In this document: one piece after another, positions 1 through 39,723 of the stretch
Layout: every line of letters begins with the position of its first letter
Numbering within the stretch: position 1 is the first letter of the stretch
Assembly (NCBI RefSeq): GCF_009916105.1
Contig: NZ_JAAAXQ010000022.1
Span: 1 to 39,723 of the forward strand
Direction of reading: 5' to 3'
Source: Streptomyces sp. GC420
Lineage (GTDB): Bacteria > Actinomycetota > Actinomycetes > Streptomycetales > Streptomycetaceae
DNA: 39,723 bases
Program-made: the position numbers and the translations under genes
Notes under the pieces: model-generated
The model's input: the letters and a program-made list of their open reading frames with translations, nothing else
What the model was told of the DNA's origin: nothing
The model's database searches: none

Positions 1-2760
1 CCGCTGTCCGGGAGCGGCGCCCCCGCGGCGCGCGGCGCGCGGGACGACGCGGGGGACGACGCCCCGTCCGGGGGCCCGGGCGCACAGTGGAGCGCCGCCG
101 GAGGCGGGAGCGGAACCGGCGGCGGGGCGCCGCGGAGCACCGGGGCCGGAACGCCGGGCGGGGGCGGGGCGCACCCACGGTCCGCGCCGGCGGGCGGCAC
201 GAACACGAGCGGCACGGCACCGGGCGGCACGGCGGCGGGCACCGACGTTTCCGGCAGCGCGCCGGAACCGGCGTCCGGTTCCGGCGGTCCGGCCGCGCCC
301 GCCGCCGCGGCCGGATCGGGCTCCGGAGACGCCACCAGGGGCGGACGTGGCGCCCGGCGCGCGCCCGGTGTCACGGTCGCGCCCACGCCGGAGACCGCGT
401 CGGCGCCCCCGGCGGACACCGGCGACACCGGCGACCGGTCACGGTCGCGGTCGCGGTCGGCCTCCGGCGCCGAGCCGGGGTCCGGGCCCGCGCCGGGCAG
501 GACGGGCAGAGCGAGCAAGGCGGGTGCCGCCGACAGCCCGGCCCGCAAGCGCGCCGGCGGGCACGGCGTGCGCGCCGCCCAGCCGCTGGACCCCGACACC
601 CGGCACCGGCTGCTCGACGGAACGCACCACGACCCGCACTCCGTGCTGGGTGCCCACATCGTGCGCGGCGGGGTGTCCTTCCGGATGCTGCGCCCCCACG
701 CGAAGGCGGTGACCGTGCTCGGGAAGGGCCTGCGCGCGGAGCTGCACGAGGACGGCGACGGCTTCTTCTCCGGTGTGCTGCCGATGCGCGCCGTCCCCGA
801 GTACACCCTCCTCGTCGCCTACGACGACAACGAGATCGAGGTCCACGACCCGTACCGGTTCCTGCCCGCCATCGGGGAGTTCGACCTGCACCTCATCCAC
901 GAGGGCAGGCACGAGCAGCTGTGGCGGGCGCTTGGCGCCGAGCCCATGGTGCACCAGGGCGTGACCGGCACCCGGTTCACCGTGTGGGCGCCCGACGCGC
1001 GCGGCGTCCGCGTCGTCGGCGACTTCAACTACTGGGACGGCACCGGCTTCCCCATGCGGTCCCTGGGCTCGACCGGCGTGTGGGAGCTGTTCGTCCCCGG
1101 CCTCGGCGAGGGCGAGCTGTACAAGTTCGACATCACCCGCCCGGACGGTTCGCACACGCTGCGCGCCGACCCGATGGCCCGCCGCACCGAGGTGCCTCCG
1201 GCGACCGCCTCGGTGGTGCACGCCTCGCACCACGTGTGGCACGACCAGGAGTGGATGGAGCGCCGCGGCGAACGCCCCGTCCACGAGGCGCCGTTCTCCG
1301 TCTACGAGGTGCACCTGCCGTCCTGGCGGCCCCGGCTCACCTACCGCCAGCTCGCCGAGCAGCTGCCTTCCTACGTCAAGGACCTCGGCTTCACCCACGT
1401 CGAGCTGATGCCGGTCGCCGAGCATCCCTTCGGCGGCTCCTGGGGCTATCAGGTCACCGGCTTCTACGCGCCGACGGCCCGGCTGGGCACGCCCGACGAC
1501 TTCAAGCACCTGATCGACGCGCTGCACCGGGCCGGAATCGGTGTGATCATGGACTGGGTGCCGGCGCACTTCCCCCGGGACGCCTGGGCTCTGGCGGAGT
1601 TCGACGGCCGCCCGCTCTACGAGCACTCCGACCCGCTGCGGGCCGCCCACCCCGACTGGGGAACGCTGGAATTCGACTACGGCCGCAACGAGGTCCGCAA
1701 CTTCCTCGTCGCCAACGCGGTGTACTGGTGCGAGGAGTTCCACATCGACGGCCTGCGCGTGGACGCCGTTGCCTCCATGCTCTACCTCGACTACTCGCGC
1801 GAGGCGGGGCAGTGGACCCCGAACCAGTACGGCGGCCGGGAGAACCTGGACGCGGTGGCGTTCCTCCAGGAGATGAACGCCACCGTCTACCGCAGGGTCC
1901 CCGGCGTCGTGACGATCGCCGAGGAGTCCACGGCCTGGGACGGCGTGACCCGGGCCACCCACCACGTGGGGCCGGGCGGCTTCGGCGGCCTCGGCTTCGG
2001 CCTGAAGTGGAACATGGGCTGGATGCACGACTCGCTGGACTACGTGTCGCACGAGCCCGTGCACCGCAAGTACCACCACCACGAGATGACCTTCTCGATG
2101 GTGTACGCGTACAGCGAGAACTACGTACTGCCCATCTCCCACGACGAGGTGGTGCACGGCAAGGGCTCGCTGGTCGGCAAGATGCCGGGCGACTGGTGGC
2201 AGCAGCGCGCCAACCACCGCGCCTACCTGGGCTTCATGTGGGCCCATCCCGGCAAGCAACTGCTCTTCATGGGGCAGGAGTTCGCCCAGGGCGCGGAGTG
2301 GTCCGAGGCACACGGGCCCGACTGGTGGCTGCTCGACCCCTCGTACTCCGCCGAGGCGGACCACCGGGGCGTGCGCGACCTGGTCCGCGACCTCAACACC
2401 GTGTACGTCTCCACCCCCGCGCTGTGGGAACGGGATACCGCGCCCGAAGGGTTCGCCTGGGTCGAGGGGGACGCCGCCGAGGACAACGTCTTCGCGTTCC
2501 TCCGCTTCGACGCGCACGGTTCCCCGCTGCTGAGCGTCAGCAACTTCTCGCCCGTCGTACGGCACGAGTACCGGATCGGGGTCCCCGAACGGTACGCGGC
2601 CTGGCACGAGGTCCTCAACACCGACGGCCTCCGCTACGGCGGCAGCGACGTCACCACCCCCGAGCCGGTCAAGCCGGCCGCGGAGCCCAGCCAGGGCTAT
2701 CCCGCGTGCCTGCGGCTGTCCCTGCCGCCGCTGGCCACGGTCTGGCTGAAGCCGGTCTGA
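1..2760 (+). CDS. glgB: 1,4-alpha-glucan branching enzyme (5' end outside window)
   Basis: Glycogen branching enzyme of family GH13: it cuts alpha-1,4 glucan and re-attaches the piece through an alpha-1,6 bond, in the cytoplasm. The frame is open from base 1, so the gene starts left of the window. The first ~190 codons are Gly/Ala/Pro/Arg-rich low complexity, as in streptomycete GlgB N-termini; the conserved enzyme begins near GTG 568 (numbering below from there). A CBM48-like domain (FTVWAPDA, then GDFNYWDG) precedes the GH13 barrel. Barrel motifs are [16 protein letters not shown] with nucleophile D399, TIAEEST with acid/base E452, and SHDEVVHG with D526. The C-terminal all-beta domain is complete and ends at TGA 2760. 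In streptomycetes this gene usually follows treS/pep2 of the GlgE pathway, but that region is not in view. The next gene converges and may overlap its 3' end. Confidence 0.95.
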
Positions 2761-3529
2761 CCCCCGCGCCCGGCACCCCGGCCCGGCGGCCTCGGCGCGG
2801 GGCGCCGGTGCCGGTGCCGGTGCCGGTGCCGTGCGGAGCGTCGGTGCCGGACGGGCCCGGTCGGTGGCGCGGGATGAGCCGTCGGCAGACGCGTGCGGGC
2901 GGTGCGGCCGAGTCCGTCGCACCGCCGCGCGCCCGGCACGCGGAGCCGGCGCACCCGTGCGGCGTTGGCGCCCTGCCACGGCGCCCCCGGCGCCGGGATG
3001 GGCGGCCCGCGCCGCGATTGGCCGGGCTGCATCGTGCCGCGCCCGTTGTCGGGCCGGATTCGGGCCGGATCCACCCGTCCACGCCCCGGCCGGGTATCGC
3101 GGCCAGCGGGGGCACCAGCCGCCGTTCGAGAGCGGTGATGAGGGCGGGCACTGATTCGGGGGCGCGCAGTTCGGTGAGCAGCCGGACCGGGTGGAGGGCG
3201 TAGGCGACACGGAGTTCGTTGGTGGCGAGGGCGGCCGCCGCGCGGGCCGTGCGCGGGTCGCCGAGCCTGGCCAGTGCGTGGGCGGCGCCGGCGCAGCGCT
3301 CGGGATCGCGGTGGTTGAGGAGCAGGACGAGGGATTCGAAGGCTCTGCTGTCCTTCTCGCAGCCGAGCCGGAAGGCCGCCAGCTCGCGTGCCCAGAGCGG
3401 TCGGCCGGGCTCGGTGAGCACTTGCGCGAGTTCCTCCATGTCCTCGGTCCGTATCAGCCTTCGGTAGGTTTCGGAGTCTCCGGACTCTCTCTGTAAGCGC
3501 AGCGTGAGCACTCGCAACCCGTTGTCCAT
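2669..3529 (-). CDS. HEAT-repeat protein
   Basis: Probable HEAT/armadillo-type helical repeat protein acting as a protein-interaction scaffold; no catalytic motif is visible. From the ATG at 3529 the first ~150 residues show repeated helix pairs ([39 protein letters not shown]) typical of HEAT units. An in-frame GTG at 3559 is an alternative start; neither has a clear ribosome binding site. After about base 3050 the frame becomes Arg/Gly/Ala/Pro-rich with no helical pattern and runs into the 3' end of glgB, overlapping it by 92 bases on the opposite strand. The N-terminal part is well supported. The tail could be a genuine disordered extension, or the gene may really end earlier after an undetected frameshift. 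Cellular role unknown. Confidence 0.6.
2804..2830. repeat. 6-bp tandem repeat (gccggt, about 4.5 copies)
   Basis: Four perfect copies of gccggt followed by a partial one lie just after the glgB stop codon. On the minus strand they fall inside the low-complexity tail of the HEAT-protein frame and encode alternating Gly-Thr. A short microsatellite of this type is prone to slippage, which is one more reason to doubt the annotated end of that gene. Confidence 0.7.
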
Positions 3530-3855
3530 GACGGCCAGCGTATAAGCGATCCACGTCACAGCAGCACAGGGCTGGCGCGCTCGTTACGCGCTGGTTAAGC
3601 TCAGACGAGCGGGACACACCCGCACTGCTCTCGACGGCCTGGTGACGCAGCCGTCGTGGGCGCCAGTCGGTTCGGCTTTTCGGCAGGCCCCGGGACAGGG
3701 TCGGCCACGGTTCACATCGGCGCTGTCCGCTCGCCGCGGCAGAAGTCCGTGCGGCGCCTCAGCCATCAGTCGTGCCTTTTCTCCTCCGTACTCCGTAGCG
3801 CGTTCCGCGCGGCCGGGTGCGTTCCTCAGTCGTCACTCTTCTTTGGAGTCCCGTG
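3530..3855. other. Divergent intergenic region, HEAT protein / 3-hydroxyacyl-CoA dehydrogenase
   Basis: A 326-base gene-free stretch that must hold promoters for both divergent genes. A ggag Shine-Dalgarno at 3845-3848 sits seven bases before the ATG at 3856. The sequence is somewhat less GC-rich near 3770-3850. I could not pick out a convincing -35/-10 pair or a palindrome resembling the one upstream of ccr. Confidence 0.5.
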
Positions 3856-5652
3856 ATGGACACCTCCCTGGACACCCCTTCCCTCAAGACCGTCGCCGTC
3901 ATCGGCCTCGGCACGATGGGCACCGGCATCGCCGAGGTGCTCGCCCGTGCCGGCCGTGAGGTCATCGGCATCGACATCAGCGAGGCCGCCGCCGCGCAGG
4001 CCGTGGCCGCGCTGGAGGCCTCGACCGCCCGCGCCGTGGCCCGTGAGCGGCTCACCGCGCAGGAGCGTTCGGACGTGCTGGCGCGCTTCCGCACCTTCTC
4101 CGAGCTCCAGGCGGCCGCAGACGCCGATCTCGTCATCGAGGTGGTCCCGGAGGCGTACGAGATCAAGCAGCAGGTGTTCAAGGCCCTGGACGGGATCGTC
4201 CGGCCCACCGCGATCCTCGCCACCGGCACCAACGCGCTGTCGGTGACCCGGCTCGCCGCCGACTCCGCCCACCCGGAGCGGGTGCTGGGCCTGCACTTCT
4301 TCAACCCCGCCCCGGCGATGAAGCTGGTCGAGGTGGTGTCCTCGGTGCTGACCGCCCCGGCGGCCGTCGAGGCCGTCACCGCGCTCGCCCGTGAGCTGGG
4401 CAAGGAGCCCATCGCGATCGGCGACCGCCCCGGCTTCGTCGCGGACGGGCTGCTGTTCGGCTACCTCAACCAGGCCGCCGCGATGTACGAGGCCAAGTAC
4501 GCCTCCCGCGAGGACATCGACGCCGCCATGCGGCTGGGCTGCGGCCTGCCGATGGGCCCGCTCGCCCTGCTGGACCTGATCGGCGTCGACACCGCGCGCA
4601 CCGTGCTGGAGGCCATGTACGCGGCGTCCCACGACCGGCTGCACGCCCCGGCCCCCGTCCTGAAGCAGCTCAGCGAGGCGGGCCTGACCGGCCGCAAGTC
4701 GGGCCGCGGTTTCTACACGTACGCCGAACCGGGTTCCTCGACCGTCGTCCCGGACGACCTGACGCCCGCCGAGGACGCAGAGACGGCCGGCGGCCGCGAG
4801 GTGCGCTCCGTGGGTGTCGCCGGTTCCGGCACGATGGCCTCCGGCATCGCCGAGGTGTTCGCCAAGGCCGGTTACGACGTGGTGCTCGCGGCCCGCAGCC
4901 AGGAGAAGGCGGACACGGCCAAGGCCAGGATCGCCAAGTCCCTCGCCCGGTCCGTGGACAAGGGCCGGCTGACGCCGGAGGGCCGGGACCAGACCCTGGC
5001 CCGCATCACCGCGGCCGGGTCGCTGGAGTCCTTCGCGGACGTCGACCTGGCGGTGGAGGCGGTCGCCGAGGACCTGGAGATCAAGCAGCAGCTCTTCGCG
5101 ACGCTGGACAAGATCTGCAAGCCCGGCGCCGTGCTCGCCACGACCACCTCCTCGCTGCCCGTCGTGGCCTGTGCCCGTGCCACATCTCGCCCCGCGGACG
5201 TCATCGGGATGCACTTCTTCAACCCGGCCCCGGCGATGAAGCTGGTCGAGGTGGTGCGCACGGTCCTTACCGCCGACGACGTGCACGCGACCGTCCGCGA
5301 GGTCTGCGCGAAGATCCGCAAGCACCCGGTGGACTGCGGCGACCGCGCCGGTTTCATCGTCAACGCGCTGCTGTTCCCGTACCTCAACAACGCGATCAAG
5401 ATGGTCCAGGAGCACTACGCCTCCATGGACGACATCGACGCGGCGATGAAGCTCGGCGGCGGCTACCCGATGGGGCCCTTCGAACTGCTGGACGTGGTCG
5501 GCCTGGATGTCTCGCTGGCCATTGAGAAGGTGCTGCACAAGGAGTTCCGGGACCCGGGTCTCGCTCCGGCGCCGCTGCTGGAGCACCTGGTCGCGGCGGG
5601 CTGCATGGGCCGCAAGTCGGGCCGCGGCTTCCGCGAGTATGCCCGGCGCTGA
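3856..5652 (+). CDS. Tandem-fused 3-hydroxyacyl-CoA (3-hydroxybutyryl-CoA) dehydrogenase
   Basis: NAD(P)-dependent oxidoreductase interconverting acetoacetyl-CoA and (S)-3-hydroxybutyryl-CoA, the step before crotonyl-CoA that feeds Ccr encoded downstream. The 598-residue protein is two complete ~295-residue modules in tandem. Each has a Rossmann domain (VIGLGTMGTGIAE near residue 15; GVAGSGTMASGIAE near 320) and a C-terminal dimerisation domain (PMGPLALLD; PMGPFELLD). Both keep the HFFNPAPAMKLVEVV segment with the catalytic His-Glu pair (H147/E159; H453/E465). Counting from the His to the human HADH positions, module 2 keeps Ser (S432) and Asn (N503), while module 1 has Asn126 and Asp197 instead. 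The ATG at 3856 has a good ribosome binding site; an ATG at 3817 in the same frame lacks one. A TetR gene follows after 91 bases. The crotonase needed between this step and Ccr is not in the window. Confidence 0.9.
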   Translation: MDTSLDTPSLKTVAVIGLGTMGTGIAEVLARAGREVIGIDISEAAAAQAVAALEASTARAVARERLTAQERSDVLARFRTFSELQAAADADLVIEVVPEAYEIKQQVFKALDGIVRPTAILATGTNALSVTRLAADSAHPERVLGLHFFNPAPAMKLVEVVSSVLTAPAAVEAVTALARELGKEPIAIGDRPGFVADGLLFGYLNQAAAMYEAKYASREDIDAAMRLGCGLPMGPLALLDLIGVDTARTVLEAMYAASHDRLHAPAPVLKQLSEAGLTGRKSGRGFYTYAEPGSSTVVPDDLTPAEDAETAGGREVRSVGVAGSGTMASGIAEVFAKAGYDVVLAARSQEKADTAKARIAKSLARSVDKGRLTPEGRDQTLARITAAGSLESFADVDLAVEAVAEDLEIKQQLFATLDKICKPGAVLATTTSSLPVVACARATSRPADVIGMHFFNPAPAMKLVEVVRTVLTADDVHATVREVCAKIRKHPVDCGDRAGFIVNALLFPYLNNAIKMVQEHYASMDDIDAAMKLGGGYPMGPFELLDVVGLDVSLAIEKVLHKEFRDPGLAPAPLLEHLVAAGCMGRKSGRGFREYARR

Positions 5653-5743
5653 CCGGCGCGGTGCCTGGGGCGGGCTGCTGGGTGCGGACGGCGGCCCGCC
5701 CCCGCAGCCGCCCCCTCCTGCCGAGATGCAGTACGTTCACCCC

Positions 5744-6568
5744 ATGTCCCAGTCCGCCAAGTCCACCCGTACGACACAGACGTCCGACGTCCCGGAGACC
5801 GCCGCGGGCGGCCGCGCCGCCGCCCAGCGGCTGAAGATGCGCCGCGAGCTGGCCACGGCGGCCATGGAACTCTTCGCCACCAAGGGGTACGAAGCCACCA
5901 CGGTCGACGAGATCGCCGCTGCGGCCGGTGTGGCCCGGCGGACCTTCTTCCGGCACTTCCGCTCCAAGGAAGAGGCGATCTTCCCCGACCACGACGACAC
6001 CCTCGTCAGGGCCGAGGCCGTGCTGAACGCCGCTCCTCCGCACGAGCACCCGCTGGACACGGTGTGCCGGGGTATCAAGGAAGTCATGCGGATGTACGCG
6101 GGCTCGCCCGCGGTGTCCGTCGCCCGCTACAGGCTGACCCGTGAGGTGCCCACGCTCCGCGAGGCGGAGATCGCCTCGGTGGCCCGCTACGAGCGGCTGT
6201 TCACCCGCTACCTGCTGGGCCACTTCGACGAGCACGAGCACCAGGTCGGCAATGACGACCCGCTGCTCGCCGAGGTGGCCGCCTCGGCCGTGGTCACGGC
6301 GCACAACCATGTGCTGCGCCGCTGGCTGCGCGCCGACGGGCAGGGCGACGTGGAGGCACAGCTGGACCACGCCTTCGCGATCGTGCGGAAGACCTTCGGC
6401 GCGGGGATCGGCGCGGGCCGCACCCAGGTCGCCGGCGGGCCGGAGCAGAACGGGGCCGGTGCCGCGGTGAGCACACGGTCCGAGGGCGAGGTCCTGGTGG
6501 CGGTGGCCCGTACGGACGCGCCGCTGCACGAGGTCATGCGGGCGATCGAGCAGGCGCTGAAGAAGTAG
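5744..6568 (+). CDS. TetR-family transcriptional regulator
   Basis: A 274-residue TetR-type repressor or activator. The N-terminal helix-turn-helix is clear (ELATAAMELFATKGYEATTV, then AGVARRTFFRHFRSKEEAI, about residues 35-75), followed by an all-helical ligand domain. The last ~60 residues are unusual: a Gly/Ala-rich linker and then a short predicted helix (APLHEVMRAIEQALKK). It lies between the hydroxybutyryl-CoA dehydrogenase gene and the ccr operon on the same strand, so control of the ethylmalonyl-CoA pathway is the obvious inference. A TetR protein, CcrR, is known to regulate ccr in Methylobacterium extorquens. The ATG at 5744 was chosen; ATG 5726 in the same frame is possible. It may be co-transcribed with the dehydrogenase gene, and a hairpin at 6660-6682 follows. 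Confidence 0.88.
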   Translation: MSQSAKSTRTTQTSDVPETAAGGRAAAQRLKMRRELATAAMELFATKGYEATTVDEIAAAAGVARRTFFRHFRSKEEAIFPDHDDTLVRAEAVLNAAPPHEHPLDTVCRGIKEVMRMYAGSPAVSVARYRLTREVPTLREAEIASVARYERLFTRYLLGHFDEHEHQVGNDDPLLAEVAASAVVTAHNHVLRRWLRADGQGDVEAQLDHAFAIVRKTFGAGIGAGRTQVAGGPEQNGAGAAVSTRSEGEVLVAVARTDAPLHEVMRAIEQALKK

Positions 6569-6659
6569 GCACGCCGGCGGCGGCCGCCCGGCCGCTCCCG
6601 GTCCCCTCCTCAGCTCCCGCTTCTCTCACATCTCATAAACAAACGGACACACAAAGCGG

Positions 6660-6682
6660 CGGCCGCCCCATCGGGGCGGCCG
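6660..6682 (+). terminator. Hairpin terminator after the TetR gene
   Basis: A perfect 10-bp stem (cggccgcccc / ggggcggccg) with a 3-base loop, followed by ttgttgct, lies about 90 bases after the tetR stop and upstream of the ccr promoter. This is a good intrinsic terminator by actinobacterial standards. Confidence 0.75.
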
Positions 6683-6741
6683 TTGTTGCTCACACGTGCC
6701 GCCGAGATGACAAGTGAGAGAAATTGTTGGCACCCAGTGTC

Positions 6742-6770
6742 TTGCTGAGTGGCACGCCGTGCCATACCTT
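6742..6770 (+). promoter_or_regulatory. Candidate ccr promoter with palindromic operator in the spacer
   Basis: A -35-like TTGCTG (6742-6747) and a -10-like TACCTT (6765-6770, fitting the streptomycete TAnnnT pattern) are separated by exactly 17 bases. A perfect 15-bp palindrome, TGGCAC-gcc-GTGCCA (6750-6764), fills that spacer. Another TGGCAC half-site lies 22 bases, two helical turns, upstream (6728-6733). The arrangement suggests a repressor that competes with RNA polymerase, most simply the TetR protein encoded just upstream. The promoter boxes are pattern matches only; the palindrome itself is certain. Confidence 0.6.
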
Positions 6771-6998
6771 GGGAGTGTCCGGGCGGCCGGCGTGCAGAGA
6801 TCACTCGTACGCCGGCTGTCCCAGCAAGCCGTATGTCCGTACGCGCTTGTTCGCCCGGGCGCCTGCGTCACAGGCAACCTTCCGCGCCACAACGCGCTGC
6901 CACAGCACCACCCCTCGCCGAACCGACGGCATACAGCAGCAACCACCCCGACGTCCCTCAAGCGTTCTCCCAACGCGCGCTTCGCCGGAGGCAACACC

Positions 6999-8360
6999 GT
7001 GAAGGAAATCCTGGACGCGATCCAGTCCCAGACTGCATCCAACAGCGGCTCAGCCGCGGTCACCGCCGCCGACTTCGCGGCGCTGCCCATCCCCGAGTCG
7101 TACCGCGCGGTGACCGTGCACAAGGACGAGACGGAGATGTTCTCCGGTCTCACCACCCGGGAGAAGGACCCCCGCAAGTCGCTGCACCTCGACGAGGTGC
7201 CCGTGCCCGAGCTGGGCCCCGGAGAGGCCCTGGTCGCCGTGATGGCCAGCTCGGTCAACTACAACTCGGTGTGGACCTCGATCTTCGAGCCCCTGCCGAC
7301 CTTCGGCTTCCTCGAGCGCTACGGCAAGCTCTCCGAGCTCACCAAGCGCCACGACCTGCCGTACCACATCATCGGCTCCGACCTCGCGGGCGTCGTCCTG
7401 CGCACCGGCCCCGGCGTCAACGCCTGGAAGCCCGGTGACGAGGTCGTCGCGCACTGCCTCTCCGTCGAGCTCGAGTCCTCCGACGGCCACAACGACACGA
7501 TGCTCGACCCCGAGCAGCGGATCTGGGGCTTCGAGACCAACTTCGGCGGCCTCGCCGAGATCGCCCTCGTCAAGTCCAACCAGCTCATGCCCAAGCCCGC
7601 CCACCTCAGCTGGGAGGAGGCGGCCGCCCCCGGCCTGGTCAACTCCACCGCGTACCGGCAGCTCGTCTCGCGCAACGGCGCCGGCATGAAGCAGGGCGAC
7701 AACGTGCTGATCTGGGGCGCCAGCGGCGGCCTCGGCAGCTACGCCACCCAGTTCGCGCTCGCGGGCGGCGCCAACCCGATCTGCGTCGTCTCCAGCGACC
7801 AGAAGGCGGACATCTGCCGGTCCATGGGCGCCGAGGCGATCATCGACCGCAACGCCGAGGACTACAAGTTCTGGAAGGACGAGCACACCCAGGACCCGAA
7901 GGAGTGGAAGCGCTTCGGCAAGCGCATCCGCGAGCTGACCGGCGGCGAGGACGTGGACATCGTCTTCGAGCACCCGGGGCGCGAGACCTTCGGCGCCAGC
8001 GTGTACGTCACCCGCAAGGGCGGCACCATCGTCACCTGCGCCTCGACGTCCGGCTACAACCACGAGTACGACAACCGCTACCTGTGGATGTCGCTGAAGC
8101 GGATCGTCGGCTCGCACTTCGCGAACTACCGCGAGGCGTGGGAGGCCAACCGCCTGGTCGCCAAGGGCAAGATCCACCCGACCCTGTCGAAGGTCTACTC
8201 CCTCGAGGACACCGGCCAGGCCGCGTACGACGTGCACCGCAACCTCCACCAGGGCAAGGTCGGCGTGCTCTGCCTCGCCCCGCAGGAGGGCCTGGGCGTG
8301 CGCGACCCCGAGATGCGCGCCAAGCACCTCGACGCCATCAACCGCTTCCGCAACGTCTGA
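6999..8360 (+). CDS. ccr: Crotonyl-CoA carboxylase/reductase
   Basis: Catalyses NADPH-dependent reductive carboxylation of crotonyl-CoA to (2S)-ethylmalonyl-CoA, the key step of the ethylmalonyl-CoA pathway and a source of the butyrate-derived polyketide extender unit. The 453-residue protein is a medium-chain dehydrogenase/reductase without zinc ligands, with the nucleotide-binding segment WGASGGLGSYATQFA near residue 240. All four residues that organise CO2 in Kitasatospora setae Ccr (Asn81, Phe170, Glu171, His365) are present at a constant offset of eight: N89, F178, E179 and H373. This separates it from ordinary enoyl reductases. GTG 6999 is preceded by ggagg with 7-base spacing; the in-frame sequence further upstream is not protein-like. 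It heads a five-gene operon, and the stop lies 9 bases before meaA. Confidence 0.97.
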   Translation: MKEILDAIQSQTASNSGSAAVTAADFAALPIPESYRAVTVHKDETEMFSGLTTREKDPRKSLHLDEVPVPELGPGEALVAVMASSVNYNSVWTSIFEPLPTFGFLERYGKLSELTKRHDLPYHIIGSDLAGVVLRTGPGVNAWKPGDEVVAHCLSVELESSDGHNDTMLDPEQRIWGFETNFGGLAEIALVKSNQLMPKPAHLSWEEAAAPGLVNSTAYRQLVSRNGAGMKQGDNVLIWGASGGLGSYATQFALAGGANPICVVSSDQKADICRSMGAEAIIDRNAEDYKFWKDEHTQDPKEWKRFGKRIRELTGGEDVDIVFEHPGRETFGASVYVTRKGGTIVTCASTSGYNHEYDNRYLWMSLKRIVGSHFANYREAWEANRLVAKGKIHPTLSKVYSLEDTGQAAYDVHRNLHQGKVGVLCLAPQEGLGVRDPEMRAKHLDAINRFRNV

Positions 8361-8369
8361 GGTCCCCCA

Positions 8370-10382
8370 ATGACGGAACGCAAGAAGGACCGTCCGTGGC
8401 TGATGCGGACGTATGCCGGACACTCGACGGCCGAGGCGTCCAACGAGCTGTACCGGCGCAACCTCGCCAAGGGGCAGACCGGCCTGTCGGTCGCGTTCGA
8501 CCTGCCCACGCAGACCGGCTACGACCCCGACCACATCCTCGCCCGCGGCGAGGTCGGCCGGGTCGGGGTCCCCGTCTCGCACCTGGGTGACATGCGGACG
8601 CTGTTCCGGGACATCCCCCTGGACCAGATGAACACCTCGATGACCATCAACGCCACGGCCATGTGGCTGCTGGCGCTCTACCAGGTGGTCGCCGAGGAGC
8701 AGGGCGCCGACGTCACCAGGCTCCAGGGGACGACGCAGAACGACATCGTCAAGGAGTACCTGTCGCGCGGGACGCACGTCTTCCCGCCCGGTCCTTCGCT
8801 GCGGCTGACCACCGACATGATCGCGTACACGGTCAACCACATCCCCAAGTGGAACCCGATCAACATCTGCAGCTACCACCTCCAGGAGGCGGGGGCGACC
8901 CCGGTCCAGGAGATCTCGTACGCCATGTCCACCGCCATCGCGGTGCTGGACGCGGTCCGGGACTCCGGCCAGGTGCCGCAGGAGCGGATGGGCGACGTCG
9001 TCGCCCGGATCTCCTTCTTCGTGAACGCGGGCGTCCGCTTCGTCGAGGAGATGTGCAAGATGCGGGCCTTCACCCGCATCTGGGACAAGGTGACGCGCGA
9101 GCGGTACGGCATCGAGGATCCCAAGCAGCGCCGCTTCCGCTACGGCGTCCAGGTCAACTCCCTCGGCCTGACCGAGGCGCAGCCGGAGAACAACGTCCAG
9201 CGGATCGTGCTGGAGATGCTGGCCGTCACACTGTCCAAGGACGCCCGGGCCCGCGCCGTGCAGCTGCCGGCCTGGAACGAGGCCCTGGGCCTGCCCAGGC
9301 CCTGGGACCAGCAGTGGTCGCTGCGCATCCAGCAGGTGCTGGCGCACGAGTCGGACCTGCTGGAGTACGAGGACATCTTCGCGGGCTCGCACGTCATCGA
9401 GGCCAAGGTCGAGGAACTCGTCACCCAGTCCCTGGCCGAGATGGAGCGCATCGAGGAGATGGGCGGCGCGATGGCGGCCGTCGAGTCCGGCTACCTGAAG
9501 TCCCAGCTGGTCTCCTCGCACGCCGAGCGCCGCGCGCGGATCGAGTCCGGCGAGGAGAAGATCGTCGGTGTGAACTGCTACGAGTCGACCGAGCCGAACC
9601 CGCTGACCGCCGATCTGGACACCGCGATCATGACGGTGGACCCGGCGAACGAGGCGAAGGTCGTCGCGAAGCTGCACGAGTGGCGCGACAACCGGGACGA
9701 GAGCCGTGCCCAGCAGTCCCTGGAGGCCCTGAAGGCCGCCGCCGCCGGGTCGGAGAACCTGATGGCCGCCACGCTGGAGTGCGCCCGCGCGGGTGTCACC
9801 ACCGGCGAATGGGCCTGGGCGCTGCGGGACGTCTTCGGCGAGTTCCGGGCCCCGACCGGTGTCTCCTCCGCGCCGGTCGCGGTGGCCGCCGAGGCCGGCA
9901 CCCCGCTGGCCGTGGTGCGCGAGAAGGTCGCCCGTACGGCCGAGGAGCTGGGCAGCGGCAAGCTGCGGCTGCTCGTCGGCAAGCCGGGCCTGGACGGGCA
10001 CTCCAACGGCGCCGAGCAGATCGCCGTACGGGCCAGGGACGCCGGCTTCGAGGTGATCTACCAGGGCATCCGGCTCACGCCCGAGCAGATCGTGAACGCG
10101 GCCCTCGCGGAGGACGTGCACTGCGTCGGTCTGTCCATCCTGTCCGGCTCGCACGCCGAGCTGGTGCCCGACGTGCTCGCCCGGCTCCGGGAGGCCGGGG
10201 CCGCCGACATCCCTGTGATCGTCGGTGGGATCATCCCGAACGCCGACGCGGCGGAACTGAGGCGTGCGGGTGTCGCCGCCGTCTTCACACCGAAGGACTT
10301 CGGTATCACGGAGATCATCGGCCGTATCGTCGACGAGATCCGCAACGCGAACAAGCTCGACCCTCTGGAGGTCCCCGCATGA
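8370..10382 (+). CDS. meaA: Ethylmalonyl-CoA mutase, B12-dependent
   Basis: Adenosylcobalamin-dependent carbon-skeleton mutase converting (2R)-ethylmalonyl-CoA to methylsuccinyl-CoA (Ecm/MeaA). The 670-residue single chain has a TIM-barrel acyl-CoA domain (from TYAGHSTAEASN near residue 14 to about 500) and a C-terminal B12-binding Rossmann domain. The latter carries the base-off signature KPGLDGHSNGAEQ with cobalt-binding His544, then GLSILSGSH and VIVGGIIP. The short N-terminus and lack of a second subunit fit the MeaA/Ecm branch rather than the MutAB methylmalonyl-CoA mutase. Its position between ccr and mcl makes the ethylmalonyl-CoA assignment strong. The stop overlaps the start of the next gene (ATGA), which implies translational coupling. 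Cobalamin is required; cobT and cobU genes lie 15 kb away in this window. Confidence 0.95.
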   Translation: MTERKKDRPWLMRTYAGHSTAEASNELYRRNLAKGQTGLSVAFDLPTQTGYDPDHILARGEVGRVGVPVSHLGDMRTLFRDIPLDQMNTSMTINATAMWLLALYQVVAEEQGADVTRLQGTTQNDIVKEYLSRGTHVFPPGPSLRLTTDMIAYTVNHIPKWNPINICSYHLQEAGATPVQEISYAMSTAIAVLDAVRDSGQVPQERMGDVVARISFFVNAGVRFVEEMCKMRAFTRIWDKVTRERYGIEDPKQRRFRYGVQVNSLGLTEAQPENNVQRIVLEMLAVTLSKDARARAVQLPAWNEALGLPRPWDQQWSLRIQQVLAHESDLLEYEDIFAGSHVIEAKVEELVTQSLAEMERIEEMGGAMAAVESGYLKSQLVSSHAERRARIESGEEKIVGVNCYESTEPNPLTADLDTAIMTVDPANEAKVVAKLHEWRDNRDESRAQQSLEALKAAAAGSENLMAATLECARAGVTTGEWAWALRDVFGEFRAPTGVSSAPVAVAAEAGTPLAVVREKVARTAEELGSGKLRLLVGKPGLDGHSNGAEQIAVRARDAGFEVIYQGIRLTPEQIVNAALAEDVHCVGLSILSGSHAELVPDVLARLREAGAADIPVIVGGIIPNADAAELRRAGVAAVFTPKDFGITEIIGRIVDEIRNANKLDPLEVPA

Positions 10383-11350
10383 CAACGCCAGCGCCCGTGA
10401 ACCGGCTGCGCCCGCGCCGCTCCTGCCTCGCGGTGCCGGGAAGCAACCCCCGCTTCCTGGAGAAGGCCCAGGGGCTCCCCGCCGACCAGGTCTTCCTGGA
10501 CCTCGAGGACGCCTGCGCACCGCTGGCCAAGCCCGAGGCCCGGCACACCATCGTGAAGTTCCTGAACGAGGGTGACTGGACCGGCAAGACGCGGGTCGTC
10601 CGGGTCAACGACTGGACCACCCACTGGACGTACCGTGACGTCGTCACGGTCGTCGAGGGCGCGGGCCAGAACCTCGACTGCATCATGCTGCCGAAGGTGC
10701 AGGACGCCTCCCAGGTCGTCGCCCTGGACCTGCTGCTCACCCAGATCGAGAAGACGATGGGCTTCGAGGTCGGCAAGATCGGCATCGAGGCGCAGATCGA
10801 GAACGCCCAGGGTCTGAACAACGTCAACGAGATCGCCGCCGCCTCGCAGCGCATCGAGACGATCATCTTCGGCCCGGCCGACTTCATGGCATCCATCAAC
10901 ATGAAGTCGCTGGTCGTCGGCGAGCAGCCGCCCGGCTACCCGGCCGACGCGTACCACTACATCCTGATGAAGATCCTGATGGCCGCCCGCGCCAACGACC
11001 TCCAGGCCATCGACGGTCCCTACCTCCAGATCAAGAACGTGGACGGCTTCCGCGCGGTCGCCGGGCGCGCCGCCGCCCTGGGCTTCGACGGCAAGTGGGT
11101 GCTGCACCCGGGCCAGGTCGACGCCGCCAACGAGGTCTTCTCCCCCTCCCAGGAGGACTACGACCACGCCGAGCTGATCCTGGACGCGTACGAGTACTGC
11201 ACGTCCGAGGCCGGCGGCAAGAAGGGCTCCGCGATGCTCGGCGACGAGATGATCGACGAGGCCAGCCGCAAGATGGCCCTGGTGATCGCCGGCAAGGGCC
11301 GCGCCGCGGGTATGCAGCGCACGTCCAAGTTCGAAGCCCCGGAGGCCTGA
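10379..11350 (+). CDS. mcl: Beta-methylmalyl-CoA / L-malyl-CoA lyase (CitE-like)
   Basis: HpcH/HpaI-CitE family TIM-barrel aldolase of 323 residues. In the ethylmalonyl-CoA pathway it splits (2R,3S)-beta-methylmalyl-CoA into glyoxylate and propionyl-CoA, with Mg2+. Family marks are the start of the barrel (RRSCLAVPGSNPRFLEKA), DLEDA near residue 43, the metal-binding acidic pair E137 (GIEAQIEN) and D168 (FGPADF), and KWVLHPGQVDAAN near residue 240. The ATG overlaps the meaA stop by four bases and the next gene follows after five, so it is firmly within the operon. A plain citrate lyase beta subunit is unlikely because no citF or citD is nearby. Whether it also acts on L-malyl-CoA cannot be read from the sequence. 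Confidence 0.9.
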   Translation: MTTPAPVNRLRPRRSCLAVPGSNPRFLEKAQGLPADQVFLDLEDACAPLAKPEARHTIVKFLNEGDWTGKTRVVRVNDWTTHWTYRDVVTVVEGAGQNLDCIMLPKVQDASQVVALDLLLTQIEKTMGFEVGKIGIEAQIENAQGLNNVNEIAAASQRIETIIFGPADFMASINMKSLVVGEQPPGYPADAYHYILMKILMAARANDLQAIDGPYLQIKNVDGFRAVAGRAAALGFDGKWVLHPGQVDAANEVFSPSQEDYDHAELILDAYEYCTSEAGGKKGSAMLGDEMIDEASRKMALVIAGKGRAAGMQRTSKFEAPEA

Positions 11351-11355
11351 CCACC

Positions 11356-11868
11356 ATGCAGTTCGGACGTACGTACGAAGAGTTCGAGGTCGGGGCGGTC
11401 TACAAGCACTGGCCCGGAAAGACGGTCACCGAGTACGACGACCACCTCTTCTGTCTGCTGACCATGAACCACCACCCGCTCCACATGGACACAAACTATG
11501 CGGAGAAGACGACGGACTTCGGCAAGAACGTCGTCGTCGGGAACTACATCTACTCGCTGCTGCTGGGCATGTCCGTGCCGGACGTGTCGGGCAAGGCCAT
11601 CGCCAACCTGGAGATCGAGTCGCTGCGGCACGTGGCGCCGACCTTCCACGGGGACACGATCTACGGCGAGACGACGGTCCTCGACAAGACCCCGTCCAGG
11701 TCCAAGTCGGACCGCGGGATCGTCTACGTCGAGACCAAGGGCTACAAGCAGGACGGCACGCTGGTCTGCGTGTTCCGCCGCAAGGTCATGGTCCCCACCG
11801 AGACGTACATCAAGGAGCGCGGCGGCGAGCAGCCCGGCCGCCCGGAGCTGAAGGCACAGGAGAAGTAG
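11356..11868 (+). CDS. mch: Mesaconyl-CoA hydratase (MaoC-like dehydratase)
   Basis: A 170-residue single hot-dog-fold hydratase of the MaoC/R-hydratase class, interconverting mesaconyl-C1-CoA and beta-methylmalyl-CoA. The hydratase-2 type active-site loop is visible as LTMNHHPLHMDTNYAEKT (about residues 34-51), with the conserved Asn-x-x-Pro-Leu-His pattern. Downstream residues VVGNYIYSLLLGMSV form the central helix. It is half the length of the double-hot-dog mesaconyl-CoA hydratases of proteobacteria, so two chains presumably pair. ATG 11356 lies five bases after the mcl stop, with ggagg overlapping the end of mcl. The function is inferred mainly from the operon; the fold is secure. Confidence 0.88.
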   Translation: MQFGRTYEEFEVGAVYKHWPGKTVTEYDDHLFCLLTMNHHPLHMDTNYAEKTTDFGKNVVVGNYIYSLLLGMSVPDVSGKAIANLEIESLRHVAPTFHGDTIYGETTVLDKTPSRSKSDRGIVYVETKGYKQDGTLVCVFRRKVMVPTETYIKERGGEQPGRPELKAQEK

Positions 11869-11870
11869 TC

Positions 11871-13076
11871 ATGGCCCGACTCGCCCAGACCGCCGGTCTC
11901 ACCGACGTCCAGCAGGAGATCGTCTCCACCGTCCGCGACTTCGTGGACAAGGAGATCATTCCGGTCGCCACCGAGCTGGAGCACCGCGACGAGTACCCCC
12001 AGGCCATCGTGGACGGCCTGAAGGAGCTCGGCCTCTTCGGCCTCATGATCCCCGAGGAGTACGGGGGTCTGGGCGAGTCGCTGCTGACCTACGCGCTGTG
12101 CGTGGAGGAGATAGCCCGCGGCTGGATGTCCGTCTCGGGCATCATCAACACGCACTTCATCGTGGCGTACATGCTCAAGCAGCACGGCACGCAGGAGCAG
12201 AAGGAGTACTTCCTCCCGCGGATGGCCCTCGGCGAGGTCCGGGGCGCCTTCTCGATGTCCGAGCCGGGCCTCGGCTCAGACGTGTCGGCGATCACCTCCA
12301 AGGCGGTCAAGGACGGCGACGAGTACGTCCTCAACGGCCAGAAGATGTGGCTCACGAACGGCGGCACGTCCACCCTCGTGGCCGTCCTGGTGCGGAGTGA
12401 CGAAGGTCTCCCCGAGGGGTCCGCCCCGCACAAGTCGATGACGACCTTCCTCGTGGAGAAGGAGGCCGGCTTCGGCGAGGTGCGCCCGGGCCTCACCATC
12501 CCCGGCAAGATCGACAAGATGGGCTACAAGGGCGTCGACACGACCGAGCTCATCATGCAGGACCTGCGGATTCCGGCCAATCGCGTCCTCGGCGGCGTCA
12601 CGGGCCGGGGCTTCTACCACATGATGGACGGCGTCGAGGTCGGGCGTGTCAATGTCGCCGCACGTGGCTGCGGTGTCGCCCAGCGTGCCTTCGAGCTGGG
12701 TGTTTCCTACGCCCAGCAGCGACACACCTTCGGCAAGCCCATCGCCCAGCACCAGGCCATTCAGTTCAAGCTGGCCGAGATGGCTACCAAGGTCGAGGCC
12801 GCACATGCGATGATGGTCAACGCAGCACGCAAAAAGGACTCCGGGGAACGAAACGACCTGGAGGCCGGGATGGCGAAGTACCTCGCCTCCGAGTACTGCA
12901 AGGAAGTGGTCGAAGACGCCTTCCGTATCCACGGCGGCTACGGCTTCTCCAAGGAGTACGAGATCGAGCGCCTCTACCGCGAGGCTCCGATGCTGCTGAT
13001 CGGCGAGGGTACCGCCGAGATCCAGAAGATGATCATTGGTCGGCGCCTGCTCGAGGAGTATCGATTCCAGGGATGA
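11871..13076 (+). CDS. mcd: (2S)-methylsuccinyl-CoA dehydrogenase (acyl-CoA dehydrogenase family)
   Basis: FAD-dependent acyl-CoA dehydrogenase of 401 residues, oxidising methylsuccinyl-CoA to mesaconyl-CoA and passing electrons to electron-transfer flavoprotein. Family motifs are AFSMSEPGLGSDVSA (substrate/FAD, about residues 125-139), QRHTFGKPIAQHQAIQFKLA near 280, and GEGTAEIQ near the C-terminus with catalytic-base candidate E379, the position used by short-chain enzymes. The characterised proteobacterial Mcd is considerably longer; this version has the standard acyl-CoA dehydrogenase length. It starts two bases after the mch stop and closes the operon, followed by a hairpin at 13088-13120. 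Another acyl-CoA substrate cannot be excluded from the sequence alone, but the context is strong. Confidence 0.9.
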   Translation: MARLAQTAGLTDVQQEIVSTVRDFVDKEIIPVATELEHRDEYPQAIVDGLKELGLFGLMIPEEYGGLGESLLTYALCVEEIARGWMSVSGIINTHFIVAYMLKQHGTQEQKEYFLPRMALGEVRGAFSMSEPGLGSDVSAITSKAVKDGDEYVLNGQKMWLTNGGTSTLVAVLVRSDEGLPEGSAPHKSMTTFLVEKEAGFGEVRPGLTIPGKIDKMGYKGVDTTELIMQDLRIPANRVLGGVTGRGFYHMMDGVEVGRVNVAARGCGVAQRAFELGVSYAQQRHTFGKPIAQHQAIQFKLAEMATKVEAAHAMMVNAARKKDSGERNDLEAGMAKYLASEYCKEVVEDAFRIHGGYGFSKEYEIERLYREAPMLLIGEGTAEIQKMIIGRRLLEEYRFQG

Positions 13077-13087
13077 TTGTCCTGATA

Positions 13088-13120
13088 GGGGTGCTATCTC
13101 CAGGAAGGAGATCGCACCCC
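13088..13120 (+). terminator. Hairpin terminator of the ccr operon
   Basis: A 14-bp stem with one mismatch (ggggtgctatctcc / ggagatcgcacccc) and a 5-base loop lies 11 bases after the mcd stop. An outer ctga/tcag pairing extends it across a small bulge. There is no U-tract. Confidence 0.7.
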
Positions 13121-13156
13121 GTCAGCGGTGTTCAGCCGCCGACTCGGGTTCCGCCT

Positions 13157-13186
13157 TTCCCAGTTGCCACCGCCAACCGCTAGCAT
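13157..13186 (+). promoter_or_regulatory. Candidate psd promoter
   Basis: TTCCCA (13157-13162) and TAGCAT (13181-13186) are spaced 18 bases apart, about 60 bases before the psd start and after the ccr-operon terminator. The match is moderate and based on pattern only. Confidence 0.3.
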
Positions 13187-13244
13187 CGCCGGAAAGCCGC
13201 CGTCCCCCGTCACTGCGCGGCATCATCCGCTACGAAGGTCATTC

Positions 13245-13892
13245 ATGCCCCACAGCCAAACCTCTGCACCTCGCGGCAGCGTCCGCCTCGCGCGCGGAGC
13301 ATCGCCGTGGCTCCTGCCGACCGTCGCCACCGCGGCACTCAGCCTGGCACGTGCGCGCCGATCCAGGGGCGCTGCCGCGCTCGCCGTGCCCGCCACCGCT
13401 CTCGCGGCGGGCATGCTGTGGTTCTTCCGCGATCCCGAGCGGGAGATCACACAGGGTCGCGTCATCTCCCCGGCCGACGGCGTGGTGCAGAGCATCATGC
13501 CGTGGAAGGACGGGCGCACCCGCGTCGCGATCTTCATGAGCCCGCTCAATGTCCACGTCAACCGTGCCCCGCTCGCGGGCACGGTGACGTCGGTCGAGCA
13601 CATCCCGGGCGGGTTCGTCCCGGCGTTCAACAAGGAGAGCGAGAACAACGAGCGCGTTGTCTGGCACTTCGACACCGAACTGGGCGACATCGAGATGGTG
13701 CAGATCGCCGGCGCCGTCGCGCGGCGCATCGTGCCGTACCTCCCGCAGGGCACCAAGGTGGAGCAGGGCGAGCGGATCGGCCTGATCCGCTTCGGCTCGC
13801 GCGTCGACATCTACCTTCCGGAAGGCGTGGACGTCGCGGTCGAGGTGGGCCAGAAGACCACCGCGGGGGTGACTCGAATTGACCGTGATTGA
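13245..13892 (+). CDS. psd: Phosphatidylserine decarboxylase proenzyme, short (archaeal/actinobacterial) type
   Basis: Membrane-associated pyruvoyl enzyme making phosphatidylethanolamine from phosphatidylserine. The 215-residue protein has one or two N-terminal hydrophobic segments (about residues 20-60), WFFRDPER just after them, and IFMSPLNVHVNRAP near residue 100. The autocleavage site is Gly184-Ser185 within IRFGSRVDIYLP, where the Ser becomes the pyruvoyl group, giving a very short alpha chain of ~30 residues. This FGS form is typical of the short Psd class, in contrast to the LGST site of E. coli. ATG 13245 has gaagg six bases upstream. The 3' end overlaps pssA, so both enzymes of the pathway are translationally coupled. 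Confidence 0.94.
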   Translation: MPHSQTSAPRGSVRLARGASPWLLPTVATAALSLARARRSRGAAALAVPATALAAGMLWFFRDPEREITQGRVISPADGVVQSIMPWKDGRTRVAIFMSPLNVHVNRAPLAGTVTSVEHIPGGFVPAFNKESENNERVVWHFDTELGDIEMVQIAGAVARRIVPYLPQGTKVEQGERIGLIRFGSRVDIYLPEGVDVAVEVGQKTTAGVTRIDRD

Positions 13893-14736
13893 TCCAGAGA
13901 CACAGACCGGCTGGGTGCCGGAGGCCGTCGAGGACGAGGACGACGCGGAGGACATGCCGCTGTCACTGAGGCTGTCGATAGCGGACACCCTCACCCTCGG
14001 CAACGCCACCTGCGGGTTCATGGCCGTGTACTTCACGACCACGGGCATCCTCATCCCGCACCTGACCGGCAGCGAGGTCGGCGGCATGGCGCGGCACAGC
14101 GCCGCCACCGCCGTCATCCTGATGCTGCTGGCCGCGGTCTTCGACCTGTTCGACGGCCTGGTGGCCCGCAAGCTGCGCTCCTCGCCAATGGGCGCGGAGC
14201 TGGACAACCTGTCCGACCTGATCAGCTTCGGGCTCGCCCCCGCGTACTTCGTGCTGGTCTACGGGATGGTCGCCGACGACGCGCACCAGAAGGTCTCGGC
14301 GGTCGCCGCGGTGGTGGTGCTGCTCGCGGTGGTGCTCAGGCTCGCCAGATTCTCCTGCGTCACGATGAAGGACGGCATGTTCCAGGGCATGCCGAGCCCC
14401 TTCGGGGCGCTCACGGTCGTCTCGATCGTGCTGCTGGAGATGCCGTTCATCCCCACCCTGCTGGCGATCATCGGCACGGCGTGGCTGATGGTGAGCCGGG
14501 TGGAGTACCCCAAGCCGCGCGGCGTCCTCGCCGTCGCCATGCTCAGCTGGATCGTCTCGGCGATGGCCATGCTCGCCGCCTGGGCCTTCGACGCTCCGGG
14601 CGGTGGCCTGCTGCTGCAGACCGGCTGCGTGCTCCAGGTGGTCGTGGGCGCCGTCATCCCCCTCTTCGCGACGGCGCGCAGGGTCAACACGATCCGCGAC
14701 AACCGGCGCGAGGCGCGAGCGGCCCAGCTGCCGTAG
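13879..14736 (+). CDS. pssA: CDP-diacylglycerol-serine O-phosphatidyltransferase
   Basis: Integral membrane enzyme of the CDP-alcohol phosphatidyltransferase family, joining CDP-diacylglycerol and serine. The full family motif DxxDGxxARx8GxxxDxxxD is present (DLFDGLVARKL through GAELDNLSD, about residues 89-113). Six to eight hydrophobic helices span the rest of the 285 residues, after an acidic ~28-residue N-terminus. The start is ambiguous: TTG 13879 or GTG 13885, both inside the psd 3' end. Both overlap psd and give an almost identical protein. The product feeds Psd encoded immediately upstream. A perfect terminator follows. Confidence 0.93.
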   Translation: MTVIDPETQTGWVPEAVEDEDDAEDMPLSLRLSIADTLTLGNATCGFMAVYFTTTGILIPHLTGSEVGGMARHSAATAVILMLLAAVFDLFDGLVARKLRSSPMGAELDNLSDLISFGLAPAYFVLVYGMVADDAHQKVSAVAAVVVLLAVVLRLARFSCVTMKDGMFQGMPSPFGALTVVSIVLLEMPFIPTLLAIIGTAWLMVSRVEYPKPRGVLAVAMLSWIVSAMAMLAAWAFDAPGGGLLLQTGCVLQVVVGAVIPLFATARRVNTIRDNRREARAAQLP

Positions 14737-14749
14737 TCAGTCTCGACGA

Positions 14750-14789
14750 GTGAAGGGCCCGGGCACCGTGAGGTGCCCGGGCCCTTCAC
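14750..14789. terminator. Perfect 18-bp stem terminator after pssA
   Basis: Arms at 14750-14767 and 14772-14789 are exact reverse complements with a GTGA tetraloop. There is no U-tract on either side; it should work in both directions, serving pssA and the hypothetical gene that reads toward it. Confidence 0.85.
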
Positions 14790-14812
14790 CGTCCCCGGGC
14801 CGCTCCTCCCCG

Positions 14813-14876
14813 GGCTGCCGGGCTGCCGGACTGCCGGACTGCCGGACTGCCGGACTGCCGGACTGCCGGACTGCCG
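14813..14876. repeat. 8-bp tandem repeat, eight copies
   Basis: Eight head-to-tail octamers with no spacer: two ggctgccg followed by six identical gactgccg. The array lies between the pssA terminator and the 3' end of the low-GC hypothetical gene. Read on the other strand the unit is cggcagtc, one base different from the gggcagtc array at 24462-24493. Confidence 0.9.
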
Positions 14877-14934
14877 GCGATTATCCTGACGGCCCGCCGC
14901 CTCACCCGAGGCAATGCGACCACCGTAATGCTGA

Positions 14935-15360
14935 TCACTGCTGCGATGCCGCACCGTTCAGGGCATGGCTGAAACGCTCGTACTCAGAATCCCTGGACGG
15001 CAGCAACCCCGATTTGACCATACCCATACCGATTTCCAATTCTGCCTCTTCGTCGCCGCACTCAAGTCCGCACTGAATCACCTCCGCAACCATTTCGATG
15101 GTATTCGCCTTGAATATGGAGCCGCTGTCCACCTGGTAGAACCAAGCCTCGTAGACGACGGAACCATCAATCACCACGTCCCAAAGCTCGCAAAAATGCA
15201 GCACACCTTCTTCGTCTGCCACCTCCGAAGACGACACGCGTTCCGCAGCGGGCAGGTCCTCTCCGTCGTAGGCAACGCCACACAATCCAAGCTGCTCAAC
15301 CTGGGCTGGAGTCAGTTGTTCTACAGACGTAATCTTGCGCATATTTGTGAAGTCAGCCAT
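14935..15360 (-). CDS. Hypothetical protein, low-GC orphan gene
   Basis: A 141-residue acidic soluble protein that I do not recognise securely. It has a Cys-rich, aromatic middle (VLHFCELWDVVIDG, YEAWFYQVDSG, VIQCGLECGDEEAE) and no signal peptide or membrane segment. The base composition stands apart: 15001-15120 has 61 G+C of 120 (51%), whereas the neighbouring genes are well above that, and rare AT-rich codons are frequent. This suggests recent acquisition. The ATG at 15360 has no good ribosome binding site; ATG 15342 is an alternative start. It is flanked by strong terminators on both sides and belongs to no operon. The composition would fit an immunity or accessory protein, but nothing in the sequence shows that. 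Confidence 0.7.
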   Translation of the reverse strand: MADFTNMRKITSVEQLTPAQVEQLGLCGVAYDGEDLPAAERVSSSEVADEEGVLHFCELWDVVIDGSVVYEAWFYQVDSGSIFKANTIEMVAEVIQCGLECGDEEAELEIGMGMVKSGLLPSRDSEYERFSHALNGAASQQ

Positions 15361-15478
15361 GCATGGACGGTATCAATCCGGTCAGGTGCAGGCGGAGGTC
15401 CCGAAGAAGAAAAGGCGGACTGCCTGACTCGCCGAAGCCCTTGGGCGGTGGCCTCGGACACGCCAGGGGACAGCGCAA

Positions 15479-15517
15479 ACGAGGGGTCCCGGCGGGCATA
15501 CCGCCGGGACCCCTCGT
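15479..15517. terminator. Perfect 17-bp stem terminator after livK
   Basis: Arms at 15479-15495 and 15501-15517 pair perfectly around a 5-base loop (gcata), about 50 bases past the livK stop on the minus strand. It closes the livFGHMK operon. Confidence 0.85.
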
Positions 15518-15566
15518 CACAGTGTCGCAGCCTCGTGGCCGCTCAGCCGGTCTGCCGGCCGGGAGG

Positions 15567-16838
15567 TCAGCCGCCGAAGGTGAAGCCCTCGGCCTCGTCG
15601 GCCGCCGTCGCCTCACGCACGGCCTTCAGTCCGCCCTTCTCCTTGGCGTCCGGCTTCATGATCACCGACTCGCGGGTGGACGGCAGGGCCGGGTCCGAGA
15701 AGTTGTGCGTGATGCCGAACTTCGTGTCGTGCGCGTCGAAGCTCTTCAGCGCCTTGGCGATGCCCTCCCGGGTCAGGTCCTTGTCGGCGCAGGCCTTCTC
15801 CAGGACCGCGCCGAAGAGCGAGCCCGTGGTCCAGCCGGAGACGACGCCCTGGTCCAGGCTGTCCTTCGGGTACGCGGCGGCGTACTTCTTCGCCAGCTCC
15901 GCCGGGCCCGGCTCGTCGGAGCCGATGGGCAGGACCGAGGCGGCGAGGTAGAAGTCCTTGGTGAGCGCCGGACCCGCCTGGGTCTTGAGCAGCTGCGGCG
16001 AGAACGTCGAGTTGTTGCCGATGACGGGCACGTTGAACTTGCCGGCCGCGGCGACGCCGACCAGAGAGGCCGCCTGGCGGGGTCCCGCGCTGAGCACGAT
16101 GGCCTTGACGCCGGCCTTCTTCAGTGCCGCGACCTGCGCGGACATGTCGTTGTCCGTCGGCTTGATCTTCTGCTCGACGACGGTCAGCCCGGCCTTCTTC
16201 GCGGCGTACTTGGATCCCGCGAGCGCGTTCTCGCCGAAGTCGCCCTCGAAGTAGACGTGACCGATCTTGTCACCCTTCTTGATCCGCTTCTCGGAGAGCA
16301 GGAAGTCGACGGCGTTGATCGTCTCGATGTCGTACGTGGCGCCGACGACCCGGATGTACTCGCTGCCGAGCAGCGAGGCCGACCAGGCCTGCGGCAGGAC
16401 GAGCCCCTTGTCCTTGCCGTCGATGCGGTCCTCCAGGGCCGCGACGAATGGCGAACCGATGAACTGGACGAAGCCCAGCACGTCGGGCTCCAGCTCGGTG
16501 TAGCCGGCGAGCGCCTTCTGCGGGTCGTAGCCGTGGTCGCGCACGGTCAGCTCGACCGTGCGGCCGCAGATGCCGCCCTTGCCGTTGACCTCCTTGGCCC
16601 ACAGCTGCTGGGCCTGCGTGACGCTCTTGCCGAGGGAGGCGTAGACACCCGTCATGTCGGTGAGCACACCGAGGTTGATCTTGTCGGCGGTCACCCCGAC
16701 CCCGGTCTTCACACCGTCGGCGCCCTTGTCGCCTCCGTCGCCCTCCGGCTTGGCCTTCGAGCTGCAGCCGGCCAGGGCGGTGGCGAGGGCCAGGACGGTG
16801 GCCACCGTCGCCGTGCGGATACCCGTCGTACGCTTCAT
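15567..16838 (-). CDS. livK: Branched-chain amino acid-type ABC transporter substrate-binding lipoprotein
   Basis: Extracytoplasmic binding lipoprotein (423 residues) of the leucine/isoleucine/valine-binding family (type 1 periplasmic fold). A lipoprotein signal ends at LALATALAGC with lipidated Cys25, followed by a Gly/Asp/Lys-rich linker. The mature protein begins INLGVLTDMTGVYASLG and continues GICGRTVELTVRDHGYDPQKA, both hallmarks of this family. The ligand cannot be read from the sequence; LivK-like proteins in actinobacteria may also bind amides, urea or aromatic acids. It is the last gene of the operon, with its start overlapping the livM stop by four bases, and is followed by a perfect terminator. 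As the most distal gene, it may also rely on RNA processing to reach the usual excess of binding protein. Confidence 0.92.
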   Translation of the reverse strand: MKRTTGIRTATVATVLALATALAGCSSKAKPEGDGGDKGADGVKTGVGVTADKINLGVLTDMTGVYASLGKSVTQAQQLWAKEVNGKGGICGRTVELTVRDHGYDPQKALAGYTELEPDVLGFVQFIGSPFVAALEDRIDGKDKGLVLPQAWSASLLGSEYIRVVGATYDIETINAVDFLLSEKRIKKGDKIGHVYFEGDFGENALAGSKYAAKKAGLTVVEQKIKPTDNDMSAQVAALKKAGVKAIVLSAGPRQAASLVGVAAAGKFNVPVIGNNSTFSPQLLKTQAGPALTKDFYLAASVLPIGSDEPGPAELAKKYAAAYPKDSLDQGVVSGWTTGSLFGAVLEKACADKDLTREGIAKALKSFDAHDTKFGITHNFSDPALPSTRESVIMKPDAKEKGGLKAVREATAADEAEGFTFGG

Positions 16839-17905
16839 GCTTGCTTCTCCCTCTTCATGCGACCGGCCAGGCCGGCGAGCTTCAAACGACCTGTCAGGCC
16901 GCCGGGCAGGAACAGCACCACCGCGACCACGGCGGCGCCGTACAGATATCGGGACGCCTCACCCGGTGCGATTCCGCCCGTACCGGGGGCGGAGACCAGC
17001 GGGAGGGTGTCGCTGTAGCGGGTGAGCAGTTGGGGCAGCAGCGAGACGAACGCCGCGCCGAGGACGGCACCCGCGACCGTGCCGAGTCCTCCGATCACGA
17101 TCATTGCGAGGTACTCGAGGGAAAGGATCATGCCGAAGTACTCGGGCACGGTCCGCTGGAAGACCAGGGCGAGGAGTACACCCGCCAGGCCCGCGTACAT
17201 CGAGGACAGCACGAACACCGCCGCCCTCTGGCGTGCCACCGGCACGCCCATCACACCCGCCGCGATCCGGTGGTCGCGGATGGCGTTCATGGCACGGCCG
17301 GGACGCCCGCGCAGCACGCCGCGGGCGAAGAGCCCGCAGCCGAGCAGCACCAGCAGACCGACGTACCACAGCTTCTCGACGGCACCGAACGGCACGGCAA
17401 GGACCATGAGTTCGCTGTCGTCGAAGTCCAGGCCGAAGAGCGACAGGGTCGGCACGGACCGCCCGTTGTAGCCGCCGGTCACCTCGTCGGCATTGAAGAG
17501 CACATGCTGGCCGATGAAGATCAGCGCCAGGGTGGCGATGCCCAGGTAGGCGCCGGACAGCCGGCTCGCGATGGGGCTGAACAGCCCGCCCGCGGCCCCG
17601 GCGAGTGCCACGGCCAGCACGGCCGCGAGCCAGCCGGGCAGACCGAGGCCCGCCAGTCCGTCCTCGCCGTCGCCCGCGAAGACGCAGTAGCCGTACGCGC
17701 CGATCGCGAGGAAGAAGGCGTGGCCCATGGAGAGCTGCCCCGTGGCCCCGGTCAGCAGGTTGAGGCCGATGGCGCCGATCCCGGCGGCCATCGCGAACAG
17801 CCCGGCCTGGAGCCAGAAGCCGTCGAGGTAGAGCGGCAGGGCGAGCAGCAGCAGGGCTGCGCCTGCCCAGAGGTAGGTGCGCGGTGCGCGCAGCAGCTCA
17901 GACAC
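16835..17905 (-). CDS. livM: Branched-chain amino acid-type ABC transporter permease LivM
   Basis: Inner-membrane permease of the LivM class, 356 residues with about eight to ten hydrophobic segments. Family marks are GLNLLTGATGQLSMGHAFF (about residues 47-65), AYLGIATLALIFIG and the cytoplasmic coupling segment GRAMNAIRDHRIAAGVMGV (about 210-230) that contacts the ATPases. VIGGLGTVAGAVLGAAF near residue 275 is also typical. It partners with LivH as a heterodimer. The start overlaps the livH stop by eight bases, and livK starts in its own stop region. No oddity apart from a slightly extended C-terminus. Confidence 0.93.
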   Translation of the reverse strand: MSELLRAPRTYLWAGAALLLLALPLYLDGFWLQAGLFAMAAGIGAIGLNLLTGATGQLSMGHAFFLAIGAYGYCVFAGDGEDGLAGLGLPGWLAAVLAVALAGAAGGLFSPIASRLSGAYLGIATLALIFIGQHVLFNADEVTGGYNGRSVPTLSLFGLDFDDSELMVLAVPFGAVEKLWYVGLLVLLGCGLFARGVLRGRPGRAMNAIRDHRIAAGVMGVPVARQRAAVFVLSSMYAGLAGVLLALVFQRTVPEYFGMILSLEYLAMIVIGGLGTVAGAVLGAAFVSLLPQLLTRYSDTLPLVSAPGTGGIAPGEASRYLYGAAVVAVVLFLPGGLTGRLKLAGLAGRMKREKQA

Positions 17906-18788
17906 GGGAGGGCTCCTTCGTGCCGAACAGTCCGGCCGGACGGACCAGCAGGATCGCGACCATCACCAGGTAGGGCGCGAGGTCGCCGATGCCGCGGCCG
18001 AGGAAGGACAGTTCGCTCTGGTACCCGGTGACCAGGGACTCGGTGACGCCGACGATCAGACCGCCGACGAGTGCGCCGGTGGTGGAGTCCAGCCCGCCGA
18101 GGATCGCGGCGGGGAACGCCTTCAGCGCGGCGAGCGAGGTGGCCCGTTCGAGTCCCGGTGTCGGGAAGACGGTCAGGAACAGCGCGGCCACCGCGGCGAG
18201 CGAGCCGGCCACGGCCCAGGCCGAGGCCGACACCCGCCCGAGGCGTACGCCCATCAGGGCCGCCGTCTCGGGGTTCTCGGCCGTGGCCCGCATGGCCACG
18301 CCCCAGGAGGTGAACCGGAACGCGAGCAGGAAGGCCGTGATGAGCAGTCCGGCGGCGAGGAACGCGGCGATCCGGGTCTGTGCGATGGACACCGGGCCGA
18401 GCTCGACGACCGCGTCGCCCCAGGGGTCGCCGAGGGCCAGCACGTCGGTGCCGATACGGCGGGTGAGCTCGGTGGTCAGCAGGATGTCGACGCCGATCGT
18501 GACGATGGCGAGGACGCTCTGGTCGGAGCCCCGGTAGCGGCGCATGACCAGGTACTCGATGCCCGCGCCGACGATGGCTGCGCCCCCGGCCCCGACCGCC
18601 AGCGCGAGCCAGAAGCCGATGTCGTCGTGGAGTACGGCGACCAGGTAGCCGCCCGCGAGGAGCAGCGACGCATGGGCGAAATTGACGACCTCGGTCGCCT
18701 TGAAGATCACGACGAATCCGAGCGCGATCAGTGCGTACACCGATCCGACGGACAGGCCGTTCAGGACGAGTTCGACGAACGTCGTCAC
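17898..18788 (-). CDS. livH: Branched-chain amino acid-type ABC transporter permease LivH
   Basis: Second transmembrane subunit, 296 residues, very hydrophobic. The LivH signatures are clear: NGLSVGSVYALIALGFVVIF (about residues 9-28), VVNFAHASLLLAGGY near 35, the coupling loop GVAMRATAENPETAALMGV (about 183-201), and FPAAILGGLDSTTGALVGG. The ATG overlaps the livG stop by four bases and the 3' end overlaps livM by eight, so translation of the operon is coupled throughout. Confidence 0.94.
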   Translation of the reverse strand: MTTFVELVLNGLSVGSVYALIALGFVVIFKATEVVNFAHASLLLAGGYLVAVLHDDIGFWLALAVGAGGAAIVGAGIEYLVMRRYRGSDQSVLAIVTIGVDILLTTELTRRIGTDVLALGDPWGDAVVELGPVSIAQTRIAAFLAAGLLITAFLLAFRFTSWGVAMRATAENPETAALMGVRLGRVSASAWAVAGSLAAVAALFLTVFPTPGLERATSLAALKAFPAAILGGLDSTTGALVGGLIVGVTESLVTGYQSELSFLGRGIGDLAPYLVMVAILLVRPAGLFGTKEPSRV

Positions 18789-19780
18789 GAGTCACTCTCC
18801 GCTCCGAGGTAGGCGCGCACGACGGCGGGATCGTTCTGCACCTGGGCAGGCGTCCCGTCAGCGATGCGCCGACCGAAGTCCAGTACGGTCACGGAGTCCG
18901 CGAGCCGCATCACCACTCCCATGTCGTGTTCGACCAGGACGATTGATATGCCGAGTCCGTCGCGCACACCGGCGACGACGGCCGCCGCGTGGCGGCGTTC
19001 CTCACCGGTCATGCCGGCGACGGGCTCGTCGAGCAGCAGCAGCTTGGGCTCCATGCACAGCGCGCGGCCGAGTTCGACCAGCTTCTGCAGCCCGTAGGGA
19101 AGTCCGCCGACACGTGCCGTGAGGTGCTTCTCCAGGCCGACGAACTCGGCGATCTCGCGTACGCGCTCGCGGTGCCGGCGTGCCTCGCGCACGGCGGAGG
19201 GCAGCCGCAGGCCGGAGGCGACGAATCCGGCCTTCGTCAGCCGGTGCCGGCCGAGCATCAGGCTGTCCTCGACGGTGGCGTGCGAGGGCAGGGCGAGGTT
19301 CTGGAAGGTGCGTGCCACTCCGAGTCCGGCGATCCGGTGCGGCGAGAGCCCGGTCAGTTCGTCCGGGCCGAAGCGCACACTTCCGGAGGTGGCCCGGTAG
19401 ACGCCGGACAGCACGTTGAAGGTGGTCGACTTGCCCGCGCCGTTCGGTCCGATGACGGCGTGGACCGTGCCGGGAGCCACCGTGAAGGAGATCCCGTCGA
19501 GCGCGGTGAGCCCGGCGAAGCGGACGGTGACGTCCTCCACGACGAGCGGCGGAACGGATTGCGGGCCGTCGTCGGCCGTGGCGGGGCTGCCCGTCCCGGT
19601 CCCCTCCGGCGTGGTGGTCTCGGTCCCGGACGCCTCCGGCGCCGAGTCCTCGGCCGGAGCCGGTTCACGGTCCGCCCCGGGGGCCGGTGCCGCTCCCCCG
19701 TCGGTGTCCGCCGCCGAGGCGGAAACCCGGTCCTCCGCGGGGTCCGTGTCCCCGACGGGCCTGATGCCGTCGCGTGTCAT
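18785..19780 (-). CDS. livG: Branched-chain amino acid-type ABC transporter ATP-binding protein LivG
   Basis: ATPase subunit, 331 residues. Walker A is GPNGAGKST (about residue 110), the Q-loop lies in ARTFQNLALP, the signature is the LivG variant LPYGLQKLVELGRAL, Walker B is LLLLDEPVAGM, and the switch His is in LVEHDMGVVM. The first ~75 residues are an Ala/Pro/Asp/Glu/Thr-rich disordered extension absent from ordinary LivG proteins, which begin directly at the strand now found at VVEDVTVRFAG. The ATG at 19780 is supported by a near-perfect aggaggtg in the 3' end of livF, with an ATGA overlap, so the extension appears to be translated. GTG or ATG codons nearer the domain lack such a site. 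Confidence 0.92.
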   Translation of the reverse strand: MTRDGIRPVGDTDPAEDRVSASAADTDGGAAPAPGADREPAPAEDSAPEASGTETTTPEGTGTGSPATADDGPQSVPPLVVEDVTVRFAGLTALDGISFTVAPGTVHAVIGPNGAGKSTTFNVLSGVYRATSGSVRFGPDELTGLSPHRIAGLGVARTFQNLALPSHATVEDSLMLGRHRLTKAGFVASGLRLPSAVREARRHRERVREIAEFVGLEKHLTARVGGLPYGLQKLVELGRALCMEPKLLLLDEPVAGMTGEERRHAAAVVAGVRDGLGISIVLVEHDMGVVMRLADSVTVLDFGRRIADGTPAQVQNDPAVVRAYLGAESDS

Positions 19781-20595
19781 GCGACCCACCTCCTGAGGGT
19801 CGGCGCCTGCTGCTCCGCGCCGTCCGCGTCGGCGGCGGCCTCCTCGTCGACGACGCCGAGGTAGCGGCGGCGCACCTCGTCGGAGGCGGCGAGTTCGTCG
19901 GCGGGGCCTTCGAGGGTGACCTCGCCGACCTCCAGCACGTAGGCGTGTGTGGCCATCCGCAGGGCGAGCGCCGCGTTCTGCTCCACGAGCAGGACCGACG
20001 TGCCCTGGGCGTTGATCTCCGCGACGGTCTCGGCGATACGGGCCGCCATCAGCGGGGCGAGCCCCAGCGAGGGCTCGTCCAGCAGGATCAGCTTGGGCGC
20101 GGCCATCAGGGCCCGGCCCACGGCCAGCATCTGCTGCTCCCCGCCGGAAAGCAGTCCGGCGTGCTGGTGGGCCCGCTCCGCGAGCACCGGGAACAGCTCG
20201 TGCACCCGGTCCAGCGCCTTCTTCACCGCCGTCCGGCCGCCCCGGGCGCCCAGCGCGCCGGCCCGCAGGTTGTCCGCCACCGACATGCGGGCGAACACCT
20301 GCCGTCCCTCGGGGACCTGCACCAGACCCGACTCGACCACCCTCGACGGGTGCAGCGTGTCGAGCCGCCGTCCCCCGAAGGTGACGGTGCCCTCGGTGAC
20401 GGCACCTCCGTGGAACCGCAGGGTGCCCGATATCGCTCGCAGCAAGGTCGACTTGCCCGCTCCGTTGCCGCCGAGTACGGCGACGACCGCACCCGCCGGT
20501 ACGTCGAGCGAGGCACCGCGCAGCGCACGCACCGGCCCATACCCCACGGACAGCCCACGGATCTCCAGCGACATCGCGGACTCCGCTCCCGGCAT
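19777..20595 (-). CDS. livF: Branched-chain amino acid-type ABC transporter ATP-binding protein LivF
   Basis: Second ATPase subunit, 272 residues, first gene of the importer operon. Walker A is GGNGAGKST (about residue 43), the LivF-specific GLVQVPEGRQVFARMSVADNL follows near 90, the signature is LLSGGEQQMLAVGRAL, Walker B is LILLDEPSLGLAP and the H-loop is replaced by LVEQNAALAL, as usual for LivF. The ATG at 20595 has aaggag eight bases upstream; an internal ATG (20574) would give the more standard length. The last ~25 residues are acidic and Ala-rich. It is divergent from the PucR-family gene, with a shared 177-base control region holding a perfect palindrome. Confidence 0.93.
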   Translation of the reverse strand: MPGAESAMSLEIRGLSVGYGPVRALRGASLDVPAGAVVAVLGGNGAGKSTLLRAISGTLRFHGGAVTEGTVTFGGRRLDTLHPSRVVESGLVQVPEGRQVFARMSVADNLRAGALGARGGRTAVKKALDRVHELFPVLAERAHQHAGLLSGGEQQMLAVGRALMAAPKLILLDEPSLGLAPLMAARIAETVAEINAQGTSVLLVEQNAALALRMATHAYVLEVGEVTLEGPADELAASDEVRRRYLGVVDEEAAADADGAEQQAPTLRRWVA

Positions 20596-20703
20596 CAGTT
20601 GCTCCTTTCACTGCCCTCGGCGCACAGACGAGCACCAGCGGGGGCGGTCAGTCCACGCCCCTCGGGGGAATCGCTGCCGGTGACCAGCGGCGGGACCGTC
20701 CCG

Positions 20704-20719
20704 TTGTGCACGCGCACAA
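20704..20719. promoter_or_regulatory. Perfect inverted repeat in the livF-pucR divergent region
   Basis: TTGTGC-acgc-GCACAA is a perfect 6+4+6 palindrome located 108 bases before the livF start and 53 bases before the PucR-family start. Position and symmetry suit an operator for the adjacent regulator. No experimental site of this family was matched. Confidence 0.4.
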
Positions 20720-20772
20720 GACCCCGCACGGCACGGCTCCGGGTCGCCGGGCCGGTGGCATCCTCACCAGCC

Positions 20773-21966
20773 ATGAGCGGTCACCGAACACGCACCGACC
20801 GCGAGTGGTCCGTACTGGTGGCCGCTTCGCAGGTGCTCCTGGAGCGGACGCCGGTGCTCACCGACCGGCTCTTCGAGGAGCTGCAGTCGCATTCACCCGC
20901 GTACGACGAGGCGGTGCCGAGGGACGAGCACTGGCGGCAGACGAACGAGGCGCTGAAGTACGGCATCGAGGCGCTGGCCGCCGGCCGGACCGCCCCGCGG
21001 CGCGATCTGGAGTACGCGCAGCGGCTGGGCCGGCGGCGCGCCGAGCAGGGGCTCGCGCTGGACCTGCTGCTGCACGCGTACCGGCACGCCGGCTTTCTGG
21101 TGTGGGAGGCGCTGCTGGAGATCGTCTCCGAGACGGACCCGGACTCGCTGCCGGTGCTGGTGCACCTGGCCGCCCAGATGTGGGCGGCCGTGGACCAGCA
21201 GGCCGCGGCGGTCACCGATGCCTACCGGGCGACGGAGCATGCCATGCTGCGACGAAGTGACGAGCGCGTACAGGCCCTGCTCGACGCGCTGCTCGAGGGC
21301 CGGTCGACACCGGGCCTGGTGACGCGGGCCGCGGCCGGCCTGGATCTGCCGGAGCACGGCCGCTACGCGGTGGTGGTGCTGCGGATCGACCCGTCCCGCT
21401 CGGTGCGGCGGATCCCGGCCGCCGCCGGCATGCGGTTCGTGTGGCGGATGCGCACCGAGTACGAGGCCGCCGTGGTCGCCCTCGGCGAGTCGGCGGAGCT
21501 CGGGGACCTGGTCACGGAGCTGGACGGCCACGGCATCCGCGGGCCCGGCGGGATCAGCCCGGTCGTGGACGGGCTGGCGGAGCTGGGCCGGGCCCGGCGC
21601 TTCGCCGAACTCGCGCTGCGCACCGGCGGGGCGGCGCCCGAGGGGTTCGTCCGGCTCGACCAGCGGCTGCCGACCGCTCTCGTGGTGAGCCAGCCGGAAC
21701 TGGCGGCGCGGCTGCTGGCGGACGTGTTCGGGCCGCTGCTCGAACTGGAACCGGCGGACCGGGCGGTGCTGGTGGAGACGCTGGACGCGTGGCTGGAGTG
21801 CGAGGGCTCCGCGGGGCGGGCCGCCACGCGGCTGTACTGCCACCGCAACACCGTCTTCAACCGGCTGCGGCGCCTGGAGCAGTTGACGTCGAGGTCGCTG
21901 TCCCGGCCGCGGGACCTGATCGAGATGACGCTGGCCCTGGACGCGTTCCGGCTCACGGAGGCGTGA
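20773..21966 (+). CDS. PucR-family transcriptional regulator
   Basis: A 397-residue regulator with the C-terminal PucR-type helix-turn-helix (AATRLYCHRNTVFNRLRRLEQLTSRSL, about residues 352-378, then DLIEMTLALDAFRL). Upstream of it is a degenerate GGDEF-like middle domain and an N-terminal helical sensory domain (RsbRD-like, with RRRAEQGLALDLLLHAYRHA near residue 90). Actinobacterial PucR proteins usually control adjacent transport or catabolic genes in response to a metabolite. Its divergent position next to livFGHMK makes it the likely regulator of that importer. ATG 20773 fits the conserved domain boundary, although the ribosome binding site is weak. It was distinguished from the long open frame running upstream through the livF antisense. 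Confidence 0.9.
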   Translation: MSGHRTRTDREWSVLVAASQVLLERTPVLTDRLFEELQSHSPAYDEAVPRDEHWRQTNEALKYGIEALAAGRTAPRRDLEYAQRLGRRRAEQGLALDLLLHAYRHAGFLVWEALLEIVSETDPDSLPVLVHLAAQMWAAVDQQAAAVTDAYRATEHAMLRRSDERVQALLDALLEGRSTPGLVTRAAAGLDLPEHGRYAVVVLRIDPSRSVRRIPAAAGMRFVWRMRTEYEAAVVALGESAELGDLVTELDGHGIRGPGGISPVVDGLAELGRARRFAELALRTGGAAPEGFVRLDQRLPTALVVSQPELAARLLADVFGPLLELEPADRAVLVETLDAWLECEGSAGRAATRLYCHRNTVFNRLRRLEQLTSRSLSRPRDLIEMTLALDAFRLTEA

Positions 21967-22049
21967 TGCCCCGGCGGTGCCGGGAGGCCGGTCACGGGCC
22001 GGGGGGAAGGAGTAATGTCGGGACGTTCCCGGCAGAAGGAGTTCGTGAC

Positions 22050-23075
22050 GTGCCCGGCCCCCATGTCCCCCGTCCCACGCTGGAAGCGGTCGCGGCCCGC
22101 GCCGGGGTGTCCCGCGCCACGGTGTCCCGAGTGGTCAACGGCGGTGCGGGCGTGCGGAAGTCGCTTCAGGAGAAGGTCAACCGGGCGGTCACGGAGCTGG
22201 GGTACGTGCCGAACATCGCCGCCCGGACCCTGGTGACCCGGCGGACCGGGGCGATCGCGGTGGTCATAGCCGAGCCGGAGACGAGGGTCTTCTCCGACCC
22301 GTTCTTCGCCCAGCAGCTGCGCGGGATCAGCCGCGAACTGTCGGCGCAGGACCAGCAGTTGGTGCTGCTGCTGATCGAGGGCAGCGACGACTACGAGCGG
22401 GTGGGCCGCTATCTGTCGGCGGGGCATGTGGACGGCGCGCTGATGTTCTCGCTGCATCAGGACGACCCGCTGCCGTCCATGGCGGGATCGGCCGGCCTGC
22501 CGACCGTCTACGGCGGCCGGCCCGACTGGCCCGCACGGCAGGGTGAGCGCCCGCCGCTGTACGTCGACACGGACAACCGGGACGGTGCGCGGCAGGCCGT
22601 GCGCCACCTGCTGGAGCGGGGGCGCCGCCGGATCGGCGTCATCACCGGCCCCCTCGACCAGGCCTCGGCCCTCGACCGGCTGGCCGGGTACCGGGACGCG
22701 CTGTCGGGGGTCGCCGAACCCCTCGTCGCGCAGGGTGACTTCACCGCCGAGGGCGGCGAGCGGGCCATGGCCGACCTGCTGGCCCGCGCCCCCGGGCTCG
22801 ACGCGGTGTTCGCGGGCTCCGACCTGATGGCCTCGGGTGCCCTGCGCACCCTGCGGGCCCGGGGCAAGCGGGTGCCCGAGGACGTCGCCGTCGTCGGCTA
22901 CGACGATCTGGGCCCGGCGGCCTGGGCCGATCCGCCGCTGACGACGGTCCGCCAGGACGTCGAGGAGATGGGCCGCGTCATGGCCCGCCTGCTGATGACC
23001 CGCCTCGCGTCCCCGGACGCGGATCTGGAGCCGGTGGTCACACCGGCCCGGCTGATCGTGCGCGAGTCGAGCTGA
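22050..23075 (+). CDS. LacI-family transcriptional regulator
   Basis: A 341-residue LacI/GalR repressor. The N-terminal helix-turn-helix and hinge are textbook (TLEAVAARAGVSRATVSRVV, KSLQEKVNRAVTELGYVPN, AARTLVTRRTGAIAVVI). The periplasmic-binding-protein-like sugar domain follows, ending in the EDVAVVGYDDLGPA segment and TTVRQDVEEMGRVM. GTG 22050 has aaggag at 22036-22041, eight bases upstream. An 11-base near-palindrome ggga-cgt-tccc at 22020-22030 lies just before the start and could be an autoregulatory site, though it is short. No sugar transport or catabolic gene is adjacent, so its targets lie elsewhere. A perfect palindrome follows the stop. Confidence 0.93.
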   Translation: MPGPHVPRPTLEAVAARAGVSRATVSRVVNGGAGVRKSLQEKVNRAVTELGYVPNIAARTLVTRRTGAIAVVIAEPETRVFSDPFFAQQLRGISRELSAQDQQLVLLLIEGSDDYERVGRYLSAGHVDGALMFSLHQDDPLPSMAGSAGLPTVYGGRPDWPARQGERPPLYVDTDNRDGARQAVRHLLERGRRRIGVITGPLDQASALDRLAGYRDALSGVAEPLVAQGDFTAEGGERAMADLLARAPGLDAVFAGSDLMASGALRTLRARGKRVPEDVAVVGYDDLGPAAWADPPLTTVRQDVEEMGRVMARLLMTRLASPDADLEPVVTPARLIVRESS

Positions 23076-23078
23076 CCG

Positions 23079-23100
23079 GGTCGGCCGGGCCCGGCCGACC
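23079..23100. terminator. 22-bp perfect palindrome after the LacI-family gene
   Basis: Arms of 11 bases (ggtcggccggg and its complement) abut with no loop bases, four bases after the stop codon. A second GC-rich copy of part of it follows. It lies between two convergent genes and probably acts as a terminator in both directions. Confidence 0.6.
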
Positions 23101-23187
23101 GGGCCCGGCCCGCGGCGGATCGGATGCGGCGGGCGGACGTCCGGCCACGTCGCGCGACGGCCCGCGCCGCGCGGCGCCGGTTCCGCC

Positions 23188-23379
23188 TCAGACGCGCGCG
23201 TCGGCCGCGAGCACGGTGAAGGCCGACCATGCGTCGGAGGACACGGCGAGCGGACGCCTCCGGGTGTCCTTCGAGTCCCTGACGAGCACGCCGTCGGCAC
23301 GCACGGCCACCTCGACGCAGTTGTCGCCGGAGCTGCCGCTGTAGCTGCTCTTGAGCCAGACCAGTCCCGTTGCGCTCAT
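23188..23379 (-). CDS. DUF397 protein
   Basis: A small protein of 63 residues with the diagnostic DUF397 pattern: WLKSSYSGSSGDNCVEVA near the N-terminus, VLVRDSKD in the middle and a Trp-Phe end (SDAWSAFT). Two adjacent ATG codons exist; the one at 23379 is better spaced from gaggag, and starting at 23382 adds one Met. It overlaps the stop of the XRE regulator upstream and is clearly co-translated with it. DUF397 proteins accompany XRE/DUF5753 regulators throughout Streptomyces (WhiJ-type systems) and are thought to modulate them. Direct partnership here is inferred from the overlap. Confidence 0.92.
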   Translation of the reverse strand: MSATGLVWLKSSYSGSSGDNCVEVAVRADGVLVRDSKDTRRRPLAVSSDAWSAFTVLAADARV

Positions 23380-24227
23380 CATGCTCCTCGCATCTGCTCC
23401 AGCAGGCTTACCGTGGCTTCGCGGCCGAGGGCCTGCGAGCGCAGCTTGCCATAGCGCTGAAGCATCGCGCTGACGTCTTTCGGCGAAGTGATCAGAATAC
23501 TCGACTGCTGGCCCTCGGAGTACCCCACCCAGTCGTGCTGCCGAGTCTCTGCCAGGTACATCAGGCCGTCAATACCGGCGTGGTCGTACTGGCACAGAGG
23601 CATGACCTGAATTTCGACGTTTCGCAGTCTGCCCACTTCCAGCAAGTGGTCCAGCAGGTGCTGCGCCACTTCTGGTCCGCCCATCTGGCGCATCAGCAGC
23701 GCCTGTTCGATGACGAAACTGAACGCCGTGTTCGGCCTCTCGGTCAGGAGCCGCTGTCTCTCCATCCTTGCGCACACCTGCTGCTCGATCTGCTCCTCGG
23801 ACAGCGGCGGCAGTCTGCGCTCGAAGATCGCCCTGATGTACGGCTCGGGCTGCAACAGCCCGGGAATCGCCCGGCATTCGTACGCGTACAGCGAGATCGC
23901 GTCCTCCTCGATCACGGCCCACTGCCGGAACCAGGAGGCCAGTCCCGCCTTCCGGGTCAGGCTCCGGGCCGCTGCGGTGAGGACGCGGGCCGCGGTCGGG
24001 CCGAGGACCTCCTCCGAGCGTTCGACGAGGTCCCTCGGCGGGAACCTCTTGCCCTGCTCGATCTTGGCGATGTAGGCCGCCGAGTACTGGACCCGTGGCG
24101 CGAACTGCTCCTGTGTGAGGCGGGCTTCGTCCCGCAATGCCTTGAGGACCGCGCCGAAGGTCTTGAGACTGTCCGACAACTCCGGCTCGCCGTTGGTTCC
24201 GCCTCCGGTCCAGTGATCCGCCGCCAT
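23379..24227 (-). CDS. XRE-family regulator with DUF5753 domain (WhiJ-like)
   Basis: A 282-residue helix-turn-helix regulator. The Cro/C1-type domain (LKTFGAVLKALRDEARLTQEQFA, then YSAAYIAKIEQGKRFPP, about residues 20-65) is followed by a DUF5753 effector domain. The latter has IPGLLQPEPYIRAIFERR, FSFVIEQALLMRQMGGPEVAQ, VMPLCQYDHAGIDG and FV-type strands to the end. This is the WhiJ family, which in Streptomyces coelicolor influences development. ATG 24227 was chosen because the sequence upstream is Arg-rich and not conserved in type. It overlaps the DUF397 gene and is divergent from an RsbW-like ATPase gene, completing the usual trio. Confidence 0.93.
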   Translation of the reverse strand: MAADHWTGGGTNGEPELSDSLKTFGAVLKALRDEARLTQEQFAPRVQYSAAYIAKIEQGKRFPPRDLVERSEEVLGPTAARVLTAAARSLTRKAGLASWFRQWAVIEEDAISLYAYECRAIPGLLQPEPYIRAIFERRLPPLSEEQIEQQVCARMERQRLLTERPNTAFSFVIEQALLMRQMGGPEVAQHLLDHLLEVGRLRNVEIQVMPLCQYDHAGIDGLMYLAETRQHDWVGYSEGQQSSILITSPKDVSAMLQRYGKLRSQALGREATVSLLEQMRGA

Positions 24228-24573
24228 GACAACCGCCGCCCTTCGTACCCGTCCCCGTGCCCGCACCCTTGCCGACCGGTACAACGGCACCGGCCGCCAC
24301 GGTCACGGCTCGTCACCCACCCAGTCCGGAAGCGCGGCCGGTACAAGGGATTCTGTATCGGCGGCACCGCGCCGACCTGGCGTTCTCCCGGAAAACCGGG
24401 CAGCGGCGCCCACACCTCACCGCCAGGCGTGCATCACCGTACGTACGTTCCCGTGCCCGGCGGGCAGTCGGGCAGTCGGGCAGTCGGGCAGTCGGGCCGA
24501 CTGATCCGGCACAGCGCGGGCTGTATCGGTGCCGTCCCTGTCACCGGCCTCGCGGCCCGGGAACCCTGGGCGC
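24228..24573. other. Divergent control region of the WhiJ-like trio
   Basis: 346 bases between the XRE regulator and the ATPase gene. It contains a less GC-rich segment near 24340-24360 that could hold a promoter, an acgtacgt palindrome at 24439-24448, and the octamer array at 24462-24493. No further gene is credible. Confidence 0.5.
24462..24493. repeat. 8-bp tandem repeat, four copies
   Basis: Four contiguous identical gggcagtc units lie about 80 bases before the ATPase start. The unit differs by one base from the reverse complement (cggcagtc) of the array at 14829-14876. Confidence 0.9.
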
Positions 24574-25023
24574 ATGATCGCCCCTCACATCCCCGCACGC
24601 GTCGCCGTACCCACGTTCACGCAGCGCTTCTCCGCGACCAGGCGCGGAGCCCGGCTCGCCCGGCTGCTCGCCGCGCACCAGCTCACCGTCTGGGGCCACG
24701 TCCACGGAACGCCGCTCTTCAACTCGGTCACGCTCGTCGTCGCGGAGCTCGCCTCGAACGCCGTACTTCACGGCCTCGTGCCCGGCCGGGACTTCACCCT
24801 CCGCCTCACCCATGACGATGAGCGGTGCCTGATCCGGATCGAGGTCTCCGACACGCACCCCGCCCTCCCGGTACGCCTCGAAGCGACTGACGAAGAGGAC
24901 CGCGGACGCGGCCTGCTGCTCGTCGACGCGCTGGCGGCACGCTGGGGCGTGACCGACCGCAACGGCCCCGGCAAGACGGTCTGGGCCGAGTGCGCGCTCC
25001 CCCGCAGCGGCGAGTCGATGTGA
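24574..25023 (+). CDS. RsbW-like ATP-binding protein (HATPase_c_2)
   Basis: A 149-residue GHKL ATPase-fold protein of the anti-sigma-factor kinase type. The N-box is VAELASNAVLHG (about residues 58-69). The next strand and turn, RIEVSDTHPALP, correspond to the G1 region, and DRGRGLLLVDALAARWGV is the G2 region with the usual following hydrophobic helix. Such proteins lie next to XRE/DUF397 pairs across Streptomyces, and their targets are mostly unknown. ATG 24574 was preferred over an upstream ATG at 24529 because the domain starts soon after it. It is transcribed divergently from the WhiJ-like regulator. Confidence 0.88.
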   Translation: MIAPHIPARVAVPTFTQRFSATRRGARLARLLAAHQLTVWGHVHGTPLFNSVTLVVAELASNAVLHGLVPGRDFTLRLTHDDERCLIRIEVSDTHPALPVRLEATDEEDRGRGLLLVDALAARWGVTDRNGPGKTVWAECALPRSGESM

Positions 25024-25403
25024 GCCGGGGTCGGGTGCGGTGGCTGTGCGGGGTCGCCTTGAACCGGTGTTGTGCGGGGTGCGGGTACGGGGCCGCCCGT
25101 GGGCCGGGATTGTGTGCGGGCCCGTGCCGCCCCTCAAGGGCGCCCTCCGGTCGTCGCGTTCCGCGATTTCCGCTGCGCTCCAACCCTTGACCGCCGCCCC
25201 GTTCCCGCAGGAAGGCTCTTGCCGGGCGGCCCCGGGAGCGGACGGGTCCCGACCCTCGGGTGGGGTCGCTCCGGTTTCGTTCCCGGCCGCCGGGCCGGAC
25301 GGGGTGCGGGCGCGAGCCCGCAGGGCGGCTGCTGTGGTCAATTCGGCCCCGTCTCGGTGCCTGCGGAAACGGCCTGGGCGGGGCGCACCGGCCCGGCCGT
25401 TGA

Positions 25404-25495
25404 GGTTCGGGGTGAATGTGGGCTCATACTCCCCTCTGAAACAGGCATATCGGGCGCCTGGAGTGCTTTTTGAGCCCGCATTTGAAACCCGAACC
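25404..25495. ncRNA. Possible structured RNA or inverted-repeat element
   Basis: The left arm (25404-25426) and right arm (25471-25495) share outer ggttcggg/cccgaacc and inner gggctca/tgagccc pairings, separated by an unpaired 7-9 base internal loop. The terminal segment is about 44 bases and contains the AT-rich ctttttgag. No coding frame or known RNA family was recognised, and strand is undecided. Confidence 0.25.
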
Positions 25496-25739
25496 GATAC
25501 CCACCCTTCAAAACCCCCGCAGCAGGATCTCTCCACCCCGGCCGATGCTGCCGCCCGCGGCCCGCACCGAGAGGCACGGGCCGCCCGTGCCCGATTCCGT
25601 GCACCCTGCCGGGGCCGGGCGAACCGGGGCCGGGCCGACCGCTGGAGCCCCCGGGCACCGAACCGGGTGCAGGCACCGGGACGGGGCGGACGACCCGCCG
25701 GAGCCGAGGTGTCCCGGGCCATGTGCCCGCGGCCCGAGC

Positions 25740-25767
25740 CCGGACGGGGCGCGGACGGCCCGTCCGG
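25740..25767. terminator. Hairpin after cobT
   Basis: A 9-bp perfect stem (ccggacggg / cccgtccgg) with a 10-base loop ends eight bases past the cobT stop on the minus strand. Confidence 0.5.
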
Positions 25768-25774
25768 CCGGGGG

Positions 25775-26875
25775 CTACGACGCGGATGACTCCAGGTCCT
25801 CGTACGCCTCGTCCGCCCGCTCCGCGGACGCCCGCTTCTCCGGCAGCTCCGCCGCCAGGGCCGCCGCGGCCTGGACCATGGGCAGGGCCAGCAGCGCGCC
25901 CGTGCCCTCACCCACCGTGACGCCGTGGTCGAGCAGTGGCTCGAGCGCGATCCGGTCCAGTGCCTTGGCCTGCGCGGGCTCCCCGCTCAGCTGCCCCGCC
26001 AGCCACCAGTCCGGCGCCCGGAAGGCCACCCGCTGCGCCACCAGGGCGCAGGCGGCCGACACCACCCCGTCGAGGATGACCGGCATCCGCCGGACCGCAC
26101 TCTGCAGCAGGAAGCCCGTGATCGCGGCCAGATCGGCGCCGCCCGTCACCGCCAGCAGTTCCAGCTGCTCGCCGAGCACCGGGCGGGCCCGCCGCAGGCT
26201 GTCCCGGATCGCCCCGCACTTGCGCATCCACGCCAGGTCGTCGATGCCGGCGCCGCCGCGCCCCGTCACCACCGAGGCGTCCGTGCCGCACAGCGCCGCG
26301 ATCAGCGTGCCGGCCGGGGTCGTGCCGCCCACGCTCACATCACCGAGCACCACCAGATCGGTGCCCGAGTCCGCCTCCTCGTCGGCGACGGCCATTCCCG
26401 CACGGAACGCCTGCTCGGCCTCCTCGACGGTCAGCGCGTCCTCGATGTCGATCCGCCCGGAACCGCGCCGCACCCGATGCCGTACGACGTCCGCGGGCAG
26501 CAGCCCGGCGTCGCAGTCCAGCGCCATGTCGACGACCCGAACCGAGGCCCCGTACCGGCCGGCCAGTACCGCGACCGGGCTCTCCCCGTCGAGGATGCCG
26601 CGCACCAGGGTGTGGGCCGTGCCGGCCTGCCTGGCCGACACGCCGAGCGCGGCGATGCCGTGGTCCCCGGCGAACAGCACCACCCGCGGGCGTTCGATCG
26701 GCCTGACCGGCACCCGGCCCTGGGCGGCCGCCAGCCACTCGCCCAGTTCGTCCAGCCGTCCCAGCGCCCCGGCCGGTACGGCGAGCCGCTCCCTGCGTTC
26801 CTCGGCATCGCGCCGCACGCCGCTGTCGGGGCGTTCGATCAGATCGGAGAAGTCGTCGAGATTCAGCGAGCTCAT
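25775..26875 (-). CDS. cobT: Nicotinate-nucleotide-dimethylbenzimidazole phosphoribosyltransferase
   Basis: Activates the lower ligand of cobalamin, making alpha-ribazole phosphate from dimethylbenzimidazole and nicotinate mononucleotide. The 366-residue protein carries VVLFAGDHGIAALGVSA (about residues 65-81), LVVLGDVSVGGTTPAGTLIA, GRGGAGIDD, and the catalytic motif VGEGTGALLALP near the C-terminus with candidate base E323. ATG 26875 precedes a conserved start (SSLNLDDFSDLIERP). It lies 131 bases downstream of the cobU fusion on the same strand, probably in one unit. The product supports MeaA and other B12 enzymes. No cobalamin riboswitch is apparent upstream of either gene. Confidence 0.94.
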   Translation of the reverse strand: MSSLNLDDFSDLIERPDSGVRRDAEERRERLAVPAGALGRLDELGEWLAAAQGRVPVRPIERPRVVLFAGDHGIAALGVSARQAGTAHTLVRGILDGESPVAVLAGRYGASVRVVDMALDCDAGLLPADVVRHRVRRGSGRIDIEDALTVEEAEQAFRAGMAVADEEADSGTDLVVLGDVSVGGTTPAGTLIAALCGTDASVVTGRGGAGIDDLAWMRKCGAIRDSLRRARPVLGEQLELLAVTGGADLAAITGFLLQSAVRRMPVILDGVVSAACALVAQRVAFRAPDWWLAGQLSGEPAQAKALDRIALEPLLDHGVTVGEGTGALLALPMVQAAAALAAELPEKRASAERADEAYEDLESSAS

Positions 26876-27006
26876 TCGCCGAACAGTACCGGGCAGTCCC
26901 GGCCGCGGTCCGTCCGGCTCGGGCCCCGGCGGACTGCCCGCGCGCCCCTGGAAGACCTCCGGGAGGACCCCCGCGGCCCGCCGCCCGCCAGGACCGCCCC
27001 GGACCC

Positions 27007-28206
27007 TCAGCCGCGCAGCGCGAGCGGCTGCCCCGCGACGACCAGCAGCACGTGTTCGCACTCCCCGGCGACCGCCGTGTTCAGCCGCCCCAGCTCGTCG
27101 CGGAACCGGCGCCCGGAAGCCGTCGCGGGCACCACCCCGGAGCCGACCTCGTTGCTCACGGCGACCACGGTCCGCCGTGTCGCCCGTATCGCGGCCACGA
27201 GCCGGGCCACCTCCCCGGCCAGCGACTTCTGTCCTCCGTCCGCCCAGGTCTCGTCGTCCCACGCGCCCACCCGGTCCATCGCGTCCGTCAGCCACAGCGA
27301 CAGGCAGTCGATGAGCAGCGGCGGCCCGTCGGCCTCCAGCAGCGGTACGAGATCGCAGGTCTCCGTGGTGCGCCAGGAGCCCGGCCGGCGCTCCCGGTGG
27401 GTCCTGACCCGGTCCGTCCACTCCGGGTCGCCGTCGCGTGTCCCGCCCGTCGCCACGTACACGACTGCGGGGAACGTCTCCAGCCGCCGCTCCGCCTCGA
27501 AGGACTTTCCCGACCTGGCGCCGCCGAGCACGAGCGTGCGGCGCGGTACGTCGGGGACGGCGTGGTACTCGCCGACGACCAGCGTGGCGCCGTCCGGCAC
27601 CGCCCGCGCGCCCGCCGCCGCGAGCCGGCGCCGCAACTCGTCGCCGGGCGGCACGTCGTGGTCGATGTGGACCCCGATGACATCCGTCGTCGGTCCCACC
27701 GCGTCCGCCGCGCGCAGCCGCGCCAGCGCGTCCGGCCGCCCCAGGACGTCCAGCACCACCATGTCGTACGCGCCCCGGCCGCCCCTCTCCCCGGCGACGG
27801 CCGCGCCCGGCGGGAGGTACAGCAGCCGCTCGCCCTCCGGCCCCGTCACCTCGTAGCCCGTGCCGGGCGAGTCGAGGGCCACCGCCCGCACCCGGTGGCC
27901 GCTCAGCAGCGACAGCCGCCGTCCGTCGGGCACCCGGCCCGCGCCGGGCAGTCCCGCCGGGATCTCCATGGGCGGTCCGTCGTGCGGATGCGACAGCAGC
28001 ACCTGCTGCACCCCCATGAGGGTGTGCCCGGCGCGGGCCGCGGCGAAGGCGGCACCCGGCGTCAGATCGAGCAGCACCACCCCGTCCACGAGCAGCGCGG
28101 TGGCCGCGCGTGCGGCGTCGCCGAGCGCGGTCGCGCACACGGCGCAGGGGCAGTCGGGGCGGGGCAGGCCGCCGGGGGCTCCGGTGCCGAGCAGAGTGAC
28201 TTCCAC
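27007..28206 (-). CDS. cobU: Beta-lactamase-fold domain fused to adenosylcobinamide kinase/guanylyltransferase (CobU)
   Basis: The C-terminal ~178 residues are CobU, which phosphorylates adenosylcobinamide and transfers GMP to it. They show the P-loop VLGGARSGKS (about residue 225), YVATGG, RTHRERRPGSW containing the His at the guanylylated position, LLIDCLSLWLTD, and NEVGSGVVP through RRFRDELGRLN. The N-terminal ~215 residues look like a metallo-beta-lactamase-type fold (EVTLLGTGAPGGLP, a CPCAVC cysteine cluster, then LLSHPHDGP). The metal motif HxHxDH is reduced to HPHDG, so hydrolase activity is doubtful. GTG 28206 has gggagg eight bases upstream. It probably heads a unit with cobT; the small gene opposite is divergent. 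The role of the N-terminal domain is unknown. Confidence 0.9.
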   Translation of the reverse strand: MEVTLLGTGAPGGLPRPDCPCAVCATALGDAARAATALLVDGVVLLDLTPGAAFAAARAGHTLMGVQQVLLSHPHDGPPMEIPAGLPGAGRVPDGRRLSLLSGHRVRAVALDSPGTGYEVTGPEGERLLYLPPGAAVAGERGGRGAYDMVVLDVLGRPDALARLRAADAVGPTTDVIGVHIDHDVPPGDELRRRLAAAGARAVPDGATLVVGEYHAVPDVPRRTLVLGGARSGKSFEAERRLETFPAVVYVATGGTRDGDPEWTDRVRTHRERRPGSWRTTETCDLVPLLEADGPPLLIDCLSLWLTDAMDRVGAWDDETWADGGQKSLAGEVARLVAAIRATRRTVVAVSNEVGSGVVPATASGRRFRDELGRLNTAVAGECEHVLLVVAGQPLALRG

Positions 28207-28289
28207 GCAATGATCCTCCCGCGTCCGTGTGGGTGGTGCGCGCCCGGATAGGCTTCCAGCAGGACATTGGCGGGACACGGGAGGCGTAC

Positions 28290-28493
28290 ATGGCGTGGAC
28301 GTGGCGGTTCGAGAAGGCCGACGGCACGGAGACGGAACCGTCGGTGCAGCCCGAGGACTTCACCACCCAGGGCGACGCCGAGTCCTGGATCGGCGAGTAC
28401 TGGAAGGATCTCCTCGAAGGCGGCGCGGACCGGGCCACGCTGCTCGAGGACGGCAAGGAGATCTACGGGCCGATGAGCCTGCACGCCGAGTAG
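28290..28493 (+). CDS. Small conserved hypothetical protein
   Basis: A 67-residue acidic protein (starting MAWTWRFEKADG, with two Trp and a YWKDLLEGGADRATLLEDG stretch). No signal peptide, membrane segment or cysteine is present. ATG 28290 has an excellent gggagg five bases upstream, which together with normal codon bias makes it a real gene. It is divergent from the cobU fusion and convergent with the protease gene. Small proteins of this form are widespread in Streptomyces, but I know of no function. Confidence 0.85.
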   Translation: MAWTWRFEKADGTETEPSVQPEDFTTQGDAESWIGEYWKDLLEGGADRATLLEDGKEIYGPMSLHAE

Positions 28494-28497
28494 GCCA

Positions 28498-28542
28498 GGC
28501 CCGGTGACCCGGCCCTGAGCGACGGGCCCGGTGACCCGGCCC
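28498..28542. repeat. Two 18-base direct repeats with 27-base period
   Basis: The same 18-mer (starting ggcccggtgaccc) occurs at 28498-28515 and 28525-28542 in the convergent gap before the protease stop. Each copy is partly self-complementary (gggcc/ggccc), so the pair may act as a terminator. Confidence 0.6.
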
Positions 28543-28627
28543 CGCGCGACGCCCGTGCCCGCCGCACCCCCAGGGGCCCGGCGGGCGCGGGCACGCCCGG
28601 GACCGGCCCGGCGCCCGCCCCGCGGCG

Positions 28628-29707
28628 TCACAGTTCGCCGAGGGTGACCTCGACGGTCCTCTCGTCGCCGTTCCTTTCGTACGTCAGCTCCACCCTCTCT
28701 CCCGGCCGGTGCGCGGCCAGCGCCTCCGAGAGGTCGTGCAGCGTCCTGATCGCGGTGTCGCCGATCGCCGTGACGACGTCCCCGGACCTCAGGCCCGCCC
28801 GCTGCGCCGCCCCGCCCTCCTGGACCTCGACGACCGCCACACCGGACGGCCGGAAGTCGTCGTCGACGACGGTGCGCGCGGTGACGCCGAGCGCGGCCCG
28901 TCCCGACTCGGTGACTTCCCCGGTCTCGATGATCTGCCCGGCGATGTTCCTGACGGTGGAGGAGGGGATGGCGAAGCCGATGCCGGCCGCCTGGCCGCCG
29001 CCGAGGCCCGGATCGGTCGCGGCGAGCGTCGGGATGCCGATGACCTCGCCATCCAGGTTGACCAGCGCGCCGCCGCTGTTGCCCGGGTTGATCGCCGCCG
29101 ACGTCTGCACCATGTTGGCGAGGGTCGTGCCCGTACCGCCGCTGTCCGCGCTCTGGGTGACGGTGCGTCCCACGGCGGAGACGATGCCCTGGGTGACGCT
29201 GCTGGACAGCCCCAGCGGATTGCCCATGGCCATGACGATCTGGCCGACCTCCACCTCGGCCGAGTCGCCGAAGGCGGCGGGCCTGAGCCCCTTGGGCACG
29301 CGGTCCAGCTTCACCACGGCGAGATCCTGCTGCGGGTAGGCGCGGACGAGCCTCGCGCCGATGGTGTCCTCGCCCACGGCCAGCGTGACCTGGAACGCCG
29401 TGCTGTCGCCGACCACATGGGCGTTGGTGACCACATGGCCCTCGCGGTCGTACACGACTCCCGAGCCGACACCCTCGCGGGCGTTGATCTGGACGACGGA
29501 CGGCAGCACGTCCTCGACGACTCTCAGATAGTCGTCCTCCAGAGCGTTGGCCGCGCCGGAGGCGGTCCGCCCGGCCCCGGCCGACCGCCCCGGACCGGTC
29601 CCGGCCCCCGAGCCGCCGTCCCCGGAGCAGCCGGCGAGAAGCGTCACGGCGGCGGTGGCGGAGACGATGAGCGGCACGAGCGGGGTACGGGCGCGACAGC
29701 GGTCCAT
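28628..29707 (-). CDS. HtrA/DegP-like serine protease lipoprotein with PDZ domain
   Basis: Cell-surface trypsin-like protease of 359 residues. The lipoprotein signal ends at VTLLAGC (Cys27), followed by a Gly/Ser/Arg linker. The chymotrypsin-fold domain has the full catalytic triad: His97 in TNAHVV, Asp128 in QQDLAVVKL and Ser211 in NPGNSGGAL. AMGNPLGL and GFAIPSSTV are also typical of HtrA. A single PDZ domain covers about residues 265-359 (ALGVTART, then GAAQRAGLRSGDVVTAIGD). The probable role is quality control of misfolded exported proteins, which fits the PspA genes nearby. It is followed by a convergent gap. The methyltransferase gene lies 95 bases upstream on the same strand. Confidence 0.93.
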   Translation of the reverse strand: MDRCRARTPLVPLIVSATAAVTLLAGCSGDGGSGAGTGPGRSAGAGRTASGAANALEDDYLRVVEDVLPSVVQINAREGVGSGVVYDREGHVVTNAHVVGDSTAFQVTLAVGEDTIGARLVRAYPQQDLAVVKLDRVPKGLRPAAFGDSAEVEVGQIVMAMGNPLGLSSSVTQGIVSAVGRTVTQSADSGGTGTTLANMVQTSAAINPGNSGGALVNLDGEVIGIPTLAATDPGLGGGQAAGIGFAIPSSTVRNIAGQIIETGEVTESGRAALGVTARTVVDDDFRPSGVAVVEVQEGGAAQRAGLRSGDVVTAIGDTAIRTLHDLSEALAAHRPGERVELTYERNGDERTVEVTLGEL

Positions 29708-29802
29708 GCCCGAAGTATCACCGTCCGCTCACGGCCGGGTCCTCCGGTGAGCGGCCGAACAGGGGGCCGCCGGGCAGCCCGGGGACCGGCCGGGAGAAGG
29801 GC

Positions 29803-30594
29803 TCAGCCCCGCACCCCGCAGAGGTGCAGCAGCGCCGCCACCCCGCGGTAGGGGTCAGTCCGCCCCGCGCGCTCCTCGGCGGCCAGCAGCCGGTCCAGTT
29901 CGTCGGCCGCGGGCAGCTCCACCTCGTTGCCGACGTTGTCCGTGAACACCCGCACCCCGTACCAGGCGTGCAGCGGCGCCCCGATCCCGCTGAGGGTGTC
30001 CGTCATCGACTCCAGCCGGTCGGCCCGCACCCGCAGCCCCAGCCGGTTGGTGTACGTGTCGCCCGCGAAGGCGTCGAGCGCGCCCTTCCAGTCACCCGCG
30101 AGGCCGGGCCGCATGGCGAGCGCGTCGCCGTTGCGCACCAGCAGCGAGAGCAGCCCGCCGGGCGCCAGCATCCTCGCCAGCCCGGCCAGCATGGCGTCCC
30201 GCTCCTCGACGTACATCAGAACGCCGTGGCACAGCACCACGTCGAAGCTGCCGGGCAGGAAGTGCACCCCGGTCTCCCGGCCGTCGCCCTCCAGCAGCCG
30301 CACCCGCTCCCGTATGCCTTCGGGTTCGCCGGACAGCGCCTCCCGCGCGGCCTTCAGCATCACCGGGTCCGGCTCCAGGCCGGTCACCCGGTGCCCGGCG
30401 CGCGCCAGCCGCAGCAGCTGGGTGCCCTGGCCGGTGCCGACGTCGAGGACACGCAGCCGCTGGCCCACGGGGAAGCGGGCGGTCATCTGCTCGTCGAGCT
30501 GGCGCGCGACCAGCTCCTGGCGGACGGTATTGCGCAATCCGCCGAGGCCACCGAGCCAGGCCTCGCAGCCCTCGTGGAAGGTATCGCCGCTCAG
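29803..30594 (-). CDS. SAM-dependent methyltransferase (class I), possible CTG start
   Basis: Class I methyltransferase of about 263 residues. Motif I is VLDVGTGQGTQLLRLA, motif II has an acidic end (VTGLEPDP), then VLCHGVLMYVEE and MLAPGGLLSLLVRN, the Methyltransf_11 pattern. The substrate is unknown. The frame is open upstream, but no ATG or GTG occurs in it; a TTG at 30537 has no ribosome binding site. A CTG at 30594 lies seven bases after ggag and overlaps the stop of the DUF3043 gene (cTGA). It adds a plausible 19-residue helical N-terminus (FHEGCEAWLGGLGGLRN). I therefore propose CTG, with TTG 30537 as the conservative choice. Translation would be coupled to the DUF3043 gene. Confidence 0.82.
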   Translation of the reverse strand: MSGDTFHEGCEAWLGGLGGLRNTVRQELVARQLDEQMTARFPVGQRLRVLDVGTGQGTQLLRLARAGHRVTGLEPDPVMLKAAREALSGEPEGIRERVRLLEGDGRETGVHFLPGSFDVVLCHGVLMYVEERDAMLAGLARMLAPGGLLSLLVRNGDALAMRPGLAGDWKGALDAFAGDTYTNRLGLRVRADRLESMTDTLSGIGAPLHAWYGVRVFTDNVGNEVELPAADELDRLLAAEERAGRTDPYRGVAALLHLCGVRG

Positions 30595-31181
30595 GGCCGC
30601 TCTCCGCGCTTGACCTGCGGCTTCGGCAGCCTGAGCCGGCGCATCTGGAGCGTGCGCATCAGGCCGTAGGCCACGGCGCCGCGCTTCGGCTCGTTCGGGA
30701 ACCGCTCACCCAGCTGCTTCCGCAGCCGGATGCCGATGCCGATCGAGTCCACGACGATCATGATGATGACGCCGAGCCACAGCAGCAGCGCGATGTTCTG
30801 CACGCTGCTGTTCTGGAGCATGCTGAGCACCAGGATCACCACGGCGAGCGGCAGGAAGAACTCCGCGATGCAGAACCGCGAGTCCACGAAGTCGCGCACG
30901 AAGCGGCGCACCGGGCCCTTGTCACGGACCGGCAGGTAGCGCTCGTCTCCACTCGCCAGGGCCTCACGCTGCCTGGCCAGGTCCGCGCGACGCGCCTCAC
31001 GGGCACGCTTCGCCGCCTCCTTGCGGTTGGCGGGCGCGGTCGCCATCGCGCGGCGCTGGCCCTGGGCCTCGCTGCGCTTCGGTGTCGGCCTGCCCTTGGG
31101 GGCCTGGGGGTCACGGGGCTGCTTGGAGAGGGCTACCGGCTCGGCCGGGGCCTTCTCTTCCTTGGAACGGCTACGGAACAC
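30591..31181 (-). CDS. DUF3043 membrane protein
   Basis: A 196-residue protein with a charged, disordered N-terminal half (SKEEKAPAEP, RKEAAKRAREARRADLARQ) and two hydrophobic helices (ICIAEFFLPLAVVILVLSML-type near residue 115 and IALLLWLGVIIMIVVDSIG near 140), then a basic tail (LPKPQVKRGERP). The arrangement matches actinobacterial DUF3043. GTG 31181 was chosen because the longer frame upstream is Gly/Pro-rich and not of this family. It is divergent from pspA across 259 bases and overlaps the methyltransferase gene. Function unknown; its persistent linkage to pspA suggests membrane homeostasis. Confidence 0.88.
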   Translation of the reverse strand: MFRSRSKEEKAPAEPVALSKQPRDPQAPKGRPTPKRSEAQGQRRAMATAPANRKEAAKRAREARRADLARQREALASGDERYLPVRDKGPVRRFVRDFVDSRFCIAEFFLPLAVVILVLSMLQNSSVQNIALLLWLGVIIMIVVDSIGIGIRLRKQLGERFPNEPKRGAVAYGLMRTLQMRRLRLPKPQVKRGERP

Positions 31182-31440
31182 AAAGCCCAAGGGTACGGGG
31201 TACGAGGCATGGACCCCACCCCCGAGGGGAACGATCCCGCAACGACCCGTGTCCACCCGGTCCCCCCGCCGGGTCCCCGGGCGTCACCTACTCCTCACGC
31301 CGGATCATCCCGACCGGAGGTCGTTCTGCAGGAGGAGCGCATCGGGGCCCGAACAGTGCGGTAATGGATGCAGGGCCCGTACTGTGGGTTGTACTGGTCG
31401 TCCGGAGCTGGAGTCCGTCAGAAGGGGGCGCGCGAAGCCC

Positions 31441-32262
31441 ATGAGCGGTGTCATGAAGCGTATGGGGATGATCTTCCGCGCGAAGGCCAACAAGGCCCTG
31501 GACCGGGCCGAGGATCCGCGGGAGACGCTCGACTACTCGTACCAGAAGCAGCTCGAACTGCTGCAGAAGGTGCGGCGGGGCGTCGCCGATGTCGCCACCT
31601 CCCGCAAGCGCCTGGAACTGCAGCTCAACCAGCTCCAGAGCCAGTCCTCGAAGCTGGAGGACCAGGGGCGCAAGGCGCTCGCGCTCGGCCGCGAGGACCT
31701 GGCCCGCGAGGCGCTCTCCCGCCGGGCCGCGCTCCAGCAGCAGGTCACCGACCTGGAGACCCAGCACTCCACCCTCCAGGGGGAGGAGGAGAAGCTGACG
31801 CTCGCCGCGCAGCGGCTGCAGGCCAAGGTGGACGCCTTCCGCACGAAGAAGGAGACCATCAAGGCCACGTACACCGCCGCGCAGGCGCAGACCCGCATCG
31901 GCGAGGCGTTCTCCGGCATCTCCGAGGAGATGGGCGACGTCGGCCTCGCGATCCAGCGGGCCGAGGACAAGACGGCGCAGCTCCAGGCCCGCGCGGGCGC
32001 CATCGACGAACTGCTGGCCTCCGGCGCCCTGGACGACCCCTCCGGGATGCACAAGGACGACATCCAGGCGGAGCTCGACCGGCTCTCCGGCGGCACGGAC
32101 GTCGAGCTGGAGATCCAGCGCATGAAGGCCGAGCTGGCCGGCGGCACCGAGGCCCCGCAGCAGGCCATCGAAGGCGGTGCGGCCGGTGCGGCCGGAGCGC
32201 AGGACCAGGGGGAGCAGGCGCGGCAGTCGCCGTCGCAGACCCCGCGGTTCGACAAGCAGTAG
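31441..32262 (+). CDS. pspA: Phage shock protein A-like (PspA/IM30)
   Basis: A 273-residue PspA/IM30/ESCRT-III-like coiled-coil protein that binds and stabilises the inner face of the cell membrane under stress. The N-terminal amphipathic helix (GVMKRMGMIFRAKANKALD) is followed by a family-typical YSYQKQLELLQKVRRGVADV and long helices with heptad patterning to about residue 195. The last ~70 residues are Gly/Ala/Gln-rich and disordered. ATG 31441 was taken in preference to the long frame upstream, which lies antisense to the DUF3043 gene. Its partner gene pspAA follows after 39 bases. The divergent DUF3043 gene shares the 259-base promoter region. Confidence 0.94.
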   Translation: MSGVMKRMGMIFRAKANKALDRAEDPRETLDYSYQKQLELLQKVRRGVADVATSRKRLELQLNQLQSQSSKLEDQGRKALALGREDLAREALSRRAALQQQVTDLETQHSTLQGEEEKLTLAAQRLQAKVDAFRTKKETIKATYTAAQAQTRIGEAFSGISEEMGDVGLAIQRAEDKTAQLQARAGAIDELLASGALDDPSGMHKDDIQAELDRLSGGTDVELEIQRMKAELAGGTEAPQQAIEGGAAGAAGAQDQGEQARQSPSQTPRFDKQ

Positions 32263-32301
32263 TCCCGCAGTCCGAGAGCCGACGAACGGTAGGAGCCCGT
32301 C

Positions 32302-32580
32302 GTGATCGTACGGATCATGGGGGAGGGGCAGGTGGAGGTGGACCCGAGCCACTTCACCGAACTGGACAAGCTCGACGACGAACTGCTCGCCGAGATGGAG
32401 AACGGTGACGAGGACGGCTTCCGCCGCACCCTCGCCGCCCTTCTCGACGCGGTCCACCACTACGGCACACCGCTGCCCGACGACTCCCTCGAGCCCTCCG
32501 AACTCATCCTGCCGGCGCGGGACGCCTCCCTCGAGGAGGTCCGCGCCATGCTCACCGACGACGGCCTGATCCCGGGCTGA
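32302..32580 (+). CDS. pspAA: PspA-associated protein PspAA
   Basis: A 92-residue acidic protein (starting MIVRIMGEGQVEVDPSHF, ending LTDDGLIPG) of the PspA-associated family seen in many actinobacteria and archaea. GTG 32302 has aggag six bases upstream and follows pspA after 39 bases. It probably partners with PspA, directly or at the membrane. No membrane segment is present. The two-component system genes begin about 200 bases further on. Confidence 0.9.
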   Translation: MIVRIMGEGQVEVDPSHFTELDKLDDELLAEMENGDEDGFRRTLAALLDAVHHYGTPLPDDSLEPSELILPARDASLEEVRAMLTDDGLIPG

Positions 32581-32777
32581 CACCGGCCCGGCCGGGCGGG
32601 GGCGAGTCGGCCGGCATGCGCGTACGGGCGGCCCCCGTGGGGCCGGGCCTCGGTGCGACGACCGCGCGGCCGGCAGGCACGACCGCGAGGACCGGCGACC
32701 GGACCGCGTCCCGGACCCGCACCGGGCCGGGACCGGGCGTTCCGGGCGCGCGGGCGGACACCGTACCGTTGCTGGAC

Positions 32778-34187
32778 GTGACCCCACTCGCCGCAGGACA
32801 GGGCCGCCTGGCCAGGGCCCGGGTCCGGCTGCACCGGCATCCCCTCGCCCTCGACGCCGCGACGGCCCTGGGCGTACTCGTCGTGATCATCGTCGGTTCC
32901 TTCGCCGAGAAGCACGGCAGGCACGGCACGTCCTTCGGCGGCAGCGCCCCCGAGCCGTCCAGCCTGATGCTCGCCGTGCTGGCCTCCGCGGCGCTGATCC
33001 TGCGGCGCCGCGATCCGATCCGGGTGCTGGTCTTCACCTGCGCCGTGACCCTCGTCGAACTGATCACCGGCGACCCGCGCGCGCCCGTCTTCACCAGCGT
33101 CGTCATCGCCCTCTACACCGTCGCCGTCACGACCGACCGCCAGACGACCTGGCGGGCCGCCCTGCCGGTGATGACCGGCCTCACCGCCGTCGCGATGTAC
33201 TGCGGCGCCGCCCCCTGGTACACCCAGGACAACCTGGCGATCTTCGCGTGGACCGGCATGGCCGCTGCCGCCGGCGACGCGGTCCGCCACCGGCGGGACT
33301 TCGTCGACGCCATCAGAGAGCGTGCGGAGCGCGCCGAGCGCACCCGCGAGGAGGAGGCACGGCGCCGCGTCGCCGAGGAGCGGCTGCGGATCGCCCGCGA
33401 CCTGCACGACGTGGTCGCGCACCACATCGCGCTGGTGAACGTCCAGGCGGGGGTCGCGGCGCATGTCATGGACAAGCGGCCGGACCAGGCCAAGGAGGCC
33501 CTGGCGCACGTACGGGAGGCGAGCCGCTCCGCCCTCGGCGAGCTCCGCGCCACGGTGGGGCTGCTGCGGCAGTCCGGTGACCCGGAGGCACCGACGGAAC
33601 CCACCCCCGGCCTCGGCGGACTCGACCACCTCGCCGACTCCTTCCGCAGGGCCGGCCTGCCGGTCGAGGTGGCGCGCGCGGACGAGGGCGCCCCACTGCC
33701 CGCATCCGTCGACCTCGCGGCGTACCGGGTGATCCAGGAGGCGCTGACCAACGTGCGCAAGCACGCGGGTGCCGGGGCGAAGGCCGAGGTCAGCGTGGTC
33801 AGGGTGGGCCACTTCGTCGAGATCACCGTTCTCGACGACGGCGGCGGCGCCGGCGGTGACGGCCGGGACCGGGACCGGGACCGCGGCGACGGCCGTGAGG
33901 CCGAAGACGCGGTGAACGACTCCGCGGACCGGCTCCCCGCACAACGCTCGCGCACGGGCACCGGTCCCGCCCCGGGCATCGGTCCCGCGGGCACCGGCCC
34001 GGGGCCCGGGGGACCGGATGCCCGCGCCGAGGGGCGCCCGCCCGGCGGCCACGGCCTGCTCGGCATGCGCGAACGCGCCACCGCCCTCGGCGGCAGCTGC
34101 CATGCGGGCCCCCGGTACGGAGGCGGCTTCCGGGTGCAGGTGATACTGCCCCTCACCACCCGTGCCCGTACTGGAGGGTCCGCATGA
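32778..34187 (+). CDS. Two-component sensor histidine kinase (NarL/HisKA_3 type)
   Basis: A 469-residue membrane sensor. About four to five hydrophobic helices occupy residues 25-165, then a short coiled linker (RAERAERTREEEARRRVAEE) leads to the HisKA_3 dimerisation domain with phosphoacceptor H210 in IARDLHDVVAHHI. The ATPase domain has the N-box IQEALTNVRKHAG and the G1 box VLDDGGG. Between this and the G2 box (GHGLLGMRERA) there is a low-complexity insert of about 65 residues rich in Gly, Arg, Asp and Pro. Ordinary members have only a few residues there. GTG 32778 fits the domain start, but no ribosome binding site is evident and an upstream ATG (32616) is possible. The stop overlaps the response regulator start. 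Confidence 0.92.
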   Translation: MTPLAAGQGRLARARVRLHRHPLALDAATALGVLVVIIVGSFAEKHGRHGTSFGGSAPEPSSLMLAVLASAALILRRRDPIRVLVFTCAVTLVELITGDPRAPVFTSVVIALYTVAVTTDRQTTWRAALPVMTGLTAVAMYCGAAPWYTQDNLAIFAWTGMAAAAGDAVRHRRDFVDAIRERAERAERTREEEARRRVAEERLRIARDLHDVVAHHIALVNVQAGVAAHVMDKRPDQAKEALAHVREASRSALGELRATVGLLRQSGDPEAPTEPTPGLGGLDHLADSFRRAGLPVEVARADEGAPLPASVDLAAYRVIQEALTNVRKHAGAGAKAEVSVVRVGHFVEITVLDDGGGAGGDGRDRDRDRGDGREAEDAVNDSADRLPAQRSRTGTGPAPGIGPAGTGPGPGGPDARAEGRPPGGHGLLGMRERATALGGSCHAGPRYGGGFRVQVILPLTTRARTGGSA

Positions 34188-34870
34188 CGATCAGGGTCCT
34201 GCTCGCCGACGACCAGGCACTGCTGCGCAGCGCCTTCCGGGTCCTGGTCGAGTCCGAGCCCGACATGACCGTCGTCGGCGAGGCGTCGGACGGCGCCGAG
34301 GCGGTCGCGCTGGCCCGCTCCGAGCGCGCCGACGTCGTCCTGATGGACATCCGCATGCCCGGCACCGACGGCCTGGCCGCGACCCGGTTGATCAGTGAGG
34401 ACCCCGACCTGGCCGGGGTCCGCGTGGTGATGCTGACGACCTTCGAGGTCGACGAGTACGTGGTGGGATCGCTGCGCGCCGGAGCCTCCGGCTTCCTCGG
34501 CAAGGGCGCTGAACCCGAGGAACTGCTGAACGCCATCCGGATCGCCGCGGCGGGCGAGGCGCTGCTGTCGCCCGCCGCGACCAAGGGGCTGATCGCGAGG
34601 TTCCTCGCCCAGGGCGGGACCCAGGCCGCCGACGACGCCCCGGAACGGCACTCCGAGCGGCTCGCGGCGCTCACCGGCCGGGAGCGCGAGGTGCTGGTGC
34701 ATGTCGCGGGCGGCCACTCCAACGACGAGATCGCGGAGCAGCTGGTGGTCAGCCCGCTCACGGTCAAGACGCACGTGAACCGCGCGATGGCGAAGCTGGG
34801 GGCCCGCGACCGGGCGCAGCTCGTCGTCATCGCCTACGAGTCGGGCCTGGTCCGCCCGAGGACTGAGTGA
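34184..34870 (+). CDS. Two-component response regulator, NarL/FixJ family
   Basis: A 228-residue response regulator. The receiver domain has the acidic pair D9-D10, phosphoacceptor D55 (VLMDIRMPG), Thr in MLTTF and Lys in FLGKGA. The LuxR-type DNA-binding domain (LTGREREVLVHVAGGHSNDEIAEQL, then SPLTVKTHVNRAMAKLGARDR) covers about residues 160-220. The ATG overlaps the kinase stop by four bases (ATGA), making a cognate pair. Its targets are not shown by the sequence; the downstream RND transporter and upstream pspA unit are the natural candidates. Confidence 0.95.
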   Translation: MTIRVLLADDQALLRSAFRVLVESEPDMTVVGEASDGAEAVALARSERADVVLMDIRMPGTDGLAATRLISEDPDLAGVRVVMLTTFEVDEYVVGSLRAGASGFLGKGAEPEELLNAIRIAAAGEALLSPAATKGLIARFLAQGGTQAADDAPERHSERLAALTGREREVLVHVAGGHSNDEIAEQLVVSPLTVKTHVNRAMAKLGARDRAQLVVIAYESGLVRPRTE

Positions 34871-35017
34871 CCGGCCTCCCCGCGTACTCCGGACGCGGTA
34901 CGCACGGCCCGAGGAACGGGACCTGGGAGCGAGGGATCGGGCCTCCCGTGTGACCGAAGGTATGGAAGGGGCGCGGTGTGCCGCCGTCCGCCGTTCCCGC
35001 CATCCGCTCCGTATCCC

Positions 35018-35049
35018 ACCGCCTGACCGCCTGACCGCCTGACCGCTGA
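35018..35049. repeat. 8-bp tandem repeat, three perfect copies plus a variant
   Basis: Three contiguous accgcctg units followed by the variant accgctga, in the leader of the RND transporter gene, about 75 bases before its start. The octamer differs from the other two arrays in the window but has the same period. Confidence 0.85.
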
Positions 35050-35123
35050 TCCCGCCGATCCACTGATACCGCGCCACCGCCGCGCGTCGTCTTCGCCTTG
35101 CCCCACAGGGAGTCGTGCCACCC

Positions 35124-38100
35124 ATGTCCTGGCTGTCCAGAATCAGCCTCGCGCAACGAGGCCTGATCGCGCTGATGTCCATCATCGCGATCGCCTTCGG
35201 TGCCGTAGCCATCCCCCAGCTGAAACAGCAGCTGCTGCCGTCCATCGAGCTGCCGATGGTGTCGGTCCTCGCTCCCTACCAGGGCGCGTCCCCCGAGCTG
35301 GTCGAGAAGCAGGTCGTCGAGCCCATCGAGGACGCCCTCAAGGGGGTCGACGGCCTGGAGAGCGTCACCTCCACGGCGAGCGAGGGCAACGCCGTGATCA
35401 TGGCCGGCTTCGACTACGGCCCGGACTCCACGCAGCTCGTCGCCGACGTCCAGCAGGCCGTCAACCGGGCCCGCGCCGTGCTCCCCGACGACGTCGACCC
35501 GCAGGTGATCGCCGGATCCACGGACGACATCCCCACCGTCGTCCTCGCCGTCACCTCCGACAAGGACCAGCAGGCACTGGCCGACCAGCTCGACGTCACC
35601 GTGGTCCCCGCGCTGGAGGAGATCGACGGCGTCGCCCAGGTCGCCGTCGACGGCGTCCAGGAACTCCAGGTCTCCGTCACCCCCGACGCCAGGAAGCTCG
35701 CCGCGGCCGGGCTGAACCCGGCCGGCCTCGCCCAGGCGCTGCGGACGGCCGGCGCGTCCGTCCCCGCAGGGTCCTTCACCGAGGACGGCAAGAACCGCAC
35801 GGTCCGGGTCGGCGGTGGCTTCACCACCGTCGAGGAGATCGAGGACGTGCGGATCGCCCCCGCCGCGGCGCCCGGCGCCGCCGCGGGCAAGGGCAAGGCC
35901 GGGCCGGTACGCCTCGGCGACATCGCCGAGGTCGCGCAGGAGCCCGCCCCGGCCGTCTCCCTGACCCGCACCAACGGCCGGCCCAGTCTCGCCGTCATGG
36001 CCACCATGGACCAGGACGGCAGCGCCGTCGCCATCTCCGAGGCCGTCGAGAAGAAACTGCCCGGGCTGCGCGACGACCTCGGCGCGGGCGCCGAGCTGAC
36101 CGTCGTCAGCGACCAGGGCCCGGCCGTCTCGAAGTCCATCTCCAGCCTCACCACCGAGGGCCTGCTCGGCCTGGTCTTCGCGGTCGTCGTGATCCTGGTC
36201 TTCCTGGCCTCCGTACGGTCCACTCTGGTGACCGCGGTCTCCATCCCGCTGTCCGTCGTCCTCGCGCTGATCGTCCTGTGGACGCGCGACCTGTCGCTGA
36301 ACATGCTGACCCTGGGCGCGCTGACCATCGCCATCGGCCGTGTCGTAGACGACTCGATCGTCGTCCTGGAGAACATCAAGCGGCACCTCGGCTACGGCGA
36401 GGAGCGCCGCGAGGCCATCCTCACCGCGGTGAAGGAGGTCTCCGGCGCCGTCACCTCGTCCACGCTGACCACCGTCGCGGTGTTCCTGCCGATCGGCCTG
36501 GTCGGCGGCATGGTGGGCGAGCTGTTCGGCTCGTTCTCCCTGACCGTGACCGCGGCCCTGCTCGCGTCCCTCCTGGTGTCCCTGACGGTGGTCCCTGTCC
36601 TGTCCTTCTGGTTTTTGCGGGCGCCGAAGGGCTCCGGGGAGCTGGACCCGGACGAGGTGCGCCGCAGGGCCGAGGAGAAGGAGTCCAAGGGGTTCCTCCA
36701 GCGCGTGTACGTCCCCGTGCTGCGCTTCGCCACCCGCCGCCGGCTCACCAGCGTCGCCATCGCGGTCGTCGTCCTTATCGGCACCTTCGGCATGGCGCCG
36801 CTGCTGAAGACCAACTTCTTCGACCCGGGCGACCGGGACGTCCTGACCGTCAACCAGGAGCTGAAGCCCGGCACCGGCCTCGACGCGGCGGACGCCGCCG
36901 CCAGGAAGGTCGAGAAGATGCTGGCCGGCCTCGACGAGGTCGAGGACTACCAGGTCACGGTCGGCTCCTCCGGCTGGATGGCCGCGTTCGGCGGTGGCAC
37001 CGGCTCCAACCAGGCCTCCTACCAGGTCACCCTGGAGGACTCCGCCTCCTTCGAGGAGGCCAGGGACCGCATCGACGCCGAGCTGGGCAGGCTGGACGGC
37101 ATCGGCGACACCACCATCGCGGCCGGTGACGGCTTCGGCAGCCAGGACCTGAGCGTGGTGGTCAAGGCCGCCGACCAGGAGGTGCTGCGCAAGGCCGCCG
37201 ACCAGGTACGGGACGCGGTCGCCGGTCTCGACGACGTCACCGACGTCCAGAGCGACCTCTCCCAGAGCGTGCCCCGCGTCTCGGTGAAGCCCAGGGCCAA
37301 GGCGGCCGCCGCCGGCTACGACGCGGCCTCCCTCGGCGCCGCCGTCACCCAGGCGGTGCGCGGCACCAACGCCGGCACGGCGGTCCTCGACGACACCGAG
37401 CGGGACATCGTCATCACCTCCGCCAAGCCGGCGCGGACCCTGGCGGCCCTGCGCGCCTGGGACCTGGGAGGTGTGAAGCTCGGCGAGATCGCCACCGTGG
37501 AGATCGTCGACGGCCCGGTCTCCATGACCCGGATCGACGGCGCCCGCGCCGCCACCGTCACGGCGAAGCCCCAGGGCGACAACACGGGTGCGGTCAGCGC
37601 CGACCTTCAGGCGAAGATCAACTCGCTGGACCTGCCGGAGGGCGCCACCGCGCACATCGGCGGCGTCTCCCAGGACCAGGACGAGGCGTTCACCAACCTC
37701 GGCCTGGCCATGCTGGCGGCCGTCGCGATCGTCTTCATGCTGCTGGTCGCGACGTTCCGGTCGCTGGCCCAGCCGCTGATCCTGCTGGTCTCCATCCCGT
37801 TCGCGGCCACCGGAGCCGTCGGCCTGCTGATCGTCACCGGTACCCCGATGGGCGTTCCCGCCATGATCGGCATGCTGATGCTGATCGGCATCGTCGTCAC
37901 CAACGCGATCGTGCTGATCGACCTCGTCAACCAGTACCGCGCCCAGGGACTCGGAGTCATCGAATCCGTGGTCGAAGGCGGACGCCACCGTCTGCGCCCC
38001 ATCCTGATGACGGCCCTGGCCACCATTTTCGCCCTGTTGCCGATGGCTCTCGGCGTCACGGGTGAGGGCGGCTTCATCTCCCAGCCCCTCGCGGTCGTGG

Positions 38101-38303
38101 TGATCGGCGGTCTGCTGACCTCCACCCTCCTCACGCTGCTGCTCGTGCCGACGCTGTACGCCATGCTGGAGCTGCGCAAGGAGCGCCGCGCGAAGAAGAA
38201 GGCGGCCGGGCGCGCCGCGAAGTCCGCCTCCGCGTCCGCCGCGTCCGCCGCGTCCGCCGCGGACGCCGGTGACGACAAGTCGCCGGAGACCGCCGGAGTC
38301 TGA
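35124..38303 (+). CDS. RND-family efflux transporter (AcrB/SwrC-like)
   Basis: A 1059-residue transporter with the standard RND plan: a first transmembrane helix (RGLIALMSIIAIAFGAVAIP), a large extracytoplasmic loop, six helices, then a repeat of both. Markers of the hydrophobe/amphiphile efflux branch are the TM4 acid pair D409-D410 in IAIGRVVDDSIVVLEN, and GIVVTNAIVLIDLVNQ in TM10. The Lys found in AcrB at the latter site is Thr926 here, as in SwrC-type Gram-positive members. Ends with a Lys/Ala-rich cytoplasmic tail. ATG 35124 was preferred to GTG 35115 because agggag is 11 bases away from the ATG but only two from the GTG. No adaptor or outer-membrane gene is nearby, as expected. Substrate unknown. 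Confidence 0.92.
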   Translation: MSWLSRISLAQRGLIALMSIIAIAFGAVAIPQLKQQLLPSIELPMVSVLAPYQGASPELVEKQVVEPIEDALKGVDGLESVTSTASEGNAVIMAGFDYGPDSTQLVADVQQAVNRARAVLPDDVDPQVIAGSTDDIPTVVLAVTSDKDQQALADQLDVTVVPALEEIDGVAQVAVDGVQELQVSVTPDARKLAAAGLNPAGLAQALRTAGASVPAGSFTEDGKNRTVRVGGGFTTVEEIEDVRIAPAAAPGAAAGKGKAGPVRLGDIAEVAQEPAPAVSLTRTNGRPSLAVMATMDQDGSAVAISEAVEKKLPGLRDDLGAGAELTVVSDQGPAVSKSISSLTTEGLLGLVFAVVVILVFLASVRSTLVTAVSIPLSVVLALIVLWTRDLSLNMLTLGALTIAIGRVVDDSIVVLENIKRHLGYGEERREAILTAVKEVSGAVTSSTLTTVAVFLPIGLVGGMVGELFGSFSLTVTAALLASLLVSLTVVPVLSFWFLRAPKGSGELDPDEVRRRAEEKESKGFLQRVYVPVLRFATRRRLTSVAIAVVVLIGTFGMAPLLKTNFFDPGDRDVLTVNQELKPGTGLDAADAAARKVEKMLAGLDEVEDYQVTVGSSGWMAAFGGGTGSNQASYQVTLEDSASFEEARDRIDAELGRLDGIGDTTIAAGDGFGSQDLSVVVKAADQEVLRKAADQVRDAVAGLDDVTDVQSDLSQSVPRVSVKPRAKAAAAGYDAASLGAAVTQAVRGTNAGTAVLDDTERDIVITSAKPARTLAALRAWDLGGVKLGEIATVEIVDGPVSMTRIDGARAATVTAKPQGDNTGAVSADLQAKINSLDLPEGATAHIGGVSQDQDEAFTNLGLAMLAAVAIVFMLLVATFRSLAQPLILLVSIPFAATGAVGLLIVTGTPMGVPAMIGMLMLIGIVVTNAIVLIDLVNQYRAQGLGVIESVVEGGRHRLRPILMTALATIFALLPMALGVTGEGGFISQPLAVVVIGGLLTSTLLTLLLVPTLYAMLELRKERRAKKKAAGRAAKSASASAASAASAADAGDDKSPETAGV

Positions 38304-38322
38304 CCCGCGCACCGCACGGACG

Positions 38323-38360
38323 CGTGAAGGGGTGCCCCCGCACGGGGGCACCCCTTCACG
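38323..38360. terminator. Perfect 17-bp stem terminator between RND gene and nadA
   Basis: Arms 38323-38339 and 38344-38360 pair exactly around a 4-base loop (gcac). It lies between two convergent genes and can serve both. Confidence 0.85.
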
Positions 38361-38404
38361 TCGTACCGGTCGTACCCGAAGGCCCGAGGAAGCCCGCGTA
38401 AGGA

Positions 38405-39604
38405 CTACGGAAGGGCCAGCATCCGCTCGAGGGCCAGCTTCGCGAAGCTCTCCGTCTCCTTGTCGACCTGGATCCGGTTCACGACCTTGCCGTCGGCCAG
38501 CGACTCCAGGGCCCAGACCAGGTGGGGGAGGTCGATGCGGTTCATCGTCGAGCAGAAACAGACGGTCTTGTCGAGGAAGACGATCTCCTTGCCCTCGCCG
38601 GCGAAGCGGTTCGCCAGGCGGCGGACGAGGTTGAGCTCGGTGCCGATCGCCCACTTGGAGCCGGCCGGGGCCGCCTCCAGGGTCTTGATGATGTACTCCG
38701 TCGAGCCGACGTAGTCGGCGGCGGCGACGACCTCGTGCCGGCACTCGGGGTGCACCAGCACGTTCACGCCCGGGATGCGCTCCCGTACGTCCCGGACGGA
38801 GTCCAGGGAGAAACGGCCGTGGACCGAGCAGTGGCCGCGCCACAGGATCATCCTCGCGGCCCGCAGCTCCTCGGCGGTGAGGCCGCCGTTCGGCTTGTGC
38901 GGGTCGTAGACGACGCAGTCGTCGAGCGACATTCCCAGGTCACGGACCGCGGTGTTGCGGCCCAGGTGCTGGTCCGGCAGGAACAGGACCTTGCCGACCT
39001 TGCCCGCCGAGGGGTCCCCTTGGGCGAACGCCCAGTTCAGGGCGCGCTGCGCGTTGGAGGACGTGCAGATCAGGCCGCCGTGCTTGCCGGTGAAGGCCTT
39101 GATGTCGGCGGAGGAGTTCATGTACGAGACGGGCACGACCTGCTCGGCGATGCCGGCGTCGGTGAGCACGTCCCAGCACTCGGCGACCTGCTCGGCCGTC
39201 GCCATGTCGGCCATCGAGCAGCCGGCGGCGAGGTCGGGCAGGACGACCTGCTGGTCGTCGGAGGTGAGGATGTCCGCGGACTCGGCCATGAAGTGGACGC
39301 CGCAGAAGACGATGTACTCGGCCTGCGGCCGGGCGGCCGCCTCCCTGGCGAGCTTGAAGGAGTCGCCGGTGACGTCGGCGAACTGGATGACCTCGTCGCG
39401 CTGGTAGTGGTGGCCGAGCACGAAGACCTTGTCCCCGAGCTTCTCCTTGGCCGCACGGGCGCGCTCCACCAGGTCCGGATCGGACGGGGCGGGGAGGTCT
39501 CCCGGACACTCCACGCCGCGCTCGCTCCGTGGGTCGGCCTCACGGCCGAGCAACAGCAGCGCGAGCGGGGTCGGCTGGACGTCCAGGTCTTGGGCGGTGG
39601 TCAC
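38405..39604 (-). CDS. nadA: Quinolinate synthase NadA
   Basis: Makes quinolinate from iminoaspartate and dihydroxyacetone phosphate for NAD synthesis, using a 4Fe-4S cluster. The 399-residue protein shows LGHHYQRDEVIQFAD (about residue 65), FCGVHFMAESADIL with the first cluster Cys, SYMNSSADIKAF, CTSSNA, VHPECRHEV with the second and KTVCFCSTMNRIDLP with the third. The N-terminal ~50 residues (ALLLLGREADPRSERGVECPG) are an extension seen in actinobacterial NadA. GTG 39604 is eight bases after aagg; an upstream GTG (39613) and ATG are in frame but poorly placed. nadB and nadC are not in the window. It converges on the RND gene. Confidence 0.96.
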   Translation of the reverse strand: MTTAQDLDVQPTPLALLLLGREADPRSERGVECPGDLPAPSDPDLVERARAAKEKLGDKVFVLGHHYQRDEVIQFADVTGDSFKLAREAAARPQAEYIVFCGVHFMAESADILTSDDQQVVLPDLAAGCSMADMATAEQVAECWDVLTDAGIAEQVVPVSYMNSSADIKAFTGKHGGLICTSSNAQRALNWAFAQGDPSAGKVGKVLFLPDQHLGRNTAVRDLGMSLDDCVVYDPHKPNGGLTAEELRAARMILWRGHCSVHGRFSLDSVRDVRERIPGVNVLVHPECRHEVVAAADYVGSTEYIIKTLEAAPAGSKWAIGTELNLVRRLANRFAGEGKEIVFLDKTVCFCSTMNRIDLPHLVWALESLADGKVVNRIQVDKETESFAKLALERMLALP

Positions 39605-39659
39605 GACACGCACCTTTTCTTTTCTGCGGACATGCCTTTTCGTCGAAATGACGCTATCT

Positions 39660-39688
39660 ATCATAACCGGGACGTGTCAGTTTGACGA
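39660..39688 (-). promoter_or_regulatory. Candidate nadA promoter
   Basis: On the minus strand TCGTCA (39683-39688) and TATGAT (39660-39665) are spaced 17 bases apart, with the -10 box about 55 bases before the GTG. An inverted repeat gcgtc-gatgt-gacgc at 39697-39711 lies just upstream of the -35 box and could bind an NAD-responsive regulator. Confidence 0.5.
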
Positions 39689-39723
39689 TGCCCATAGCGT
39701 CGATGTGACGCATTCCCCGGACC

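Follow-up and report, generated by a model that had tools for sequence, protein, structure and literature searches.

Conserved tandem palindromes at the ccr promoter of Streptomyces as a probable operator of the adjoining TetR-family regulator

MftR represses the mycofactocin genes of M. smegmatis from a single footprinted operator, for which the accessible part of the study gives the palindrome T-N2-GGCA-N5-TGCC-N2-A from an alignment of 83 species (PMC8728441). According to the same part of that source, the effectors of MftR are long-chain acyl-CoAs, short- and medium-chain acyl-CoAs do not release the protein, and single-base changes in the palindrome left binding intact (PMC8728441). Two TetR-family proteins of actinobacteria, AccR in S. 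avermitilis and PccD in Saccharopolyspora erythraea, repress short-chain acyl-CoA supply. Their operators, GTTAA-N6-TTAAC and (T/A)TGACG(G/C)TG(T/C)TG(T/A), respectively, differ from the palindrome TGGCAC-N3-GTGCCA found at ccr and, in the text available, their target genes are other than those of the ccr operon (PMC10933834). An AccR- or PccD-type operator at ccr was considered and rejected, since the palindrome is different. CcrR of Methylobacterium extorquens is a TetR-family protein that controls ccr, and is an activator by the title of its paper as given in reference lists; it can thus serve the repressor reading developed below as an analogy only. An earlier note on the present DNA had invoked TetR control of ccr in Methylobacterium, and was right about the family of CcrR, but the activator of that title is an analogy rather than evidence. 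For Streptomyces, no paper among the results listed in a search of the open literature, with subscription papers mostly outside its scope, names a direct regulator or an operator of the ccr operon. SCO6474, a TetR gene near SCO6475, is listed as unchanged on overexpression of SCO3201 in the accessible part of one study (PMC7324645).

The window analysed here, a stretch of 39,723 nucleotides from Streptomyces sp. GC420, carries on its forward strand a TetR-family regulator gene (5744..6568; 274 aa; N-terminal helix-turn-helix domain TetR_N, PF00440, 63.6 bits, cut-off 24), with a possible alternative in-frame ATG at 5726; its product is the proposed binder of the elements described below. On the same strand follow ccr, encoding crotonyl-CoA carboxylase/reductase (6999..8360; TIGR01751, 638 bits, cut-off 378.55), the first gene of the ethylmalonyl-CoA operon, and a gene of the methylmalonyl-CoA-mutase family (8370..10382) with MM_CoA_mutase and B12-binding domains, whose family and position fit an ethylmalonyl-CoA mutase (ecm/meaA). 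We also note a GC-rich inverted repeat at 6658-6690, GGCCGCCCC-atc-GGGGCGGCC, which is followed by a short T-rich stretch 3' of the TetR gene and is probably the terminator of that gene.

In front of ccr, the -35 element TTGCTG (6742..6747, forward strand) and the -10 element TACCTT (6765..6770, forward strand) are separated by 17 bases, and this spacer is filled by a perfect palindrome, the candidate proximal operator B (TGGCACGCCGTGCCA, 6750..6764, no strand), with the core GGCA-CGCCG-TGCC. The arrangement agrees with what had been described in the earlier note. The half-site that the note had placed two turns upstream does exist as an element 22 bp away, start to start, but is in fact a whole imperfect palindrome, the candidate distal operator A (TGGCACCCAGTGTCT, 6728..6742, no strand), which matches 10 of the 12 specified positions of TGGCAC-N3-GTGCCA and departs from the consensus at two. 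Site A and the -35 element overlap by one base, the T that closes the former and opens the latter. Ahead of the TetR gene, the window scan revealed no site within two mismatches, and autoregulation is thus not indicated.

A single palindrome of this kind is unremarkable within the window. A scan allowing up to two mismatches gave 2 matches against 2.76 expected in shuffles, and perfect 6-N3-6 inverted repeats of any sequence number 43, although the exact 12-letter TGGCAC-N3-GTGCCA is expected in only 0.004 copies from base composition; it is conservation that decides. The whole genome holds three exact copies, one at ccr, a second next to a TetR paralogue and a third upstream of ppdK. Conservation was followed in 110 ccr loci, which comprise the best 80 of 594 named Streptomyces loci and 30 from a search of 101 genomes of the genus, the window's own locus being counted among the latter; they contain 105 distinct upstream sequences, the window's included, because some strains occur in both sets. 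The tandem pattern, with site A as its first member, lies upstream of ccr in 110/110 loci, and for 104 of them the stored stretch also includes the TetR gene, which bears out the conservation and the co-occurrence that the earlier note had proposed to look for in other Streptomyces. The -35 element begins with TTG throughout (110/110) and varies beyond it, while the -10 element is most commonly TACGTT (99/110), the TACCTT of the window being shared by 9/110. Of 295 genomes of the genus, 276 gave the exact tandem pattern in a free genome search and none gave a control pattern, and ccr directly adjoins the pattern in all 42 genus loci stored from two pattern searches. The tandem palindromes at the ccr promoter are thus confirmed as a genuine conserved element.

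The 19 genomes without an exact match can be described individually. Eight carry the pattern with one mismatch and G120 with two; six have no ccr (G010, G037, G113, G135, G156 and G271); the sole ccr homologue of G186 is one of 79%; and in G008 and G050 ccr sits at a contig edge. In G112, an assembly of 810 contigs, ccr is present with two palindromes at an altered spacing of 42 bp, and no TetR orthologue was detected. In the ccr-less G010 (L335), site B, the -10 element and the start of the leader persist beside the TetR gene and site A has decayed. Within the 110 loci, position 13 in site A and position 3 in site B show the base combinations C/non-G (83), T/G (21), C/G (6) and T/non-G (0); T at the former position is found only with G at the latter, as if one inner half-site were kept weak. 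Compensation between the two positions was nevertheless set aside, since only four independent pairs fall on supported branches (two one way, none the other), too few changes for a test.

The association of the element with this TetR subfamily extends beyond the genus. In other genera of the family, the tandem pair and the TetR orthologue stand side by side at all 20 loci fetched, and a family-wide search, which shares two genomes with these 20, placed the orthologue beside the pair in 28 of 30 loci; the remaining two (L185 and L213) end short of the ccr promoter. Some of these other genera (L239-L247, L250) carry an extra 12/12 palindrome some 610-680 bp into the TetR coding region. A class-wide search recovered the pattern in 26 of 296 genomes, 25 of them in the genus, and in one of the 268 outside it (G475, of another family). 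There the pair, TGACACTAAGTGTCA-N7-TGACACTCCGTGTCA, lies 3' of a TetR homologue with 36% identity across 185 residues and before a gene for acyl-CoA dehydrogenase, not ccr, and the linker between its palindromes contains the -35-like TTGACG. In two more genomes of the same genus code the pair differs at one base (L155, L156), and a third (L157) has one site with one base changed. The occurrence of the pair beside a TetR homologue and away from ccr suggests that the operator follows TetR rather than ccr.

Loci of more distant TetR genes carry the motif less regularly. At loci of TetR paralogues (38-46% identical), a match of at least 11/12 is present in 13 of 19 and absent at that level in 6, a count that leaves out L215, which has no TetR gene (formerly 14/20). 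The corresponding figures are 4 of 20 for control TetR loci of ~32% identity, and 16 of 30 for loci of the other family, with the motif not found in the other 14. Two of the 20 control genes have the exact motif ~150 bp upstream, which suggests that distant relatives may share the specificity and that this specificity may be older than the division into paralogues and controls. In the window's own genome, a 44%-identical paralogue (G000:C5:223-966; L214:1-1053) is followed by a perfect palindrome from 64 bp past its stop codon and preceded by a copy with two mismatches. Judged by the translations, this paralogue has on one side the beginning of a gene resembling those of acyl-CoA dehydrogenases and on the other a gene possibly for a zinc-ribbon protein.

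Comparison with MftR reveals both likeness and difference. The core GGCA-N5-TGCC of the MftR operator is the same as that of site B, which the window TetR is predicted to bind, and the MftR model (TIGR03968) is the best NCBIfam match of this protein, at E 3e-27 and 95.4 bits, which is below the cut-off of 224.9. With the MftR C-terminal domain (PF17754), the window TetR scores 19.4 bits against a cut-off of 22.7, and the paralogue of the same genome 36.1. In contrast to the single operator of MftR, a tandem pair is present at ccr, and the proposed targets are ethylmalonyl-CoA genes rather than mycofactocin genes. The CoA-binding residue His68 of MftR is aligned with a threonine in the window TetR; the alignment is with 2RAE, whose histidine we infer to be His68 from the F-x-x-H spacing. 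Taken from sequence comparison, the most likely binder of the ccr palindromes would be the neighbouring TetR protein, the candidate named in the earlier note, and the candidacy is strengthened by homologous TetR genes that carry the same palindrome away from ccr.

The motif is found before other genes of acetate use as well. It lies upstream of ppdK at every one of 30 loci, with an exact match at 29 and none for the reversed motif used as a control (0/30); these loci are the best 30 of 60 matching genomes among 61. For the isocitrate lyase gene aceA, 27 of the 30 stored loci were used after the low-scoring L397-L399 had been dropped, and the motif precedes the gene in 25 (21 exact; control, 0/27), being absent at L390 and at the fragment L396. 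For the malate synthase A gene aceB, all but one (L442) of 30 loci have the motif upstream, 12 of them exactly, as compared with 1/30 for the control; these are the best 30 of 100 matching genomes among 101. At 27 of these 30 aceB loci (L414-L443), two sites of at least 10/12 stand 137-152 bp apart, and 140-143 bp apart in 23, the spacing having been looked at for 130-160 bp only; such paired palindromes could support DNA looping. Before ppdK and aceA the palindrome stands singly, at distances differing from that at ccr. In the window's own genome the site before aceB reaches only 10/12, and the aceA search gave no match. A gene divergent to aceA, with the palindrome between the two, is incomplete at the end of its stretch and has RamB as its best NCBIfam match (578 bits against a cut-off of 700). 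RamB, a regulator of acetate metabolism, is not known to be a TetR protein.

A strict search for the motif in 12 genomes gave 37 copies in a forward count against 10 for the control. Of the 28 copies that were traced, five belong to ccr or its relic, six to aceA, two to aceB and five to ppdK; four lie at a fabG-like gene, four in an intergenic region with a GntR gene, and two in the surroundings of TetR paralogues. Nine were not traced: seven without a clear gene (L321, L325, L332, L338, L406, L408 and L411), one beside a CoA-transferase family III gene (L402) and one beside DUF6986 (L412), the link of the last two to the motif being unclear. At the fabG-like reductase gene of four genomes, assigned by domains in L337, L403 and L407 and by promoter likeness in L409, the palindrome overlaps a TTGACA -35 element. 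In L322, L330, L331 and L333, a conserved palindrome lies between a GntR-family gene and another gene, beside a GATCGATCATCGATC repeat. The earlier view of the motif as a ccr operator is supported as regards the site at ccr, but the motif is not confined to it, as it precedes ppdK, aceA and aceB too. We consider these genes and ccr a candidate acetate-assimilation regulon.

From the sequence, its conservation and geometry, the association with one TetR subfamily and the presence of the motif at other genes, we infer binding, repression and a ligand, and the following reading appears to us probable, with good though not full confidence. The TetR-family product of the gene at 5744-6568 would sit as two dimers on the two 15-bp palindromes of the tandem operator, whose centres are 22 bp, or two helical turns, apart and which share the core GGCA-N5-TGCC; with site A abutting the -35 element and site B in the spacer, the bound protein would block RNA polymerase at the promoter of the ccr operon. 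A CoA ester or a related metabolite of C2/C4 metabolism would probably alter this binding, and the same regulator probably acts on ppdK, aceB and, where present, aceA. As both sites lie over the core promoter, occlusion is the simplest and likeliest reading, and a conserved site in the spacer fits the steric geometry that the earlier note had suggested. What has been described for S. tsukubaensis is compatible with this repression: in the text available, disruption of ccr1 silences the operon and leaves the strain unable to grow on acetate, and in a glucose/dextrin medium the transcript of ccr1 lies below quantification (PMC4606968). A transcript that is low on glucose/dextrin from an operon that is needed on acetate fits repression. 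Several points weigh against the reading: the commonness of single palindromes in the window, the indifference of MftR to single-base changes and to short- and medium-chain acyl-CoAs, the threonine aligned with His68, the valine response of S. albus described below, the paralogue and other-family loci that lack the motif at 11/12, the 10/12 site before aceB in the window's own genome, the case of G112, the exact motif near two control TetR genes and the lack of a site before the TetR gene.

The earlier note also suggested that a ligand would control the ethylmalonyl-CoA flux. In S. albus fed with valine, the accessible part of a study records crotonyl-CoA and other intermediates at levels up to more than 30-fold higher, together with a fall of a crotonyl-CoA carboxylase/reductase transcript (log2 -2.1), which may not be that of the operon's ccr (PMC8176718). 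The rise of crotonyl-CoA alongside the falling transcript makes a plain inducer role of crotonyl-CoA unlikely; crotonyl-CoA is possible as a co-repressor, or the ligand may be another compound.

The palindromes might instead be bound by a different regulator, for instance a TetR paralogue of the same subfamily, with the neighbouring TetR acting elsewhere, which we regard as unlikely. The perfect palindrome just 3' of the 44%-identical paralogue in the same genome suggests that more than one protein may read the motif, and G112 keeps ccr and palindromes where no TetR orthologue was detected. This reading has to be set against the constant company of the tandem pair and the TetR orthologue in the other genera (20/20), and against the genomes that have lost ccr. 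All six of these retain the ccr-type TetR at 73-79% identity, and five have the palindrome at aceA, G135 being without an exact copy. In four of them (G037, G113, G156 and G271), with TetR kept at 75-78% identity and the site kept at aceA, the next-best TetR match among those listed has E 2.7e-20 or weaker, as compared with ~1e-37 or better for the TetR paralogues of other genomes. As no other subfamily member is listed for these four genomes, the ccr-type TetR would be tied to aceA by elimination.

That the TetR protein activates ccr in the manner of CcrR, or bends the promoter, is less probable still. The title of the CcrR paper speaks for activation, and a Methylobacterium mutant in CcrR with half of the Ccr activity is described in the available text of a further study (PMC4207312). 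The variability of the -35 element beyond TTG would also suit an activated promoter. Both sites, however, lie over the core promoter rather than upstream of it, and a spacer of normal length does not need untwisting. MerR-type activation involves an over-long promoter spacer of 19-20 bp. With 17 bp already in place at ccr, MerR-like untwisting was rejected, and the suggestion in the earlier note that an activator untwists the promoter is not upheld. A reading of TGGCAC as a sigma-54 element was discarded too, as its spacing is wrong by what is generally known of such promoters. We give very little weight to the view that what is conserved here chiefly serves as a promoter for another sigma factor or as a site of a global regulator, with incidental symmetry. 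The -35 and -10 elements are indeed conserved along with the palindromes, and the ccr promoter is among the regions enriched in GlnR ChIP of S. venezuelae, without a GlnR motif in the part of the source available (PMC3087709). But the palindrome stands singly and at other distances before ppdK and aceA, and beside TetR homologues that have no ccr, which speaks against this view. Occlusion of the promoter by the neighbouring TetR protein is the reading that we retain as the most probable.

Downstream of this promoter, the ccr transcript would carry a conserved, structured 5' leader (6777..6875, forward strand), a candidate cis-regulatory RNA with stems P1-P4 and covariation in 44 sequences. The distance from the -10 element to the predicted start codon is 145-295 bases across the loci. 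The order of elements is P1, P2, a CTGTCCC that is invariant in the 44 aligned rows, a variable P3 and the hairpin P4, and the P4 motif GCCTGCGTCAC(C)AGG is present in the leader of 110/110 ccr loci. The structure was obtained on 44 selected longer leaders, namely 43 of the 80 named loci and the window, whose row ends at 6872, three bases short of P4; loci with leader stretches of at most 83 bases or 127-128 bases long were excluded, and further ones were omitted for the sake of a small set. In this alignment 93.8% of the cells pair, as compared with 20-47% when the partners are slid, and changes on both sides occur in 44 cells against 14.4 in shuffles; both statistics lean in favour of the structure, which itself came from this alignment. 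P1 and P4 are nearly invariant and little informative, and the covariation sits in P2 and P3. Judged by leader length, P2 is missing in at least nine of the 80 named loci (L009, L015, L022, L024, L050, L058, L060, L078 and L080), with the flanks kept, as if it had been cleanly lost. RNAalifold found no pair in a crude alignment of 104 leaders, and only a trivial pair (-0.46) in 27 diverse leaders, some of them without P2. A search of 6600-7100 against Rfam gave nothing better than two weak matches (E 0.7 and 0.99). The leader is best regarded as a candidate structured cis-regulatory RNA without an Rfam match.

A wider proposal, which we put forward tentatively and hold to be possible rather than probable, is that one acyl-CoA-sensing TetR protein would be the switch of C2 assimilation in Streptomyces and its relatives, acting on the acetate route that a given species has, be it the ethylmalonyl-CoA pathway (ccr) or the glyoxylate cycle (aceA/aceB), as well as on PEP formation (ppdK), and kept on the glyoxylate genes after the loss of ccr. 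The leader RNA of ccr would form a second layer, which may sense a metabolite or attenuate transcription. The ethylmalonyl-CoA pathway can supply CoA extender units for many Streptomyces polyketides, as stated in the accessible parts of two studies (PMC4606968, PMC8176718). If the proposal is true, a single TetR switch common to the two alternative routes of acetate use would be an engineering handle on extender supply, and a shared switch would explain why the regulator outlives ccr. One switch may thus govern acetate feeding in antibiotic-making Streptomyces.
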